64,000 bases of DNA, taken from NCBI GenBank assembly GCA_017395935.1, contig JAFQNL010000019.1, positions 1 to 64,000 on the forward strand, in the 5' to 3' direction. Source of the DNA: Oscillospiraceae bacterium (GTDB taxonomy: Bacteria > Bacillota > Clostridia > Oscillospirales > Oscillospiraceae). A program made the translations under genes and the position numbers. Shown here piece by piece: positions 1-64,000 of the stretch; the stretch's first letter is position 1, and each line of letters opens with the position of its first letter. The notes under the pieces are model-generated. The model searched no databases, was not told the origin of the DNA, and was given only the letters and a program-made list of their open reading frames with translations.

Positions 1-1323
1 CTGAGTGGCCAACTCGGCGCCCAGCACGTTGTCGGAAGCGATCTGGCAGTCGATCTCAACGCCGTTGACAGCGCGGTCCACGGAGATAACCCGGACGCCC
101 TGTGCCTGAGCGTACTCCACAGCACCGGTAACGGCGTCAGAGTCCACGGGGTTAACGATGAGCACGCTGATGCCCTTGGCAACCAGGTCCTCGATGTCGC
201 TGACCTGCTTGGTCACGTCATCGCCGGCATCGGCGATGGACAGCGTCACGCCGGCCTCGGCAGCGGCCTTCTCGGCGCCCTCAGCCAGAGTGACGAAGAA
301 GGGGTTGTTCTGAGTGGAGACAGACAGGCCGATAGAGCCGTTGCCCACGATCTCAATCTTTGCAGCGGGAGCAGCGTAGGTTTCGACGTTCTCGGCGGTG
401 ACCAGAGTCACTTCAACAGGGATGGCAGCAGGAATGGCTTCACCATTGATGAGCTTGATGGCGTTGTCAACAGCGGCCTTACCGATCAGAGCGGGCTGCT
501 GAGCGATAGTGGCAGCCATGCGGCCGGCCTTGATGGCCTCGATGGCGTCATTAGTGGCGTCAAAGCCCACGACCATGATGTCCTTGCCGGCGCCGGCAAT
601 GGCCTCAACGGCGCCCAGAGCCATCTCGTCATTGGCGGCGAAGACAGCCTGAATGTCACCGTGAGCCTGGAGCATATTCTCCATAACGCTCATGCCCTTG
701 GTACGGTCAAAGTTGGCGGTCTGGTTGGCAACCACGCTCAGCTTGGAGTCGGCGATGTTGTGGAAGCCGGCAGAGCGGTCGATAGCGGCAGAAGCGCCGG
801 GAGTGCCTTCCAGCTCGGCAACCTTAATGCCCTCGCCCAGAGTGTCTACAATGTACTGGGTAGCCAGTTCGGCACCGGCCACGTTGTCGGAAGCGATCTG
901 GCAGTCGATCTCAACGCCGTTGACAGCGCGGTCGACAGAGATGACCTTGACGCCCTTGGCCTTTGCAGCCTCTACGGCGCCGGTGACAGCGTCAGAGTCC
1001 ACGGGGTTAACGATGAGCACGCTGATGCCCTTAGAAACCAGGTCCTCGATATCGCTGGTCTGCTTGGTTACGTCGTCGCCGGCATCAACCACAGACAGCT
1101 CGACACCGGCCTCGGCAGCGGCCTTCTCAGCGCCTTCAGCCAGAGTGACGAAGAAGGGGTTGTTCTGGGTGGAGATAGACAGGCCGATGGTGCCGCTGGC
1201 AGCGTTGGTATTGTTCTTTGCGGGCAGATTTTCCTCGCCGTCGATGGTAATACGGCAGGCGGTCAATGACAGAGTCATTGCAATGCACATGATCAGTGCG
1301 ATCAGTTTCTTCAGCTTCTTCAT
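1..1323 (-). CDS. rbsB: Ribose-binding lipoprotein with tandem duplicated binding domain (partial)
   Basis: Substrate-binding component of the ribose ABC importer; 441 codons are present and the gene runs off the left edge. The ATG at 1323 begins MKKLKKLIALIM, a lipoprotein signal with lipobox SLTAC (Cys around residue 21). Residues about 43-322 form a complete RbsB-like periplasmic-binding domain with the family's signatures NNPFF, NPVDSDAV, SVDRAVN, IASDNV, FDRTKG, ANDEMALGA and GFDAT. From about residue 328 the same domain starts again in frame, offset exactly 855 bp (285 codons), after a short linker. The copies are roughly 88% identical in the compared DNA, so they are related by duplication but have diverged. 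It is the last visible gene of the rbs operon, 20 bp after rbsC. Whether a third domain or a stop follows is outside the window. Identity as a ribose binder is strong; the reason for the double domain is unknown. Confidence 0.93.
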   Translation of the reverse strand, partial: MKKLKKLIALIMCIAMTLSLTACRITIDGEENLPAKNNTNAASGTIGLSISTQNNPFFVTLAEGAEKAAAEAGVELSVVDAGDDVTKQTSDIEDLVSKGISVLIVNPVDSDAVTGAVEAAKAKGVKVISVDRAVNGVEIDCQIASDNVAGAELATQYIVDTLGEGIKVAELEGTPGASAAIDRSAGFHNIADSKLSVVANQTANFDRTKGMSVMENMLQAHGDIQAVFAANDEMALGAVEAIAGAGKDIMVVGFDATNDAIEAIKAGRMAATIAQQPALIGKAAVDNAIKLINGEAIPAAIPVEVTLVTAENVETYAAPAAKIEIVGNGSIGLSVSTQNNPFFVTLAEGAEKAAAEAGVTLSIADAGDDVTKQVSDIEDLVAKGISVLIVNPVDSDAVTGAVEYAQAQGVRVISVDRAVNGVEIDCQIASDNVLGAELATQ

Positions 1324-1343
1324 GATCTCAAATCTCCATTCCA

Positions 1344-2321
1344 TTAGCGCTTGCTGTCAGCCAGCACGGCGACCAGAATAACGATGGCTTTGATAACGTC
1401 CTGATAGTAGGAGGTAACGCCCAGAATGTTCAGGCCGTTGGACAGGACGGCGATAATGAGAACGCCGGCCACGGTGCCGGTGATCTTGCCGCGGCCACCG
1501 CTCATGCTGGTGCCGCCCAGAGCGACAGAGGCGATGGCGTCCAGCTCATAGCCTTCGCCCAGAGTGGGCTGAGCGGAGTCAACACGGGAGATCATCATCA
1601 GACCAGCCAGAGCAGACAGGAAGCCGGAGATGGCATAGACAGACAGTTTGATCTTGGCGGTATCTACGCCTACCAGCTGAGCGCACTTGGCATTGCTGCC
1701 GGTGGCGTAGATGCGGCGGCCATAGGTGGTGTGGTTGAGGATGAAGTAGAACAGGACGAAGAACAGAACCAGAATGATGGCGGGCAGGGGGATCTTGATG
1801 GTTTCGGCGATGAGCAGGTTGCCCTTGCCCAGAGCCTTGAAGAAGAAGGAGCCGCCCTCAGAAGTGATGGAGTTTGCCAGACGGGAGATGGGCTTGCCGT
1901 CGGTGAGGATCATGGCAATACCGCGATAGGCCAGCTGGGTAATCAGAGTTGCGATAAAGGCCTGCAGACGGCACTTGGCCACCAGGAAGCCGCTGATGAA
2001 GCCCAGCAGGGTGCCGGCGGCCAGAGCGATCAGAACGCAGGCCAGAGCGGGCACACCCATAATAATGAGCTCAGCGCAGATAATGGCGCTCAGAGCGAAG
2101 ACGGAGCCGACGGACAGGTCGATGCCGTCAGAAAGAATGACGCAGGTCATACCGATAGCGATCAGGCCGTTGAAGGCTGCCTGACGGAGCAGGTTGAGCA
2201 GATTGCTGAGCTGACGGAACTCAGGGCTGATCACACTCAGCAGGATGACCAGAATCAGAAGAGCGATAAACGCGCCATACTGGCCGATCAGCGCGCCGAT
2301 GTTTTTGTTACCTTTTTTCAT
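1344..2321 (-). CDS. rbsC: Ribose ABC transporter permease RbsC
   Basis: Membrane channel of the ribose importer (325 aa, the usual family length). It is hydrophobic throughout, with many predicted transmembrane helices, and carries the family segments GMTCVILSDGIDLSVGSV near residues 57-74 and the cytoplasmic loop ASVALGGTSMSGGRG near 265-280, which contacts the ATPase. The ATG at 2321 overlaps the end of rbsA by 4 bp (ATGA), indicating translational coupling, and a GGGAGG ribosome binding site precedes it. The context rbsD-rbsA-rbsC-rbsB fixes the assignment. Confidence 0.95.
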   Translation of the reverse strand: MKKGNKNIGALIGQYGAFIALLILVILLSVISPEFRQLSNLLNLLRQAAFNGLIAIGMTCVILSDGIDLSVGSVFALSAIICAELIIMGVPALACVLIALAAGTLLGFISGFLVAKCRLQAFIATLITQLAYRGIAMILTDGKPISRLANSITSEGGSFFFKALGKGNLLIAETIKIPLPAIILVLFFVLFYFILNHTTYGRRIYATGSNAKCAQLVGVDTAKIKLSVYAISGFLSALAGLMMISRVDSAQPTLGEGYELDAIASVALGGTSMSGGRGKITGTVAGVLIIAVLSNGLNILGVTSYYQDVIKAIVILVAVLADSKR

Positions 2322-3805
2322 GACAAACTTCCTCCCGTGGCCAACGTCATAACTTTTGCCTGATCTGCCTCAGCGGCGTCAATAATGCCGGTCACATGAC
2401 CCTCGTGGACGACCATGATACGGTCGCTCATGCCCAGAACCTCGGGCAGTTCGGAGGAGACCATGATGACGGCCACACCGTTGGCGGCCAGGTCGTTGAT
2501 CACACTGTAAATTTCTTTCTTAGCGCCGATGTCCACGCCGCGCGTGGGTTCGTCCAGGATCAGGATCTTGGGATCGGTGTAGATCCACTTGGCAAGAACG
2601 ACCTTCTGCTGGTTGCCGCCGGAGAGGTTGCCGCATTCGTGCTGGGGACCGAAGCAGCGGATGTGGAACTCCTCGATGCCCCGCTTGACCAGATCCAGAG
2701 CCTTCTTCTTGGACAGAACGCTCTTGTTGGAGACCTTACCAAGGTTTGCGATCTCAATGTTCTCGGCGATGCTCTTTTCCAGCAGCAGACCCTCTGTCTT
2801 TCTGTCTTCGGTAATGAAGCCGATGCCGGCCTTAATGGCCTCCTGAGGATTGCGGATGGTGGCCTTGATGCCGTCGATCCAGATCTTGCCGGCGGTGGTG
2901 GGAAGAACGCCGAAGATGGCCTGCATGATCTCGGTGCGGCCAGCGCCCATCAGACCTGACACGCCCAGAACCTCGCCGGCGTGTACGGTAAAGGAGACGT
3001 CCTTAAAGTACTTTTCATGGCTCAGACCCTCTACCCGGAGGACTTCCATGCCGATCTCGCAGTCGCGCTTGGGATAGCGCTCGCCGATCTCGCGGCCGAT
3101 CATCATCTGGACGACGTCGTCCATGGTGATGTCCTTGATGTACTTGGTGTCGATATACTGACCGTCACGGAGGATGGTGATCCGGTCACAGAGCTCGAAA
3201 ATCTCCTCCATACGGTGGGAGATATAAACGATGGAAACACCCTTGGCCCGGAGAGAATTGATGACCTCGAAGAGGACCTCGGTTTCACTCTGAGTCAGAG
3301 CAGCGGTGGGCTCGTCCATAATCAGCACCTTGGCATCTACCATCAGTGCCTTGCAGATTTCCACCATCTGCTGCTGGCCAACGGACAGTTCGGACATGAC
3401 TGCGTCCACGGGGATATGAACGCCCATCTTGTCCATCACTTCCTGGGCCTTGGCCCGCATAGCCTTCTTGTCACAGATGCCGAAGCCCTTGGTGATTTCC
3501 TTACCCATAAAGAGGTTCTCTTCGACAGTCAGATCGAAGAGAGAGTTGATCTCCTGATAGATAAAGACGATGCCGGCCTTCTCGGCCTCCTGAGGGCTCT
3601 TGTAGACGACTTCCTGTCCGTCGACCAGAACGGTGCCGGCGTCGCGGGTATAGACGCCGGTGAGAATCTTCATCAGCGTAGACTTACCAGCGCCGTTTTC
3701 GCCCATAAGGGCGTGGATCTCGCCGTCCTTCAGGAAGAAGCCGGCGTCTTTCAATACCTGATTTGTGCCAAAGGACTTGTCAATGCCCTTCATCTCGATA
3801 TTCAT
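2318..3805 (-). CDS. rbsA: Ribose ABC transporter ATP-binding protein RbsA
   Basis: Double-cassette ATPase that powers ribose import at the inner face of the membrane (495 aa, typical for RbsA/MglA). The N-terminal cassette has Walker A GENGAGKST, signature LSVGQQQ and Walker B LIMDEPTAAL. The C-terminal cassette has a degenerate Walker A (GLMGAGRTE), signature LSGGNQQK and Walker B LILDEPTRGVD; this asymmetry is standard in the family. The stop overlaps the rbsC start by 4 bp and the start lies 20 bp after rbsD. Confidence 0.95.
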   Translation of the reverse strand: MNIEMKGIDKSFGTNQVLKDAGFFLKDGEIHALMGENGAGKSTLMKILTGVYTRDAGTVLVDGQEVVYKSPQEAEKAGIVFIYQEINSLFDLTVEENLFMGKEITKGFGICDKKAMRAKAQEVMDKMGVHIPVDAVMSELSVGQQQMVEICKALMVDAKVLIMDEPTAALTQSETEVLFEVINSLRAKGVSIVYISHRMEEIFELCDRITILRDGQYIDTKYIKDITMDDVVQMMIGREIGERYPKRDCEIGMEVLRVEGLSHEKYFKDVSFTVHAGEVLGVSGLMGAGRTEIMQAIFGVLPTTAGKIWIDGIKATIRNPQEAIKAGIGFITEDRKTEGLLLEKSIAENIEIANLGKVSNKSVLSKKKALDLVKRGIEEFHIRCFGPQHECGNLSGGNQQKVVLAKWIYTDPKILILDEPTRGVDIGAKKEIYSVINDLAANGVAVIMVSSELPEVLGMSDRIMVVHEGHVTGIIDAAEADQAKVMTLATGGSLS

Positions 3806-3825
3806 AGTGCCTTTTCTCCCTCCGC

Positions 3826-4230
3826 TCAGGCAAAGATACAGCCGGACTGCAAAATAATATTTGCATACGGAGTGGTCTCGCCAGTTCTGATGACTGCCTT
3901 GCAGTCGTGGGTCAGTGCTTTCAGTTGGGTGTGAGAGACAAACTCGGTCTCCACGTCCTGGTCGGCAAAGAGGGCCTTTACCTGCTCCAGGACCTGGGGA
4001 TTCTGGGTCTTGATCTCCTCGGCCAGGATAATCTTCTCGATCTTCATGTCTCCGGCGACCACTTCCAGCGTACGCATAAAGGTGGGCTCGCCGAAGGTCA
4101 GAGCCAGATCGATCCGCTCTACCTCGTCGGGGATGGGGAGACCGCAGTCACCGATGGCGAGAAGGTCCGTGTGGCCCATGTAGGACAACACCCGGGAGAT
4201 CTCGCTGTTCAGGATACCTGCTCTTTTCAT
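3826..4230 (-). CDS. rbsD: D-ribose pyranase RbsD
   Basis: Interconverts the pyranose and furanose forms of D-ribose after uptake. The 134-residue protein begins MKRAGILNSEISRVLSYMGHTD and has the family motifs GLPIP near residues 30-34, ALTFGEPTF near 44-52 and the C-terminal signature GETTPYANIILQSG. A TTG two codons upstream is possible, but the ATG at 4230 gives a 4-bp ATGA overlap with rbsR and a suitably spaced AAAGG site, so it is preferred. Its presence shows that the operon is for ribose rather than another sugar. Confidence 0.94.
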   Translation of the reverse strand: MKRAGILNSEISRVLSYMGHTDLLAIGDCGLPIPDEVERIDLALTFGEPTFMRTLEVVAGDMKIEKIILAEEIKTQNPQVLEQVKALFADQDVETEFVSHTQLKALTHDCKAVIRTGETTPYANIILQSGCIFA

Positions 4231-5222
4231 TTGCAACTACCTTTCTTCTTTGTTGTTTCACGTACAGTCAGGGTGACGGGAAATACGATCTCAACTCCTT
4301 TCTCAGTAGTTTTCTCATTGTCAATGATCAGCTCCATAGCCTTGGTTGCCATTCTCTGGATCGGCTGAGTGATCGTTGTCAACTCCGGCGAGATCAGGCT
4401 TGCCCACTCAATATCATCAAACCCAATCAGCTGGATCTGGTCCGGCACCGAGATGTGCTTGCGGTGCAGGATTTTATAGGTGGAGATGGCTACCACGTCG
4501 TTGCAGGCGATGATGCCATCTACCCCAGGGAAGGTCTCCAGCAACTGTTCTGTCATTGCCAGACCTGCCTTGAAGTCATAGTCACAGGTGACCGTCTGCT
4601 CCCGGAGCCCGTGCTCTCTGCAGACGTCCCGATAACCCTCGTAACGGGCTTTGGCGCTGAAAATACGCTGGGGACCCTTGATGCAGACGATGTTTTTGCA
4701 GCCGCATTCGATCAGATGCTCTGCAGCCATTCGTCCGCCGGCGTAGTAGTCGCAGTAGACATAGGCGTCGATCCGCTTGGTGGCAAAGAGAGAGTCGATG
4801 GCTACCACCGGGATCTGGCACATGGCCGCGTAGTCCTGAATAGCCTCGTTGGTGGAGGCGATAATGACGCCGTCGGCGTTCATAGCTACCAGTGTCTGCA
4901 GAGCGATCTCTTCCTTCTCAATGTCGTCGCCCACGTCGCATAAAAATACCCGGTAACCATGCTCAGTGGCCATGTGCTCAATGATGCTTGCTACCTGAGT
5001 AAAGTAAGGGTTCTTAATGCTGGGGATGATCAGACCGATCAACTTGGCCGATTTCCGATAAAGGCTTCTTGCCACCTCGTTGGGTACAAAGTCGGTGGCG
5101 GTGATCGCCTGAAGGACCCGAGCCCGCTTTTCTGCGGAGACTCTGGCGGTCCCGTTAATCACACGGGAAACGGTTGCAGGGGAGACGCCGGCCATCTTGG
5201 CCACCTCTCTGATGTTGATCAT
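4227..5222 (-). CDS. rbsR: LacI-family ribose operon repressor RbsR
   Basis: Transcriptional regulator, first gene of the rbs operon. From the ATG at 5222 (331 aa) it begins MINIREVAKMAGVS; the helix-turn-helix covers about residues 4-23 and a hinge helix lies near 45-60, followed by a periplasmic-binding-type effector domain. The GTG at 5231 would sit directly on the ribosome binding site (acaggag), whereas ATG 5222 lies 8 nt downstream of GGAG. Expected to release its operator on binding ribose or a phosphorylated derivative (family knowledge). A perfect 7-2-7 inverted repeat lies just downstream of its own promoter, implying autoregulation of the whole operon. Confidence 0.92.
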   Translation of the reverse strand: MINIREVAKMAGVSPATVSRVINGTARVSAEKRARVLQAITATDFVPNEVARSLYRKSAKLIGLIIPSIKNPYFTQVASIIEHMATEHGYRVFLCDVGDDIEKEEIALQTLVAMNADGVIIASTNEAIQDYAAMCQIPVVAIDSLFATKRIDAYVYCDYYAGGRMAAEHLIECGCKNIVCIKGPQRIFSAKARYEGYRDVCREHGLREQTVTCDYDFKAGLAMTEQLLETFPGVDGIIACNDVVAISTYKILHRKHISVPDQIQLIGFDDIEWASLISPELTTITQPIQRMATKAMELIIDNEKTTEKGVEIVFPVTLTVRETTKKKGSCK

Positions 5223-5271
5223 AGCATTCACTCCTGTTTCAAGTGTTTCAAAAAATGTAACGTTTCATAGT

Positions 5272-5287
5272 TTGAAACGGGTTTCAA
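5272..5287. promoter_or_regulatory. Candidate RbsR (LacI-type) operator
   Basis: TTGAAACGGGTTTCAA is an inverted repeat of TTGAAAC around a GG centre, close to typical LacI-family operators. It lies just downstream of the minus-strand rbs promoter, where a repressor would block initiation. A second imperfect palindrome, TGTAACGTTTCA, is at 5256-5267, and further GTTTCA half-sites are at 5236 and 5245. Confidence 0.75.
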
Positions 5288-5296
5288 GTTGATATA

Positions 5297-5325
5297 ATTC
5301 TAAATTCCCGTAACTTTTTTGTCAA
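5297..5325 (-). promoter_or_regulatory. Promoter of the rbs operon
   Basis: On the minus strand TTGACA (5325-5320) is followed after 17 bp by TAGAAT (5302-5297), a near-consensus sigma-A promoter. Predicted transcription start is about 5290, so the operator at 5272-5287 would occupy the initially transcribed region. Confidence 0.82.
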
Positions 5326-5465
5326 TGCTTCGGAAACGAATTCTATGTTTTGAATATATTTGATCATAAGTATTTGGATAAATTAACCAGTAAAAAAGCA
5401 GACCACTTTTTGCTTGTGAATTGGCTAACAAAGTTGTCTGACTTTTGAACTCAAATTTTATAAAA

Positions 5466-5532
5466 GTTTCAGAAAATGAAACAAAGAATCAAGATTTGAA
5501 ACAGAATGAAACAGTTTGAAACACGTTGAAAC
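5466..5532. repeat. Phased TGAAAC repeat array
   Basis: TGAAAC occurs at 5477, 5497, 5507, 5517 and 5527: four copies with exact 10-bp spacing and a fifth 20 bp upstream, with a degenerate unit (AATCAAGATT) in the missing place. The first copy also forms an inverted repeat with GTTTCA at 5466-5471 (5-bp loop). The array lies about 48 bp upstream of the ymdB -35 box and about 140 bp from the rbs promoter. With the cluster at 5236-5286, eleven such hexamers lie within 300 bp. The half-site matches the candidate RbsR operator arms. Confidence 0.8.
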
Positions 5533-5579
5533 AGACCGGACGACAGGGAAGCAGGGGACAGACGGGCGGGGAAAAATCG

Positions 5580-5608
5580 TTGCGCCGAGGGAGAAAAACA
5601 GGTATACT
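5580..5608 (+). promoter_or_regulatory. Promoter upstream of ymdB
   Basis: TTGCGC (5580-5585), 17-bp spacer, TATACT (5603-5608). It lies about 50 bp before the ymdB ATG and probably drives the run ymdB-lepB-Nudix. Confidence 0.65.
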
Positions 5609-5656
5609 GGTAAAGACACTGGAGCCTGAAGGCTCTGCGGAAAGAGGGAACCGGCT

Positions 5657-6433
5657 ATGATGATCAATGTGCTGGCTGTGGGAGACGTTGTCTCGGAGGC
5701 TGGACTGGACTTTCTCAGCCGAAAGCTGCGGCTTATTAAACGGGAATACAAGATCGATTTTACCGTAGTCAACGGCGAGAATGCTGCCGGACTTGGTCTG
5801 CTGCCCGATCAGGCGGAGGACATCCTCTCGGCCGGGGCGGATGTGATTACCTTGGGAAACCATACCTGGAGCAAGGGGCAGATTGTCGGCTATCTGGATC
5901 AGAATCGCTATATCCTGCGGCCTGCCAATTTCTCTCCCGGCCTGCCGGGACAGGGCTGGGACGTCTACGATGGACCAAGAGGAATGCGTATTGGCGTGGT
6001 CAATCTGATTGGCCGCGTTTCGATGGACCCCAATGTGGACAATCCCTTTACTACGGCTGACACTATTCTGAAAAAAATGGATGCCGATCTGGTTCTGGTG
6101 GACTTCCACGCTGAGGCTACCAGTGAAAAGCTGGCTATGGGCTGGTATCTGGATGGACGGGCTGCCGCCGTTTGGGGGACTCATACCCATGTGCCTACCG
6201 CCGATGGTCAGGTGCTGCCCAAAGGCACGGGCTATATAACCGATCTGGGTATGACTGGTCCTGCCCGGTCTATTTTGGGCATTCGGCCGGAACAGTCCAT
6301 CAATAAGTTTTTGGGCGGCCTGCCCCGGCGCTATGAGGCGGCGCAGGGCCCCTGCAAACTGGAAGGCGCCGTGTTTACCTGGGATACGGTGGAAAAACGC
6401 TGCACCCAAGTCCGCCAGATCCGGCTGGACTGA
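5657..6433 (+). CDS. ymdB: YmdB-family metallophosphoesterase
   Basis: Member of the TIGR00282/YmdB calcineurin-like family; the Bacillus protein is a 2',3'-cyclic-nucleotide phosphodiesterase affecting biofilm and motility decisions. The 258-residue protein has the complete metal-binding set: D10, E41 and N42 (NGEN), N68 and H69 (GNH), H151 and E153 (DFHAE), H176 and H178 (GTHTH). Length equals that of family members. The ATG at 5657 follows an AGAGGG site; the next codon is also ATG. Signal peptidase I follows after 20 bp. The TGAAAC array lies upstream, so control may be unusual. Confidence 0.9.
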   Translation: MMINVLAVGDVVSEAGLDFLSRKLRLIKREYKIDFTVVNGENAAGLGLLPDQAEDILSAGADVITLGNHTWSKGQIVGYLDQNRYILRPANFSPGLPGQGWDVYDGPRGMRIGVVNLIGRVSMDPNVDNPFTTADTILKKMDADLVLVDFHAEATSEKLAMGWYLDGRAAAVWGTHTHVPTADGQVLPKGTGYITDLGMTGPARSILGIRPEQSINKFLGGLPRRYEAAQGPCKLEGAVFTWDTVEKRCTQVRQIRLD

Positions 6434-6453
6434 GATATAAAGGAGATCATTTC

Positions 6454-7068
6454 ATGGATGAAGAACTGCGCCCCAGAGAAGAGGCGGTAGCGGAGGAGAA
6501 GAAGGAGCGGAAAGAAAAGGAAAAGCTGGACTGGCGGAAGGAGTTTTACAGTGAGCTCCGGATGCTGGCAGTGGTGCTGACGGTAACCATTCTGATCTTC
6601 CATTTTTTAACGCAATTGGTTGTAGTGGTGGGTTCTTCCATGTACCCCACGCTCCATGAAGACGACCTGCTCATTGCCTGGCGGGCGGGCTACGAGCCTC
6701 GTCAGGGAGATATTGTTGTGCTCCATAAGGAGACTGAATATATTAAGGAGACGGTAGTCAAACGGATTATCGCCACTGGCGGACAGACGGTGGAGATCGA
6801 CTACGATGAGAATGCGGTTTATGTGGACGGCGTCCGTTTGGATGAGCCCTATCTGAACCGGGAAGATGAGGATGTCATGATCCCCAAGGGAGACGTCAAG
6901 AGCATCGACATCCCGGAAGGTTCTGTCTTTGTCATGGGCGACAACCGAAACCGCTCTACCGACAGCCGATCTACCCCGGCTCTGGGTGTGGTGGATGAGG
7001 ACTATATTATTGGTAAGGCAGTCTTTATCTTTTACCCCTTTGACCATATGGGTCTGCTGGAGAACTGA
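6454..7068 (+). CDS. lepB: Signal peptidase I
   Basis: Membrane-bound serine protease that removes signal peptides of exported proteins. The 204-residue protein has a highly charged cytoplasmic N-terminus (residues 1-32), one membrane anchor (about 36-59) and an extracytoplasmic catalytic domain with SSMYPTL (nucleophile Ser62), the VVKRI segment (general base Lys103) and GDNRNRSTDSR near 162-172. The single N-terminal anchor and length fit Gram-positive SipS-type enzymes. It lies between ymdB and a Nudix gene, with only 2 bp to the latter. Confidence 0.95.
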   Translation: MDEELRPREEAVAEEKKERKEKEKLDWRKEFYSELRMLAVVLTVTILIFHFLTQLVVVVGSSMYPTLHEDDLLIAWRAGYEPRQGDIVVLHKETEYIKETVVKRIIATGGQTVEIDYDENAVYVDGVRLDEPYLNREDEDVMIPKGDVKSIDIPEGSVFVMGDNRNRSTDSRSTPALGVVDEDYIIGKAVFIFYPFDHMGLLEN

Positions 7069-7070
7069 AT

Positions 7071-7604
7071 ATGAAAGACGAGCGGATCGACATCTATGAC
7101 TGGCAGGGGCAGGCTACGGGCCGGACCCAGCTGCGCCGTGATGAGCTGCTTGAGGACGCCTGGTATCAGGTGGTAGTGGTCTGGACCCGGGAGGCGGGAG
7201 GGAAACTGCTTTTGACCCGGAGACAGGCAGACAAGCGCTTTTTCCCCCTGTGCTGGGAAGTGACCGAAGGCTTTGCTCAGGCAGGGGAGGGGCCGTGGCG
7301 GGCCGCCCGCCGTGAACTCCGGGAGGAGACAGGACTGGACCCGGATGAGAGCTGCTGGCGCTATCTGGGTACTGTCTGGAAGCAGAGTGACATTGATGGC
7401 CACCACTATCAGTCTATGGTGGCTGTCTATCTGGTTCAGCTGCCAGAACGGGAAGCGACCGTCACCTGTCAGCCGGACGAGGTTCTGGAGGCCAGATGGG
7501 TTACAGTCCAGCAATACCTTGCCATTCCGGAGGAACATCAGGAATCCTTTACGCCGGAATGCTTTCGGCATTTTTGTGATAAGATCACCGATTACCACCT
7601 CTGA
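7071..7604 (+). CDS. Nudix hydrolase
   Basis: Hydrolase of nucleoside diphosphate-linked compounds (177 aa). A perfect Nudix box spans residues 67-89: G67, E73, then R81-E82-L83, E85, E86, G88. The N-terminus (IDIYDWQGQATGRT) resembles the isopentenyl-diphosphate-isomerase-like/YfcD subgroup, but the substrate cannot be read from sequence. It starts 2 bp after lepB and is probably co-transcribed with it. Confidence 0.88.
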   Translation: MKDERIDIYDWQGQATGRTQLRRDELLEDAWYQVVVVWTREAGGKLLLTRRQADKRFFPLCWEVTEGFAQAGEGPWRAARRELREETGLDPDESCWRYLGTVWKQSDIDGHHYQSMVAVYLVQLPEREATVTCQPDEVLEARWVTVQQYLAIPEEHQESFTPECFRHFCDKITDYHL

Positions 7605-7639
7605 CTATGCTATTATTTTGACAACGGGAGGATATAGCC

Positions 7640-8818
7640 ATGCAATACCGTAACGACCGTCGGGGAAACCCGCTCTCCCAGCTTGGATTTGGCTGTATGC
7701 GTTTTGAGCGCTCCATGGGCAAGACGGATATCGCCCTTGCCGAGAAACAGCTCATGGCTGCGCTGAAGGCCGGCGTCAACTACTTTGATACCGCCTACGT
7801 CTATGGTGACAGCGAAGCTGTCATTGGCGAGATCTTTCAGCGCAATCACTGCCGGGATCAGCTTCATATCGCCACCAAGCTGCCCCACTATTTGCTGCGA
7901 AAGCCCGGCGATATTGAGCGCTACTTTTCTGAGCAGCTCTCCCGGCTTCGTACCGACTATGTGGATTATTACCTGATGCATATGCTGCCCGATCTGACTA
8001 CCTGGAACCGGCTTAAGAGTCTTGGCGTTCTGGACTGGATCGCGGAGAAAAAAGCCTCCGGCGCCATTCGGAATATCGGCTTTTCCTATCATGGGAACAC
8101 TGCCTCCTTCATCTCTTTGCTGGAGGACTACGACTGGGATTTCTGTCAGATTCAGTATAACTATATCGACGAGCATACGCAGGCAGGCCGCCGGGGACTG
8201 GAACGGGCCCATGAAATGGGAATCCCTGTGATCATTATGGAACCGCTTCGGGGTGGCCGGTTGGTCAATGCACTTCCTGAAAAGGCCCTTCGCCGGTTTC
8301 AGGCGGCTAAACCCAGCCGTAGTCCTGCCGAATGGGGTCTTTGCTGGCTGTGGAATCAGCCGGAAGTCACGGTAGTCCTCTCCGGTATGAACACGCTGGA
8401 CATGGTGGAGGAAAACTGCCGGATCGCCGACCAGGCCATGCCCGGTCAGTTGAGCGAGGAAGATTTCCAGATGTACGAAGATGTGAAGGCCGCCATCAAT
8501 GAGAAAATCAAGGTGGGCTGTACCGGCTGCGGTTACTGTATGCCCTGCCCTATGGGGGTGGATATCCCCGGCTCTTTCCGGTGCTACAACGCCAGATATA
8601 CCGAGGGATTTTATACCGGCATGAAGGAATACTTTATGTGCACAACCCTTCGAGGCAAGCTTAGCAGCGCCAGCCAGTGTATTAAGTGCGGAAAATGCGA
8701 GAGCCACTGTCCTCAGTCCATTCCCATCCGACGTGAACTGGAAAATGTTGTCCGGGTCATGGAGAATCCTGTCTATCACGCCGCCAAAGGCATTGCCAAA
8801 CTGGTGGGAAAATTCTAA
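7640..8818 (+). CDS. Aldo/keto reductase with C-terminal 4Fe-4S domain
   Basis: Predicted oxidoreductase of the group common in anaerobes (392 aa). The barrel carries the catalytic tetrad D50, Y55, K80 and H114 and the segment IMEPLRGGRL. The C-terminus adds Cys motifs CTGCGYCMPCP and QCIKCGKCESHCPQ, which suit 4Fe-4S binding and suggest coupling to an electron carrier rather than, or as well as, NADPH. A GGGAGG site precedes the ATG. Substrate unknown. Confidence 0.9.
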   Translation: MQYRNDRRGNPLSQLGFGCMRFERSMGKTDIALAEKQLMAALKAGVNYFDTAYVYGDSEAVIGEIFQRNHCRDQLHIATKLPHYLLRKPGDIERYFSEQLSRLRTDYVDYYLMHMLPDLTTWNRLKSLGVLDWIAEKKASGAIRNIGFSYHGNTASFISLLEDYDWDFCQIQYNYIDEHTQAGRRGLERAHEMGIPVIIMEPLRGGRLVNALPEKALRRFQAAKPSRSPAEWGLCWLWNQPEVTVVLSGMNTLDMVEENCRIADQAMPGQLSEEDFQMYEDVKAAINEKIKVGCTGCGYCMPCPMGVDIPGSFRCYNARYTEGFYTGMKEYFMCTTLRGKLSSASQCIKCGKCESHCPQSIPIRRELENVVRVMENPVYHAAKGIAKLVGKF

Positions 8819-8857
8819 ACAGATGACTGTCTAATCCAAATAAAGGAGGCGTTAACT

Positions 8858-9223
8858 ATGGCAATTAAATGGAAGGCATTGGGGGCCACACTTCCCCAAA
8901 CACAACTGGAGCAATCTCATGCGTCCGCCTGTCAGCTGGATAAGCTTAAGGTGAGCGAGGATTGTCTCTTCTACAAGAAGGGCTTCGGTACTGTGGAGTA
9001 TCTGCCTCTGTCCGATTTGCGGCGCGCTTACCGCCGTCAGGAGGAGAGCAGAGCCATCATGGGCTGCTGTCCTCAGTACATTCTTAACCACTATTTGGCC
9101 GTTGTCACAAGTGACGGCTCCATCCGGAAGTTCGAAGTCGAGCGGAAGGAGCAGGTAGAAAAGGCGCTGGAACTGCTTAAACAGGCCGCGCCCCATATGG
9201 AGTTTGGCTTCGTCAAACCCTGA
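8858..9223 (+). CDS. Conserved hypothetical protein, 121 aa
   Basis: Not recognised as a named family. It follows AAAGGAGG at good spacing and has its own terminator, so it is very likely a real gene. The predicted cytoplasmic protein has no signal or membrane segment; it contains GCCPQYILNHYLAVVTSDGSI followed by a charged amphipathic helix (FEVERKEQVEKALELLKQAAP), an arrangement reminiscent of PH-like beta-sandwich domains with a C-terminal helix. That fold guess is weak. It lies 39 bp after the aldo/keto reductase. Confidence 0.8.
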   Translation: MAIKWKALGATLPQTQLEQSHASACQLDKLKVSEDCLFYKKGFGTVEYLPLSDLRRAYRRQEESRAIMGCCPQYILNHYLAVVTSDGSIRKFEVERKEQVEKALELLKQAAPHMEFGFVKP

Positions 9224-9237
9224 TCAATCCACTTTCG

Positions 9238-9261
9238 GCCCTCTGCCTGTTGGCAGAGGGC
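9238..9261 (+). terminator. Intrinsic terminator
   Basis: A 10-bp perfect stem (GCCCTCTGCC / GGCAGAGGGC) with a TGTT loop, followed by a modestly U-rich GTTCTCTTTT. It closes the ymdB-to-8858 run. Confidence 0.75.
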
Positions 9262-9311
9262 GTTCTCTTTTGCACCCGATACTTTCAATTGCAAACTTTT
9301 TATGAACCCTC

Positions 9312-9340
9312 TTGCAATTCTGATCAATTTGCAGTATGCT
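9312..9340 (+). promoter_or_regulatory. htpG promoter
   Basis: TTGCAA (9312-9317), 17-bp spacer, TATGCT (9335-9340); the start point (about 9347) falls inside the CIRCE element. Confidence 0.8.
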
Positions 9341-9343
9341 AAA

Positions 9344-9370
9344 CTAGCACTCAGAAAAAGAGAGTGCTAA
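9344..9370. promoter_or_regulatory. CIRCE element (HrcA operator)
   Basis: CTAGCACTC-N9-GAGTGCTAA matches the CIRCE consensus TTAGCACTC-N9-GAGTGCTAA at all positions but the first. It overlaps the predicted start of htpG transcription, as expected for HrcA repression relieved by heat or unfolded protein. Confidence 0.93.
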
Positions 9371-9438
9371 AACTTCGTTTATCATAAGGTTTGGGCAGCC
9401 GTTTGGCGGCCCCATAGATTGGAAGGAAGTATACTGCT

Positions 9439-11358
9439 ATGGAAAAGCGACAGTTCAAAGCCGAGAGTCAGCGTATGCTGGATCTCATGATCAACTCCAT
9501 CTACACGCACAAAGAAATCTTTCTTCGGGAGATTCTCTCCAACGCCAGTGATGCAATGGATAAGCTCTCCTACCGGGCCCTTACCGATGACTCTGTCGGT
9601 CTGAACCGCGGCGACTTTAAGATTGTCATCACTGTCGACCAGATTGCCCGTACCCTTACCGTTTCCGATAACGGCATCGGTATGACCGCCGAGGAACTGG
9701 AGAACAATCTGGGCGTGATTGCAAAGAGCGGCTCGCTCCAGTTCAAGCAGGAGATGGCTCAGCGGGAAGGACTGGAAGCCGCAGACGTGGATATTATCGG
9801 CCAGTTCGGTGTGGGTTTCTACTCGGCTTTTATGGTGGCCGACAATGTCAAGGTGGTCACCCGTCCCTTCGGCTCTGATAAGGCTTATCTCTGGGAGTCC
9901 GATGGCGCGGACGGCTATACCATTTCTGAGACAGTCAAGGATACTGTCGGCACCGATATTATCATGACCATCAAGGCTGATACTGAGGACGAGAAGTTCT
10001 CTGACTATCTGGAGCAGTATCGGATTGCCGCTCTGGTCAAGAAGTACTCCGACTACCTGCACTATCCCATTACCATGCTCATGAATAAGTCCCGGCAGAA
10101 GCCTCGTCCTGCTGACGCCGGCGAGGACTATACTCCCCAGTGGGAGGACTACCAGCAGTGGGAGACACTGAACTCTATGGTTCCCCTCTGGCAGAAAAAG
10201 AAGGAGGATACCACGCAGGAAGAGCTGGACGCCTTCTATCAGGACAAGTTCGGCGACTGGGAGAAGCCTCTTACAACGATCCGGGTCAGCGCTGAGGGCA
10301 ATGTCTCCTATGAGGCCCTGCTCTATGTCCCCGGCAAGACCCCCTATGATTTCTATACCCGTGAATATAAGAAGGGGCTCCAGCTTTATTCTTCCGGCGT
10401 GCTGATTATGGATAACTGCGCCGACCTGCTGCCTGAGCACTTCCGCTTTGTCAAGGGTGTAGTAGATACCCCCGATGTCAGCCTGAATATCTCCCGGGAA
10501 ATGCTCCAGCATACCCGCCAGCTCAAAGTCATTGCCAAGAATCTGGAAAAGAAGATTAAGGCCGAGCTGCTCAAGCTGCTGAAAGAGGACCGGGAAAAGT
10601 ATCAGCAGTTCTGGAAGAACTTTGGCCTCAATGTCAAGTATGGTGTCGTCGCTGACTACGGTATGAATAAGGATAAGGTCGTCGATCTTCTCCTTTTCCG
10701 ATCCTCTGAGGCCGAGCAAGGCACTACTCTGCAGGAATACAAGGACCGTATGGCCGAGAGCCAGCAGTATATCTATTATGCCACTGGTGAGGATGCCCTC
10801 CAGCTGGCCCGGCTGCCCCAGGCCGAACGCATTCTGGATAAGGGCTATGAGATCCTCTATCTCACGGACGAGGTGGACGAGTTCATTATGCAGACCCTGC
10901 AGCAGTTCGGTGAAAAGCAGTTTAAGAGCATCAATGACGACGATGCCCTCCTCGAAACCGAGGAGGAAAAGAAGGCTGCCGAGGAGAAGGCTGAGTCCGG
11001 AAAGGAAGTTCTGGCCTTTGTCAAGCAGACTCTGGGAGATAAAATTAAGGAAGCCCGGATCTCTCGGATCCTCAAGAGCCATGCAGTCTGTATGACCGCC
11101 GATGGTCCCCTCTCGCTGGAGATGGAAAAGTACCTGAAAAAGCAGGGCGGCGACATGATGGGCATGAAGGCTGAGCGGGTGTTGGAACTCAACGCCGACT
11201 CCTCGGCCTACAAAGCCCTTCAGCGGGCAGTTGCTGAGGACCCCGAGACGGCAGAGCTCTATACTCAGCTGCTTTACCATCAGGCTCTGCTCATCGCCGG
11301 TCTCCCTCTGGAAGATCCCTCTTCCTACTCCGAGCTGGTCTGCAAGCTGATGAAGTAA
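9439..11358 (+). CDS. htpG: Chaperone HtpG (Hsp90 family)
   Basis: ATP-dependent cytoplasmic chaperone, 639 aa, full length. The N-terminal GHKL ATPase motifs are present: EIFLREILSNASDA (residues about 29-42), DNGIGM (near 79-84) and GQFGVGFYSAF (near 119-129). Middle and C-terminal dimerisation regions follow without gaps, including NISREMLQ. The ATG is preceded by GGAAGGAAG. Control by a CIRCE operator places it in the HrcA regulon. A strong terminator follows. Confidence 0.96.
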   Translation: MEKRQFKAESQRMLDLMINSIYTHKEIFLREILSNASDAMDKLSYRALTDDSVGLNRGDFKIVITVDQIARTLTVSDNGIGMTAEELENNLGVIAKSGSLQFKQEMAQREGLEAADVDIIGQFGVGFYSAFMVADNVKVVTRPFGSDKAYLWESDGADGYTISETVKDTVGTDIIMTIKADTEDEKFSDYLEQYRIAALVKKYSDYLHYPITMLMNKSRQKPRPADAGEDYTPQWEDYQQWETLNSMVPLWQKKKEDTTQEELDAFYQDKFGDWEKPLTTIRVSAEGNVSYEALLYVPGKTPYDFYTREYKKGLQLYSSGVLIMDNCADLLPEHFRFVKGVVDTPDVSLNISREMLQHTRQLKVIAKNLEKKIKAELLKLLKEDREKYQQFWKNFGLNVKYGVVADYGMNKDKVVDLLLFRSSEAEQGTTLQEYKDRMAESQQYIYYATGEDALQLARLPQAERILDKGYEILYLTDEVDEFIMQTLQQFGEKQFKSINDDDALLETEEEKKAAEEKAESGKEVLAFVKQTLGDKIKEARISRILKSHAVCMTADGPLSLEMEKYLKKQGGDMMGMKAERVLELNADSSAYKALQRAVAEDPETAELYTQLLYHQALLIAGLPLEDPSSYSELVCKLMK

Positions 11359-11454
11359 ACTATAATATAATTTATGTAAACAAAAATGGAAGCTGATCGG
11401 GTTGTGTCCCAGCAGGGTCTTTCGGATTAAAGGTCAGTATTCATAAAACTATTT

Positions 11455-11489
11455 ACAGGCGCAGCAGTTTTTATGCTGCGCCTGTTTTT
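11455..11489 (+). terminator. Intrinsic terminator of htpG
   Basis: Stem CAGGCGCAGCA / TGCTGCGCCTG (11 bp, extended by one A-T pair) with a 7-nt loop and TTTTT. Confidence 0.88.
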
Positions 11490-11760
11490 GCCCTTATGAG
11501 CCGAAGCAAGGGGAATTTTTGGTATGGGCTTTCCGGAACGCCTTTTCAGGCAGTCCTGCTGAAGTTCGCTTCCCGTTTAGCGTGAGCTCGGATGTTCAAT
11601 GTTTTGGCTATGAGTGGCAAAGGGTGGTAAGTAAAACTGGCTTTCTGACCCGATCCTCTTTATGTGTGGCTGAACATACTGATTCTCTGCCTGTTTGAGG
11701 GGAGATTCAGTTGTTTTTCCCCGAAAGAGAGAGAATCGTATTTGAATCGAGTGGTATTCC
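11490..11760. other. Intergenic stretch with no recognised feature
   Basis: The gap between htpG and the large surface-protein gene runs from 11359 to 11824. Apart from the htpG terminator and the promoter at 11761 I see no plausible coding region, repeat or clear RNA structure in these 271 bases. Confidence 0.5.
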
Positions 11761-11789
11761 TTGCAATGAAAGGTATGCAGGATTATAAT
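11761..11789 (+). promoter_or_regulatory. Promoter of the large surface-protein gene
   Basis: TTGCAA (11761-11766), 17-bp spacer, perfect TATAAT (11784-11789). The leader is about 30 nt. Confidence 0.82.
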
Positions 11790-11824
11790 ATTGTTAGCTA
11801 ATAATGGGGAAAGGATGATGACCC

Positions 11825-14800
11825 TTGAAACACGTTTGGAAACGGGGCGGGGCCCTGCTGATGGCTTTTGCTATGCTCCTGTCTCTGCTCCCGGCACCCG
11901 TCTTTGCCGCCGAGCTGGAGGAAGAACTGCCCCTGACTGAGGAAGAACTGTCTGATCCTCCTGTCTCAGAAGAGAGCTCCGTCGAGACAATTGTGGATGC
12001 GGATATGGAATCTTCTGATATGGATCTTCCTGATCAGCCGGACGAGGAAGAAGTGTGCGTCCTGTCGGAAGATGCAGAGGAAGAAACGGACGAAGTGCCC
12101 GGAGCAGGGGAGGAGACTGTCCTCGCTCAGAATATTTCGGGTACCGTTCGGGAGGCTGTGCCGGCGAGCCAGGGATATGCTACCGCTCAATACATCAATC
12201 CGATTTATGCCGATGTACTGGGCGATGAACTTCCTGAAGTTGTTCATAGCGGCACGGCGCTGGCTGAATTGGAGACCTACTATGACTCTGTCTATGAGCT
12301 GAGCGTTGCTCTGCGGGAGGGCATGAAGGATCGTACTGAGACGATCTCGCTGGGTTACACCTGCTCTGCCTTTGACGAGGAGATCCTGAACGAGGTCTTC
12401 TATGACAGCGTTTACACCGCGGTTGACCATACCGGCATTCCGACTGAGGGCGACTATCTCTTCTTCCAGTTTGGTGGCGCTCGGGTAGAGGCTAGCTGGA
12501 GTGCCAGTGAAGGCGTCTACTATGTAGAGATGGTCTACTACGTCACTTACTACACCACCGCCGCTCAGGAAAATGAGATGAACACGGCTGTGGATCAGCT
12601 GCTGAGCCAACTGGACCTGGATGGCAGTACCGAGTATGAGAAAATCAAGGGAGTCTATGACTATATCTGCAGTAACGTCACCTACGACTACGATAATCTG
12701 GAAGATGACGATTATCTGCTCAAGTACAGCGCTTATGCCGGCCTGGTCAACGGCACTGCCGTCTGTCAGGGCTACGCTGTGCTGTTCTATCGGCTTATGC
12801 TGGAGCTGGGCGTAGATGCCCGTGTGATTGCCAGCATCGAGTCCGAGAACCATGCCTGGAATATCGTCGGTCTGGACGGACTGTATTATAATCTGGACGC
12901 TACCTGGGACGCCGGTATTTCTTCGGAGAGATATGCCTATTTCCTTCTCTGTCCCACCACCTTTGGCAAGGATCATACCCGGAGCGAGGAGTATGACTCT
13001 GCTGAATTTCACGATGCCTATCCCATGGCCGAAGCTGACTATGGCAGCAGCGAGGGCGGAGGCGAAGGTGGAGGTGGAGATGAAGGTGGAGACGACGAGG
13101 AAGAGGATCTCTTCCCCGGTGCCAGCGGCACCTGTGACAATGGCTTTGCCTGGGTTATCGACACCAAGGGTACCCTGACCATCTCCGGTACCGGTCCTAT
13201 GGAAGACTATAGCACGACCGACCTCCCTCCCTGGCGGGAAGAGGCATATAAGCCCTACGTTCGGAGCGCAATTGTCGGCGAGGGGATTACCTCGGTGGGT
13301 GAATATGCCTTCTGTTATCTGACAGAGCTGAGCCAGATCACTCTGCCCTCTACCATCGAAACCATCGGTACTTATGCCTTCGGCTATACTTCTCTGGAGG
13401 GACTGACCATTCCTGAGGGTGTTACCGAGCTGCCGGTCAGTATGTGTGCCGACACTCAGCCCCTGACCACGGTCGTTCTGCCCTCTACGCTGGTGACTAT
13501 CGGTAATCATGCCTTCTCCAGCTGTGACGGGCTGACGAATATCAACTTCCCCGCCGGACTTACCACCATTGGGGAAGGAGCCTTCTTTACCTGTAGCAAG
13601 CTGAATAATATCGTCCTGCCCACATCCCTTGTTTCGATCGGTGAGTCTGCCTTTGCCTCCTGCAAGAGCTTGACTTCCATCGCCATTCCGGACGGGATTA
13701 CCACGCTGCCGGATGGCCTGCTCTCCAACTGCACCGCCCTGACCGAGGTGAAGCTGCCTGAGAGCCTTAAGACCATTGGCAACGATGTCTTTACCTATTG
13801 TACTGCGCTGCCTACTCTGGAGCTGCCAGACGGTCTTACCGGAATCGGAATCTCCTGCTTTATCAACTGCACCTCTCTGGAGCGGATTGAGATTCCCGGC
13901 GGCGTTGCCGCTCTGGGCAACAGTACCTTCCTCCACTGCACCGCTCTGGAATCGATTACCTTGAACGAGGGACTCCAAACGCTGGGCAACCAGACCTTCG
14001 GTGCCTGCGAGCGTTTGAAGGAGATCACTCTGCCCTCCACGGTGACCAAGCTGGACACCATGCTCTTCTATGGCTGTGACGCTCTGGCCAAGGTCACCTT
14101 CCTGGGCAGCGCGCCTTCCATCGGTGATGCGACCTTCAACGGCGTCACCTGTCAGGCTTGGTATCCCTATGGCGACAGCAGCTGGACCTCTGACGTCTGT
14201 AAGAACTACGGAGGCACCATCAGCTGGAATGAGACCGCTGCCATAATTGCCAGCGGCAGCTGTGGACAGAGCGTCAACTGGACACTGGATTCCAATGGCC
14301 TTCTGAACATCACCGGCTCCGGCGATATGGACGACTTTGAGGCGGGTGCGCCCTGGCAGAGCTATATCAGCCAGATCAAGACGGTTCAGATTTCCTCCGG
14401 CGTAACCTCGGTCGGTGAGTATGCCTTCTCTGATTCCATTGCCCTGACAGAGGTTATCCTGCCTGAGGGGCTTACCTGCGTGAGCTACTCTGCTTTTATG
14501 GGCTGTCCCATGCTGGAGAGCGTAGAGCTTCCTTCTACGGTAACTGTACTGGAAGACAACGCCTTCCGAAACTGCACCAGACTGACCTCCGCTAAGCTTG
14601 ACTGCGCCGTTACCGCTATTTTGAGCGGCACCTTTGCCGGCTGCTCGGCCCTGACGGAAGTAATCCTGCCCGACGGACTGGTCTCTCTGGAGCGGGAGAG
14701 CTTTGCTGACTGCGCTGAACTGACTGGAATAACGCTGCCTGAGGGACTTGAGACTCTGGGCGTGAGCTGCTTCAAAAACTGTGTCGGTCTGACCGAGATC

Positions 14801-17800
14801 CGCCTCCCTGAGAGTGTCACCTATATTGGCGGCTCCGCCTTCTCCGGATGTACCGCTCTGACCAGCATTAATATTCCTGAGGGTGTTACTGCGATTAACT
14901 CCGACCTCTTCTACGGTTGTACCGGACTGACCAGTCTCCAGCTTCCTGAGTCTGTGAATGTGATCCTGAACAGAGCCTTCTCCGGCTGCACCGGTCTCAG
15001 TGAGATCACTATGCCCAAGACGCTCTCGACGCTGGGCGAGCGGGCTTTCTATGAGTGCGAAAAGCTGACGTCTATTGTGGTCCCTGAGGGGATCACCCAG
15101 ATCAACGGGGCGACCTTCTCCGATTGTTCTGCTCTGGCTGATGTGAGGCTGCCGGAAGGCCTGACTGCCATCGGCACCAGCGCTTTTTCCGGGTGTACAG
15201 CACTGACTACTGTCGCTCTGCCTGAGAGTCTTGAGACCATTGGAAACTCTGCCTTCTCCGGCTGCTTTGGCCTTACTGCTATCACCTTCCATAAAAATCT
15301 CACCTCCATTGAAACAAAAGCCTTCTACCTGAACACTGACCTGACTCAGATTACCTTCCTTGGCGCGGCTCCTGCAATTAGCAGCGATGCGTTCTACAGA
15401 GTGGAAGCTACCGTTAACTATCCCGGCCATACCTCCTGGACAGCCGACGTCCGCCAGAATTACGGCGGCACTCTGACCTGGAATCTGGTCTGTACCGAGC
15501 ATACACCTGCTGAGGCAGTGGAAGAGAACTGGGTGGAGTCTACCTGTACGGTTCCCGGCAGCTATGATAGCGTGATCTGCTGCGCGATCTGCAGCACTGA
15601 GATCAGCCGGGAGAAGAAAGCGCTTCCTCTGGCTGACCACGAGCCCGGTCAGGCGGTAGAGGAGAACCGGAATGAACCCACCTGCACGGTTCCCGGCAGC
15701 TATGACAGTGTGATCTGCTGCGCCGTTTGCGATCAGGAGCTGAGTCGGCAGACTGTAACCATCGCTGTTGTCCCGCACACTGCCGGCGAGACTGTGAAGG
15801 AAAAGGAAGTGGCTCCCGCCTGCGGAAAAACCGGCAGCTATGACAGCGTCGTTTACTGCAGTGTCTGTGGCTCTGAGATCAGCCGTGTTACCGAGACGGT
15901 ACCGGCGCTGGAGCATATTCCCGGCGATCCTGTAACAGAAGGTTACGAGCCGCCTACCTTCAGTAAGAAGGGCAGCTATGACAGCGTGACCTACTGTACT
16001 CGCTGCGGTGCCGAACTGAGCCGAGAGGCTGTCTGGATTGATGAACTTGAGTATGTCAGCCAAACGATGGAAAACGGCTTTGCGTGGAGTCTGAATGCGG
16101 CAGGCGCGCTCATCCTCTCCGGCCCCGGTATGGCTGATGAGATGCCCTGGCTGGACTACGCCGATCATATCGTCTCTCTGACCGTGGGCGATCAGGTTGT
16201 TGGAATCTCCTCCAACAGCTTTGCCGGCTGTGTGAATCTGAAAAAAATTCAGTTCCTGGGCGATGCCCCTCTGCTGGAAGAGGACTGCTTCGCCGGTCTG
16301 AATGCCGATGCCTGCTTCTATGCGGTTAAGAACGGCTGGACCGACGATGTGCTTCAGGATTATGGCGGTAATATTGTCTGGACCCGGATTTTGCCCGATC
16401 TGGTCATGCTGGATACACCTGAGCTTGTCAGCGTTGAGACAACCCAGGAGACCCTCTCCTCCGGCATCACTACCGTCTTTGTCAGCCTCCAGTGGCAGCC
16501 GGTGGAAGGTGCCGCGGCCTATGAGATCTACCGCAGAAGCGGGGAGACTGACTGGGAGCTGGTGGGCTATTCTGACAGCGCCTCTTACCGGGACAACTTC
16601 CCGGACGTAGGTGTTGAGTACACCTATACTGTTGCCTGTGAGGATGTCTACGGCCGTACCTGCAGCGATTATGACCCTGACGGTATCAGCCATTTCTATC
16701 CTTCCGGCAGCTGCGGCGAGGAAGTGAGTTGGAAGATCACCTCTGCCGGTGAGCTTCAGATTTCTGGTGTCGGTGCCATGAACGCCGATGGTTACGATAT
16801 GGAGCTGACGCCCTGGTATCATCTGCGCGGCGAGATTCGCTCTGCTCGTGTGGAGGAAGGGGTTACCCATCTCTCTGCCTATGCCTTCCAGGGCTGCACG
16901 GAAATGACCTCCGTCACCCTTGCGAACTCCATCACTTCCATCGGTCAGTGCGCGTTCTTCCATTGCCCCGGCCTGACTTCGGTGAACCTGCCTGACGGAA
17001 TTACAGAGATTGGCTATCGTACCTTCTATCTCTGTACCGGTCTGAGCGAACTGTCTATTCCTGCTGGAGTCACTGCGATTGGAGAGGGCGCCTTTGACGG
17101 CTGTTCCGCACTGAGCGAGATCCAGCTTCCTGAAGGCCTGACCCAGCTGGGTAAGTCGGCATTCGGCGGCTGTAAGCGCCTGACGGAGATTGTGATTCCT
17201 GCTGGGATCACGCAGATTGCCCCCAATACCTTCTACAGCTGTACCGGCCTGAAGTCAATTGCCCTGCCTGAAGAGCTGACTGAGATTGGCAGCTACGCTT
17301 TTGCCAACTGCTATCAGCTGGCCGAACTGGAACTGCCCGAGGGAACGGAGAGACTGGATGAGGGCGCCCTGCTTAACTGCCGAAGCCTGACTGAACTGAC
17401 CATTCCCGCTGCTGTTGTAAGTCTGGGGGAAGAGGTCTTCCTTGGCTGCGAGAATCTGAGCAAGGTCATCTTCCTGGGCTCTGTACCGGAAGGAAGCGCA
17501 TGGTTTGGCGATCAGCGGTGCCAGATTATTTTCCCTGAACAGCTGCGGGATGAGTGGATGGCTCTGGACCTGTCTACCATCGGCTCTCAGGCCTACCGCG
17601 GACAGCTGGAAGCCCCTGAACTCACCAAGGCCTCCGGCGCTTCGACTGGAATTACCCTCCAGTGGACTCAGGTGGCCGATGCCAGAGGATACTATATCTA
17701 TCGAGGCACCAGCACCGACGCAATGCGGCAGATTGGCTCTGTAAGCGGCTCTGATACCCTTACCTATCGGGACGCATCTGCCTCCTCCGGCGTAGCTTAC

Positions 17801-19435
17801 TTCTATCAGGTGGCTGCCTGCGCTGAAGGGGGCGAAGTCGGCGAGAAGAGCGAGGCTGTGAAATCCGCCATTCTTGCCAACCCTGTCCTTAGCTCTGCGG
17901 CCAATGCCTATGGCGGCGTCAAGGTGAGCTGGAAATCGGTGTCCGGAGCAGAGAGATACCAGCTCTGGCGAAAGACTGCCGATACCGGCTGGAAGAAGGT
18001 GGGCTCTCAGGTGGCCGATACCGTCACTGTAGACGCAACTGCCGAGAGCGGGGTTAAGTACACCTATACTGTCCGGGCCCATACCGGCCTTGCCCAGAGT
18101 GGATACGACAAGACGGGCAAGAGTGTTCTCTATCTGGAAGCTCCTGAGGTCAGTAAGCTGGAAAACAAGACCAACGGCATGAAGGTGACATGGAATACTG
18201 TGGCCGGAGCCAAGAGCTACCAGCTCTGGCGAAAGACAGAGACTACCGGCTGGAAGAAGGTAGGCAGCCCTGTGACTGCCGCCAATACAGTGGACACCAC
18301 CGCGGTAAGCGGCACCACTTATTTCTATACCGTTCGTGCCATCAATGGTTCTGTTCAGAGTTCCTACAACAATACCGGCTTTTCCGGTTACTTCCTGGCA
18401 TCGCCCACGCTCAAGAGCGCGTCGAACGTAGCTTCCGGTGTCAATGTGACTTGGAACGCTGTGGATGGCGCAGAGAGCTATCAGCTCTGGCGAAAGGTAA
18501 GCGGTGGAAAGTGGGGTAAGTTGGGGACTCCCGTTTCCGGTATCAGCGCTGTGGATACAACTACTGAGTCCGGCGTGACCTATGTCTATACGGTCCGTGC
18601 GGTAAAGGGTGACGTTCAGAGCGGCTACTTCACCAGTGGAGTGACCAGCTGCTATCTGGCAGCGCCCGAGTTGACGGTCAGCGGAGCGACCGGAAAGGTA
18701 ACCGTGAAGTGGACGGCCAGCGAAGGCTGCACCGGCTACCATATCTACCGAAAGACGACCGGCAGCTATACCAAAATCGCTTCGTTGGCAGCCGGAAAGA
18801 GCAGCTACACAGACTCTTCTGTGACCAACGGAACGCTGTATACCTACAAGATTCAGGCGTACAAGGGCAGCTACCTGAGCGCCGCTGTGACGGCTGTCGG
18901 TAAGCCTCTGGCAACACCCACTCTGTCCAAGGTAAGCAACGCTGCCGATGGCGTTAAGGTGACCTGGAAAGCAGTTACTGGAGCTGCCAGCTACCAGCTT
19001 TGGCGTAAGACCGCTGATACAAGCTGGAAGAAGGTTGGCACTCAGGTAACCGGCACCAGCGCAGTGGATACTACCGCTGAGAGCAATGTAAAGTATACTT
19101 ATACCGTCCGGGCTCATTATGGAAGCAGCCAGAGTGGCTATAATAAGACTGGCCTTACCATTCATTATCTGGCGACTCCCACCCTTCTGAGTGCGGAAAA
19201 TACCGGTAATGGTATCCGTATCGTCTGGGAGGAAGTAGTCGGCGCAGAGAGCTATCAGCTTTGGCGCAAGACTACAGACACCGGCTGGAAGAAGGTGGGC
19301 AGTCCTGTGACCGGAAGCAGCACCGTGGATGCTTCCGCACAGTCCGGTGTGAACTATTATTACACCGTCCGTGCCATCTCCGGCTCTGTTCAGAGTTCCT
19401 ACCACACGCCCGGCATCAGCTGCGAAGCAGACTGA
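11825..19435 (+). CDS. Giant secreted protein: transglutaminase-like, BspA-type LRR, Cys repeats, FnIII
   Basis: Secreted 2,536-residue multidomain protein. A TTG start (AAAGGA 9 nt upstream) leads into a signal peptide ending PAPVFA (cleavage near residue 28), then an acidic stretch to about 110. A transglutaminase-like domain spans about 270-365 with a plausible Cys-His-Asp triad: C314 (AVCQGYA), H343 (ENHAWN), D358 (NLDATWD). A Gly/Glu/Asp linker (about 407-431) follows, then BspA/LRR_5-type leucine-rich blocks at about 432-805, 810-1219, 1408-1520 (short) and 1628-1892, each opened by a module of the SGSCG...W.ITSAGELQISG type. Residues about 1222-1412 hold four Cys-rich repeats centred on GSYDSV. 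One fibronectin III domain is near 1532-1620 and seven are packed at about 1930-2535 with recurring SYQLWRKT and GWKKVG. No LPXTG motif, SLH domain or C-terminal membrane helix is visible. Probable surface adhesin or matrix protein; function unknown. Confidence 0.93.
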   Translation: MKHVWKRGGALLMAFAMLLSLLPAPVFAAELEEELPLTEEELSDPPVSEESSVETIVDADMESSDMDLPDQPDEEEVCVLSEDAEEETDEVPGAGEETVLAQNISGTVREAVPASQGYATAQYINPIYADVLGDELPEVVHSGTALAELETYYDSVYELSVALREGMKDRTETISLGYTCSAFDEEILNEVFYDSVYTAVDHTGIPTEGDYLFFQFGGARVEASWSASEGVYYVEMVYYVTYYTTAAQENEMNTAVDQLLSQLDLDGSTEYEKIKGVYDYICSNVTYDYDNLEDDDYLLKYSAYAGLVNGTAVCQGYAVLFYRLMLELGVDARVIASIESENHAWNIVGLDGLYYNLDATWDAGISSERYAYFLLCPTTFGKDHTRSEEYDSAEFHDAYPMAEADYGSSEGGGEGGGGDEGGDDEEEDLFPGASGTCDNGFAWVIDTKGTLTISGTGPMEDYSTTDLPPWREEAYKPYVRSAIVGEGITSVGEYAFCYLTELSQITLPSTIETIGTYAFGYTSLEGLTIPEGVTELPVSMCADTQPLTTVVLPSTLVTIGNHAFSSCDGLTNINFPAGLTTIGEGAFFTCSKLNNIVLPTSLVSIGESAFASCKSLTSIAIPDGITTLPDGLLSNCTALTEVKLPESLKTIGNDVFTYCTALPTLELPDGLTGIGISCFINCTSLERIEIPGGVAALGNSTFLHCTALESITLNEGLQTLGNQTFGACERLKEITLPSTVTKLDTMLFYGCDALAKVTFLGSAPSIGDATFNGVTCQAWYPYGDSSWTSDVCKNYGGTISWNETAAIIASGSCGQSVNWTLDSNGLLNITGSGDMDDFEAGAPWQSYISQIKTVQISSGVTSVGEYAFSDSIALTEVILPEGLTCVSYSAFMGCPMLESVELPSTVTVLEDNAFRNCTRLTSAKLDCAVTAILSGTFAGCSALTEVILPDGLVSLERESFADCAELTGITLPEGLETLGVSCFKNCVGLTEIRLPESVTYIGGSAFSGCTALTSINIPEGVTAINSDLFYGCTGLTSLQLPESVNVILNRAFSGCTGLSEITMPKTLSTLGERAFYECEKLTSIVVPEGITQINGATFSDCSALADVRLPEGLTAIGTSAFSGCTALTTVALPESLETIGNSAFSGCFGLTAITFHKNLTSIETKAFYLNTDLTQITFLGAAPAISSDAFYRVEATVNYPGHTSWTADVRQNYGGTLTWNLVCTEHTPAEAVEENWVESTCTVPGSYDSVICCAICSTEISREKKALPLADHEPGQAVEENRNEPTCTVPGSYDSVICCAVCDQELSRQTVTIAVVPHTAGETVKEKEVAPACGKTGSYDSVVYCSVCGSEISRVTETVPALEHIPGDPVTEGYEPPTFSKKGSYDSVTYCTRCGAELSREAVWIDELEYVSQTMENGFAWSLNAAGALILSGPGMADEMPWLDYADHIVSLTVGDQVVGISSNSFAGCVNLKKIQFLGDAPLLEEDCFAGLNADACFYAVKNGWTDDVLQDYGGNIVWTRILPDLVMLDTPELVSVETTQETLSSGITTVFVSLQWQPVEGAAAYEIYRRSGETDWELVGYSDSASYRDNFPDVGVEYTYTVACEDVYGRTCSDYDPDGISHFYPSGSCGEEVSWKITSAGELQISGVGAMNADGYDMELTPWYHLRGEIRSARVEEGVTHLSAYAFQGCTEMTSVTLANSITSIGQCAFFHCPGLTSVNLPDGITEIGYRTFYLCTGLSELSIPAGVTAIGEGAFDGCSALSEIQLPEGLTQLGKSAFGGCKRLTEIVIPAGITQIAPNTFYSCTGLKSIALPEELTEIGSYAFANCYQLAELELPEGTERLDEGALLNCRSLTELTIPAAVVSLGEEVFLGCENLSKVIFLGSVPEGSAWFGDQRCQIIFPEQLRDEWMALDLSTIGSQAYRGQLEAPELTKASGASTGITLQWTQVADARGYYIYRGTSTDAMRQIGSVSGSDTLTYRDASASSGVAYFYQVAACAEGGEVGEKSEAVKSAILANPVLSSAANAYGGVKVSWKSVSGAERYQLWRKTADTGWKKVGSQVADTVTVDATAESGVKYTYTVRAHTGLAQSGYDKTGKSVLYLEAPEVSKLENKTNGMKVTWNTVAGAKSYQLWRKTETTGWKKVGSPVTAANTVDTTAVSGTTYFYTVRAINGSVQSSYNNTGFSGYFLASPTLKSASNVASGVNVTWNAVDGAESYQLWRKVSGGKWGKLGTPVSGISAVDTTTESGVTYVYTVRAVKGDVQSGYFTSGVTSCYLAAPELTVSGATGKVTVKWTASEGCTGYHIYRKTTGSYTKIASLAAGKSSYTDSSVTNGTLYTYKIQAYKGSYLSAAVTAVGKPLATPTLSKVSNAADGVKVTWKAVTGAASYQLWRKTADTSWKKVGTQVTGTSAVDTTAESNVKYTYTVRAHYGSSQSGYNKTGLTIHYLATPTLLSAENTGNGIRIVWEEVVGAESYQLWRKTTDTGWKKVGSPVTGSSTVDASAQSGVNYYYTVRAISGSVQSSYHTPGISCEAD

Positions 19436-19448
19436 GCAAACCAATCAA

Positions 19449-19477
19449 AACCCCCGGCAGCTGTGCTGCCGGGGGTT
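19449..19477 (+). terminator. Terminator after the giant surface protein
   Basis: Perfect 13-bp stem AACCCCCGGCAGC / GCTGCCGGGGGTT with a TGT loop, 14 bp after the stop. It lacks a strong U-run but is very stable. Confidence 0.75.
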
Positions 19478-19515
19478 CAGTCTTGCGGTGACAGGAAAAC
19501 AGGAAAAGCGTCATT

Positions 19516-19532
19516 GCCGTAAACGGCTTTTT
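19516..19532 (+). terminator. Small secondary terminator hairpin
   Basis: GCCG-TAAA-CGGC followed by TTTTT; a short hairpin with a good U-run, backing up the stronger stem upstream. Confidence 0.5.
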
Positions 19533-19550
19533 ATGTCAGATAAAGCTGAA

Positions 19551-19578
19551 AACCCCCGGCTCCGAAGAGCCGGGGGTT
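19551..19578 (-). terminator. Terminator facing the minus-strand lipoprotein gene
   Basis: 12-bp stem AACCCCCGGCTC / GAGCCGGGGGTT with a CGAA loop. It lies about 30 bp beyond the lipoprotein stop and shares its outer ten bases with the stem at 19449. Confidence 0.65.
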
Positions 19579-19610
19579 ATTTACAGGATCAAAGTAAGCT
19601 CAGATCAGAA

Positions 19611-20405
19611 TCACTCAGCAGCGGTGACCACAGTGATGTGGGGGTTGACACCCTCATACCAGTACAGGAAGCCTTCCATGTCGATGACATCGCCGACCTG
19701 CAGAGCCTTGACAGCAGCGTAGACGTCGGTGGTGTTGTCGCGCAGATAGCTCTCAACGGTGAAGGTATAGGTCTGGCCGTTGACAGAGGCGTTGAAGTAC
19801 AGGTCGCTGCCGTCCTCGCCGGAGCCGTCCCAGCTGTACAGGAAGGCGGCTTCGTTGCCGTCAGCGTCGATAGAGGCTTCCACAGTCATGCCCTTAAAGC
19901 TGACCAGCTCGTTCTGATGAGCGATGAGCTCATCGGTGCCCAGCCATACGGTAGCGTCCACGGGCTCAGCAATGTAGTTGCCTTCAATGATCTCGAAGGT
20001 GCCGTCCATGATCTCGATCTCGCCAGCCCACTCAGTCTTATGGCCGGTGACGCGGATCTTGGTGCCGGGGACCAGCTTTTCGTAGTCCTCAGCAGAGCAG
20101 TTCATCTCATACAGGAAATAAGCGCCATCCTCGTCCTGAGTGTAGACGGTAGCCTTGTCTTCCCACCAGGACTGCTTGTCCTGAACATAGGTCTCAATAA
20201 CGACCTGAGTGTCCAGCTCGGCAGCCATATAGTCGGCATGGCTCATGACAACAACTTCGGACTCCTCGGCAGGCTCCTCAGCAGGGGTCTCTTCCTCAAC
20301 GGCAGGCTCCTCAGCGGGATCCTCGGCGGGTTCTTCCGTGGCGGCGCAGCCCATCATGGCCAGAGCCATAACCAGAGCCAGCAGCAGTGCAATGATCTTT
20401 TTCAT
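19611..20405 (-). CDS. Lipoprotein with two OB-fold-like repeats
   Basis: Unnamed secreted lipoprotein, 264 aa. The ATG at 20405 has AAGGAG upstream; an in-frame start 54 bp earlier lacks one. MKKIIALLLALVMALAMMGC is a lipoprotein signal with Cys20, followed by a Glu/Pro/Ala-rich linker (about 24-55). Two related segments follow, roughly 65-150 and 160-264; each has the pattern 'V..ETYVQ...EDGAYFLY...GTKIRVTG' or 'F.....AAFLYSWDG...GDVIDMEGFL', which resembles OB-fold domains of bacterial surface lipoproteins. Ligand unknown. It has its own promoter overlapping the end of the upstream transporter gene. Confidence 0.82.
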   Translation of the reverse strand: MKKIIALLLALVMALAMMGCAATEEPAEDPAEEPAVEEETPAEEPAEESEVVVMSHADYMAAELDTQVVIETYVQDKQSWWEDKATVYTQDEDGAYFLYEMNCSAEDYEKLVPGTKIRVTGHKTEWAGEIEIMDGTFEIIEGNYIAEPVDATVWLGTDELIAHQNELVSFKGMTVEASIDADGNEAAFLYSWDGSGEDGSDLYFNASVNGQTYTFTVESYLRDNTTDVYAAVKALQVGDVIDMEGFLYWYEGVNPHITVVTAAE

Positions 20406-20450
20406 TTGATGCTCTCCTTTTGTAATAAAATGTTGGAAGGGAACACTTCC

Positions 20451-20478
20451 ATTATACACGAAGAAAGGAAGAAATCAA
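20451..20478 (-). promoter_or_regulatory. Promoter of the OB-fold lipoprotein gene
   Basis: On the minus strand TTGATT (20478-20473), 16-bp spacer, TATAAT (20456-20451). The -35 box overlaps the last codons of the ABC binding-protein gene. Confidence 0.6.
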
Positions 20479-22079
20479 TGACTATCTGTCTTGACAGCCT
20501 TTCTCTTTTTCCAAATTTCCCGTCCTGTATAGATTCCCATTAGCAGCCAGGCAATCCCAAGGGTGCCCAGCAGTATCTTTGCTGTGGTGGGGAGGGGACC
20601 AAACTCGGTCTTTCCCTGTCCGGCAGAGCCGGTCTGATCCAGATGATAGAGGGCGTTCATCTCTTCGTAGAGTTCGTCGATAAAGGCGTCATCCACCGTA
20701 ATCTTCCGGCGGACGGATTTGGCTGCCGTCTCTATCATTTGACCGGCAGCATCCCGGAGGGAGGCTGAGCCGCTGAAAACGGGAGTCACGAAGGTATCCT
20801 CTACATGGTCCAGCAGCAGCTGAGTGGCCTGAAGCTTAACGTCATAGTACAGCTTGTTGTTCTCGCCGCCCCGGGAGAGATAGTCCTGATATTCCGCGGT
20901 GTTGCGGGCCTTGGAAGTGACGGGAACATAGCCCTCCGTTTGCGCATAGGCGATTTGCACCTCGTTCGTCAGCAGATACTGAGCAAAGAGCCAGCTGGCC
21001 AGAACTTCCTGAGGATCTTCCTTATTAAACACACAGACCGAGGGCCCCTGAGAAATCATCTGGGGATTGTCGGGATCAAACTGGGGAACGGGGCGTACGG
21101 CAGTCTCAAAGTCAACCAGCTTGTCCTCAGAGATGTCTGATAAAGGAGCGTTGCTGCCCATCCATGTAGCGCCGGCTGTGGAGTCCACCGCGAATACGCA
21201 TTGCCCGGCGTTAAGGAAGTTGGCTGGATAGCTGGAGATCTTAAAGGTAGAGAAGGCTCCCGTCTTGACATGGTCAGCTACGGTGAACAGCAGCTCACGG
21301 GTGGTATCGTTGAAGATAAGAATATTTCCCTGCGGCGTGGAGTAGTCCGCCTCCTTCTGACGAAGCATCTGAATCATCATATTATCAGTGGACTTGTAGA
21401 TGAAGGGGATCATTACCTTCTGGCCATTGAGCAGGTAGGTGCCTTCGCTGTCCTTCTTTGCGGCCGCCTCGGAAACCTCCCATACAAAGTCCCAGGTCAG
21501 TACCTCGGGCAGCGTGTAGCCCAGGGCCTCAACATAGGTCTTGTTGATATAGCAGGCCTCGGTGGAACGCATATAGGGAATGGCATAATAGGCACCGTTG
21601 ATGGCGCATTCGGACAGAAATTGAGGAATGATCTCCTCCTGAAGCGGACCTTCATAGCGAAGGTCCGACCCTCCCAGACCGTAACGCTCGTCAGCAAAGA
21701 GCTGATCCAGCGCGACCACACTTTCCTGCCCGGTGATATAGGTGGCGATATGATCCGGATAGGTAATACAGACGTTGGGAGTGGTATTGGTGGAGATATT
21801 GGTAATTACATCGTTGTAGATCCGGCCGTAATCGGTGTAGAGCCGAAGATTTACAGTCACGTTGGGATACAGCTCCTGAAAGCGCTCAATCGCTGTTTCA
21901 TAGATCCGGGTCTGAGCCTTGTTGGTGTCGTTCTTGGCCCAGAAGGTGATCTCATATTCCCTGGAAGTGTCAAACTCCTCAGGCACGGTAAAGCCGACCA
22001 TACGCTGAGCACCATGACAACCGGACAGCGGCAGTACCATGGAAAAGATCAGCAAAAGGATAAGCAGTCGTCTTTTCAT
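20475..22079 (-). CDS. ABC importer substrate-binding lipoprotein with C-terminal membrane helix
   Basis: Family-1 (sugar-type) extracellular solute-binding protein, 534 aa. The ATG at 22079 overlaps the permease stop by 4 bp (ATGA) and follows GGGGAGG. The N-terminus MKRRLLILLLIFSMVLPLSGC is a lipoprotein signal with Cys21. The body has family-1 features (YEITFWAKNDTNKAQ, RFQELYPNVTVNL, SYPANFLNAGQCVFAV). Unusually, the C-terminus ends in a hydrophobic helix (ILLGTLGIAWLLMGIY) followed by basic residues, so the mature protein could be anchored at both ends. Substrate not determinable; a sugar or glycerol-3-phosphate-like compound is suggested by the partners. Confidence 0.88.
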   Translation of the reverse strand: MKRRLLILLLIFSMVLPLSGCHGAQRMVGFTVPEEFDTSREYEITFWAKNDTNKAQTRIYETAIERFQELYPNVTVNLRLYTDYGRIYNDVITNISTNTTPNVCITYPDHIATYITGQESVVALDQLFADERYGLGGSDLRYEGPLQEEIIPQFLSECAINGAYYAIPYMRSTEACYINKTYVEALGYTLPEVLTWDFVWEVSEAAAKKDSEGTYLLNGQKVMIPFIYKSTDNMMIQMLRQKEADYSTPQGNILIFNDTTRELLFTVADHVKTGAFSTFKISSYPANFLNAGQCVFAVDSTAGATWMGSNAPLSDISEDKLVDFETAVRPVPQFDPDNPQMISQGPSVCVFNKEDPQEVLASWLFAQYLLTNEVQIAYAQTEGYVPVTSKARNTAEYQDYLSRGGENNKLYYDVKLQATQLLLDHVEDTFVTPVFSGSASLRDAAGQMIETAAKSVRRKITVDDAFIDELYEEMNALYHLDQTGSAGQGKTEFGPLPTTAKILLGTLGIAWLLMGIYTGREIWKKRKAVKTDSH

Positions 22080-22951
22080 CCCTTTACACCTCCCCGGGCA
22101 ACGCCGGCCATGATCTTCTTCCGGAACACAAGGAAGAGGATAATCAGCGGTACCGAGATTACCACTACAGCGGCCATCATAGCGGGAATATTCTCCCGGC
22201 CGAAGCCGCTCTCCCGAATGGTCTGGATTCCGTTGGAGACCAGATAATAGGCTTCCTCGTCGGTAATGAGCCGGGGCCAGACATAAGAGTTCCAGCATTC
22301 GATGACCTTCAGGATAGTAATAGTGACGATTGTTGGCCGGCAGATCGGGATCATTACCTTCAACAGATATTTCAAATCCGACGTGCCATCCACCTTGGCC
22401 GCATAATAGAGCTCGTCCGGGATCTGAGCAAAGTTCTCCCGAAGCAGATAGATATAGAAGACCGAAGTCACTGACGGAAGAATAAGGCCGGCAAAAGTAT
22501 TACGCAAATCCAGCTCAGTGATGGTGACAAAGTTGGTGATGACTACCAACTCGTTGGGGATCATCATCAGAGCCAGAAACAGGGTGAAAACCAGATTCTT
22601 GCCTCTGAACTCCAGCCGGGCAAAGGCAAATGCAGCCAGCACAGTTACTGCCAGCATGAGGGCAGTGGTGATAAGAGTAAAAATCAGGGTGTTGGCAAAG
22701 TATCCGGCCAAAGGAACCTGCGTAAAGGCGTCCTCATAGTTCTGAAGGGTCGGAGAAAGGGTATAGAGCTGAGGGATATACTCGGAATTATAGCTGCTGT
22801 AGCTCTTGAGAGAGGTCAGTACCATCCAATAGAAGGGAAACAGCACGACCAGTGCCCAGAGAGTGAGCATGACATAGGTCACCGTCCGAACGACCCGTTT
22901 GCGCCGGAGGGCGGCAGCCTCAATGCGTTCAAATTCAGTTTGCTGAGACAT
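22076..22951 (-). CDS. ABC sugar importer permease (MalG/UgpE type)
   Basis: Inner-membrane subunit, 291 aa, with about six membrane helices and the cytoplasmic EAA-type loop YYAAKVDGTSDLKYLLKVMIP near residues 186-206, which docks on the ATPase. GGAGGG precedes the ATG. It overlaps the binding-protein gene by 4 bp and follows the other permease by 13 bp. Confidence 0.92.
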   Translation of the reverse strand: MSQQTEFERIEAAALRRKRVVRTVTYVMLTLWALVVLFPFYWMVLTSLKSYSSYNSEYIPQLYTLSPTLQNYEDAFTQVPLAGYFANTLIFTLITTALMLAVTVLAAFAFARLEFRGKNLVFTLFLALMMIPNELVVITNFVTITELDLRNTFAGLILPSVTSVFYIYLLRENFAQIPDELYYAAKVDGTSDLKYLLKVMIPICRPTIVTITILKVIECWNSYVWPRLITDEEAYYLVSNGIQTIRESGFGRENIPAMMAAVVVISVPLIILFLVFRKKIMAGVARGGVKG

Positions 22952-22964
22952 ACAGACCCTCCTC

Positions 22965-23858
22965 TCAGGAGTAGTGGACGTGCTTCCGGCTCACCAGTAG
23001 ATTGATGCAGGTAATGGTCAGCACGATGGTAAAGAGAATAATAGCTGCGGCCGAAGCGAAGGAAGGGTAGCCGCCGCTGCTGCCGTAGAGCATATCATAG
23101 ACATATCCTACGATGGTGTTCATGCCGGCCGCGTTCAGATCGGTGCCAAACAGGGCGACGGCATCGCTGTAGGCCTTAAAAGCACCGATAAAGCCGGTGA
23201 TAATGAGGTAAAAGAGGGTGGGGGAGATGAGCGGCAGAGTGATCCGGGTAAAGATCCTGAGACGGGGCGTACCGTCTACCCGGGCGGCATTGTAATACTG
23301 CTGATCCACGCTGGCCAGCGCGCTGGTCAGAATCAGAATCTTAAAGGGCAGAACGATCCAGATGGTATAGAAGCAGAGAACGAACATCTTGGCCCAGTAA
23401 GGGCCGCCAATAAAGTCGACAGGTCCGGCTCCAAACCAGCTGAGGATCAGGTTGGCAAGTCCATCGGTGTAGGGGGTCTGCTTGAAGAGGATCATAAAGA
23501 CCAGACCGACGGCCAGTGTATTGGTTACATAGGGGAGAAAATAGATGGTCTGGTAGAGCTCTCTGAGCTTTTCGATGGAACTCAGGCCTACTGAGATGAG
23601 CAGGGCAATGCCCGTGGAGAGAGGTACAGTAATAAGCACGAGGATAAAAGTATTCTTCACTGCCTGAAGAAAATAGGGGTCATGAAGGACGTACTCATAA
23701 TTATACAGACCAAGACCCAGATAGCTCTGGGAGGCAAAGTTAAATCCTTCCTCGAAGGAGTAGATGAATACATCAATCAGGGGATAGACCAGAAAGACCC
23801 CCAAAAAGAGGATGGCTGGCAGCAGATAAAGCCAGGCCTTTTTTCCTTGCTGTTCCAT
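22965..23858 (-). CDS. ABC sugar importer permease (MalF/UgpA type)
   Basis: Inner-membrane subunit, 297 aa from the ATG at 23858 (AGGAGG about 5 nt upstream); an in-frame TTG at 23876 would overlap the preceding gene and is less likely. It has about six membrane helices and the EAA-type loop YYNAARVDGTPRLRIFTRITLP near residues 196-217. It forms the heterodimeric channel with the adjacent MalG-type protein. Confidence 0.92.
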   Translation of the reverse strand: MEQQGKKAWLYLLPAILFLGVFLVYPLIDVFIYSFEEGFNFASQSYLGLGLYNYEYVLHDPYFLQAVKNTFILVLITVPLSTGIALLISVGLSSIEKLRELYQTIYFLPYVTNTLAVGLVFMILFKQTPYTDGLANLILSWFGAGPVDFIGGPYWAKMFVLCFYTIWIVLPFKILILTSALASVDQQYYNAARVDGTPRLRIFTRITLPLISPTLFYLIITGFIGAFKAYSDAVALFGTDLNAAGMNTIVGYVYDMLYGSSGGYPSFASAAAIILFTIVLTITCINLLVSRKHVHYS

Positions 23859-23872
23859 AGTGCCTCCTGTTC

Positions 23873-24979
23873 TCAAGCTTTGACTCGGAAGGGGATGCGC
23901 GCGCCGGTCTCAGGGTGGAAGAGGAAGACCTTGTGGCTCTTAAGAGCAAACTGAACCGAGCCGGAAGAGAGGTCCACTGTTTCGTCAGAGCTGATAATCG
24001 ACCGGATCTCTACGTTTTCGCAGTCAGGATGGTTGGAGACAACGGTGATATCCCGGCCCATGACCTCCACCTCGGTCAGACGGCAGGTAAGCGGCCCGTT
24101 TTCGTCCAGAATAAAACCCTCCGGCCGGATGGCAGCCATAACATCGCCTTCAATACCCTCTTCCAGAGCAAGGACGGGCTGCTGACCGATGGTCAGCCAG
24201 CCGTCTTTAACCTTTGCGCGGAAGACATTGATGGGCGGAGTGCCCAGAAACTTTGCTACAAAGAGATTGACCGGCTGATCATAGACCTCCTGAGGTCTGC
24301 CGATCTGCTGAAGAACGCCGTCCTTCATGACCACGATGACGTCGGAAATGCTCATAGCCTCCTCCTGATCGTGGGTGACAAAGACGGTGGTCACACAGGT
24401 CTCCTTCTGGATCCGACGGATCTCTTCCCGGGTCTGAAGCCGAAGCCGGGCATCCAGATTGGACAGGGGTTCGTCCAGCAAAAGAAGACGAGGCGTCTTA
24501 ACCAGTGCCCGGGCGATAGCTACCCGCTGCTGCTGACCACCGGAGAGCTCGTTGGGCTTCCGGTCCATCAACTCCCGGATCTGAACCAGATCGGCAGCCT
24601 CCAGTGCCCGTCGTTCCATCTCCTCTTTGGACAGCTTGTCCTTCCCTTTGAGATTTTCGAGCGGGAAGAGAATATTCTGCCGGACGGTGAGATGAGGATA
24701 GAGGGCATAGTTCTGGAAGACCATACCGACGCCGCGGTTCTCTGCCGGCAGGGATGTCACGTCCTCATCGCCGAAGAGAATCCGTCCCTCGGTGGGCTTG
24801 AGCAGACCGCACAGCAGATTCAGTGCTGTGCTCTTGCCGCAACCGGAGGGGCCCAGCAGACCTACCAGCTTGCCATCGGGAATCTCAAAGCAAAAGTCAT
24901 TAACGGCGATTACGTCCTTGCCTGTCTTGCGGTTTCTGCTGGGAAAAACCTTGGTCAGATGGTCCAGTGTCACTTTCAT
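23873..24979 (-). CDS. ABC importer ATPase (UgpC/MsmK type)
   Basis: Energising ATPase, 368 aa. Walker A GPSGCGKST (near residues 43-51), Q-loop VFQNYALYPHLTV, signature LSGGQQQR, Walker B LLLDEPLSNLD and H-loop FVTHDQEEAM are all present, followed by a TOBE-like regulatory domain (about 240-365) including IRPEGF. The presence of an ATPase inside the operon differs from Bacillota that share one MsmX ATPase among importers. First gene of the four-gene transporter operon. Confidence 0.93.
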   Translation of the reverse strand: MKVTLDHLTKVFPSRNRKTGKDVIAVNDFCFEIPDGKLVGLLGPSGCGKSTALNLLCGLLKPTEGRILFGDEDVTSLPAENRGVGMVFQNYALYPHLTVRQNILFPLENLKGKDKLSKEEMERRALEAADLVQIRELMDRKPNELSGGQQQRVAIARALVKTPRLLLLDEPLSNLDARLRLQTREEIRRIQKETCVTTVFVTHDQEEAMSISDVIVVMKDGVLQQIGRPQEVYDQPVNLFVAKFLGTPPINVFRAKVKDGWLTIGQQPVLALEEGIEGDVMAAIRPEGFILDENGPLTCRLTEVEVMGRDITVVSNHPDCENVEIRSIISSDETVDLSSGSVQFALKSHKVFLFHPETGARIPFRVKA

Positions 24980-25046
24980 ACGATCACATTCCTTACCGCT
25001 TCATTTCCCCGCAAAAGGGGGATTCTTTGTCAGTTTATCTGAATAA

Positions 25047-25075
25047 ATTGTACTCCACCAGACCTTGCAAGTCAA
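25047..25075 (-). promoter_or_regulatory. Promoter of the sugar ABC importer operon
   Basis: On the minus strand TTGACT (25075-25070), 17-bp spacer, TACAAT (25052-25047). It lies about 70 bp before the ATPase ATG. Confidence 0.75.
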
Positions 25076-25109
25076 CGCCGGCAGAGAGAAAAGAGAAGGG
25101 AAGACGCCC

Positions 25110-25772
25110 TTACCTGTCCAGCAGGGTAAACTCATTTTTCCGAAAGCGGAGAATTCCCTCCTCTGCCATCAGACTTAACTCGTGACTCAGAGCGCTTCGA
25201 TTGACGCAGAGAAAGGCGGCCAGCTCCTCCCGGGAGAAGGGGATGGAAAAGCTCTGACTGCCCTGCTTGGCAGCCTGCATAGTGAGATAGGTGAGGATCC
25301 GCTGCCGCAGCCCCTTTCGGGAGAGAATGGCGAGACGATACTCCTTCTTCATATTGGCGTTTGCAACCAGCCGCAAAAGCCCCTGAAGCAGGATTAGCCG
25401 ATCTCCCTCGTCGAGACTGCCGGGGGTAAGAATGGCATCGGCCGGCATGAGCAGCAGCTGCGTCTCCTCCGCTGCCAGAGCGTGATATGGGGCGCGTCTG
25501 CTGGGGGTTGCAGCCAGGTCGGCGCCCAAAACAGCCCCCTTGCCTAGCACTGTCATCAGGCTGATACTGCCGTCTTCAAACAGATGAGCCAGATGAACCC
25601 GGCCGGAAAGGACCAGCGCGATCTGATCGACTCGCTCCTGAGGGTGAAAGATGCTCTGGTCCCGAAGGAAGCTGCGTTCCCGGCAGAGGGGAAGAAGCTG
25701 TCTGGCAAGAGATTGCTCAGACAGAGAGGAGAAAAGCGGATGCTCCTGAAGGGCATGAAGGCGATTGTCCAT
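25110..25772 (-). CDS. Crp/Fnr-family transcriptional regulator
   Basis: 220-residue regulator: an N-terminal cyclic-nucleotide-binding-type beta-roll (about 10-125, with LVLSGRVHLAHLFEDGS), a dimer helix, and a C-terminal winged helix (about 150-215, recognition region REELAAFLCVNRSALSHELSLMAEEGI). There is no N-terminal Cys cluster like that of Fnr, so it does not look like an Fe-S oxygen sensor. Divergent from molybdopterin/XdhC genes, with a shared palindrome between them, which suggests that it controls them. Confidence 0.88.
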   Translation of the reverse strand: MDNRLHALQEHPLFSSLSEQSLARQLLPLCRERSFLRDQSIFHPQERVDQIALVLSGRVHLAHLFEDGSISLMTVLGKGAVLGADLAATPSRRAPYHALAAEETQLLLMPADAILTPGSLDEGDRLILLQGLLRLVANANMKKEYRLAILSRKGLRQRILTYLTMQAAKQGSQSFSIPFSREELAAFLCVNRSALSHELSLMAEEGILRFRKNEFTLLDR

Positions 25773-25804
25773 AGCGACTCCTTCTTTCTCAATGATCTGT
25801 CTTT

Positions 25805-25833
25805 ATTATAGATGAAAAAAGTTGTCCAGACAA
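25805..25833 (-). promoter_or_regulatory. Promoter of the Crp/Fnr-family gene
   Basis: On the minus strand TTGTCT (25833-25828), 17-bp spacer, TATAAT (25810-25805). Its -35 box lies inside the palindrome at 25819-25836, so the regulator binding there would repress its own gene. Confidence 0.7.
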
Positions 25834-25836
25834 CTT
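25819..25836. promoter_or_regulatory. Palindrome, candidate Crp/Fnr-family operator
   Basis: AAGTTGTCCAGACAACTT is a perfect 8-2-8 inverted repeat in the divergent intergenic region. For the rightward gene, a TATAGT -10 box at 25853-25858 has no good -35 box and the palindrome centre lies about 38 bp before the predicted start, close to the class II activator position used by Crp/Fnr proteins. Confidence 0.72.
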
Positions 25837-25898
25837 ACATTTCCTCCGGATCTATAGTATCCTAAGGGATAAGAATACTGGCGGAAGGAAGCTGGAAG

Positions 25899-26915
25899 AT
25901 GAAAAAGATAGCTGTAGAGCAGGCTGTAGGCATGGAGCTCTGCCATGATATTACTGAAATGAAGGATGGCTTTAAAGGAGCTGCCTTCAAACGGGGACAT
26001 ATTATCCGCCAGGAGGACATTCCTCATTTGCTGGATATTGGAAAGAAAACCATCTTTGTCTGGGAAGACAATGCCGGAGAGCTCCACGAGGAGGACTGTG
26101 CCCGCCGTCTGGCTGCTATGGCTCCGGTGGAGGGGGCCAGCTATACCGAGCCGTCTGAGGGCAAAGTGCTGCTTATGGCCGAACAGCGGGGGCTTTTTCG
26201 GGTAGACAGGGATCTTCTCCGCCAGATCAATTCCATTGGCGATATTACTATAGCTACCCTTCCGGATCATTATCCGGTGGAACCGGGCGCCCGGCTTGCC
26301 TCTATGCGGATCGTCCCGCTGGTAACTCAGGAGGAGCAGATTCTTCGGGCCGAGGCACTCTGTCAGGGCAGGAAACTGCTGGATCTGCGGCCCTACCGGG
26401 AGAAAAAAGTGGGTATCGTTATTACCGGTTCTGAGGTCTATTCCGGCCGGATTCAGGATAAGTTCGAGCCTGTTCTGCGGGCCAAGCTGAGCAACTACCC
26501 CGCCGAGATTGTAGGAGTCACCTTCTGCGATGATGATCTGAATGGAATCGTCTCTGCTGCCCGGGCTCATCTGGACCGGGGAGCGGATCTGCTCCTCTTT
26601 ACCGGCGGTATGTCGGTGGATCCGGACGATCTTACCCCTACTGCCATCGGCCTTCTTGGAGCGCGGATCATTACCCATGGTCTGCCTGCTCAGCCGGGCA
26701 ATATGACGCTGGTGGCTTATCTGGATCAGATTCCGATTTTGGGCATCCCGGGGGCTGCCATCAGCCTGCCCACCACCATTTTTGACGTTCTGCTGCCTCA
26801 GATCTTTGCTGGGGACCGAATTTCGAAACAGGACCTGATCGGCTTGGCTGACGGAGGACTTTGCCAGATGTGCAAGAGCTGCCACTGGCCCAACTGCACC
26901 TTTGGCCGTTACTGA
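25899..26915 (+). CDS. Molybdopterin-binding protein (MoeA/Mog-like) with Cys-rich tail
   Basis: Molybdenum-cofactor protein, 338 aa. The C-terminal half has the MoCF-biosynthesis fold: VGIVITGSEVYSGRI (about 168-182), FTGGMSVDPDDLTP (about 246-259) and PGNMTLVAYLDQIPILGIPGAA. The N-terminal 160 residues resemble the family's accessory region. The tail ends CQMCKSCHWPNC (C-x2-C-x2-C-x4-C), suitable for binding a metal or Fe-S cluster. It precedes xdhC by 18 bp, suggesting that it supplies cofactor for the molybdenum hydroxylases near 60 kb. Confidence 0.87.
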   Translation: MKKIAVEQAVGMELCHDITEMKDGFKGAAFKRGHIIRQEDIPHLLDIGKKTIFVWEDNAGELHEEDCARRLAAMAPVEGASYTEPSEGKVLLMAEQRGLFRVDRDLLRQINSIGDITIATLPDHYPVEPGARLASMRIVPLVTQEEQILRAEALCQGRKLLDLRPYREKKVGIVITGSEVYSGRIQDKFEPVLRAKLSNYPAEIVGVTFCDDDLNGIVSAARAHLDRGADLLLFTGGMSVDPDDLTPTAIGLLGARIITHGLPAQPGNMTLVAYLDQIPILGIPGAAISLPTTIFDVLLPQIFAGDRISKQDLIGLADGGLCQMCKSCHWPNCTFGRY

Positions 26916-26933
26916 GAAGAGGGGGAGAGCCCA

Positions 26934-27959
26934 ATGCGCGAACTGCTGGATCTGACCGGAAAACAACTTTCTGCCGGTGAAAAGCTGGTTCTTGTTACTG
27001 TCACCGCCACCTCCGGCGCGGTTCCCAGAGGGGCGGGCGCGCGTATGCTGGTAGGAAGGCAAGGGCTTCTGGCCGGCACCATTGGCGGTGGCGCCGTGGA
27101 GCACCGGGCCATTCAATTGGCGACTGCGCTGCTGGAAGAAGGGCGCTCTGTCAGCCATCGCTTTGCTCTGAACCGACGGGATGTAGAGGATCTGGGCATG
27201 ATCTGCGGCGGCGACGTGGAAGTGTTTTTCTCCCTTTTAACGCCTCAGAGAGGCCTGCTCGATCTGCTGGCTCGGGCGGAAGAAGCTTATCAAAAGGGAA
27301 GGGCACTGTGGCTGATCACCCATCTGGACGAGGGCTTTCCTCTGAGCTGTTATACCCGGGAGGAAGGACTCTGGGGCAGAGACTGTCCCGGCCGACTGCT
27401 GGAAGAACTGCCGGAGCGGGCGTGCCATGTGCACATGGAAGGGGAAGGCGATTTTTGCATTGAGCAGATCAACAGCCCCGGCCGAGTCTGGATTTTCGGT
27501 GCCGGTCATGTGGCCCGGGAACTGGAGCCGATGCTGAGTCATGTGGGCTTTCGATGCGTAGTGCTGGATGATCGTGAGGAGTTTGCCTGCCGTGACTGCT
27601 TCCCCACAGCAGAAGAGGTCAGACTGACCGACTTCAGCCGTCCCGAGCTGGCTGACGAGATTGGTCGACAGGACTATGTCTGCGTTATGACCCGGGGCCA
27701 TGCCTCCGATACGATTATTCAGGCCGCTGTCCTTCCCAAACGGCCGGCCTATGTGGGTGTGATTGGAAGCCGGAAAAAGGCTGCCGCTGTCCGGGAGAAG
27801 CTGAGAGCGGACTATGGACTGACTGACGAGCTGCTGGATCAGGTGACGACTCCCATTGGCCTTTCCATTTTTGCCGAGACGCCGGCAGAGATTGCGGTCT
27901 CGATTACCGCTCAGCTGATTGCCTGCCGGGCTCAGCGCCGGAACAGAGAGAAAAAATGA
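26934..27959 (+). CDS. xdhC: XdhC/CoxI-family molybdenum hydroxylase maturation factor
   Basis: XdhC proteins bind molybdenum cofactor, promote its sulfuration and insert it into xanthine dehydrogenase-type enzymes. The 341-residue protein has the N-terminal XdhC signature (VTVTATSGAVPRGAGARMLV, then GTIGGGAVEH, with MICGGDVEVFF) and a C-terminal Rossmann region (FGAGHVARELEPML near 190-203; VCVMTRGHASD; YVGVIGSRKK). Its stop overlaps an upstream start option of the next gene. The likely client is the enzyme at 59781-62342. Confidence 0.93.
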   Translation: MRELLDLTGKQLSAGEKLVLVTVTATSGAVPRGAGARMLVGRQGLLAGTIGGGAVEHRAIQLATALLEEGRSVSHRFALNRRDVEDLGMICGGDVEVFFSLLTPQRGLLDLLARAEEAYQKGRALWLITHLDEGFPLSCYTREEGLWGRDCPGRLLEELPERACHVHMEGEGDFCIEQINSPGRVWIFGAGHVARELEPMLSHVGFRCVVLDDREEFACRDCFPTAEEVRLTDFSRPELADEIGRQDYVCVMTRGHASDTIIQAAVLPKRPAYVGVIGSRKKAAAVREKLRADYGLTDELLDQVTTPIGLSIFAETPAEIAVSITAQLIACRAQRRNREKK

Positions 27960-27970
27960 GGGAACCTGCT

Positions 27971-28507
27971 ATGAAATTGCTTCAGGGACGGCCCGTGGAC
28001 TGTGAGGGGCGTCTGGAAAAGGAAATCCGCTGTTATGACCTGTTAGACAGCCTGGCTATCTCCTATCAGCGTATCGACCATGCCGAGACCATGACGATGG
28101 AAGCCTGCGCTGCGGTAGATCAGGCGCTGGAGGCCACCATCTGTAAAAACCTGTTCCTCTGTAACCGACAGAAGACCCGCTTTTATTTGCTCATGCTGCC
28201 CGGAGACAAGGTCTTTCAGACCAAAGAGCTTTCCCGGCAGATCGGATCCTCCCGGCTCTCTTTTGCCGGAGAAGAACCTATGCTCCGCTATTTGGATATT
28301 ACGCCCGGCTCCCTCTCCGTGCTCGGCCTCATGAACGACCGGGATCACCAAGTCCAGTTGGTTATTGACCGGCCGGTTCTGGAAGGGGAGTATATCGGCT
28401 GCCACCCCTGTATCAATACCTCCAGCCTCCGTTTTCCTACCCGGGATCTGTTAGAGAAGCTGATTCCGGCTCTGAACCACCGGCCGCTGATCGTAGACCT
28501 TCCTTAA
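27971..28507 (+). CDS. YbaK/ProX-type aminoacyl-tRNA deacylase
   Basis: Trans-editing protein that hydrolyses misacylated tRNA (178 aa). It has the YbaK-domain features KNLFLCNRQKTRFYLLMLPGDK, GSSRLSFA, PGSLSVLGLMND and GCHPCINTSSLRF. The ATG at 27971 has GAGGGA 7 nt upstream; an ATG at 27956 overlapping the xdhC stop is possible but has a poor site, and related proteins begin close to MKLLQGRPVD. No functional tie to molybdenum is evident; co-transcription seems incidental. Confidence 0.88.
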   Translation: MKLLQGRPVDCEGRLEKEIRCYDLLDSLAISYQRIDHAETMTMEACAAVDQALEATICKNLFLCNRQKTRFYLLMLPGDKVFQTKELSRQIGSSRLSFAGEEPMLRYLDITPGSLSVLGLMNDRDHQVQLVIDRPVLEGEYIGCHPCINTSSLRFPTRDLLEKLIPALNHRPLIVDLP

Positions 28508-28513
28508 CAAAAG

Positions 28514-28557
28514 AAAACACTGCAGACACCTGAACGTGAAGTGTCCGCAGTGTTTTT
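28514..28557. terminator. Bidirectional terminator
   Basis: AAAACACTGC-A-GACAC and its complement GTGTC-C-GCAGTGTTTT form a long stem with one mismatch, flanked by A-rich and T-rich runs. It serves the deacylase gene on the plus strand and the DUF4250 gene on the minus strand. Confidence 0.88.
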
Positions 28558-28561
28558 TTAT

Positions 28562-28735
28562 TTACACAAACTGATTTTGCTGCCGGTCGTATTCGTAATT
28601 GATCAGCTTCAGCTTTTCCTCCAGTGCCTGCTGATCAGCCTCCAGATCCTCACAGAGATCCTGAAGGGAGGGATACTGATCCCGGAGCTTTGTGTTTACA
28701 TAACTTAGAAGGATGACAGGGTCCTGAGGAAGCAT
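28562..28735 (-). CDS. DUF4250 family small protein, 57 aa
   Basis: Short gene reading MLPQDPVILLSYVNTKLRDQ at its start and ending NYEYDRQQNQFV, which matches my recollection of the DUF4250 family (MLP.DP..LLS..NTKLRD.......LC..L). The ATG at 28735 follows GGAG at 9 nt; the stop is TAA at 28562. Predicted small helical cytoplasmic protein of unknown function. It lies 27 bp downstream of the GH31 gene and ahead of the shared terminator, so is probably co-transcribed with it. Confidence 0.88.
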   Translation of the reverse strand: MLPQDPVILLSYVNTKLRDQYPSLQDLCEDLEADQQALEEKLKLINYEYDRQQNQFV

Positions 28736-28762
28736 AGTAAGCGCTCCTTTCTGATTTTCCTC

Positions 28763-30817
28763 TCACAACCGGACAGTCTTGCTGCCGCTTGTGGTCAGCG
28801 TCCCGTCGGCTGTGAGGCGGATGGTAGTGATTCGGTCCTCGCCGGACAAATCACGGGTTAGACCATCATCGTCATAAAGTTTATATTCCCCCTCATTTTT
28901 GACAAAATGAAGGATAGAAAGCTGATCAAAATCAGTTTCTGCCACCGAGAGACCGGGGCGCAAGGTATAGGGCACCAGCTTATCCGGACGGATAAAAAAG
29001 ACCACTTCATCCAGTCGGATCTCTACCCGGTGATCGCCCGCCGGAAGGATCTCCTCCTGCCACTGGCCGGCCTTCTTCATCCGGATCAGCTTCATCTCTT
29101 CCGGAAGGTAGACATAACGCCATGTCCGATTCTGTTCGGTGACCGGCGCCAGCATCAAACCCTCTCCCAGCAGCAGCTGATCTTCGATCTCCCTTGCCCG
29201 CTTGTCCGTGCGGTAGTCGAAGGCCAGAGGCCGGAAGAGCATCCGGTCATCCAGAAGACACTTGACGAACTCGCTGTAGAGATAGGGCAAAAGCATATAC
29301 CGAATGCTGATCAGATCCCGGAATGTCTCCCACATGGGATAGGAGTACAGCTCCTGCTGCCGGGTGCCCATGGCTGAATGGTTGCGCATGAGAGGGGTAA
29401 AGATACCAAAGGCAATCCAGCGAAGCAGCAGATCCTCCGTCGTATCACAGCCAAAGCCGCCCAGATCGGCTCCCTGATAGAGGAAACCCATCATATCCAC
29501 CGAGGGCATCATCTTTACATTCAAAGCCAGATGGCTCCACCAGGACTTGTTATCACCCTGCCAGATACCTCCATAACGATGCATTCCGGGATAGGAGGAG
29601 CGGGAGAAGAGCAATGTCCGTTCCCCAGGGCGGAGGGTGTCCAGCTCCTCGCCGGCGGCCCGAGTCATATTATACCCAAAAAGACTGTGAACCCGATCAT
29701 GACAGACCCGGCTGCCATCGGAGAGGGAATGGTAAAAGCTGGCGTAATCTTGGGGGCTGTTGCTCATATTCCGAATGATATCGCCCATACGGAAGTATTC
29801 GTGCAGGCCCAGATTCTCCCCCTCCATCTCCCGAATGCTCTTGAATGCCTCATCCAAGCCGGTCTTGGAGTAGAAAATGGCGGGCTCGTTCATGTCGTTC
29901 CAAAATCCGTCAATGCCAAGCTCGGTAAGAACCTTATATTTCTGGCCAAACCAGCGTCGGGCTTCCGGATTGAGTACATCGGGGAAATGTACCAGACCGG
30001 GCCAGACTGCAGCCACAAAAGGCTTGCCCTCCAGATCTGTACAGAAATAGCCCTTCTCACAGCCCTCCTCGTAGACATCATAGCCAGCTTCAATTTTAAC
30101 GCCTGCGTCAATGATGGGAATCAGATGAACTCCCTGAGCCTTCATTTCACCGGCCAGAGCTGCCAGATCGGGAAAACGGGCAGGATCAACGGTAAAGTCC
30201 TTGTAGCGTTCCATGTAGTCGATATCCATGCAGATTCCGTCCAGGGCCATCTGCCGATCCCGGTAGCCCTGAGCCACCTGCCGTACGTCGCTCTCGTCCT
30301 TGTATCCCCAGCGGCTCTGGATAAAGCCGAACGCCCACTTGGGGGGAAGGTAGCTTCGACCGATAAGACGGCGATACTGCTGGACGATGTCGGCCTCGGT
30401 TTCGCCGGTAATTTCATAGAGGACACAGCTGTTCTGGACACAGGTGATGGTCATCTCTGTCCGACAGGCGTAGCCGATATCAAAAATGACTCGTCCCGGT
30501 TCGTCCAGAAACAGGCCGAAAACCCGCTCGGGACCGCTGACGATCACAAAGCTGTGACAGGAATAAAGGGAGCGGGTATCTTCATGGTGGTGAGGCTGAT
30601 CAAGGGCATAGTTCTCGTAGATCCAGCCGCGCTTATTCATGCCCCGTACGCTCTCGCCCAGACCGTAGACGGCCTCCTCCTCTCCTAGCCGGCAGGAGAA
30701 GCACAAGGGCAGACGGGAGCGGACAGTGAGGAAACGAGGCTCCTGATCGCTCTCGGGCAGTGCCTGAACGACAGCTTCCGTCTCAAAGGGGGTACCGAAG
30801 GAATACTTGCAGATCAT
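28763..30817 (-). CDS. Glycoside hydrolase family 31 (alpha-glucosidase type)
   Basis: Exo-acting alpha-glycosidase, 684 aa, with no signal peptide and therefore cytoplasmic. GH31 signatures are clear: GYKDESDVRQVAQGYRDR, the nucleophile segment FWNDMNEPAIF (D308) and GADLGGFGCDTTEDLLLRW with MRNHSAMG. The N-terminal beta-domain (YGLGE, GLFLDEPGRVIFD) and the C-terminal sandwich (LPAGD.., RPGLSVAETDFD) are present, so it is full length. The ATG at 30817 lies 9 nt after AAGGA; starts at 30823 (ATG) and 30847 (TTG) are less well placed. Specificity for alpha-glucosides or alpha-xylosides cannot be settled. Confidence 0.92.
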   Translation of the reverse strand: MICKYSFGTPFETEAVVQALPESDQEPRFLTVRSRLPLCFSCRLGEEEAVYGLGESVRGMNKRGWIYENYALDQPHHHEDTRSLYSCHSFVIVSGPERVFGLFLDEPGRVIFDIGYACRTEMTITCVQNSCVLYEITGETEADIVQQYRRLIGRSYLPPKWAFGFIQSRWGYKDESDVRQVAQGYRDRQMALDGICMDIDYMERYKDFTVDPARFPDLAALAGEMKAQGVHLIPIIDAGVKIEAGYDVYEEGCEKGYFCTDLEGKPFVAAVWPGLVHFPDVLNPEARRWFGQKYKVLTELGIDGFWNDMNEPAIFYSKTGLDEAFKSIREMEGENLGLHEYFRMGDIIRNMSNSPQDYASFYHSLSDGSRVCHDRVHSLFGYNMTRAAGEELDTLRPGERTLLFSRSSYPGMHRYGGIWQGDNKSWWSHLALNVKMMPSVDMMGFLYQGADLGGFGCDTTEDLLLRWIAFGIFTPLMRNHSAMGTRQQELYSYPMWETFRDLISIRYMLLPYLYSEFVKCLLDDRMLFRPLAFDYRTDKRAREIEDQLLLGEGLMLAPVTEQNRTWRYVYLPEEMKLIRMKKAGQWQEEILPAGDHRVEIRLDEVVFFIRPDKLVPYTLRPGLSVAETDFDQLSILHFVKNEGEYKLYDDDGLTRDLSGEDRITTIRLTADGTLTTSGSKTVRL

Positions 30818-30834
30818 AGTCATCCGTCCTTCCA

Positions 30835-30845
30835 GAAACGTTTTC
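30835..30845. promoter_or_regulatory. cre-like or LacI-type operator at the GH31 promoter
   Basis: GAAACGTTTTC (8-bp perfect palindrome AAACGTTT) overlaps the predicted start of GH31 transcription. Read on the minus strand, TGAAAACGTTTCTG differs from the CcpA cre consensus at one fixed position, so control by CcpA or a local LacI-family protein is plausible. Confidence 0.55.
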
Positions 30846-30848
30846 AAA

Positions 30849-30877
30849 ATTATATCATGTACCTTTTCAAGAGTAAA
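30849..30877 (-). promoter_or_regulatory. Promoter of the GH31 gene
   Basis: On the minus strand TTTACT (30877-30872), 17-bp spacer, perfect TATAAT (30854-30849). Confidence 0.7.
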
Positions 30878-30951
30878 GAAAAAGCTGCTATATGGATGAC
30901 ATAATCATATATTATGAAAACCTAACTCAGGACGTGGCTTGCCCTGCTCTC

Positions 30952-30980
30952 TTGCCAAGAAAAGAAAAAAAGGCTATACT
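30952..30980 (+). promoter_or_regulatory. holA promoter
   Basis: TTGCCA (30952-30957), 17-bp spacer, TATACT (30975-30980), about 33 bp before the GTG start. Confidence 0.72.
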
Positions 30981-31013
30981 AAGAAAAATAGGATCCGAGA
31001 GGGGGGAGAGGCT

Positions 31014-32060
31014 GTGGCAGCGAAAAAACCTGCGGAAAACAAGGAGCTCAAGGAACTGAAAAGGGCATTGGAACAGGGGCAGCCTGCCCGGCTGTATATC
31101 TTTCACGGACCTGAGAGCTATCTGCGGGAGCACTATCTTCAGCGGCTGAAAAAGTGTATCCTCACTGGCGGTATGGAGTCCTTTAACTACCACGAGTTTC
31201 AGGGCAAAGATCTGGCGGTCCATCAGCTTATTGAGGCGGCCGAGGCTTTCCCCATGATGAGTGACCGGTCACTTGTGCTGGTTCACGACTATAATCTGTT
31301 TCAGAACACCGATCGAATGGAGCAACTGTTGCCCCTGATCAAAGAACTTCCCGACTACCTGTGTTTGGTTTTCCTCTATGAGACGGAAAAGTGGTCGGCA
31401 AACGCCAATACCAAGTTGGGAAAGGCCATTAAGGCCAACGGTCAAATCGTAGAGTTCCGTGAGCAGCAGAAGAGCGACCTGAATGCATGGATCCGCAGAA
31501 CATTGAAAAAACGCTGGGACAAGGAGATTGACACAGACAGCTGTGACTATCTTACCTTTCTCTGCGGCGATCTGATGGCCAATCTTTCCGGTGAGCTGGA
31601 TAAACTGGGCGCCTATACAAAAGGAAATCGGGTGACCCGGACACAGATCGACGCTGTTTGCGAGCCTGTGCTGGAGGCGCGGGCCTTCCAGATGACCGAT
31701 GCTATTACTGCCGGCGACTATGACCGGGCGTTGGAGCTGCTCCATGAGCTGCTGCGAATGGGGGAGGAGCCTATTGTCATTCTGGCTGCGCTGGGCCGGC
31801 AGCTTCGTCAGCTCTGGAGTGCCCGTCTTGCCTGGGAGTCCAGACGGGGAGCGGCATATCTGGCTGATCTTTGGGGCATGAAGAGCAGCTGGCAGGCAGA
31901 CAAGCTGCTCAATGCCAGCCGAAATTACTCCAGAAGCTGGTGCCGCAAGGCGGTAAAGCTGACCCAGGAGGCTGACTGGCGGATGAAGTCTGGCACGGAC
32001 AGTGCATCTGTATTGGTAGAGCTGGTTCTTACGCTGGCTGCCGAGAAAAAAGGAAGGTGA
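31014..32060 (+). CDS. holA: DNA polymerase III subunit delta
   Basis: Clamp-loader subunit that opens the sliding clamp. The 348-residue protein (GTG start at 31014 just after GGGGGGAG) has the N-terminal delta features RLYIFHGPESYLREHYLQRLK and FVYE-like strand LCLVFLYETEKW, and the C-terminal collar segment RALELLHELLRMGEEPIVILAALGRQLRQLWSARLA. An upstream ATG at 30939 would overlap the promoter and is rejected. Its stop overlaps the region of the rnmV start. Confidence 0.9.
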   Translation: MAAKKPAENKELKELKRALEQGQPARLYIFHGPESYLREHYLQRLKKCILTGGMESFNYHEFQGKDLAVHQLIEAAEAFPMMSDRSLVLVHDYNLFQNTDRMEQLLPLIKELPDYLCLVFLYETEKWSANANTKLGKAIKANGQIVEFREQQKSDLNAWIRRTLKKRWDKEIDTDSCDYLTFLCGDLMANLSGELDKLGAYTKGNRVTRTQIDAVCEPVLEARAFQMTDAITAGDYDRALELLHELLRMGEEPIVILAALGRQLRQLWSARLAWESRRGAAYLADLWGMKSSWQADKLLNASRNYSRSWCRKAVKLTQEADWRMKSGTDSASVLVELVLTLAAEKKGR

Positions 32061-32065
32061 GGCTG

Positions 32066-32713
32066 GTGCTGGCGATCAGGGAAGCTATCGTGGTAGAAGG
32101 CAAATATGATAAGAATACCCTCTCTCAGCTGGTGGACACGCTCATTATTCCTACCGACGGCTTTGGCATCTTTAAGGACGGGGAAAAGAAGAAGCTGCTC
32201 CGGAAGATAGCTCAGACCAGGGGACTTATTCTGCTTACCGACAGCGATGGAGCAGGCTTCGTGATTCGAAACCATCTAAAAGGAGTCCTGCCCAAGGATA
32301 AGCTCAAGCAGGCATATATTCCCGATATTTACGGTAAGGAGCGCCGAAAGACCCAGCCCGGCAAAGAGGGCAAGCTTGGCGTAGAAGGGATGTCTCCTCA
32401 GGTGTTGGAAAAGGTCCTCCGTCAGGCTGGAGCCACCATTCTCTCCGAGGAAGAGACAACTTCGGCCTCCGCTCAGCCGGTCACCAAGGCTGATTTTCTC
32501 CATTATGGCCTGGCCGGCACGCCGGACAGTGCTCGGCGGCGGGAGACTCTGAAGCGGCGGCTGGAGCTGCCTAGCCATCTGACGTCCAATGGGCTGCTGG
32601 AGGTAATCAATACCCTGTTCACCCGACAGGAATTTGAGGCGGCCGCGGCGGCTCTGTCGGGAGAGGATCTTTCGACAGAAGTAGTCGCTGACCAGTCGGA
32701 AAGAGCCCAATAA
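32066..32713 (+). CDS. rnmV: Ribonuclease M5
   Basis: TOPRIM-domain nuclease that matures 5S rRNA. The 215-residue protein begins VLAIREAIVVEGKYD and has the TOPRIM acidic motifs VVEGKYD and LLTDSDGAGF, followed by YIPDIYGKERRK and GVEGM, typical of RnmV. Two in-frame GTG starts exist: 32057 overlaps the holA stop but sits on the ribosome binding site, while 32066 is 8 nt after GGAAGG and is preferred. Confidence 0.9.
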   Translation: MLAIREAIVVEGKYDKNTLSQLVDTLIIPTDGFGIFKDGEKKKLLRKIAQTRGLILLTDSDGAGFVIRNHLKGVLPKDKLKQAYIPDIYGKERRKTQPGKEGKLGVEGMSPQVLEKVLRQAGATILSEEETTSASAQPVTKADFLHYGLAGTPDSARRRETLKRRLELPSHLTSNGLLEVINTLFTRQEFEAAAAALSGEDLSTEVVADQSERAQ

Positions 32714-32723
32714 ATGAAAAAAA

Positions 32724-32757
32724 CGCAGACTTCGACGGGGAAAAGTCGAAGTCTGCG
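32724..32757. terminator. Terminator after rnmV
   Basis: 13-bp perfect stem CGCAGACTTCGAC / GTCGAAGTCTGCG with an 8-nt loop, preceded by an A-run and followed by ATATCTTTTT. Confidence 0.85.
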
Positions 32758-32831
32758 ATATCTTTTTCTGGTCTTTTTTCTCGTTTCTTCTATAATGAAA
32801 GCACATTCCAGCCGAAAGGGAGGAAAAGCCG

Positions 32832-33095
32832 GTGAAACGTCAGTGGTACGGCAGGCGGCAGATCCCGCTGGAGGATGGCCGCACGCTGGAGGTGGAGTAT
32901 TGGTTTCTGACCGAGGATACCTGCTGGGGGGAGAGCTATGGTATTGCCCTCTCCGACAGTCAGGGGGAAGAGACGGTGATCCGCCATATCACCACCTGCC
33001 GGAAGGACGCTCAGCTGCTGCTCGAGCGTCTGGCCCAAGGGCTGGTCACTACTGTGACCGCCGCTGATCTTGTAGAGGATTATCTGGCAGGCTAG
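32832..33095 (+). CDS. DUF6514-like small protein, 87 aa
   Basis: Small protein from a GTG start with GGGAGG upstream. Features: EVEYWFLTEDTCWGESYGIALSDS, TVIRHITTCRKDAQLLLERLAQG and TVTAADLVEDYL. This pattern (YGI.I, two-helix tail ending DV..DYL) matches my recollection of DUF6514, a Clostridia family of unknown function. A TATAAT at 32791 may be its -10 box, without a good -35 box. A bidirectional terminator follows. Confidence 0.78.
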   Translation: MKRQWYGRRQIPLEDGRTLEVEYWFLTEDTCWGESYGIALSDSQGEETVIRHITTCRKDAQLLLERLAQGLVTTVTAADLVEDYLAG

Positions 33096-33125
33096 AGAGA
33101 AAACCCAGCATTCAGCAGACAAAAA

Positions 33126-33143
33126 GCCCGTCTTTCGACGGGC
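33126..33143. terminator. Bidirectional terminator
   Basis: GCCCGTC-TTTC-GACGGGC flanked by AAAAA and TTTCCTTTT; it sits between two converging genes. Confidence 0.82.
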
Positions 33144-33161
33144 TTTCCTTTTGTATTCCGA

Positions 33162-33677
33162 TCAGAGACCGGCCATTAGTCCCTTTAGTGTATCCAGTCC
33201 TCTGTAAGGCAAAGAGATTATCCGGTTACCCAACTTGGCCCGGATGAGCCGATCACCTTCATACTCCAGTTTCATTGTGAAGAAGGGGGCGTCCGCTTCC
33301 AGAAGATCCAAAAAGATATGATCACCCTCCCAGAGATTTAGCGCCCGCAAATGGGACTTGGAGATCCATTCCAGAGTCCCCTCGTCACAGGGGCCAATCT
33401 CTCCCTGAAAGCCTTCGGCGGTAAATAGATGCATATATTCTCCTTCCCACCGGTCGGAGACAAAGGTGATCAGTCCACGATAACGGTAGTCGGTGAGAAT
33501 AAGACCGGTTTCCTCCCGGCACTCCCGAAGCAGACATTCCTCCGGACTCTCGTTGTCTTCGAATTTCCCACCCACACCGATCCATTTGTCCTGATTCAGG
33601 TCATTTTTCTTCTTGATCCGATGGAGCATGAGATAGCTGTCTTCCCGCTGAATGTAACAGAGGGTGGTATTTTTCAT
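33162..33677 (-). CDS. MutT-like Nudix hydrolase
   Basis: Probable 8-oxo-dGTP diphosphatase, 171 aa. A perfect Nudix box spans residues 37-59 (G37, E43, R51-E52, E55, E56, G58). The N-terminus NTTLCYIQREDSYLMLHR and WIGVGGKFE resemble the YtkD/MutX branch of nucleotide-pool sanitising enzymes. It is 30 bp downstream of recQ and likely in the same transcript, a DNA-repair pairing. Confidence 0.88.
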   Translation of the reverse strand: MKNTTLCYIQREDSYLMLHRIKKKNDLNQDKWIGVGGKFEDNESPEECLLRECREETGLILTDYRYRGLITFVSDRWEGEYMHLFTAEGFQGEIGPCDEGTLEWISKSHLRALNLWEGDHIFLDLLEADAPFFTMKLEYEGDRLIRAKLGNRIISLPYRGLDTLKGLMAGL

Positions 33678-33707
33678 AGTGAGACCTCCTGATCTGATAA
33701 AAGGCGC

Positions 33708-35531
33708 TCAGCCTTCCCAGTCGGCAATGGCTTTGAGAAAATCTGGAGCGTATTTTTCCGCTTTTCGCTTGCTTACACCCTTGACGGAAAGAAAGCTCTC
33801 GTGGTCAGTGGGACGAAGGGAGCTCATGTCCCGGAGGGAGGCATCGGAGAGAATCATAAAGGCGGGTACACCCTCCCGGCGGGCCAGTACAGACCGGACC
33901 TGACGCAGCGCCTCAAAGAGTCCGGAGTCCTCTCCCTGACGGGGCAGCAGCAGCCGTTGCTGACGACTGATATTCTTGTGCTTGACCCAGAGCCGGCTTT
34001 TTCCCGTAATTAGGGAAGGGGCTCTTTCGGTAAGCTCAAGCACCGGGCGATCTCCTTCCGACTGAACGAGATATCCCTGATCCAGCAGAGCGGCAGACAC
34101 TTGACGAAGCCGGGAGGCCGGGACCCCGGCCAGCGAGCCGAAACAGTCCAAACGCCGGGGCCTGAGCCAGTCCAAATCGGGCTCCTCAGCGCCCAGAAGA
34201 ATCTGAATCACCGCCCGGGAGCCAAAGGCATGGCCCTCTCGTGCCAGCAGAGCTACGCAGAGGATAAATTTCTTACCAAGCTCAGACAGGTCCTCCGGCG
34301 GATTCTGATCCAGACAGTTGGAACAGTTTCCGCAGCATTGCTGAGTCTGTTCTCCAAAATAGCTCAGCAGCTTTGCCCGGAGGCAGCCAGGAGCTGTGGC
34401 GTATCGGGTCATCTCCTGAAGACGACTCAGGTCCTGCGTCCGGAGATGTTTTGCCTGAGCGCTATTCAGACCGCTCCGCTCCTCGGCGGACCGGTCAATG
34501 AGAAAGCGGTTGATCTGAAGATCCTGCCGAAGGAAAAAGAGAATGCACTGGGCAGGACTCCCGTCCCGGCCGGCCCGTCCAGCCTCCTGATAATAGCTCT
34601 CCGGGTCCTTAGGCATACCGCAGTGAAAGACAAAGTTGACGTTGGATTTGTCGATACCCATTCCAAAGGCGTTGGTGGCCACCATGATCCGAGCCCGGTC
34701 ATAGAGAAAGTCCTCCTGATTGGCCGCGCGCTCCTCCGGCGAAAGACCGGCATGATATCGGGTGGCAGAATAGCCCAGAGACTGGAGCTTATTGGCCAGC
34801 TCCTCCACCTTTTTACGGCTCAGACAGTAGATAATACCTGACTGACCGGGAAAACGGTCCAGCGCCTCAATAATTGCCTCGTCCCGGTTCTTGGGCTCCT
34901 GAACCTCGAAGTAGAGGTTGGGTCGGTCGAAGCCGGTGACAAAGCTTTTTGGCGCGTCCAGTTCCAGCGAGCGGATAATATCTTCCCGCACTGCTTTGGT
35001 GGCGGTGGCAGTAAAAGCGGTGACCACCGGGCGGCGGGGGAGTGAACGAAGAAAGGCCGGAATCTCCAGATAACTGGGGCGAAAATCATGGCCCCACTGA
35101 GAGACGCAGTGGGCTTCGTCCACCGTTACCAGCACAATGGGGGCACTCTGAGCAAATCGCTGAAAAGCGGGCAGACTCAGTCGCTCCGGCGCCACATAGA
35201 TGATCTGATATGCCCCCTGACCGGCCCGCTCCAGAGCCAGCTGCTGCTGACGAGGGGTAAGAGAGCTGTTAATCCATGCCGCCCGGATTCCGGACTGGAC
35301 AAGGGACTGTACTTGATCCTGCATGAGAGAGATCAGCGGAGAGATGACCAGCGTAATTCCGTCGGCCATCAGGGCAGGAAGCTGGTAGCAGATGCTCTTG
35401 CCGGAGCCGGTGGGCATAACGGCCAGCACATCTTCGCCCATAAGAATGGATCGGACGATCTCTTCCTGACCGGGCCGAAAGCTGTCGTAGCCAAAGTATT
35501 CTTTCAGTGCCTGACGGAGCTGTGCTTCCAT
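33708..35531 (-). CDS. recQ: ATP-dependent DNA helicase RecQ
   Basis: Superfamily-2 3'-5' DNA helicase for repair and recombination, 607 aa. Walker A MPTGSGKS (Lys45), DEAH box at 138-141 followed by the aromatic-rich loop [13 protein letters not shown], motif [12 protein letters not shown], zinc-binding Cys set (GCLR...CCGNCSNC), a winged-helix RQC region and a C-terminal HRDC domain (about 535-605). The ATG at 35531 has AAAGGAGG upstream; a start 60 bp earlier does not. Confidence 0.95.
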
Positions 35532-35672
35532 GATCCTCTGCCTCCTTTCCTCCCGGCTTTCTCGTCCATCATACCGTAAAATCGGCACCAATGCAACCGG
35601 CGCGGGAGGCGGGGAAGGTCGGGAAATTGGACAGCCAGTGGGCGCATATGCTTCTGGAAAGGGGGGAATGCT

Positions 35673-35960
35673 ATGCAGAGCAGTCTGAGCGATCTGCGCT
35701 TTAAAGAAGTGATCTCCGTAACCGATGGCACCCGATACGGCTATGTGGCTGATCTGAGCTTCAGCATTGATACAGGACAGATTACCAGCCTGATCGTCCC
35801 CGGTCAGGGAAAATACTTTTTTGGCCTTCTGGGCCGTAGAGAGACCCGTCTGGTCCGGTGGGACCAGATCCGGAGGATCGGACAGGATATTATTCTGGTC
35901 GAGGGAGAGCTTCTCCCAATGCTGGGCCGGAAAGGGAGAAAAAGCTGGCTGACAGACTGA
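35673..35960 (+). CDS. YlmC/YmxH-family PRC-barrel protein
   Basis: Single PRC-barrel domain of 95 aa: [29 protein letters not shown], then [10 protein letters not shown] and [16 protein letters not shown]. This is the YlmC/YmxH group found in spore-forming Bacillota, where members are expressed in sporulation; exact role unknown. It stands alone between recQ (divergent) and rpsB. Confidence 0.87.
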
Positions 35961-35988
35961 AAAAACGGGAAATTTTCGAAAAAAAGAC

Positions 35989-36017
35989 TTGCAATCGACT
36001 TGGAGGTGTAGTATAGT
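35989..36017 (+). promoter_or_regulatory. rpsB-tsf promoter
   Basis: TTGCAA (35989-35994), 17-bp spacer, TATAGT (36012-36017). Confidence 0.8.
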
Positions 36018-36023
36018 ATTTCA

Positions 36024-36129
36024 GGATTACGCACACCAAGGGGACTTTATGCTCTGTGCCGGGATGACCGGTGGGCATAGGGGATGAACCGGGTGGAGGT
36101 AACAACTAATTTTTAGGAGGAATTTATCC
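36024..36129 (+). ncRNA. Candidate structured rpsB leader
   Basis: About 106 nt of leader lie between the predicted start and the rpsB ATG. They contain a possible hairpin with CCGG-GATGA-CCGG at the tip and ATGC/GCAT at its base (36048-36078 region), followed by an AGGAGG site. Ribosomal-protein leaders often bind their own product, so S2 autoregulation is possible; only the fold potential is seen. Confidence 0.4.
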
Positions 36130-36837
36130 ATGGCAGTCGTATCTATGAAGCAGCTCCTGGAGGCCGGCGTTCACTTCGGTCACCAGACCCGTCGTTGGAA
36201 CCCCAAGATGGCCACTTACATTTTCACCGAGCGTAATGGCATCTATATCATCGACCTGCAGAAGACCGTGAAGAAGCTGGAGGAGGCTTACTCCTTTGTG
36301 AAGGATGTCGCCGCTGAGGGCAAGAGCGTTCTCTTCGTCGGCACCAAGAAGCAGGCTCAGGACGCTATCCGCGAAGAGTCCGCTCGCTGCGGTATGTTCT
36401 ACGTCAACTCCCGTTGGCTGGGCGGCATGCTCACCAACTTCAAGACCATGCGCAGCCGCGTTGAGCGCATGAACCAGCTGAAGAAGATGCAGGAAGACGG
36501 CACCTTCGATATGCTCCCCAAGAAGGAAGTTATCAAGCTGCTCCACGAGCTGGAGAAGTACCTGGGCGGCGTCAAGGAAATGAAGCAGCTCCCCGGCGCT
36601 ATCTTTGTTGTTGACCCCCGCAAGGAGCACAACGCTATCGCCGAAGCCAAGAAGCTGGGCATCCCCGTGGTCGCTATCGTTGACACCAACTGCGATCCCG
36701 AAGAGGCTGACTATGCCATCCCCGGCAACGATGACGCCATCCGCGCCATCCGCCTGATCTCCGGTGTTATGGCTAACGCCGTCATCGAGGGCAATCAGGG
36801 CACCGACGCTGCCGCTGAGGCAGAGTCCGCTGAGTAA
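36130..36837 (+). CDS. rpsB: 30S ribosomal protein S2
   Basis: Small-subunit ribosomal protein, 235 aa, full length. It starts [27 protein letters not shown] and has the S2 signatures [32 protein letters not shown] and [14 protein letters not shown]. It is followed after 36 bp by tsf, the usual order. Strong codon bias toward GCT/GTC/CTG fits high expression. Confidence 0.98.
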
Positions 36838-36873
36838 TTCACACACGATCTACGATTACAGGAGGTAATATCC

Positions 36874-37809
36874 ATGGCTGCTATTAGTGCACAGCTGGTC
36901 AAAGAGCTCCGCGAGATGACCGGTGTTGGTATGATGGACTGCAAGAAGGCTCTGGCTGCCTGCGATGGCGATAAGGAAAAGGCTATCGACTGGCTGCGCG
37001 AGAAGGGCCTGGCTGCTCAGACCAAGAAGGCCGGCAAGGTCGCCGCTGAAGGCGTTTCCTGCGCCATCGTCGCCAACGGCGTGGGCGTCGTTCTGGAAGT
37101 CAACTCCCAGACCGACTTCGTCGCCAAGAACGAGACCTTCCAGGAGTTCGTTAAGGACGTTGCTCTGGTCGTCGCCAACGAGAACCCCGCTGACGTCGAG
37201 GCTCTGAAGGCTTCTACCTATCCCGGCACCGACCGTACCGTCGACGCCGTCACCGCTGACAAGGTTCTGTCCATTGGTGAGAACATCCAGATCCGCCGCT
37301 TTATCCGTTACGCCGAAGGCGTTAACGTTCCCTACGTCCATGCCAATGGAAAGATCGGCGTCCTGGTCAATCTGGCCGTCGAAGGTATCGAGCCCGCCGC
37401 CGTTGAGGAGCTGGGTAAGGATCTGGCCATGCAGATCGCCGCTATGAGCCCCGCTTATGTCCGCAGCACCGAGGTTCCCGCCGAGGAAGTGGAGAAGGAG
37501 CGCGCTGTTCAGCTGGCTAAGGCTCTGGAAGAGGGCGCTGCCAATGCCAAGCTGCCCGAGGCCAAGCGTCAGATGATCGCTGAGAAGAAGGTCGAAGGCC
37601 GTATGAACAACTACTTCGCCGAGGTCTGCCTGCTCAACCAGGCTTTCGTCAAGGAGAACAAGGTCACCGTCGAAGCTCACGTCAAGGCTGTTGCCAAGCA
37701 GCTGGGCGGCAAGATCGAGGTCGTCAAGTTCGCTCGCTTCGTTACCGGCGAAGGCATCGAGAAGAAGGAAGAGAACTTCGCTGATGAAGTCGCTTCCATG
37801 ATCAAGTAA
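36874..37809 (+). CDS. tsf: Elongation factor Ts
   Basis: Guanine-nucleotide exchange factor for EF-Tu, 311 aa. The N-terminal UBA-like segment LRE-MTGVGMMDCKKALAAC is followed by the NSQTDFVAKNETF motif, which inserts into EF-Tu, and the dimerisation and C-terminal regions. AGGAGG precedes the ATG. A strong terminator ends the rpsB-tsf unit. Confidence 0.98.
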   Translation: MAAISAQLVKELREMTGVGMMDCKKALAACDGDKEKAIDWLREKGLAAQTKKAGKVAAEGVSCAIVANGVGVVLEVNSQTDFVAKNETFQEFVKDVALVVANENPADVEALKASTYPGTDRTVDAVTADKVLSIGENIQIRRFIRYAEGVNVPYVHANGKIGVLVNLAVEGIEPAAVEELGKDLAMQIAAMSPAYVRSTEVPAEEVEKERAVQLAKALEEGAANAKLPEAKRQMIAEKKVEGRMNNYFAEVCLLNQAFVKENKVTVEAHVKAVAKQLGGKIEVVKFARFVTGEGIEKKEENFADEVASMIK

Positions 37810-37855
37810 GAGATCCTCCAACAACCGGAAGATCCGTTGCTTTGCAAATGATCAG

Positions 37856-37885
37856 CAGACCGTCACTTGTGTGACGGTCTGTTTT
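37856..37885 (+). terminator. Terminator of rpsB-tsf
   Basis: CAGACCGTCAC-TTGT-GTGACGGTCTG, 11-bp perfect stem, followed by TTTTT. Confidence 0.92.
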
Positions 37886-37927
37886 TCTTGTTTAATGGAC
37901 GCGTCTTTAAAGAATTGAGCAAAATAA

Positions 37928-37954
37928 CGAGGCACCCCGAATTGGGGTGCCTCG
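37928..37954 (-). terminator. Terminator of the YtrA-type ABC operon
   Basis: CGAGGCACCCC-GAATT-GGGGTGCCTCG, an 11-bp perfect stem; on the minus strand it is followed by TTATTTTG, so it ends the operon coming from the right. Confidence 0.85.
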
Positions 37955-37974
37955 TGCTGTATTATCTGTCCTGT

Positions 37975-39408
37975 CTACTCTTCTTTCCAGCGCAGGATGG
38001 GCTTTCCGGCCTCAGAACGCATGATGGAGTATTGGCTCTGATAGGGCTCACCACCCAGAGAGTTGAGTCCGTAGCTCTGATAGAGCAGCTTCTCCCGATC
38101 AAAGACAGAAAGGGTAAAGCCACAGTTTCTGGAGTACAGTCCATCCTGTATCCAGAGCCGGGTGGAGACAGCCAGTTTGGTGCCGTCCCAGATAATACCG
38201 CTGTCAACGCCGCCGAGACCGTAAGAGCCAAGATCTGTGGGGCCGTACCACTGGGGCCGGGCGGTCATTTCATGATAATAGCTTCCGTCCCCTGTGTCCA
38301 GCAGCAGTTCGTACCGATCGCCCAGATCGGCAAGGATCAGATCCTCCCGGACGATGAGCTGCCCCCAGTCTGAGTTTCCCGACAGCTCCAGCCGCTGTAG
38401 GGGAGTATGGTCATCCAGTGAGATCACGGTCAGCCAGACCGATTCGTCCTCATTGGTAAGTAGCAGCAGTTCCTCGCCGCTGTAAGAGAGGGTGAAATGG
38501 AGGGTGTCATGTTGAGGATCCAACGGGAAGACCATTTCCACCGGCTCCAGAACCACCTGATCGGGATAGTAGCGGTTCTCTTCCGGCTCTTCCGGACCGA
38601 TATAAAGCCGATAAATTCCATAGCCGCCGGGAATCTGGGAGAAGTCCATGACCTGCCCCTGCACGCTCTTTGGGTTGACGATACAGTAGCAGCTGTCTTC
38701 TGAGTTGACCGACCAGGTCCAGAGTTGATAGCTGTCTCCCGTTGCCCCTCCGCTGCTGGTTGACCATATACTGCCGTCTTCGCTGCGGGCAATGGAGATC
38801 TCAGTCATTTCCTCCTCTAAAACAGGGATTCGGAAGAAATCCACTATCGCCATTCGGCTCTCCTTTGCCTCGCCTTCCGCGTGAGTGTAGTAAAGGCCGG
38901 TCTCGAAAGTGACATTGAGATTGGCGTGGTCGATAAAGACCCAAATAGGATAATAGTCGTAGTAGTCAGCTGTTCGGATCAGGGCGGTCTTTTCCTGCCC
39001 CGGTGCCGTCTGCTCAAAGAGTTCTTGAAAGGCCCGGTTGGCCGGATTCTCGCTGGGTGTTGAGCTTTCAATTGCTTCGTTAGCCCGATTGGAAAAAGCG
39101 GTTGACTCCAGAGAAAGACCGGAATAGACAATGTTGCCGATTCTGGGTTGCTCTACTGGGAAGCAGGTAAACCGGGCCTCGGACAGAGGCGGGTTACCCA
39201 GATCGTAGTCGATTTCCCAGAAAAGTCTGTTGTCAAAGTTCAGAGACTGATGCAGAATCAAATCATCCGCAACTGCCGGATCGCCATAGGTTACCGTTTC
39301 GCTAAACCGGACTTGGTCTTCCTGCCCGATGAGCAGTGCGCTGACCACCCCGAAGCTGCCCAGTGTGAGAACCAGTACCAGAAAAAAGAGGGTCAGCGTC
39401 CGCCTCAT
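37975..39408 (-). CDS. Unrecognised secreted or membrane-anchored protein of the ABC locus, 477 aa
   Basis: Not recognised as a named family. One hydrophobic N-terminal segment (residues about 4-26, TLTLFFLVLVLTLGSFGVVSALL) without a lipobox suggests a membrane anchor with the rest outside the cell. The body is rich in aromatic and acidic residues and beta-strand-like segments (LWTWSVNSEDSCYCIV, LLLLTNEDESVWLTVISLDD, YELLLDTGDGSYYHEM) and may be a beta-propeller-like sensor domain, which is a guess. It overlaps the ATPase gene by 4 bp and ends the operon, so it probably works with the exporter. Confidence 0.8.
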   Translation of the reverse strand: MRRTLTLFFLVLVLTLGSFGVVSALLIGQEDQVRFSETVTYGDPAVADDLILHQSLNFDNRLFWEIDYDLGNPPLSEARFTCFPVEQPRIGNIVYSGLSLESTAFSNRANEAIESSTPSENPANRAFQELFEQTAPGQEKTALIRTADYYDYYPIWVFIDHANLNVTFETGLYYTHAEGEAKESRMAIVDFFRIPVLEEEMTEISIARSEDGSIWSTSSGGATGDSYQLWTWSVNSEDSCYCIVNPKSVQGQVMDFSQIPGGYGIYRLYIGPEEPEENRYYPDQVVLEPVEMVFPLDPQHDTLHFTLSYSGEELLLLTNEDESVWLTVISLDDHTPLQRLELSGNSDWGQLIVREDLILADLGDRYELLLDTGDGSYYHEMTARPQWYGPTDLGSYGLGGVDSGIIWDGTKLAVSTRLWIQDGLYSRNCGFTLSVFDREKLLYQSYGLNSLGGEPYQSQYSIMRSEAGKPILRWKEE

Positions 39409-40148
39409 ACTCCTTCCTCCTCCCCGCCCAAAGTCTCAAGGGCCCGGCTGACCCGGTCAGGCCGGTAGTGGTAGGTCTTTTTGATGTAGTCCATCAGGGT
39501 TATCCCGGTCTCTTCCAGATCTATAGCCGATACATCCCCAATGATCTCGCCTTTTCTGATCAGCACAGCGCGGCTGATAAAGGCGGAAACCTCCTCGATC
39601 AAGTGTGTGGAGAGGAGTACCGTCTCGTGGGGCTCCAAAATGCCCAGCAAAACCTTGTAAAAGTCCTCCCGGTTGAACACATCGTTTCCGGCGAAAGGTT
39701 CGTCCATAAAGATATAGTCCGCCCCCTGGCTGAGAGCCAGAATAACCTCAAACTGGTTCTTCTGTCCGGTGGAGAAGGAGCGCAGCGCCTTGTCCCAGGG
39801 AAGGGCGAAAAACTCCATCAGGCCGGAGAAACGCTTGTCCGAGAAGGTGTCAAATTGCTGCTGATAGAAGTCGCGATGATCACGGGCGGTCAGATTGGGG
39901 AAAAAGGAGTGCTCACTGGTGGCAAAGGAAAGACGGCCTATGTTCTTTCGGTCAATGGGGGCTCCATCCAGTGTGATTTCTCCCTTGAACCGGAGCAAAC
40001 CCAAAATAGACTTGATCAGTGTGGTCTTGCCGGCTCCGTTTTCGCCGAAGAGCCCTACAATCTCTCCCTGACCAATGGTGAGAGAGACACAGTTCAGAGC
40101 GTTGTCTACCTTGTAATAGGATTTGGATACCTGTTTCAGTTCCAGCAT
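39405..40148 (-). CDS. ABC exporter ATPase (YtrB-like)
   Basis: ATP-binding subunit, 247 aa: Walker A GENGAGKTT (near residues 35-43), a signature of the form RSFSTGQKNQFEV in place of LSGGQ, Walker B YIFMDEPFAGND and H-loop LLSTHLIEE. The non-canonical signature and short length match exporters next to YtrA-type GntR regulators. The ATG at 40148 lies 8 nt after GGAGG; an upstream GTG overlaps the permease stop. Confidence 0.9.
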   Translation of the reverse strand: MLELKQVSKSYYKVDNALNCVSLTIGQGEIVGLFGENGAGKTTLIKSILGLLRFKGEITLDGAPIDRKNIGRLSFATSEHSFFPNLTARDHRDFYQQQFDTFSDKRFSGLMEFFALPWDKALRSFSTGQKNQFEVILALSQGADYIFMDEPFAGNDVFNREDFYKVLLGILEPHETVLLSTHLIEEVSAFISRAVLIRKGEIIGDVSAIDLEETGITLMDYIKKTYHYRPDRVSRALETLGGEEEGV

Positions 40149-40153
40149 AGTAG

Positions 40154-40639
40154 TCACCTCCAGAAAACGGCGATCAGCCCGGCGGCTTCATATCCCTCGG
40201 GCAGGATAGCCAGGTAAAACGGCCGAAAAAGCAGTGCCAGCAGTAGTGCCCAGACCAGCAGAAGAACGCCTCCGGCCAGAGGCAGAGTCGTACACCGGCG
40301 CAGCAGCTCCCACCGTCTGGGAAGCCGGCGCATAAGATAGATGCTTCTGCTGCCCTGATAGTGATAGAGATAGTTCAGGCCGACCAGCACCAACCCTCCA
40401 AGGGCAAAGAGTAAGAAGGGAAAGAGGGCTTGCTCAACTGTGGCATGGAAGGTGGGAAGAGCAACTTCATGTCTGCCTGAGGTTATATCCCATGCCATCC
40501 GTCTGAGCCTCTGAATCTGTAAGGAGTAGTTTACCGCGGCGTAAAAACTACCGAGCAGGAAAGTAGTTGTATAGTAGGCCACCGCTGTGGAACTGCCCAT
40601 TCCTGCCGGGCAATGACGGTCGAGCTCCAGTTTTTTCAT
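40154..40639 (-). CDS. ABC locus membrane protein, 161 aa
   Basis: Small polytopic membrane protein with about three to four hydrophobic segments (VAYYTTTFLLGSFYAAVNYSL, LFPFLLFALGGLVLVGLNYLY, LAGGVLLLVWALLLALLF). The ATG at 40639 (MKKLELDRH) overlaps the upstream membrane gene by 4 bp. Presumed permease partner of the YtrB-like ATPase; no family name is certain. Confidence 0.82.
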   Translation of the reverse strand: MKKLELDRHCPAGMGSSTAVAYYTTTFLLGSFYAAVNYSLQIQRLRRMAWDITSGRHEVALPTFHATVEQALFPFLLFALGGLVLVGLNYLYHYQGSRSIYLMRRLPRRWELLRRCTTLPLAGGVLLLVWALLLALLFRPFYLAILPEGYEAAGLIAVFWR

Positions 40640-41370
40640 TCCTCCATCTCCTCCTTTATACAAAATGTGCTCCAGATTCCCAGCACTACCGTAAATCCAT
40701 AGATGAAAGAGAGAATCAGAAAGGACTGGCCGTTATAGGCTTGCAGGAGAATATAGATCATCATCAGAGGGACAAAGGAGTAGCGTAAGGGCTTTCCGCC
40801 ATGGCGGCGCTGCTGAAAGGGCGCCATAGCGGAACTGACACCTGTGGAAAACCAGAACAGGCCGAGGGCAATAGCCACATAATAGTCGGAAAGAGGCATC
40901 AGCAGATGGAAAAACTTTGACCGGTACGCGGCCAGCATGACCGTCTGATTGGTAACCAGAGTCTGATCTGCCCAATGGGGGTACAGCTGACAGAGACCAA
41001 AGATCACCAGCGCCTCAAAGAGCCAGAGCAGCAGAAAAGCCAGCGTGTTGTAGACACTCTGCAGGAGAAAGATCTGCTTCTCGCTGAGGGCCAAACGGCG
41101 GAGCGTATAGCTGACCCGGCTGCCAGTCTCCGAGCCAATCCGGCAGAGAACGAAGGCGAGCAGAGTGAAGGCCACAATAAAACTGATCAGAAGCGGACTG
41201 GAATCCAGCGCTATCTCCAGACCGGGCATACCGATGGCGGTCAAATTTCCAAGAGTAAAGTGAAATATCACTGTCTGAACCAGAGCCAGAGCGATAAAGA
41301 TCAGTCCCATCTGCCGGAAGCTGCTCCGGGCAAAGAGGGCAAAGATACTGAGACTGCGTTTCATTGTCAT
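40636..41370 (-). CDS. ABC locus membrane protein, 244 aa
   Basis: Polytopic membrane protein with about six hydrophobic segments, of the type found as permease in YtrA-regulated ABC loci. From the ATG at 41370, GAGG lies 8 nt upstream; a GTG at 41379 is less well placed. The segment RVSYTLRRLALSEKQIFLLQSVYN resembles the cytoplasmic coupling region of ABC-2-type exporters. Substrate unknown, possibly a cell-envelope-active peptide or antibiotic. Confidence 0.82.
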   Translation of the reverse strand: MTMKRSLSIFALFARSSFRQMGLIFIALALVQTVIFHFTLGNLTAIGMPGLEIALDSSPLLISFIVAFTLLAFVLCRIGSETGSRVSYTLRRLALSEKQIFLLQSVYNTLAFLLLWLFEALVIFGLCQLYPHWADQTLVTNQTVMLAAYRSKFFHLLMPLSDYYVAIALGLFWFSTGVSSAMAPFQQRRHGGKPLRYSFVPLMMIYILLQAYNGQSFLILSFIYGFTVVLGIWSTFCIKEEMEE

Positions 41371-41380
41371 TGCTGTCACC

Positions 41381-41752
41381 TCATTCCCAATAACGACTGA
41401 AGAGGGCCATGGCTTCCTCTTTGCTGATCCCCATTTGTTTCAGTGTCCGGACAGCGGCCTTAGCCTCCGATTCCAGAAGCTCGGCTGTAACCCGGCTCAG
41501 CTTTTGGCCGGAAAGAACCATATAGCTCTTAGCTCCCGAATGGGACTGGATCAAGCCCTCCTCTTCCAGAATCCGATAGGACTTCTGGACTGTGTTGGGA
41601 TTGACGCCCAGAAGAGCGGACAGCACCCTCCGGGAGGGAAGTTCGTCCCCGTCCATTACACGGCCGGCTACCGCTTCACGTTTCAAATAGAGGACAATCT
41701 GCTGATAGATGGGACTGCCATCCTCCATGGTAAATCGTTCAAAAGAGACCAA
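41381..41752 (-). CDS. YtrA-type GntR-family repressor
   Basis: Short GntR regulator, 123 aa: a winged helix (residues about 14-78 with SPIYQQIVLYLKREAVAGRV, LPSRRVLSALLGVNPNTVQKSYRILEEEGLI) and a short C-terminal dimerisation helix pair, without an effector-binding domain; this is the YtrA subfamily, which represses adjacent ABC genes. The start is a TTG at 41752 with AGGAGG about 10 nt upstream; an ATG at 41728 would cut the first helix region. First gene of the operon. Confidence 0.88.
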   Translation of the reverse strand: MVSFERFTMEDGSPIYQQIVLYLKREAVAGRVMDGDELPSRRVLSALLGVNPNTVQKSYRILEEEGLIQSHSGAKSYMVLSGQKLSRVTAELLESEAKAAVRTLKQMGISKEEAMALFSRYWE

Positions 41753-41818
41753 GGGCGTCTGTCCTCCTTTCTGCAGCTGGGTACAACTGTGTTGGTTAAG
41801 TAATACGGTTCTAACTGT

Positions 41819-41847
41819 ATTATATGACTGATACGGATTGGTGTCAA
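41819..41847 (-). promoter_or_regulatory. Promoter of the YtrA-type ABC operon
   Basis: On the minus strand TTGACA (41847-41842), 17-bp spacer, TATAAT (41824-41819): full consensus. The leader between it and the regulator gene carries two ACTGT elements (41786, 41813) and GTTGG/CGGTT segments that may be the YtrA operator. A consensus promoter fits tight repression. Confidence 0.88.
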
Positions 41848-41851
41848 GAAA

Positions 41852-41885
41852 AAACCTGCTCTTCCCAGGTTGGGAGAGCAGGTTT
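41852..41885 (-). terminator. Terminator of the VTT-domain gene
   Basis: A stem of about 15 bp (AAACCTGCTCTTCCCA / TGGGAGAGCAGGTTT, one bulged T) ends in TTTTTT on the minus strand. It abuts the -35 box of the next promoter. Confidence 0.85.
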
Positions 41886-41903
41886 AAGAGTTCTTAACGA
41901 CGG

Positions 41904-42581
41904 TCAGCTGCCTTTGAGTTTATTCATAATCGTCTCTTCAATCCGGTCGCCATACTTCATACCCAGATAGAACAGACCTGCCAGCAGAATTGCGAGAATG
42001 GGGATTGACCATCCGGGAAGGGAGAGCGCGGAGCCGCCCAGTGCTGAAGCAAAGAGAAGTCCCCAAGGCCGGGCCAGCAGGACGATGGCAATGAATTTCG
42101 GGTAAGAGATATCGGTGAGACCGGCCAGAATGCAGATCATATCGTCCGGGAAGAAAGGGAAGAGAAATGCCATCCAGAGAAATACGTCTTGCTTTCGCTG
42201 GAGCAGATCCATATACTTGGGATCCAGTTTGGTCGCCAGCAGCCGCTGCACTGCTTCACGGCCCAACAGTTTGGCCAGGGTAAAGGTTGTAAGAGAGCCC
42301 AATGTGACCGCGGCAATGGTGATCACAAACCCCTTTGGAAAGCCAAAGAGCAGTCCTCCTGCGGTGGCCATTACATTGCTGGGAATAGGGGCAACAATAA
42401 CCGACGTCATCTGCAAAGCAAGAAAGACCAGTTCGCTGTAGGGGGACTTGTCCGCGACCCAATCCCGGATAGCCTCCGGAGAGAATTCGTGCAGACCGAG
42501 CCGGGGCAGCAGTACCAAAGCGACTACAGCCAAAACGATCACGGGGATCAGGATCAGTAATTTCTTCCATTTTTGATCCAT
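41904..42581 (-). CDS. VTT/DedA-like (TVP38/TMEM64) membrane protein
   Basis: Integral membrane protein of the VTT-domain family, 225 aa, five to six helices. Signature segments are APIPSNVMATAGGLLFGFPKG (near 64-84), GSLTTFTLAKLLGREAVQRL and FLFPFFPDDMICILAGLTDISYPKF (near 137-161). Relatives in this family are linked to lipid-carrier or phospholipid movement across the membrane; the role here is not determinable. Monocistronic with its own terminator. Confidence 0.9.
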   Translation of the reverse strand: MDQKWKKLLILIPVIVLAVVALVLLPRLGLHEFSPEAIRDWVADKSPYSELVFLALQMTSVIVAPIPSNVMATAGGLLFGFPKGFVITIAAVTLGSLTTFTLAKLLGREAVQRLLATKLDPKYMDLLQRKQDVFLWMAFLFPFFPDDMICILAGLTDISYPKFIAIVLLARPWGLLFASALGGSALSLPGWSIPILAILLAGLFYLGMKYGDRIEETIMNKLKGS

Positions 42582-42724
42582 ATGGCAGTCCTCCTTGGCC
42601 GTCTGTCAAAATAGATAGGAAATGCTGAATACTGTGGGGAAAAGATGAAAATCCGCCGAAACATTCCTCCTCTATGGTAGCACAGGCATGGCTGCCGAAA
42701 CAAGAGCAAAAGATGAGAATCCTC

Positions 42725-42753
42725 TGGTCAATTTGTAAAATTCGGAGTATAAT
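42725..42753 (+). promoter_or_regulatory. polA promoter
   Basis: TGGTCA (42725-42730), 17-bp spacer, TATAAT (42748-42753), 35 bp before the ATG. Confidence 0.65.
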
Positions 42754-42788
42754 ACAATTAACTATGCCCATAGAAAAGAGGAACACCC

Positions 42789-45440
42789 ATGAAACTGATG
42801 GTTCTGGACGGCAACTCTATCGTTAACCGTGCATTTTATGGCGTCCGGCTGCTGAGCACCCGGGACGGCCTGTATACCAACGCCATTTTTGGCTTTCTGA
42901 ATATCCTTCAGAAATTGTTGGAAGAGGAGAAGCCGGAGGCTCTCTGCGTCACTTTTGACTTGAAGGCACCCACCTTCCGGCACAAGGCCTATGAGGGCTA
43001 CAAGGCTACCCGCCACGGAATGCCTGATGAGCTCGCCATGCAGATGCCGGTGCTGAAAGAGGTTCTGGACGCAATGAATATCCCCCGCTATGAGCTGGAG
43101 GGATGGGAGGCGGACGATCTTCTGGGCACCATCTCCCGCAAATGCGAAGCGGCCGGCTGGGACTGCGCTATTGTGACCGGAGATAAGGACTCTCTTCAGC
43201 TCATCACTGACCATACCAAGGTCAAGCTGGTCACCTCCCGGATGGGGCAGACGACCACCCGAGACATGACTCCGGAGAGCTTCCGGGAGGAGTATGGTTT
43301 TGATCCTATCCATATGATCGATCTGAAGGGACTCATGGGCGATAGCTCGGACAATATCCCGGGTGTCAAGGGCATTGGTGAAAAGACGGCTATGACCCTG
43401 ATTCAGACGTACGGCTCGATCGAGGGACTTTACGCCGACTTTGAAGCGGCTGCCCTCAAGCCTGCCCAGCGTAAAAAGTTGGATGAGGGACGGGAGATGG
43501 CCAAGCTCTCCTATGACCTGGCTTCTATTCGCTGCGATGCTCCCATTGTATTCTCTCCTGAGGATGCCCTGCGCCGGGAGGTAAACAACGATGCCCTGTA
43601 TCCGCTGTTTCTGAAGCTGGAGTTTTCCAAGTTTATTGAACGATTCGGACTCACGCCTCCGGAGGAAGAGGAGGCCCAGCAACCTGAAGTTCTGGTAACC
43701 GCTGTGGACGTTCTCTCCGAAGGACAGATGGGTGAGATCTTCCCCCTTCTGGAGCAGGCCCATCATGTTGTCCTGCTTCCGCTCCCCAGTCTGGACGGCG
43801 TCACCATTTCCCTTGGCGAGAGTGATCAGCGAAGCTGGCTCTATGATATCCGTCAGAGCCATTATGAAGGCGACTATACCGCCCTGCTCCGCCGCCTCTT
43901 CTCCGGCGGCATCAATAAGGTGGTCCACGGACTTAAGGCCCTCTGTAACGCGCTCGTGGCGGAAGGCCTTCCTATGGAAGGATTTGTCTTCGATACCGAG
44001 CTTGCCGCCTATCTGCTGGATCCCACCGCGGGCAGCTATGAGCTGAGAAAGCTGGCTATGAGCTACTTTAAGCGGGATATGGAAATGTCCGTCGCCTACT
44101 ATAATGAAGAGGCCTTCTCTGCGCTCTCCGACGACCTGAAGGCCCAGACGCAGTGGTATGAGGATACTGCTCTGATTGAAGCGCTCTATGAAGTCCAGCA
44201 GCCTCAGCTGGCCGAACAGGGATTGATTGACCTGCTGGAGCAAGTAGAGATGCCCCTCTGTCCGGTGCTGGCCGAGATGGAGCAGGCGGGCTTTTTGGTC
44301 GACCGAAAGGCGCTGGCTGACTTTGGACAGATGTTGTCGGAGAACATCGACCGAATTCAGCAGGAGATTTATGCCCTTGCCGGCAAACAGTTCAATATCA
44401 ATTCCACACAGCAGCTGGGCACGGTCCTCTTTGAAGATCTGGGGCTGCACAGCTTTAAAAAGACAAAGCGCGGCTATTCTACCAGTGCTGAGGTGCTGGA
44501 GAAACTCCGCCCCTACCATGAGATTGTCCCGCTTATTCTGGAATATCGCCAGCTTTCCAAACTCAAGAGCACCTATGTGGACGGCCTGACCAAGGTCATC
44601 GGCCCAGACGGTCGGATCCACACCAGTTTCCAGAACACCGTAACTGCTACCGGCCGGCTTTCCTCTGTGGAACCCAACCTTCAGAATATCCCCGTTCGTA
44701 CGCCGCTGGGCGCCGAGATGAGAAAGATGTTTATGGCAAAGCCGGGCCATGTATTGGTTGACGCCGACTATTCTCAGATCGAACTCCGTATCCTTGCCCA
44801 TATCGCGGCGGATGAAGCTATGCTGGAGGGTTTCCGGACCGGGGCTGATATCCACACTGCCACCGCGGCTCAGGTCTTTGGCGTTGAAGAGGATCAGGTG
44901 ACCCGTGAGATGCGCTCGTCCGCCAAGGCGGTCAATTTCGGTATCGTCTATGGTATCTCTGCCTTCTCTCTGGCGGAGGATATTGGTGTCCCCCAGTGGA
45001 AAGCCAAGGAATATATGGAGCGCTATTTTGAAAAATACGCGGGTATCCGTAACTACCAGAAGTCCATTGTCGCTCAGGCGAAGGAGCAGGGCTATGTGGC
45101 CACAGAGATGGGCCGCCGCCGCTGGCTCCCTGAACTCAAAAGCTCTAACTTCAATCTCCGCTCCTTTGGAGAGCGGGTTGCGCTGAATATGCCCATTCAG
45201 GGCACAGCTGCCGATATTATTAAGTTAGCCATGGTCCGGGTCCAGCAGCGGCTGAAAGCGGAAGGACTGGCAGGACGTCTGGTCCTGCAGGTTCATGACG
45301 AGCTGATTGTAGAGTGTCCGGAAGCCGAGGGGGAACGGGTAGCAAGGCTGCTGGAAGAGGAGATGGAGCAGGCTGTCAGTCTCTCTGTCCCCCTGCTTGC
45401 TGAGGCCAAAATCGGCCGTGCCTGGTCTGATGCCCATTGA
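42789..45440 (+). CDS. polA: DNA polymerase I
   Basis: Repair and Okazaki-fragment polymerase, 883 aa. The N-terminal 5' nuclease (about 1-290) has VLDGNSIVNRAFYG, GWEADDLLGT and the metal-site run DLKGLMGDSSDNIPGVKGIGEKTA. The middle region (about 300-480) keeps the fold but lacks the DxE and other acidic residues of a working 3'-5' exonuclease. The polymerase has motif A DADYSQIELR (D658), motif B RSSAKAVNFGIVYG and motif C QVHDELI (D837). It starts a plus-strand run with a GNAT gene, rimI and tsaD. Confidence 0.97.
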   Translation: MKLMVLDGNSIVNRAFYGVRLLSTRDGLYTNAIFGFLNILQKLLEEEKPEALCVTFDLKAPTFRHKAYEGYKATRHGMPDELAMQMPVLKEVLDAMNIPRYELEGWEADDLLGTISRKCEAAGWDCAIVTGDKDSLQLITDHTKVKLVTSRMGQTTTRDMTPESFREEYGFDPIHMIDLKGLMGDSSDNIPGVKGIGEKTAMTLIQTYGSIEGLYADFEAAALKPAQRKKLDEGREMAKLSYDLASIRCDAPIVFSPEDALRREVNNDALYPLFLKLEFSKFIERFGLTPPEEEEAQQPEVLVTAVDVLSEGQMGEIFPLLEQAHHVVLLPLPSLDGVTISLGESDQRSWLYDIRQSHYEGDYTALLRRLFSGGINKVVHGLKALCNALVAEGLPMEGFVFDTELAAYLLDPTAGSYELRKLAMSYFKRDMEMSVAYYNEEAFSALSDDLKAQTQWYEDTALIEALYEVQQPQLAEQGLIDLLEQVEMPLCPVLAEMEQAGFLVDRKALADFGQMLSENIDRIQQEIYALAGKQFNINSTQQLGTVLFEDLGLHSFKKTKRGYSTSAEVLEKLRPYHEIVPLILEYRQLSKLKSTYVDGLTKVIGPDGRIHTSFQNTVTATGRLSSVEPNLQNIPVRTPLGAEMRKMFMAKPGHVLVDADYSQIELRILAHIAADEAMLEGFRTGADIHTATAAQVFGVEEDQVTREMRSSAKAVNFGIVYGISAFSLAEDIGVPQWKAKEYMERYFEKYAGIRNYQKSIVAQAKEQGYVATEMGRRRWLPELKSSNFNLRSFGERVALNMPIQGTAADIIKLAMVRVQQRLKAEGLAGRLVLQVHDELIVECPEAEGERVARLLEEEMEQAVSLSVPLLAEAKIGRAWSDAH

Positions 45441-45454
45441 CAGAAGGAGATTCT

Positions 45455-45943
45455 ATGAACATTCGTACCGCGTCCTATGAGGATCTGGATGCTATTGCCC
45501 AGCTGGAACTGACCTGCTTCCGCCCGGCTCAGGCAGCTGATCGATCGGTTTTTGAGGGGAGACTGGGCGTTTATCCCGACCATTTTTGGCTCATGGAAGA
45601 GAAGGGACAGCTGATTGCCATGGTAGACGGCCTTGCGACTGACGAGGCCGATCTGCTGGACGATCTGATGTATAATCCTGCTCACCATGATCCGTCAGGC
45701 CGATGGCAGATGCTTTTTGGGGTCATTACCCACCCTGATTACCGTCGCTGCCACGTGATGACTCGTCTGCTCGCGCAGGTTATTTCTGACACCCGTGCCC
45801 GGGGCAAGTGTGGGCTTGTCCTTACCTGTCTGGGCGAGATGCTGGACTTCTACAGCCGATTCGGCTTTCAAAGCGAGGGCAGAGCGAAGTCCGTACATAA
45901 CGGTCTGGAGCTCTATCAGATGCGCCTCACCTTTTCCGACTAA
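45455..45943 (+). CDS. GNAT-family N-acetyltransferase
   Basis: 162-residue acetyltransferase of the AANAT/AttT-like type. GVITHPDYRRCHVMTRLL (near residues 95-112) is the acetyl-CoA-binding motif A with a slightly altered Q/RxxGxG/A (RRCHVM), and DFYSRFGFQSEG is the motif B region. The ATG at 45455 follows GAAGGAG; an in-frame start at 45437 overlaps polA. Substrate unknown. Confidence 0.85.
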   Translation: MNIRTASYEDLDAIAQLELTCFRPAQAADRSVFEGRLGVYPDHFWLMEEKGQLIAMVDGLATDEADLLDDLMYNPAHHDPSGRWQMLFGVITHPDYRRCHVMTRLLAQVISDTRARGKCGLVLTCLGEMLDFYSRFGFQSEGRAKSVHNGLELYQMRLTFSD

Positions 45944-45955
45944 GGAGACTAAATT

Positions 45956-46468
45956 ATGAACCAATTCAAACCAGTTGTGGCCTCGGTGCCCATGAAGAGC
46001 GTCGAGCCCATTGCTTATAAACTGGTCCCCATGGACCGCGAGCTGATTCCCCAGATCGCTCAGCTGGAACGGCTCAGCTTCTCTCTGCCCTGGACAGAGG
46101 AGATGCTGCTGGAGGAACTGGAGAGCATGACCGGATCGGTCATTGTGGCGGTCGATAAGGATCGGAATGTGCTGGGCTATGCCAGTATTACAGTCGTGCT
46201 GGACGAAGGCTACATCAATAATATCGCCGTCCAGCGGAAGTATCGCCGTATGGGTCTGGGCAGCGATCTGCTGGGTGTTTTCATTCGTTTTGCCGAGGCC
46301 CAGAAGCTGTCTTTCCTGACGCTGGAGGTTCGTGATACCAATCTGGCCGCCCGCAGCCTTTACAGCAAGTTTGGCTTCCGGGAAGTGGGCCGGAGAAAGA
46401 ACTACTATGATCAGCCCCGGGAGGATGCAATCCTCATGACCCGGTTTTTTAAGGAGGAACAGGTATGA
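45956..46468 (+). CDS. rimI: Ribosomal-protein-alanine acetyltransferase RimI
   Basis: GNAT enzyme that acetylates the N-terminal alanine of S18 and possibly other proteins, 170 aa. Motifs: LERLSFSLPWTEEMLLEEL, the CoA site VQRKYRRMGLGSDLL and LEVRDTNLAARSLYSKFGF.EVGRRKNYY, the last diagnostic for RimI. Its position directly ahead of tsaD (4-bp ATGA overlap) is the common arrangement in Bacillota. An N-terminal extension of about 20 residues before the usual start is odd, but AGGAG fits the ATG at 45956. Confidence 0.92.
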   Translation: MNQFKPVVASVPMKSVEPIAYKLVPMDRELIPQIAQLERLSFSLPWTEEMLLEELESMTGSVIVAVDKDRNVLGYASITVVLDEGYINNIAVQRKYRRMGLGSDLLGVFIRFAEAQKLSFLTLEVRDTNLAARSLYSKFGFREVGRRKNYYDQPREDAILMTRFFKEEQV

Positions 46469-47484
46469 TTATTTTGGCTGTGGAATCCTCCTGTGACGAG
46501 ACTGCCGTTGCTCTGGTCAGAGATGGCCGTACCGTCCTGTCTGACGCAATCGCATCCCAGATTGATATGCATACCATCTATGGAGGCGTTGTCCCTGAGA
46601 TCGCGTCCCGAAAGCATCTGGAGGCCATTACCGTTATGGCGGATCAGGCTCTGGCTCAGGCCGGCCTTCGGCGCGGTGATATCGACGCTGTCGCCTGTAC
46701 CTACGCTCCCGGTCTGATCGGCGCTGTGCTGGTTGGTGTCAATTTCGCGAAAAGTGTGGCTGCCGGACTGGGCGTCCCCCTCATTCCTGTCCACCATATC
46801 CGGGGCCATATCGCCGCCAACTATATTACCCATCCCGATCTGGAGCCTCCCTTCCTGTGCCTTTGCGTCTCCGGCGGCAATACTATGCTCGTAGACGTAA
46901 AAGACTATACCCATATGGAGCTGCTGGGAGCTACCCGGGACGACGCTGCCGGAGAGTGCTTTGACAAGGTTGCACGGGTTTTGGGGATCGGCTATCCCGG
47001 AGGCGGCCCCATGGACCGTTTGGCCCGGGGGGGAGACGACAAAAAGTACAGGCTGCCCCGTTCAAAAGTAGATGATGCTCCTCTGGATATGTCGTTCTCC
47101 GGCCTGAAGACGGCTGCCCTCAACCTGCTGCACAACGCTCAGCAGAAGGAGGAGGAACTGGATCTGCCCTCCTTTGCCGCCTCCTTTGGCGCTGCGGTCA
47201 GCGATGAGCTGGTGCCCCGTGTTATCGAGGCGGCCAAACTCACCGGATACGGCAAAGTGGCTGCTGCCGGTGGTGTATCGGCAAACAGCCGGATCCGCAG
47301 AGATCTGGAGCGTGCCTGCGAAAGGGAAGGACTCCGGCTTTATCTGCCCCAGCTTAAGCTCTGCGGTGATAATGGCGCCATGATTGGCTGTCAGGCCTAT
47401 TATGAATATCTTGCTGGCAATACTGCCGATCACTCCCTCAACGGGTTTGCCAGCCGTGATATCGGACAGGAAAACTGGAAATGA
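46465..47484 (+). CDS. tsaD: tRNA threonylcarbamoyladenosine transferase TsaD
   Basis: Catalytic subunit for t6A37 formation in ANN-decoding tRNAs, 339 aa. It has ESSCDETAVAL at the N-terminus, the metal-binding HxxxH (H111, H115 in HHIRGH), FLCLCVSGGNTMLV, GECFDKVARVLGIGYPGGGPMDRLA and GGVSANSRIRRDL. Full length. No tsaB was seen in the window. Confidence 0.97.
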   Translation: MIILAVESSCDETAVALVRDGRTVLSDAIASQIDMHTIYGGVVPEIASRKHLEAITVMADQALAQAGLRRGDIDAVACTYAPGLIGAVLVGVNFAKSVAAGLGVPLIPVHHIRGHIAANYITHPDLEPPFLCLCVSGGNTMLVDVKDYTHMELLGATRDDAAGECFDKVARVLGIGYPGGGPMDRLARGGDDKKYRLPRSKVDDAPLDMSFSGLKTAALNLLHNAQQKEEELDLPSFAASFGAAVSDELVPRVIEAAKLTGYGKVAAAGGVSANSRIRRDLERACEREGLRLYLPQLKLCGDNGAMIGCQAYYEYLAGNTADHSLNGFASRDIGQENWK

Positions 47485-47486
47485 GA

Positions 47487-47511
47487 TTATGTCAACTGCA
47501 GTTTGACATAA
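47487..47511. promoter_or_regulatory. Inverted repeat just after tsaD
   Basis: TTATGTCAA and TTGACATAA form a perfect 9-bp inverted repeat separated by CTGCAGT. There is no U-run, so it is a poor terminator; it could be an operator or an RNA end-stabilising hairpin. Confidence 0.5.
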
Positions 47512-47851
47512 TGAGCGCTGCGGATCCTGCTGTCTGTTACCAAAGCGCGGAAAAATACCCGGATCTGCTTGGAAAAAGTCCGGTGGATCTTGTGTAAAAG
47601 CCTGTGGAAAATGTGGATAACTCTCTGTAAAACTCTGGTTGCATCTGTCGTTATGGAGCAAAGATGGAACGTCGTGTCAAGAGGGAGGAGCCGTGTTTTT
47701 GTCTGCGGTGCCAGAAAATATTCAACAACAATTTTGTAATCGGTTTGTAACTTCTCATAATTGACAAAGAACCGGCCCGGAAACGCCTTACGACAGATTA
47801 CAGCAAGTATTACCCCCTTGCGGCCGGATTTTTGCTTCCTGTCGGAAACAG
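47512..47851. other. Intergenic region between tsaD and trpS
   Basis: The whole gap (47485-47924) is 440 bp. It holds the inverted repeat at 47487, three DnaA-box-like sites at 47591-47620 and the trpS promoter. No credible coding region is seen. Confidence 0.6.
47591..47620 (-). promoter_or_regulatory. Cluster of three DnaA-box sequences
   Basis: Read on the minus strand: TTATCCACA (47620-47612, perfect consensus), TTTTCCACA (47611-47603, adjacent) and TTTTACACA (47599-47591); all fit TTWTNCACA. The first two abut head to tail with a 9-bp period. No dnaA or dnaN lies in the window, so this is not an ordinary oriC. Confidence 0.65.
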
Positions 47852-47880
47852 TTGCCTTTCCGAAAGTGGTATGTTATAAT
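47852..47880 (+). promoter_or_regulatory. trpS promoter
   Basis: TTGCCT (47852-47857), 17-bp spacer, TATAAT (47875-47880). The leader of about 38 nt is too short for a T-box. Confidence 0.78.
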
Positions 47881-47924
47881 AACGTATTACATTTTGTAAC
47901 CAACGAGAAAAGGTCGTGTGTATT

Positions 47925-48923
47925 ATGGAAAAGAAGGGGACTATGCTCTCCGGTATCAAGCCCAGCGGTGAGCTGACTCTGGGTTCCTATCTGGGTGCTA
48001 TTAAGAACTGGGCAGAGCGTGCTGACCAGTATGACTGCTATTACTTTATGGCTGACCTGCATGCCATTACCGTCCGGCAGAAGCCTGCCGATCTGCGCCG
48101 GCGTACGCTGGAGCAGCTGGCTCAGTATATCGCCTGCGGTCTGGACCCCGAGCGCAATACCCTGTTTATTCAGAGCCACGTTCCCCAACACGCGGAGCTG
48201 GGTTGGGTGGTCAACTGCTATTCCATGTTCGGCGAACTGAGCCGGATGACTCAGTTCAAGGATAAGAGCGCCAAGAATGCTGACAATATCAATGGCGGTC
48301 TCTTTACCTATCCCGCTCTCATGGCTGCAGATATTCTCCTCTATCAGCCGGATTACGTCCCTGTAGGCGAGGATCAGAAGCAGCACGTAGAGCTGACCCG
48401 AGCTGTTGCGCGCCGGTTCAACGGTGTTTACGGCGACGTGTTCAAGATCCCCGAGACTTTTGTGCCCAAGGTGGGCGCCCGAATCATGTCTCTGACCAAT
48501 CCTACTGCTAAGATGAGCAAATCTGAGGACGAGGATGCCGGTCGTATCGCTCTGATGGATAAGCCCGAGGATATTATGCGCATCTTCAAGCGGGCCGTCA
48601 CTGACAGTGAGAACTCCGTCCGCTTTGACCGGGAAAACAAGCCCGGTATCTCAAACCTGATGACCATCTACTCTGCCGTTACCGGCAAGAGCTATGACGA
48701 GATTACTGCCGAATTCGACGGTAAGGGCTATGGAGCGTTCAAGCTGGCTGTTGGTGAGAGCGTTGTGGAGATGCTCCGTCCTATCCGGGAAGAGAGCACC
48801 CGTCTGCTCACTGATAAGGGCTATCTGGAGTCTGTCTACCGGGCCGGTGCCGAAAAGGCTGGTTATATGGCCAATAAGACCCTGCGCAAGGTCTATAAGA
48901 AGGTGGGCTTTGTTCCCCGCTGA
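47925..48923 (+). CDS. trpS: Tryptophanyl-tRNA synthetase
   Basis: Class I aminoacyl-tRNA synthetase, 332 aa. The HIGH-type motif is SGELTLGSYLGA near the N-terminus and KMSKS is present as AKMSKSEDED. It also has YFMADLHAITV, YPALMAADILLY, VPVGEDQKQHVELTRAVARRFN and GISNLMTIYSAVTG. ATG 47925 is preferred; GTG 47916 and ATG 47943 are alternatives because the ribosome binding site (AAAGG) is loosely spaced. tagO/wecA follows after 34 bp. Confidence 0.96.
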   Translation: MEKKGTMLSGIKPSGELTLGSYLGAIKNWAERADQYDCYYFMADLHAITVRQKPADLRRRTLEQLAQYIACGLDPERNTLFIQSHVPQHAELGWVVNCYSMFGELSRMTQFKDKSAKNADNINGGLFTYPALMAADILLYQPDYVPVGEDQKQHVELTRAVARRFNGVYGDVFKIPETFVPKVGARIMSLTNPTAKMSKSEDEDAGRIALMDKPEDIMRIFKRAVTDSENSVRFDRENKPGISNLMTIYSAVTGKSYDEITAEFDGKGYGAFKLAVGESVVEMLRPIREESTRLLTDKGYLESVYRAGAEKAGYMANKTLRKVYKKVGFVPR

Positions 48924-48957
48924 GGGGGCACCGGACTCGAAAGGGGTCTAACCTGCG

Positions 48958-50112
48958 ATGAATGAATTCAATTATCACTCTCTGGCCATTGTGGTGGCCG
49001 CCCTGCTGGTGGCAGCGCTGGTGACCATGGTGACCATGCCGCTGGTGCGTCTTTTGGCCGTCAAGCTGGGCGCTATTGATATGCCCGGCATTAAGGGTAC
49101 AGACTCGGAACGGCACCTGCACACCAATCCCACTCCCAGAATGGGTGGTCTTGCCATTTTCCTCGGCTTCTGTACTGCCTTTGCCATGTTCCTGCACCTA
49201 AATCAGCGACTGACGGCTATGATGATCGGCGCGCTGATTATTGTGATCGTTGGTATGATCGACGATTGCAGAGGACTTTCGGCGGGGATCAAGTTTATAT
49301 TCCAGATTATCGCCGCTACCATCGCTGTGATGGGCGGCAGCGTGATCCGCTATTTCGGAGTCCCCTCCTTTATCTCTGAAACCGGACATTTCAATCTGGG
49401 TATTCTGGCCGTTCCCGTCTCCGTCTTCTGGATTGTGCTTATTACCAACGCCGTTAACCTGATTGATGGTTTGGATGGTCTGGCCGCTGGCGTCTCTGCT
49501 ATTTCTTCGGTCTGTCTGGTCATTATCTCGCTGGGCTACTCCGACATGACTGTGGCCGTCCTCTGTGCCGCTCTGGCTGGCGGCTGTATTGGCTTTTTGC
49601 CCTTTAATGTGAGTCCGGCCCGGATCTTTATGGGCGATACCGGCGCTACCTTTATTGGCTTTATTCTGGCGGTTGCTTCGATTCAGGGCCTGTTTAAGAT
49701 GTATGCGTTGATTTCTTTCGCCGTACCCTTCTGTACGCTGGGCCTGCCTATTTTCGATGTCTGCTTTGCCGTTATCTCCCGGGTGAGCCACGGAGAGAAC
49801 CCCATGAAAGCCGACCGGAAACATGTCCACTACCGCCTTATGGATATGGGCCTGACCAAGCAGCAGACGGTAGCTGTACTCTATATCATTTCCGCCCTGC
49901 TGGGTGTCTCTGCCGTTCTTCTGTCTACTTCTGACAGCGGCCGCTTCCTTCCTCTTATTCTGGCCTTTGCCCTGCTGGGTTGGGCTGCCTACACCTTCTA
50001 TCGCCATCGGAAAGCCTACCTCAAGGGCGACTTCCGTCCCAATCGTGGCGGAAAGGCTCCTGATGTCCGGATTCCCAGTCAGAAGAGAGACGAGGACGGC
50101 CATCAGAGCTGA
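48958..50112 (+). CDS. tagO: Undecaprenyl-phosphate GlcNAc-1-phosphate transferase (TagO/WecA type)
   Basis: Polytopic MraY/WecA-superfamily enzyme that starts wall teichoic acid or other envelope glycan synthesis on undecaprenyl phosphate. The 384-residue protein has GMIDDCRGL (about 97-105), the metal/phosphate motif NLIDGLDGLAAG (about 165-176), FMGDTGATFIGF (about 222-233) and the cytoplasmic HVHYRLMDMG. About ten membrane helices and a basic C-terminal tail. It converges on the small-gene operon, overlapping its last gene by 10 bp. Confidence 0.92.
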   Translation: MNEFNYHSLAIVVAALLVAALVTMVTMPLVRLLAVKLGAIDMPGIKGTDSERHLHTNPTPRMGGLAIFLGFCTAFAMFLHLNQRLTAMMIGALIIVIVGMIDDCRGLSAGIKFIFQIIAATIAVMGGSVIRYFGVPSFISETGHFNLGILAVPVSVFWIVLITNAVNLIDGLDGLAAGVSAISSVCLVIISLGYSDMTVAVLCAALAGGCIGFLPFNVSPARIFMGDTGATFIGFILAVASIQGLFKMYALISFAVPFCTLGLPIFDVCFAVISRVSHGENPMKADRKHVHYRLMDMGLTKQQTVAVLYIISALLGVSAVLLSTSDSGRFLPLILAFALLGWAAYTFYRHRKAYLKGDFRPNRGGKAPDVRIPSQKRDEDGHQS

Positions 50113-50303
50113 CCGGGGGCGAGCAATATCGTCAGCGCAAGGATAAACAGCCACTCCGGATCTTCTGTCTCCGCATAGAGATAGAGCAGGATCAGCAGCA
50201 GGAGAAGATCTCCGCTGTCCAGCTGCATCAGTCCCAGCCGCTTAAAAATGCCGGCAATGCCGGCATTTTTGTTTCCCGACGTTCCGGGCGGGCAGTTATT
50301 CAT
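50103..50303 (-). CDS. Small membrane protein, 66 aa, unrecognised
   Basis: Short protein with a Gly/Pro/Asn-rich N-terminus and one or two hydrophobic segments (LDSGDLLLLLILLYLYAETEDPEWLFILALTILLA). The LDSGDLLLLLILLYL core resembles small unannotated proteins of sporulating Clostridia, from memory only. The ATG at 50303 overlaps the preceding gene by 8 bp, and the stop overlaps the tail of the convergent tagO gene. Confidence 0.72.
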   Translation of the reverse strand: MNNCPPGTSGNKNAGIAGIFKRLGLMQLDSGDLLLLLILLYLYAETEDPEWLFILALTILLAPGQL

Positions 50304-50700
50304 GGCCCTCGTCTCCCATCTGCTCCAAGGCTGAACTTAATATCCGGCCCAGCCGTGCCAGCTGCATGGCCTGTTCCAGCCGATCACGCTTTTCCCGGGG
50401 GAGAAAAGGTTCTAACGCCCTCAGCAGACGAACTTTGTCGTCCTCCTGCTGTTGGAACTGACCGAGCAGAGGAAGCAGCCGTGCCAGCTTAGTCAGATCT
50501 GCGCCTTGAAGCAGTCCGGTCAAATCACCCAGCGGGTCTCCCTGCCTCTCTTTCCCGGGGGCCTCCTTTGCTGGCTCCGCCTCTGGCTTCTGTCCCTGAC
50601 TGCCGAGCTCTCCGGAAAGACTTCCGGCCAGTGCCATGATCTGTTCCATAGCGGAAGGGGAGGAGAGGATCTCATTCAGTTTTTCCTCAAAGTCTGCCAT
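50296..50700 (-). CDS. Hypothetical helical protein, 134 aa
   Basis: Soluble, mostly helical protein: MADFEEKLNEILSSPSAMEQIMALAGSL, then a charged Gln/Glu/Lys/Pro linker (about 34-54) and a helical C-terminus (LTKLARLLPLLGQFQQQ, KVRLLRALEPFLPREKRDRLEQAMQLARL). No named family recognised. It lies 22 bp after the 85-aa gene and overlaps the 66-aa membrane gene, so the three form an operon. Confidence 0.78.
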   Translation of the reverse strand: MADFEEKLNEILSSPSAMEQIMALAGSLSGELGSQGQKPEAEPAKEAPGKERQGDPLGDLTGLLQGADLTKLARLLPLLGQFQQQEDDKVRLLRALEPFLPREKRDRLEQAMQLARLGRILSSALEQMGDEGHE

Positions 50701-50722
50701 ATATCCTCCCCCTTAAACGGCC

Positions 50723-50980
50723 TTAAGGCTGTTTCAGCCGCTGTTCCAGTGCCTCGAATGCCTGATTTCCCTCGGGATCCTGCCGAAGTTTGTTGATCAT
50801 AGCCTCCAGAGGTTCTGTTTTTCCCTGACTGGCCTCGGTTGCTGCTTTGCTCAGATCCCCTCTGCTTTGAAGCAGTGCGATCAGCCGCTGCGCTTCTTGG
50901 GAGCGAAGCAGAGCTGACAACGCTTTGTGATCTCTCATAATCTCCTGCCCGTTGGCAGGATCTGCCGGCATCTTTGACAT
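50723..50980 (-). CDS. Hypothetical helical protein, 85 aa
   Basis: First gene of the three-gene small operon. The ATG at 50980 (MSKMPADPANGQE) is preceded by AGGAGG at 9 nt, much better than any longer in-frame start. The body is helical (HKALSALLRSQEAQRLIALLQSR, EPLEAMINKLRQDPEGNQAFEALEQRLKQ), and its pattern of short helices resembles the C-terminus of the adjacent 134-aa protein. No signal or membrane segment. Function unknown. Confidence 0.78.
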   Translation of the reverse strand: MSKMPADPANGQEIMRDHKALSALLRSQEAQRLIALLQSRGDLSKAATEASQGKTEPLEAMINKLRQDPEGNQAFEALEQRLKQP

Positions 50981-51046
50981 GACAGATTCCTCCTGTCCGG
51001 ATGGATTTGTTACCAGTATATGCACGCCTGAAAGGAGATGTGCCCT

Positions 51047-51535
51047 ATGAAGATCGTAATCTTCTCTGACTCCCACGGCAATCAGGACAATATGCGTCAG
51101 GTGATCAGTAAGGAGCGTCCAGATGCTGTTTTCCATCTGGGCGACGGCCGGGCAGATATCCTGACAGTCATGGAGGGGCTGCCCCATGTGGATCTCTACT
51201 CGGTTGCCGGCAACTGTGACTGGCGCAGCCGGGCTCGTACCGAACTCATGGCTGATATGGACGGAGTACATTTTCTGCTCTCTCATGGCCATAATTATGG
51301 CGTTAAGGGTGGTTACCAGACCTATATGACCTACGCCCATAATCGGAGGGCAGACGTCGCCCTTGCCGGACATACTCATGAGCCCTGTCTTTGGGAGGAT
51401 GAGGGCCTTACGCTGCTTAACCCGGGCTCGGTAGGGGATTATTTCCGCCCGACCTATGCCATTGCCGAGGTGTCCGAAGGACACCTGACCCGTCTGGAGA
51501 TCTGTCCGGTGGAGGATCCACACCGTCATTTCTGA
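51047..51535 (+). CDS. YfcE/MJ0936-type metallophosphoesterase
   Basis: Phosphodiesterase-fold protein, 162 aa. Metal-binding motifs: FSDSHGN (residues 6-12), HLGDG, AGNCD, LSHGHNYG and AGHTHEP. MKIVIFSDSHGN is the canonical start; the ATG at 51047 is 9 nt after AAAGGAG, while the ATG at 51038 sits directly on that site. Monocistronic with a terminator after it. Confidence 0.9.
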   Translation: MKIVIFSDSHGNQDNMRQVISKERPDAVFHLGDGRADILTVMEGLPHVDLYSVAGNCDWRSRARTELMADMDGVHFLLSHGHNYGVKGGYQTYMTYAHNRRADVALAGHTHEPCLWEDEGLTLLNPGSVGDYFRPTYAIAEVSEGHLTRLEICPVEDPHRHF

Positions 51536-51563
51536 CCGGAGATATAAAAGGATAACATAATGA

Positions 51564-51597
51564 TACCGCAGAACACAATATCTTGTGTTCTGCGGTA
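51564..51597 (+). terminator. Terminator after the YfcE-like gene
   Basis: A 15-bp perfect stem (TACCGCAGAACACAA and complement) with a TATC loop, followed by GTTTGTAT. Confidence 0.78.
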
Positions 51598-51635
51598 GTT
51601 TGTATCTTACAGCTTGTGAAAAATGAGAAAATCCC

Positions 51636-51664
51636 TTGCCATATGTCATGTAAGGCGGTATAAT
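51636..51664 (+). promoter_or_regulatory. Promoter of the SH3b-repeat gene
   Basis: TTGCCA (51636-51641), 17-bp spacer, TATAAT (51659-51664). Confidence 0.8.
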
Positions 51665-51724
51665 CAGTTTTACCAAAGAGGGCAAGGCTTGCTCTGCCCA
51701 ACGGGGAGAAAGGATGTGTACATC

Positions 51725-52903
51725 ATGAAGAAAATCAGGATCATTTCCGGTCTTCTGGCCATGGCCCTGCTGCTTTCCGCACCCGGTCTGGTTCAGAGTG
51801 CGAAGGCGGTTTCCGCCGAAGATACCCCTGTCAGCGCTGCGACCACTGTCAGCTATAAAGTAAAGGTAACTGCCGACAGCCTGACCATTCGTGCTAAGGC
51901 CGATAAGACCAGCACTGTCAAGGGCTACCTCCAGAAGGGTGATTCGGTCACCATTATTGAAGAGGCTAAGGATAGCCGGGGCTACACCTGGGGTAAGCTT
52001 TCCAACGGTAAGGGCTGGATCAGCCTCCGCTTTACCGACGCTGCCTCCTCCTCTGACGAGGACACCTTCCAGAGCTACAAGACTACCGTTACCGCAAACA
52101 GCCTGACCATTCGCGCTAAGGCTGACAAGACCAGCACCGTCAAGGGCTACCTCCAGAAGGGTAAGACAGTCACCATCGTGGACGAGGCTACTGACAGCCG
52201 GGGCTACACCTGGGGTAAGCTCTCCGATGGTAAGGGCTGGATCAGCCTCCGCTATACCTCTACCGGCGGCGGAGCTGACACCGATCAGGATACCTCCTCT
52301 GAGGTTAAATACAAGGTAAAGGTTACTGCATCCAGCCTGCGTATCCGCGCCAAGGCCTCTGCCTCCAGCACCATCAAGGGCGGTCTGACCAAGGGTACTG
52401 TCGTCACTATCGTTGCTGAGCAGAATGGCTGGGGTAAGCTCTCCGATGGCCGTGGCTGGATCAGCCTGAACTACACCAAGAAGGTCTCTGACTCCTCTTT
52501 TGACTCCTATCAGGTTAAGGTTACTGCCGATACGCTGACCATCCGTGCCAAAGCCGACAAGGACAGCGACTCCGTGGGCTTCTTGAAGAAGGGCAACGTC
52601 ATGACCATTATCAAGGAGTCCAAGGACAGCCGTGGCGTCACTTGGGGTCTGCTGGAAAATGGTGATGGTTGGATCAGCCTGAAGTATGCCTCTAAGGTGG
52701 CTGATACACCTGTCTTTGCCCAGTATAAGGTGAAGATTACCGCGAGCAGCCTGCGCATCCGCGCCTCCGCTTCGACCAGCAGCGCCATTACCGGCGGTCT
52801 GGTTAAGGGCGACGTGGTCACCATCGTGGCTGAGAAGAACGGCTGGGGCAAGCTTTCCACCGGCGCCGGCTGGATCCACCTGAGCTATGCCAAGAAGATC
52901 TGA
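51725..52903 (+). CDS. Secreted protein with five bacterial SH3 repeats
   Basis: 392-residue exported protein. The signal peptide MKKIRIISGLLAMALLLSAPG..AKA is cleaved near residue 29. Five bacterial SH3-like (SH3_3) repeats follow, starting near residues 43, 117, 194, 261 and 332, each with the order KVTADSLTIRAKA, KGYLQKG, VTI, WGKLS, GWISL. Repeats 1 and 2 are almost identical; 3 and 5 are shorter and lack the DSRGYTW insert. No catalytic domain is attached, so it probably only binds cell-wall peptidoglycan. The ATG at 51725 opens the signal peptide; upstream in-frame codons include the promoter. Confidence 0.9.
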   Translation: MKKIRIISGLLAMALLLSAPGLVQSAKAVSAEDTPVSAATTVSYKVKVTADSLTIRAKADKTSTVKGYLQKGDSVTIIEEAKDSRGYTWGKLSNGKGWISLRFTDAASSSDEDTFQSYKTTVTANSLTIRAKADKTSTVKGYLQKGKTVTIVDEATDSRGYTWGKLSDGKGWISLRYTSTGGGADTDQDTSSEVKYKVKVTASSLRIRAKASASSTIKGGLTKGTVVTIVAEQNGWGKLSDGRGWISLNYTKKVSDSSFDSYQVKVTADTLTIRAKADKDSDSVGFLKKGNVMTIIKESKDSRGVTWGLLENGDGWISLKYASKVADTPVFAQYKVKITASSLRIRASASTSSAITGGLVKGDVVTIVAEKNGWGKLSTGAGWIHLSYAKKI

Positions 52904-52925
52904 TGAAATAAATCCGATCCAAAAA

Positions 52926-52957
52926 AGAAGCTGACCGTTAGGTCAGCTTCTTTTTTT
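52926..52957. terminator. Bidirectional terminator
   Basis: AGAAGCTGACC-GTTA-GGTCAGCTTCT with T7 after it and A6 before it, between convergent genes. Confidence 0.9.
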
Positions 52958-52965
52958 CAAACTGC

Positions 52966-53448
52966 TCAGCGCTCTTCCCGCAGCAGCAGCGATACACACT
53001 GACGGCAGACAAAAGAGCCAATGGCCGCTTCCAGCAGAGGGCGCTCCCCCTGTGTTTCTGTCATCAGAGCGGGAGAGGGGAGGCTGGACAGCGCCCTTTC
53101 CAGACCGTGTTTAAAATATTTGTAGGATACTTCCAGCTCCTGCCGGGCAAACTCTCTTTGAAGCAGTTTACGGATCTCTTCCATACTCAGTACCTGCTTG
53201 AGCAAAAAGAGCACATACAGAGAAACGACTTGTTCCCGATCATACTTCTTCCGGACAGGTGGGGAAATGACCTTCAACTTTACGTAGTTGTTGATCATTG
53301 CCGCAGTGACCGGACTGCTCTCTCCGGGATAGAAGGGTGCGACAGCCTCGTTCAGAAACGTGACCACCTGATCTTTGTACAGACTGATGGCAGGATAGTC
53401 CTGATAGCCGGGACAGCGATATGCTCTCAGTACCTCTATAGCTTTCAT
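52966..53448 (-). CDS. DUF1836 (MerR-like) protein
   Basis: 160-residue protein with a MerR-like winged helix in the middle: SPVTAAMINNYVKLKVISPPVRKKYDREQVVSLYVLFLLKQVLSMEEIRKLL, as in the DUF1836 family, which is widespread in Bacillota. The C-terminal third is helical with two Cys (SFVCRQCVSLL). Probable DNA-binding regulator of unknown targets. It is divergent from the hemolysin III gene, which may be a target. Confidence 0.85.
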   Translation of the reverse strand: MKAIEVLRAYRCPGYQDYPAISLYKDQVVTFLNEAVAPFYPGESSPVTAAMINNYVKLKVISPPVRKKYDREQVVSLYVLFLLKQVLSMEEIRKLLQREFARQELEVSYKYFKHGLERALSSLPSPALMTETQGERPLLEAAIGSFVCRQCVSLLLREER

Positions 53449-53483
53449 TCTTAATCTCCTTTCGTCTGGTTTTCTTACCTATC

Positions 53484-53511
53484 AGTATAGCAAATATGAA
53501 CGATTTGTCAA
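53484..53511 (-). promoter_or_regulatory. Promoter of the DUF1836 gene
   Basis: On the minus strand TTGACA (53511-53506), 16-bp spacer, TATACT (53489-53484). Confidence 0.75.
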
Positions 53512-53598
53512 TGATGTGAAAAGCTCTTGACGTGAGGCGTAATATAGTATAACATAGTAACGAAAACTAGATCAAAAGATTTTGAAAGGAGGATCTCT

Positions 53599-54303
53599 AT
53601 GGAACCCAATGCTCAGTGTCTGCCGTCAGTCTCTGTTCCAGCCTCCGGAAGCTTCCGGGTTCGGGATCCCTTGAGTGCTTTGAGCCATTTTGCAGGCTTT
53701 CTGCTGGCCCTGATCGGTACCTTTCCTCTGCTGACCAAGGCGGCATGGACCGGCTGCACGGTAGGGGAGATGCTCTCCCTTTGCGCCTTTATGGCCGGTA
53801 TGATCGCTCTCTACGGTGCCAGCGCTGCCTATCATACGTTCGATCTGGAGGAGCGGGGGCGCCTTCGTCTGAAGCGTCTGGATCATACGATGATCTACGC
53901 TCTGATTGTGGGCTCCTATCTGCCGGTCTGCGTCTTTTCCATCTGGGATGTCGGAGGCCGGGAACTGGCTGTCGGCGTCTCTCTGGTGGCGGTGCTGGGT
54001 ATCTGTTTCTCTCTGTTCTGGATCAACTGTCCCAAATGGCTTTCCTCGGCTGTCTATCTGCTGCTGGGCTGGATGTCAGTTAGCGCCCTTCCTCAGTTGG
54101 TGACCTACCTGCCTCGTGGGGCACTGGTCCTGCTGGTGACTGGGGGCGTGCTCTATACCATTGGCGGAGTTATCTATGCCCTGAAACTTCCCGGGCTGAA
54201 GGAGCGGTTTCCTGGTTTTGGAGAGCATGAGCTTTTCCACCTCTTTGTTCTGGGTGGTACTGCCTGCCACTATGCTATGGTCTTTCATTACCTGGTAGTA
54301 TGA
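53599..54303 (+). CDS. Hemolysin III family membrane protein
   Basis: PAQR/HlyIII family, 234 aa, seven membrane helices. The motifs ALSHFAGFLLALIG (near 30-43), YGASAAYHTF (near 73-82), KRLDHTMIYALIVGSYLPVC and the C-terminal FGEHELFHLFVLGGTACHYAMVFHYLV contain the conserved Ser/His/Asp residues of this hydrolase-like superfamily. Despite the name, toxicity cannot be inferred. AAAGGAGG precedes the ATG. Confidence 0.92.
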   Translation: MEPNAQCLPSVSVPASGSFRVRDPLSALSHFAGFLLALIGTFPLLTKAAWTGCTVGEMLSLCAFMAGMIALYGASAAYHTFDLEERGRLRLKRLDHTMIYALIVGSYLPVCVFSIWDVGGRELAVGVSLVAVLGICFSLFWINCPKWLSSAVYLLLGWMSVSALPQLVTYLPRGALVLLVTGGVLYTIGGVIYALKLPGLKERFPGFGEHELFHLFVLGGTACHYAMVFHYLVV

Positions 54304-54325
54304 GACGATCAGCGCTGTATTCTAT

Positions 54326-54352
54326 GCGGCCTGCCTTTGGCGGGCCGTATTT
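54326..54352 (+). terminator. Terminator after the hemolysin III gene
   Basis: A GC-rich stem of about 10 bp (GCGGCCTGCC / GGCGGGCCGT, with two G-T pairs) and TTT loop, then ATTTTCTTT. Confidence 0.78.
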
Positions 54353-54355
54353 TCT

Positions 54356-54384
54356 TTGACTTTTGTCTGGCAGGAGACTATACT
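54356..54384 (+). promoter_or_regulatory. Guanine deaminase promoter
   Basis: TTGACT (54356-54361), 17-bp spacer, TATACT (54379-54384). The leader of about 30 nt leaves no room for a purine riboswitch. Confidence 0.78.
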
Positions 54385-54422
54385 ATACTTACAAAAATAT
54401 GTCTTCATAAGGAGTGCGTAGT

Positions 54423-55682
54423 ATGACTGAGATCATCAAAGGCAATGTGATCCACACCACTCGTCTGGGCGAACTGACCTGCTTTGAAGGTGGCTGGCTG
54501 GTCAGTGTGGACGGTGTGATCGCCTATGTGGGTCAGACTCTTCCTGAGGAGTATGTCGGTCTGCCTGTGACTGACTATGGCGATATGCTTGTGCTCCAGT
54601 CTTTTGCTGATATGCATCTGCATGGGGCGCAGTACCCTATGCTGGCCACCGGTTTGGATCTGCCCCTTATGGACTGGCTTACTGCCTATGCCTTTCCTAC
54701 TGAGAGCCGTATGGCTGACAATGACTATGCCCGTATGGTTTACCGGAAACTGGTTCGTGAGCTGCTGGATAATGGCACTACCCGTGTGGCCATGTTTGCC
54801 TCTCTCCACGACGAGGCCACGCTCATCCTCATGGAAGAGATGGAGGCTGCCGGTCTGACCGGCTATGTGGGCAAGGTGAATATGGACCGCAACAACCATG
54901 TCCTGCTTCAGGAGACGACCGAGGAGTCTAAAGCTTCCACCCTTCGCTGGCTGGAAGGCTGCCGGAAGTTCAAAAATGTCAAACCTATCCTTACCCCCCG
55001 CTTTACTCCCAGCTGTACCGACGAGCTTATGGCCTGGCTGGGCGAGACGGCCAGAGAGCGGGATCTTTACGTCCACTCCCATCTGTCTGAGAATGACAAG
55101 GAGATGGAACTGGTGGCTCAGCTGCATCCTGACTGCAGTCAGTACTGGGAAACTTACGACAAGTTCGGACTCTGGAAAGACCATACCATTATGGCTCACT
55201 GTGTACACAGTGACGCCAGAGAGCGGAAGGCTATGCGTGATCACAATGTGTTGGCCGTCCACTGTCCCGACTCTAACAATAATATCTGCAGTGGCGTGGC
55301 TCCGGTTCGTATCCTGCTGGAAGAGGGCAACTGGGTGGCTCTGGGTTCGGATATCAGCGGCGGCGCCCATCTGCCCATGCTGGAAGTGATGGCAATCGCC
55401 GTCTCTACCTCCAAGACCCGCTGCATGATGACCGGCGACCGGCCGCTGAATGCTGCTGAGGCCTATTATTTGGCTACAACTGCCGGCCACTGTTACTTTG
55501 GCGATCAGCCCGGTTTTGCCCCGGGCAATCCGCTCCACGCTGTCGTAGTGGATGACAGCTCGATTGGAGTTCCCGGCGATCATCTGCCTCTGGCTGAGCG
55601 GCTGGAGCGGCTTTTCTACCGTGCCAAGAGCGAACATATTAAGGCTGTCTACTCTGCTGGCCGAAAGGTAAAAGGCGAATGA
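54423..55682 (+). CDS. guaD: Guanine deaminase
   Basis: Zinc hydrolase converting guanine to xanthine and ammonia, 419 aa. Amidohydrolase motifs: DMHLHGAQ (H65, H67), YVHSHLSEND, MAHCVHSD and ALGSDISGG; the GAQYP and FP.ES segments are typical of GuaD rather than of other deaminases. The ATG at 54423 is 7 nt after AAGGAG. Its product is the substrate expected for the xanthine dehydrogenase genes 4 kb downstream. A terminator follows, so it is its own unit. Confidence 0.92.
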   Translation: MTEIIKGNVIHTTRLGELTCFEGGWLVSVDGVIAYVGQTLPEEYVGLPVTDYGDMLVLQSFADMHLHGAQYPMLATGLDLPLMDWLTAYAFPTESRMADNDYARMVYRKLVRELLDNGTTRVAMFASLHDEATLILMEEMEAAGLTGYVGKVNMDRNNHVLLQETTEESKASTLRWLEGCRKFKNVKPILTPRFTPSCTDELMAWLGETARERDLYVHSHLSENDKEMELVAQLHPDCSQYWETYDKFGLWKDHTIMAHCVHSDARERKAMRDHNVLAVHCPDSNNNICSGVAPVRILLEEGNWVALGSDISGGAHLPMLEVMAIAVSTSKTRCMMTGDRPLNAAEAYYLATTAGHCYFGDQPGFAPGNPLHAVVVDDSSIGVPGDHLPLAERLERLFYRAKSEHIKAVYSAGRKVKGE

Positions 55683-55691
55683 TCTCTACTG

Positions 55692-55726
55692 GCCTGTGCC
55701 TGTATCTGTGCAGGCACAGGCTTTTT
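55692..55726 (+). terminator. Terminator of guaD
   Basis: GCCTGTGCCTG / CAGGCACAGGC, 11-bp perfect stem with an 8-nt loop, followed by TTTTT. Confidence 0.9.
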
Positions 55727-55749
55727 CTACTTCAGGAAAGGAGTCCACG

Positions 55750-56880
55750 ATGAAATTTCTCCATCTCTCTGACCTTCATCTGGGCAAACGCCTCTGCGGC
55801 GTTTCTCTGCTGGAGGACCAGCGCCATATCTTAGACCAGATCCTGACTATTGCCGGTCAGGTGGACGCTGTACTTATCTCCGGAGACGTCTATGATAAAC
55901 CGGTTCCTCCCGGTGAGGCAGTTACTCTCTTTGACAGCTTTCTTACCCAGCTTACCCGGAGGAAGAAGGAAGTATTTTTGATCCCCGGAAACCACGACTC
56001 TGCTCAGCGTCTGGCCTTCGGATCGGCCATGCTGGCTGACTCCGGTGTTCATATGGCTCCGCTCTTTGACGGAGCGCTTACCCGGGTACGGCTGAAGGAC
56101 CGGTGGGGAGATTTGTCGGTTTGGCTCATGCCCTTCCTGAAGGCGGCTCACGTCCGCCCATTCTTCCCGGACGAGGAGCTCTCAGATGCTCAGGAGGCGG
56201 CAGCTCTGCTGCTTGACCGGACAGAAGTTGATAGTCGGGAGCGTAATGTCCTGCTGGCGCATCAGTTTGTTGCCGGGGCCCGTCAGTGCCAGTCAGAGGA
56301 GGTCTCTGTTGGCGGATTGGATCAAGTCAGTGCCAGTCTCTTTGACACGTTTGACTATGTAGCGCTGGGACACCTCCATACGCCTCAATCTGTGGACCGG
56401 CCAACAGTCTGCTACTGCGGAAGTCCGCTGAAATACTCTGTCTCAGAAGCCGGACAGGAGAAGTCGGTCCTGCTGGTCACACTGGAAGAGAAAGGGAAGG
56501 TCTCTGTTGAAGCTATCCCTCTGATCCCCAAACGGGATCTGCGAATCCTCCGGGGCAGCTACGACCGGCTAACCTATCGGGAATTCTATTCCGAACTGGA
56601 CTTGGACTGTTACTACCATATCACCCTCACCGACGAGGAGGATATCCCTCAGGCAATGGCTCGACTCCAGACCATCTATCCCAACCTGCTTAGTATCGAC
56701 TATGACAATCGCAGAACCAGAGGGCAACTGGACGGGGATCTCATCCGGGATCAGGAAGAGACTGACCCACTAAAGCTGTTGGCTGCCTTTTATCTGCAGC
56801 GCAACGGACAGGAGATGACCGGGAGTCAGCTGGAACTGGCCAGCCGCCTGATGGGCCAGATTGAGGAGGAAGAAGGATGA
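55750..56880 (+). CDS. sbcD: Exonuclease subunit SbcD
   Basis: Nuclease half of the SbcCD complex, which opens DNA hairpins and processes ends; 376 aa. Phosphoesterase motifs: HLSDLHLGKRL (near 4-14), ISGDVYDKPVP, IPGNHDSAQRL, LLAHQFVAG and ALGHLHTPQ. The ATG at 55750 follows AAAGGAG. The stop overlaps the sbcC start by 4 bp. Confidence 0.95.
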   Translation: MKFLHLSDLHLGKRLCGVSLLEDQRHILDQILTIAGQVDAVLISGDVYDKPVPPGEAVTLFDSFLTQLTRRKKEVFLIPGNHDSAQRLAFGSAMLADSGVHMAPLFDGALTRVRLKDRWGDLSVWLMPFLKAAHVRPFFPDEELSDAQEAAALLLDRTEVDSRERNVLLAHQFVAGARQCQSEEVSVGGLDQVSASLFDTFDYVALGHLHTPQSVDRPTVCYCGSPLKYSVSEAGQEKSVLLVTLEEKGKVSVEAIPLIPKRDLRILRGSYDRLTYREFYSELDLDCYYHITLTDEEDIPQAMARLQTIYPNLLSIDYDNRRTRGQLDGDLIRDQEETDPLKLLAAFYLQRNGQEMTGSQLELASRLMGQIEEEEG

Positions 56881-59636
56881 GACCTGTAAAACTGACCATC
56901 TCTGCCTTTGGGCCCTATGCCGGACAGGTGGTGCTGGATCTTGATCGGCTGGGTGAGGAGGGGCTGTACCTGATCACCGGAGATACCGGAGCAGGAAAGA
57001 CGACCATCTTTGACGCTATCATGTTTGCTCTCTACGGCAGAGCCAGCGGCGATCAGCGGGAGGGTGTTATGCTGCGCAGCAAGTATGCCCAGCCGGATAC
57101 TCCTACTTTCGTGGAGCTGGAATTTCTCTATCGTGGTGAGCGCTACCTGATCCGCCGGAATCCAGCCTATACCCGGGCAAAAAAGCGGGGCAGCGGACTT
57201 GCCAGCGAGCCGGCTAACGCTGTCATGTACTTTCCGGATGGCCGGCCACCGGTAACAAAAGTCGAAGAAGTAAGCCGGGCGGTTACTGCCCTACTGGGCT
57301 TAGACCGAAACCAGTTCTCTCAGGTCTCTATGATTGCGCAGGGAGACTTCCTTAAATTGCTTCTGGCCAAGACGGAAGATCGCAGTGCCATTCTCCGTCA
57401 GCTTTTCCATACCCAGCATTACCAGCGGTTTCAGGAGCGAATGGCCGAAGAAAAAAACGAACTGGACCGGCAGATTAAGTCTCTGGAGTCAAGAATCTCC
57501 ATGCTGGTAACCGAGCTGGAACCGCCCGAAGAGGAAGGACTGCGTCAGCTTCTGGCGCAGGAGAAAGCGCGAAAAGCTCACGATGACACAGACCGGCTGA
57601 CCGAATTGGCAGAACAACTCTGTCAGGCAGACCTCCTCGCCCTCAAGGAGACGGAAGAAACACAGAAAGCTGGGGAGAGGACGCTTAATGAACTGATCGC
57701 GCAGCTGGATCGGGCAAAGCAGCAGCAGAAGCAGCTGTCAGAAAAGATCCGCACAGAGCGGGCACTGTCCAAGGCAGCCTATGAACTGGCGGAAGCGGGG
57801 AAAGAGCTGGAAGAAGCCGAGGCGACTCAGCCGAGACAGCAACAGCTGTTCACCGCTGCCGCAGCCCTGAAGCAGCAACTGTCCCGCTATCAGCAGATGG
57901 AGCAGGAGCGTCAGAAGCTCCGTCGGTCCAGCGCCGCAGCCGAAAAAGCGGCAGAAGAACAGAAAAGGGCCCAAAATGACCTCACGGCCTGCCAACTGGC
58001 GCTGGATACCCAGCGCCGGGAACTGGAGAGCTTTTCCGGTTCGGATGAAGACTGGTCCCGTCTGGAGCTAGAGGGGCAGCGTCTGCGGACTGAGCTGGAC
58101 AGCTGCCGTCGGGATCAGTGCCGCTGGAGTGAACTGAAATCGCTGAAAACCGATCTGGACCAAGCCCAGCAGAATTATATCGCCCTTCGGGACCGAACGG
58201 TTCGGATGCAGGCGGATCATGCCCGCCGAGAACGGCTCTTTTATGACAGTCAGGCAGGCCTTTTGGCTCAGCTGCTGCTGCCCGGCCAACCATGTCCTGT
58301 CTGTGGCGCTGTGGAGCATCCAATGCCAGCCCATCCGGTGCCCTCTGCCCCGACTCAGGAGGAACTGGATCAGCAAAAACAGGCGCTGAACGAGGCGGAG
58401 AAAAAGACGGCCGATGCCAGCAGCAGAGCAGCTTCTCTGCTGGGCCAATACCAAACCGGGCTGGAAGAGCTGATTCATAGCCTGAATCCTTCCCGACCTG
58501 AAGAGATTGGTTCGCTCCTGCAGACAAGGCAGGAAGATCTGTCGCAGAGACTGCATATTCTCCAGAGAGAGCTGAAACAGTCCGAAGAGAGGCGCCGCCG
58601 CCGAGACGAACTGCAAAAAACACTGCCCCAGCTGGAGCGCCGTCGGGAAGAGCAGTCTGTGCGTCTGCAGCAGTGCCGGCTGGATCAGGTTCGGATTGCA
58701 GCTGAGAAGCAGGCAGGCGAGCAGGCCCTTTCTGCACTCGCTTCCCAGCTTGCCTATCCCAGCCAGCAGCAGGCAGAGGCCGCCCTGGACCGGATGGAGC
58801 GGGAAGAGAAAGCGCTTGCCGCGCAGCTGGCGAGCGCTAGAGAACGCAGTCACCGGGCGCAGCTGGAGCATCAGGGCCTTGCCGGCCAGCTTCAGGCCCT
58901 TAACAGTCAGCTGGATCAGGAAGCTATGCTGGACGCCTCTCTGCTCCAGCAGGAGAAGAAGGCTCTGGATGCACAGCAAAAGACTCTTACCGCCCGTCGG
59001 GACCAGCTTCGCCTCCATTACGATCAAAATGCCCGTATTCTCAAGCAGTTGACCGAGACCGGTAGCCAGCTCCGCGATCTGAAAGAGAATGCACGATGGG
59101 TCCGCCAGCTGTCCGATACAGTTAATGGCAGACTCTCTGACCGAAAGGTGACATTGGAGACCTACGTCCAGATGACCTGGTTTGACCGTATTCTGGCCAA
59201 CGCCAGCCTCCGGCTGATGAAAATGACCTCCGGCCACTACGAGCTACGCCGTCAGGAGGATCCTGACAACCGGCAGGCTAAGAGCGGACTGGAAATCGAA
59301 GTGGTGGACCACTATAACGGCTCTGCCCGCAGTGTACGAACTCTTTCCGGTGGCGAGAGCTTTCAGGCCTCGCTGGCACTGGCGCTGGGCCTCTCTGATG
59401 AGGTGCAGATGGCAGCGGGCGGCATCCGGATGGATACACTCTTTGTGGACGAAGGCTTCGGCTCTCTGGACGATGAGGCGTTGGATAAAGCGGTTGCAGC
59501 ACTCAGCGAACTCAGTGCCGGCAGCCGTCTTGTGGGGATTATCTCTCATGTGACCGAACTGAAGGAACGCATTGACCGGAAGATCCTCGTAACCAAAGAG
59601 CGTCAGGGTGGCAGTAAAGCTCAGATTCGGTGCTGA
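56877..59636 (+). CDS. sbcC: Exonuclease subunit SbcC
   Basis: SMC-like ATPase partner of SbcD, 919 aa. Walker A GDTGAGKTTIFDAIMFALYG (about 34-53), two long coiled coils (about 180-440 and 500-760) separated by a zinc-hook motif CPVCG (C473, C476), then the C-terminal lobe with the ABC signature TLSGGESFQASLALALGLSDEVQ and Walker B LFVDEGFGSLDD. Full length for Bacillota. Coiled-coil composition (Gln/Glu/Arg/Ala) explains the long open frames on the opposite strand. Confidence 0.95.
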   Translation: MRPVKLTISAFGPYAGQVVLDLDRLGEEGLYLITGDTGAGKTTIFDAIMFALYGRASGDQREGVMLRSKYAQPDTPTFVELEFLYRGERYLIRRNPAYTRAKKRGSGLASEPANAVMYFPDGRPPVTKVEEVSRAVTALLGLDRNQFSQVSMIAQGDFLKLLLAKTEDRSAILRQLFHTQHYQRFQERMAEEKNELDRQIKSLESRISMLVTELEPPEEEGLRQLLAQEKARKAHDDTDRLTELAEQLCQADLLALKETEETQKAGERTLNELIAQLDRAKQQQKQLSEKIRTERALSKAAYELAEAGKELEEAEATQPRQQQLFTAAAALKQQLSRYQQMEQERQKLRRSSAAAEKAAEEQKRAQNDLTACQLALDTQRRELESFSGSDEDWSRLELEGQRLRTELDSCRRDQCRWSELKSLKTDLDQAQQNYIALRDRTVRMQADHARRERLFYDSQAGLLAQLLLPGQPCPVCGAVEHPMPAHPVPSAPTQEELDQQKQALNEAEKKTADASSRAASLLGQYQTGLEELIHSLNPSRPEEIGSLLQTRQEDLSQRLHILQRELKQSEERRRRRDELQKTLPQLERRREEQSVRLQQCRLDQVRIAAEKQAGEQALSALASQLAYPSQQQAEAALDRMEREEKALAAQLASARERSHRAQLEHQGLAGQLQALNSQLDQEAMLDASLLQQEKKALDAQQKTLTARRDQLRLHYDQNARILKQLTETGSQLRDLKENARWVRQLSDTVNGRLSDRKVTLETYVQMTWFDRILANASLRLMKMTSGHYELRRQEDPDNRQAKSGLEIEVVDHYNGSARSVRTLSGGESFQASLALALGLSDEVQMAAGGIRMDTLFVDEGFGSLDDEALDKAVAALSELSAGSRLVGIISHVTELKERIDRKILVTKERQGGSKAQIRC

Positions 59637-59669
59637 AACCGTAATACCCGTGAAAGATCACCAATCGAC

Positions 59670-59698
59670 TTGCACTTTAATAAAAATTGTTGTATGAT
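59670..59698 (+). promoter_or_regulatory. Promoter of the xanthine dehydrogenase operon
   Basis: TTGCAC (59670-59675), 17-bp spacer, TATGAT (59693-59698), about 75 nt before the ATG. Confidence 0.72.
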
Positions 59699-59711
59699 GT
59701 TTACAAAGTTT

Positions 59712-59757
59712 TAGCCCATCTCTCAAAACGATTGTTTCTGTTTCGAAGCGTGGGCTA
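59712..59757 (+). promoter_or_regulatory. Inverted repeat in the xanthine dehydrogenase leader
   Basis: TAGCCCA (59712-59718) pairs perfectly with TGGGCTA (59751-59757), enclosing 32 nt with a further AAAC/GTTT stem. It lies between promoter and ribosome binding site, so it could be a regulatory leader. No U-run follows. Confidence 0.5.
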
Positions 59758-59780
59758 GGCAAATGGGGAGGAAGAGCTAT

Positions 59781-62342
59781 ATGGTAACATTTTTTGTCAA
59801 TGGACTGCCTGTTATGGCAGAAGGAAGCAAAAAACTGCTGCCGTTTCTGCGTGATGAGCTGCGTCTGACTTCCGTGAAGGATGGATGCAGTGAGGGTGCC
59901 TGCGGTACCTGCACAGTGCTCATTGACGGCAAGGCCCAGAAAGCCTGCGTTGTCACCATTGCCCAGCTGGCAGGCAAACGTGTAACTACGGTGGAAGGGC
60001 TGTCTGACTTTGAAAAAGACGTCTATGTTGAGGCCTTTGGACAGGCTGGCGCTGTCCAGTGCGGCTTTTGTATTCCCGGTATGGTAATAGCTGCCAAGGC
60101 CCTTCTGGACCGCAACAGCGACCCCACAGACGATGAGATCGCGCAGGCGCTCCGGGGTAATCTCTGCCGCTGCACTGGCTATGTGAAGATTATGGAGGCC
60201 GTCCGTTTGGCCGGCCGGATGCTCCGGGAAGGAAAGTTGCTTCAGGGCGAGAATAGCTGGACGGTCGGTGCCCGGGTCTCCCGGATTGACGTCCGGGAAA
60301 AGGTGCTGGGCAGCGGGCAGTATCCCGATGACCTCTATATGGACAATATGCTCCATGTGGTGGCCCTCAGATCTGCCTATCCCAGAGCCCGGGTCCTTGC
60401 GATTCACGCCGATGAAGCCCGGGAACTGGAAGGCGTTGCTGCCGTTCTGACTGCCGACGATATCCCCGGCGACCGCAAGGTAGGCCACATTATCCGTGAC
60501 TGGGACGCCCTTATTGCGGTCGGCGGTATTACCCGCTATTTGGGCGACGCCATCTGTCTGGTGGCTGCTGAGACGCTGGATATTGCCCGAAAGGCCAGAG
60601 ACCTGATCCGGGTAGACTATGAGCCCCTCACTCCTGTTCGAAATCCTCAGGAAGCTATGGAAGAAGGCGCTCCCCTTGTTCATTCCGGCGGCAATCTGCT
60701 GGCCCACAAGCGTGTCTGCCGTGGCGATGCCCGGGGGGCGATTGCCCGAAGCGCCCATGTGATCCGGAAACATTTCTCTACACCCTGGACGGAACACGCT
60801 TTTTTGGAACCGGAATGCGCGCTGAGCTATCCGGATGGGGACTCGATCTGCATCCTCTCCACGGATCAAGGTACTTACGCCACGCAGCATGAGACAGCTC
60901 CTATGCTGGATCTGCCGCTGGAGAAGGTAAAGGTCCAGAATATGCTGGTCGGTGGCGGCTTTGGCGGCAAAGAAGACGTGACCGTTCAGCACTTGTCGGC
61001 TCTGGCTGCTTTGAAAACAGGCCGTCCCTGTAAAATGAAGCTGAGCCGTCAGGAGAGTATTCTGGTTCATCCTAAGCGCCATCCTATGGAGATGGACTTT
61101 GAAGTAGGCTGCAATGAACGGGGAGAGATTCAGGGTGTTCGTGCTAAGGTCATTTCCGATACTGGCGCTTACGCATCTCTGGGCGGACCTGTTCTGGAAC
61201 GGGCGTGTACCCATGCCGCCGGTCCCTATCACAACGAGAACTTTGAGATTGACGGTTACGCCTACTATACCAATAATCCCCCTGCCGGTGCCTTCCGGGG
61301 CTTTGGCGTCACGCAGACCTGCTTTGCCATGGAGTCTATCCTCAATGAGATGGCACAGTTGGTAGGTATTTCCACTTGGGAAATCCGCTACCGCAATGCT
61401 ATTCGTCCCGGTCAGGTGCTGCCCAATGGTCAGATTGCCGGGCCGGAGACCGGGTTGGTAGAGACTTTGGAGGCTGTCAAACCCTATTACGATGCCGGAG
61501 GCAAGTATGTGGGTATTGCCTGCGCCATGAAGAACGCCGGCGTGGGTGTTGGACTCCCCGACTTTGGTCGCTGCCGTCTGGTGGTGGAGGAAGGTAAGGT
61601 GGCGATCTACAGTGGAGCCTCCTGCATTGGCCAGGGTCTGGGTACCGTTCTGACTCAGATTTGCTGCCAGATGCTGGATCTGCCCAGAGAGAAGGTAGAC
61701 TACCGCCGGGCCAATACCTTTACCGCTCCTGATTCCGGCGTTACCTCCGGCTCCCGCCAGACACTGATTACCGGTGAGGCCTGCCGCCGCGCCTGCCTGA
61801 AACTGAAAGCGGCCATGGCCGAAGCTGGCCTTGACGGACTGGAGGGACAGGAGTTCTATGGCGAGTATTTGGCTAAGACAGACAGAATGGGCGCTGATGT
61901 TCCCAACCCGGTGAGCCATGTGGCTTATGGCTATGCTACTCAGCTTTGTGTGCTGGATGAACAGGGCAAGCTGCGCCAGATGGTGGCCGCACACGATGTG
62001 GGCAAGGCAGTTAATCCTCTCTCCTGTGAAGGTCAGATCGAGGGCGGTGTGGTCATGGGTATGGGCTTTGCCCTTACCGAGCAATACCCTCTTGTTGACT
62101 GTAAGCCGACGGGAAAGCTGGGCACACTGGGCCTCTTCCGATCCAATCAGATCCCGGAGATCAAGGCTATTGTTGTAGAGAAACCCGGCCTGAATGTTGC
62201 CGGAGGTGCCATTGGCATTGGTGAGATCACTTGTATCCCTACCGCCCCTGCCATTGCCGAGGCTTATTATCAGTTTGACGGTCTGCGCCGCAGCTCCCTG
62301 CCTCTGGAGCAGACCCCTTACGCCAGAAAAAAGGCAAAATAA
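59781..62342 (+). CDS. Fused 2Fe-2S/molybdenum xanthine dehydrogenase, probably the selenium-dependent type
   Basis: Molybdenum hydroxylase of 853 aa with the iron-sulfur and catalytic modules in one chain. N-terminal ferredoxin cluster: C36, C41, C44, C56; second cluster: C94, C97, C129, C131. The molybdopterin domain starts near residue 165 and has MLVGGGFGGKEDVTVQ, PAGAFRGFGVTQ, SCIGQGLGTV and, near the C-terminus, GAIGIGE, whose Glu matches the catalytic base. The fusion without a FAD domain and the length fit the selenium-dependent xanthine dehydrogenase family (TIGR03311-like); selenium use cannot be proven here. The ATG at 59781 is 9 nt after GGGAGG; the ATG at 59763 lies upstream of that site. 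A separate molybdenum subunit gene follows after 39 bp. Confidence 0.9.
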   Translation: MVTFFVNGLPVMAEGSKKLLPFLRDELRLTSVKDGCSEGACGTCTVLIDGKAQKACVVTIAQLAGKRVTTVEGLSDFEKDVYVEAFGQAGAVQCGFCIPGMVIAAKALLDRNSDPTDDEIAQALRGNLCRCTGYVKIMEAVRLAGRMLREGKLLQGENSWTVGARVSRIDVREKVLGSGQYPDDLYMDNMLHVVALRSAYPRARVLAIHADEARELEGVAAVLTADDIPGDRKVGHIIRDWDALIAVGGITRYLGDAICLVAAETLDIARKARDLIRVDYEPLTPVRNPQEAMEEGAPLVHSGGNLLAHKRVCRGDARGAIARSAHVIRKHFSTPWTEHAFLEPECALSYPDGDSICILSTDQGTYATQHETAPMLDLPLEKVKVQNMLVGGGFGGKEDVTVQHLSALAALKTGRPCKMKLSRQESILVHPKRHPMEMDFEVGCNERGEIQGVRAKVISDTGAYASLGGPVLERACTHAAGPYHNENFEIDGYAYYTNNPPAGAFRGFGVTQTCFAMESILNEMAQLVGISTWEIRYRNAIRPGQVLPNGQIAGPETGLVETLEAVKPYYDAGGKYVGIACAMKNAGVGVGLPDFGRCRLVVEEGKVAIYSGASCIGQGLGTVLTQICCQMLDLPREKVDYRRANTFTAPDSGVTSGSRQTLITGEACRRACLKLKAAMAEAGLDGLEGQEFYGEYLAKTDRMGADVPNPVSHVAYGYATQLCVLDEQGKLRQMVAAHDVGKAVNPLSCEGQIEGGVVMGMGFALTEQYPLVDCKPTGKLGTLGLFRSNQIPEIKAIVVEKPGLNVAGGAIGIGEITCIPTAPAIAEAYYQFDGLRRSSLPLEQTPYARKKAK

Positions 62343-62381
62343 TCATTCCCGGACCGATGCCCGGAAAAGGAGGGCAAATCA

Positions 62382-64000
62382 ATGAGCAAAGCAGTAGGAA
62401 CCAGCAAGATCCGTGTAGATGCATACGATAAAGTCACCGGACGCAGTATGTACACCGAGGACCTGTGTGACAGCAGCGCGCTCATCATTAAGATCGTTCA
62501 TTCCACAGTAGCCCATGGTATTGTACAAGAAGTGGATGCTACCGAGGCACTGAAGGTTCCTGGCGTTGTCAAGGTGTTGACTTGCTTTGACGTGCCGGAG
62601 ATCCCCTTCGCCACAGCGGGCCACCCTTGGTCTACCGACCCGAGCCATCAGGATATCGACGTTCGCCATCTGCTCAACTACCACGTCCGATTCTACGGAG
62701 ATGACGTGGCCGTTGTGGTGGCGGATAATGAGATCGCAGCCAATCAGGCTGCCCGCCTGGTTAAGGTCCGTTATCAGGAGCTGCCCTTTGTGCTGGATGT
62801 GGAAGAGGCCATGAAGCCGGGCGCTCCGGCCATTCATGCCCGCTGGCCAGATAATATCTTTAAGCACACCCAGAATAACCGGGGCGACTACGCCGAGGCC
62901 ATCAAGGAGCCTGGACTCACCGTGGTAGAGGGTTGGTATGATACCCCCACAGTTCAGCACTGCCATATTGAAAACCATATCTGCTATGCCTCGATGGAGA
63001 AAGGGCGGATTACCGTTGTCTCCTCAACCCAGATCCCTCATATTGTCCGACGGATCTGCGGTCAGGCACTGGGTATCCCGTGGGGTAAAGTGCGGGTGAT
63101 TAAGCCCTATATCGGAGGCGGTTTCGGCAACAAGCAGGACGCCCTCTATGAGCCTCTTTGCGCCTGGGTGACCACACAGGTAGGCGGACGTCTGGTTAAG
63201 TTGGACTGCAGCCGGGAAGAGACCTTTGTCTGCAACCGGGTCCGCCATGCGATCCGCACTCATATTGTTTCCCATGTTCGCCCGGATGGCACGTTTGCAG
63301 CCCGGAAGATCGAGTGCTTCTCTAATCAGGGCGCCTATGTCTCCCATGGACACAGTATCGTAGCCAAGGGGCTCAACTGCTTCCACCAGATGTATCCCTG
63401 TGCCAATATTCAGGGCGACGCCTATACAGTTTATACCAACCGGCCTACTGCTGGTGCTATGCGAGGCTATGGTATCCCTCAGGCTATGTGGGCAGCCGAA
63501 TGTCATATTGACGACGTAGCCAGGGCTCTGGGTCGGGATCCGGTAGAATACCGCTTCCAGATTGCTATGCCCAAGGGTTATGAGGACGCTTTCAGTAAGA
63601 ACTGCAACTGGGAGGATACTTACCGTCAGACTATGGCCAAGGGAATGGAAGCTATTGGTTATGAGCAGAAGCGGAAGGCCTATGCCAACCAGACCGGCCC
63701 TGTTCGCCGTGGTATCGGCATGGCTCTCTTCTGGTATAATACCGCCGTCTGGCCCATTGCGCTGGAGTCCTCTTCCTGCCGTATGGTTCTCAATCAGGAC
63801 GGTTCTGTTCAGGTTCAGACCGGTGAGACCGAGATCGGTCAGGGCTGCGACACTGCTTTTGCCCAGATGGCAGCCGATGCCATTGGAATCCCCTTTGAGG
63901 ATGTCCATATGGTCTCCACTCAGGACACCGATATCACTCCATACGGTACCGGCGCGTACGCCTCCCGCCAGACCTATGTGGGCGGCTTCTCTATCCAGCA
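62382..64000 (+). CDS. xdhA: Xanthine dehydrogenase molybdenum-binding subunit (partial)
   Basis: Molybdenum-binding large chain without its own Fe-S domain; about 539 residues are in the window and the gene runs off the right edge. The ATG at 62382 follows AAGGAGGG. It starts MSKAVGTSKIRVDAYDKVTGRSMYTEDL, typical of XdhA, and has RVIKPYIGGGFGNKQDALYEP, PTAGAMRGYGIPQ and TGETEIGQGCDTAFAQMAADA. The C-terminal part with the catalytic Glu is not visible. Separate FAD and 2Fe-2S subunits (xdhB, xdhC-type ferredoxin chain) would be expected just beyond the window. Confidence 0.92.
   Translation, partial: MSKAVGTSKIRVDAYDKVTGRSMYTEDLCDSSALIIKIVHSTVAHGIVQEVDATEALKVPGVVKVLTCFDVPEIPFATAGHPWSTDPSHQDIDVRHLLNYHVRFYGDDVAVVVADNEIAANQAARLVKVRYQELPFVLDVEEAMKPGAPAIHARWPDNIFKHTQNNRGDYAEAIKEPGLTVVEGWYDTPTVQHCHIENHICYASMEKGRITVVSSTQIPHIVRRICGQALGIPWGKVRVIKPYIGGGFGNKQDALYEPLCAWVTTQVGGRLVKLDCSREETFVCNRVRHAIRTHIVSHVRPDGTFAARKIECFSNQGAYVSHGHSIVAKGLNCFHQMYPCANIQGDAYTVYTNRPTAGAMRGYGIPQAMWAAECHIDDVARALGRDPVEYRFQIAMPKGYEDAFSKNCNWEDTYRQTMAKGMEAIGYEQKRKAYANQTGPVRRGIGMALFWYNTAVWPIALESSSCRMVLNQDGSVQVQTGETEIGQGCDTAFAQMAADAIGIPFEDVHMVSTQDTDITPYGTGAYASRQTYVGGFSIQ

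Follow-up and report, generated by a model that had tools for sequence, protein, structure and literature searches.

The rbsB gene at the start of this contig encodes a predicted lipoprotein that carries RbsB-type domains in tandem, likely three of them, and that probably works as an anchored string of ribose-binding domains, likely raising the number of such domains per translocator. The window, meaning the whole 64,000-nucleotide stretch of DNA that was analysed, holds the 5' part of the gene. Ordinary RbsB (E. coli 1dbp/2dri; T. tengcongensis 2ioy) has the same type of domain, the same 11 ribose contacts and an rbs operon context, but consists of one domain of ~270 residues, whereas the tandem proteins described here have two to four per polypeptide. 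The first-pass annotation had set this architecture apart from single-domain RbsB, and the tandem domains found bear it out. The 11 contacts, taken from the E. coli RbsB structure, are N13, F15, F16, D89, R90, R141, F164, N190, F214, D215 and Q235.

The rbsB gene, its contig break and its operon

The rbsB frame (5' part of the tandem gene, 1..1323) lies on the minus strand, starts with an ATG at 1323 that has GGAG 10 nt upstream, and is open through to window base 1, where the contig ends. All its parts are on the minus strand. A predicted lipoprotein signal peptide with a lipobox (LTAC; 1255..1323, Cys codon 1255-1257) is followed by a complete RbsB domain 1 (385..1194, local profile positions 2-271; PF13407), a 14-aa linker between the profile matches that ends in the shared VGNG motif (343..384), and the N-lobe half of domain 2 (1..342, local profile positions 1-114). 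An alignment of 20 three-domain proteins shows no variation at the lipobox Cys, C23. A direct repeat pairs 1-300 with 856-1155 at an offset of exactly 855, and the DNA of the copies is 86 % identical (0.861 over 113 codons). PF13407 hits the window protein in two stretches in a Pfam search, and the NCBIfam RbsB model NF007936 scores 393.6 bits summed over two stretches (cut-off 337 bits), with single RbsB domains at 302-306 bits each, below the cut-off.

Frame and repeat comparison thus agree with the first-pass description of one lipoprotein signal, tandem RbsB domains and an 855-bp offset. Its frame at 1..1323 is real but is read on the minus strand from ATG 1323, and its figure of about 12 % DNA difference between the copies is replaced by a measured 14 %. 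It had also stated that both copies keep the sugar-binding motifs; the contacts are conserved, but the window holds only the N-lobe half of copy 2, which covers five of the 11 contact residues.

Contig C6, from an assembly of 2.07 Mb in 46 contigs, begins at window base 1, which is therefore no gene end. Contig C33 of the same genome ends within an rbsB-like gene, the inferred continuation of rbsB (L008:9707-11083, minus strand; profile match). In this piece, a C-lobe half-domain (profile positions 111-271) is followed by a 25-residue linker and a full RbsB domain, and then by the stop codon and rbsK. The C6 and C33 ends share a 13-base overlap, and no match above 29 % identity was found on the other contigs of this genome. 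A near-identical complete counterpart from another assembly, P0014, is encoded by a single frame of 895 aa on a contig of 55 kb; its residues 1-441 are 99.77 % identical to the C6 part and residues 438-895 are 99.78 % identical to the C33 part. Because the two contig ends are matched by a complete protein at 99.8 % identity, the full rbsB of this strain most likely has three RbsB domains; the tandem first annotated stands, with its count of two most likely raised to three. No stop that would split the copies into separate genes is present in the C6 and C33 pieces or in P0014. Since contigs can break inside the tandem, RbsB counts and assemblies may be wrong at the rbs locus.

An AlphaFold2 model of P0014 (20 aligned sequences) has three confident domains, with a mean pLDDT of 80.6 and a pTM of 0.41. 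The pLDDT drops below 50 at the linkers (318-323 and 604-619), across the lipobox and tether region (17-43) and in two short loops within domains (463-465 and 758-762); the relative placement of the three domains is not predicted by the model. The best PDB match of the model in Foldseek is the T. tengcongensis ribose-binding protein, 2ioy.

Upstream of rbsB, also on the minus strand, are rbsC (permease, 1344..2321; PF02653; best NCBIfam model ribose permease, 328 bits, cut-off 398), rbsA (ATP-binding subunit with two ABC domains, 2318..3805; PF00005 twice; NCBIfam RbsA 588 bits, cut-off 745), rbsD (D-ribose pyranase, 3826..4236; PF05025; NCBIfam 180 bits, above its threshold of 93) and, upstream-most, the LacI-family regulator rbsR (4227..5231; PF00356 and PF13377; NCBIfam RbsR 243.5 bits, cut-off 382). 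One permease gene and one rbsA are seen in this operon. It is cut at its 3' end, and rbsK adjoins the rbsB piece on C33; the rbsK genes of relatives are 73-84 % identical to it. The operon order is most likely rbsR-D-A-C-B-K, shared by many relatives. Ribose is the probable ligand of the predicted tandem. Elsewhere in the window, a 2536-aa frame (11825-19435) begins with a signal-like sequence and contains long repeats; on visual inspection it resembles a surface protein of leucine-rich (BspA-like) and fibronectin type.

Tandem RbsB in related and distant genomes

Tandem RbsB is a recurrent trait, with two to four domains per protein. Among the best 80 of 520 confirmed named loci, 27 hold complete multi-domain frames (three three-domain and 24 two-domain), five more have multi-domain frames truncated at a contig end, and the remaining 48 have a single domain. 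Chance is excluded because domains of ~270 residues, 80-97 % identical within one protein, recur in these 27 complete frames. A protein search with a three-domain query returned 1783 hits at E 1e-50 (7999 candidates scored); the best 120, including the query's own record, comprise 60 two-domain proteins, 59 three-domain proteins (among them P0077, which has only two full-length domain matches) and one four-domain protein (P0001, 1172 aa). A lax lipobox pattern precedes the first domain in 119 of these 120, the exception being P0077, with no residues before its first match. A second search added 119 new proteins among the matches listed, 70 with two domains and 49 with three (one partial). Its two-domain proteins include some named Helicovermis profundi, Petrocella and Fusibacter, and two of its three-domain proteins are named Chloroflexota / Anaerolineales.

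In wide draws tandem RbsB is rare and a single domain is the rule, so the tandem is not required. Across 391 genomes of the class, with two candidates scored per genome, 18 others match at E 1e-80, of which 17 lie in frames of 302-358 aa and one, in the one-contig genome G392, is a two-domain protein identical to the Helicovermis profundi record P0124. A draw of 398 genomes from the phylum gave 46 further RbsB matches, spread over 43 genomes besides this one, and none of their frames falls outside 299-365 aa. Among 31 other genomes of the same genus, some incomplete, identity above 50 % was found only in G006 and G009, whose matching frames do not exceed 355 aa and so cannot accommodate a tandem.

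Several proteins depart from the common plan. P0229 (739 aa) has a two-domain RbsB in frame with an RbsC permease end and a lipobox-like stretch between them, and is either a real RbsC-RbsB fusion or the result of a lost stop. Three Chloroflexota-like three-domain proteins (P0121, P0127 and P0162) appear by eye to begin with a long acidic, proline-rich stretch and to have one membrane helix in place of the lipobox. The two-domain RbsB of two loci named Phascolarctobacterium (L064:5986-7770 and L065:5068-6849) lacks a Cys where the lipobox normally lies, and its linker differs. A 643-aa frame in G057 of the same order (L012:910-2838) has two diverged sugar-binding domains and is unlike the RbsB tandems.

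Linkers span 12-28 aa. The first linker has 13-14 aa in 57 of the 59 three-domain and 29 of the 60 two-domain proteins, and GNG or GDG occurs in every linker of the best 120 proteins, usually as VGNGSIGL. Other linkers are carried by L058/L060 and L064/L065, and linkers differ among the gut, Helicovermis and Chloroflexota-like groups. On a 95-row domain tree these three groups lie apart with single-domain proteins between them; support is good for 45 of its 90 inner branches, and parsimony requires at least six state changes. Some loci were left out of this tree, as were 37, mostly single-domain, from a first domain tree to keep it small; in that first tree L009, a very long and badly placed branch, was not used. 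Short domain pieces of L062, L067, L071 and L074 were dropped from the first tree and the contact counts, and the window and C33 pieces were kept. Because the tree separates the groups, tandem RbsB appears to have at least three origins, in gut Clostridia, in Helicovermis/Petrocella/Fusibacter and in Chloroflexota.

The second of these groups gives the closest comparison by architecture. Petrocella atlantisensis P0203 and Helicovermis profundi P0124 also have two RbsB domains in one predicted lipoprotein, but differ from the window's group in forming a separate clade of the domain tree, in their linkers and, for Helicovermis, in gene order. P0203 is annotated 'ribose ABC transporter (ribose-binding lipoprotein) (modular protein)', and a search of open-licence PMC papers found no description of a permease-free tandem RbsB. 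In the named-locus set, rbsK follows rbsB in 27 of 27 complete tandem operons versus 28 of 47 single-domain operons. The Helicovermis order is rbsR-rbsK-rbsD-rbsA-rbsC-rbsB, and gene order fails to explain the tandem trait because rbsK there precedes the transporter genes and rbsB comes after rbsC. At L085 (5824-7665), rbsR is directly followed by an N-terminally shortened rbsB, and no rbsD, rbsA or rbsC is seen in the locus. Three loci named Fibrobacter (L058, L060 and L082) have an rbs operon whose RbsA is 86 % identical to that of the window, and represent either inter-phylum transfer or mis-binned contigs.

Apparent equivalence and turnover of the copies

The 11 contacts are conserved whichever position a domain holds; two substitutions (N190H and D215E) occur among 368 multi-domain rows, which overlap between loci and proteins and from which the gaps of partial rows were set aside. 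A second set of 287 domain rows also has two (F214L and Q235L). Under a 70 % rule, the 59 three-domain proteins show only four position-specific columns, of which three lie at domain edges and none is one of the 11 contacts. Within-protein dN/dS is 0.08-0.33 (26 comparisons). The kept contacts and low dN/dS agree with the earlier view that the second copy is not a decayed remnant, and a decayed or specialised second copy is rejected on the same grounds.

Synonymous divergence was compared in 20 multi-domain loci or pieces and eight hand-picked species pairs, three of which include L042. The dS between the copies of one protein is below the same-position dS between species in seven of the eight pairs, the exception being L038/L040; shared codon usage also lowers dS within a genome. 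For L042/L043 and L064/L065 the protein tree groups domains by position despite the lower within-protein dS. The first domain tree groups domains at depth by protein or species group, and those of close kin by position. Conversion-like tracts, scored as the longest run of identical synonymous codons with pairs that have a piece under 300 nt (L062, L067 and L074) dropped, were reached by none of 2000 shuffles in five of 37 within-protein pairs (two of the five, those of L058 and L060, coming from close kin) and by 4-17 of 2000 in three further pairs, while none of 16 between-species controls fell under 145 of 2000; assembler merging of similar repeats may account for part of these tracts. The window's own copies have no significant tract (146 of 2000), and copy 2 against the last C33 domain gives 74 of 2000. 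The copies look homogenised, neither specialised nor decaying. Unequal recombination between domains is the probable source of new copies, and gene conversion probably keeps them alike.

Domain number itself changes among close relatives. The three-domain L038 and the two-domain L039 are close kin, and the second domain of L039 begins like D2 and ends like D3; this is compatible with L039 as a contraction of L038, and also with assembler collapse. L082, with one domain, finds no support as a deletion product of L058/L060: it shares only 80-81 % DNA identity with each copy and combines sites from the two.

Such lability is what would be expected if copy number simply drifts, with in-frame duplications arising easily, having (nearly) neutral effects and being kept alike by recombination with no gain in transport. 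Numbers from one to four domains, at least seven state changes on the RbsA tree of 49 operons, identical RbsA rows in L058 (two domains) and L082 (one), and the kinship of L038 and L039 all fit this reading, and we allow it a modest share of the probability. Purely neutral copies should decay, however, and here nearly every domain retains the contacts, dN/dS is low and the trait is found in three separate groups. A different account makes position rather than number the point: outer domains would catch ribose at the cell-wall face and pass it inwards. With domains in series on one anchor, domain 3 could lie furthest from the membrane, and the linkers are of 12-28 aa and modelled with low confidence, but the scarcity of position-specific residues and the missing lipobox Cys in L064/L065 speak against it, and we regard it as unlikely.

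Two further explanations carry still less weight. Each copy might bind a different pentose or a different form of ribose, and the domains of one protein do differ by 3-20 % in sequence; with the same contacts at each position and copies that appear homogenised, this is very improbable. The tandem might also be a mis-assembled repeat, given that the contig breaks within it and that exact runs of up to 126 nt are shared by window copy 2 and C33. The window copies nevertheless differ by 14 % in DNA, and an artefact is ruled out, to the point of negligible residual doubt, by P0014 on a different contig, the 27 complete frames and the two-domain gene of G392.

Binding-domain number in ribose import

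We favour the reading in which tandem RbsB is a lipid-anchored string of equivalent ribose-binding domains that would serve one RbsA-RbsC importer. It would likely raise both the number of binding domains per translocator and their local concentration; the domains would dock on RbsC one at a time, and the gain would lie in dosage and proximity rather than in a new specificity. The raised local supply of ligand proposed in the first-pass annotation is plausible and agrees with this reading. With rbsB downstream of the translocator genes, multiplying the domain may be a simple way to more binding sites per chain.

ABC importers reportedly have one, two or four binding sites each, according to a 2002 review. 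OpuA resembles the tandem in having more than one substrate-binding domain per complex, and its binding domains presumably belong to a different fold class. In PMC11065425, OpuA has two such domains, one on each of two transmembrane domains, whereas the tandem here is permease-free; the same paper estimates an apparent concentration of ~4 mM for the tethered domain near its partner. According to a section of PMC8025302, SBPs in Gram-positives are lipid-anchored or tethered to the translocator, and the tandem domains of GlnPQ bind largely independently. Independent binding and a comparable effective concentration could likewise apply to tandem RbsB. GlnPQ, which the first-pass annotation had offered as an analogy, also has serial substrate-binding domains, with a linker of 14 aa in GlnP (same section), close to the 13-14 aa of many first linkers here. 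The analogy holds for how a tandem could work, but not for membership: in GlnPQ the domains have different specificities and form one polypeptide with the permease, whereas the tandem has a gene of its own for a predicted lipoprotein, whose domains look equivalent and can number three or four. Since rbsB and rbsC are separate frames, a GlnPQ-type permease fusion is ruled out for the window gene.

Passages of PMC9045158 describe cellulolytic Clostridia in which SBPs are made in excess over translocators, often through a hairpin after a 5' SBP gene; one 3' SBP gene there is raised by its own promoter, and a downstream rbsB therefore need not lack other means of raised expression. On the dosage reading, tandem operons would be expected to lack a hairpin after rbsB that could raise the level of single-domain RbsB. 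In the rbs operons, a hairpin of -10 kcal/mol or below follows rbsB in 17 of 28 single-domain operons with rbsK next versus seven of 27 tandem operons (seven of the 24 two-domain operons), and the median rbsB-rbsK gap is 18 nt in tandem versus 62.5 nt in single operons. GC-rich hairpins of -22 to -33 kcal/mol, often CCTG...CAGG, lie between single-domain rbsB and rbsK in L075, L077, L078, L087, L097 and their kin, all Ruminococcus/Oscillospiraceae MAGs. The tree set comprised 54 operons with both traits, 49 of them with a usable RbsA, and left out L085 and contig-cut frames; in it a hairpin is present in five of 25 tandem versus 15 of 24 single operons. The contrast did not hold after correction on the RbsA tree of 49 operons, which gave four supported independent pairs and p values of 0.25-1. 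The raw contrast is largely that of one lineage, because 13 of the 15 single operons with a hairpin share one RbsA clade of Ruminococcus/Oscillospiraceae MAGs. We offer only tentatively, as a possibility with less than even support, that poly-RbsB is a separate route to SBP excess, distinct from raising transcript or translation, in which two to four interchangeable domains per chain and anchor, with at least three origins and kept uniform by conversion, would replace the mRNA hairpin of single-domain kin.

It is a long-standing question why some ABC importers have a single binding domain per complex and others two or more, and permease-fused systems such as GlnPQ and OpuA have been its main subjects. 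Closely similar operons here offer a natural series of one to four domains that look equivalent and are free of the permease, in which domain number can be told apart from fusion and specificity. Such a series would allow a direct test of how uptake scales with the number of binding domains per anchor.
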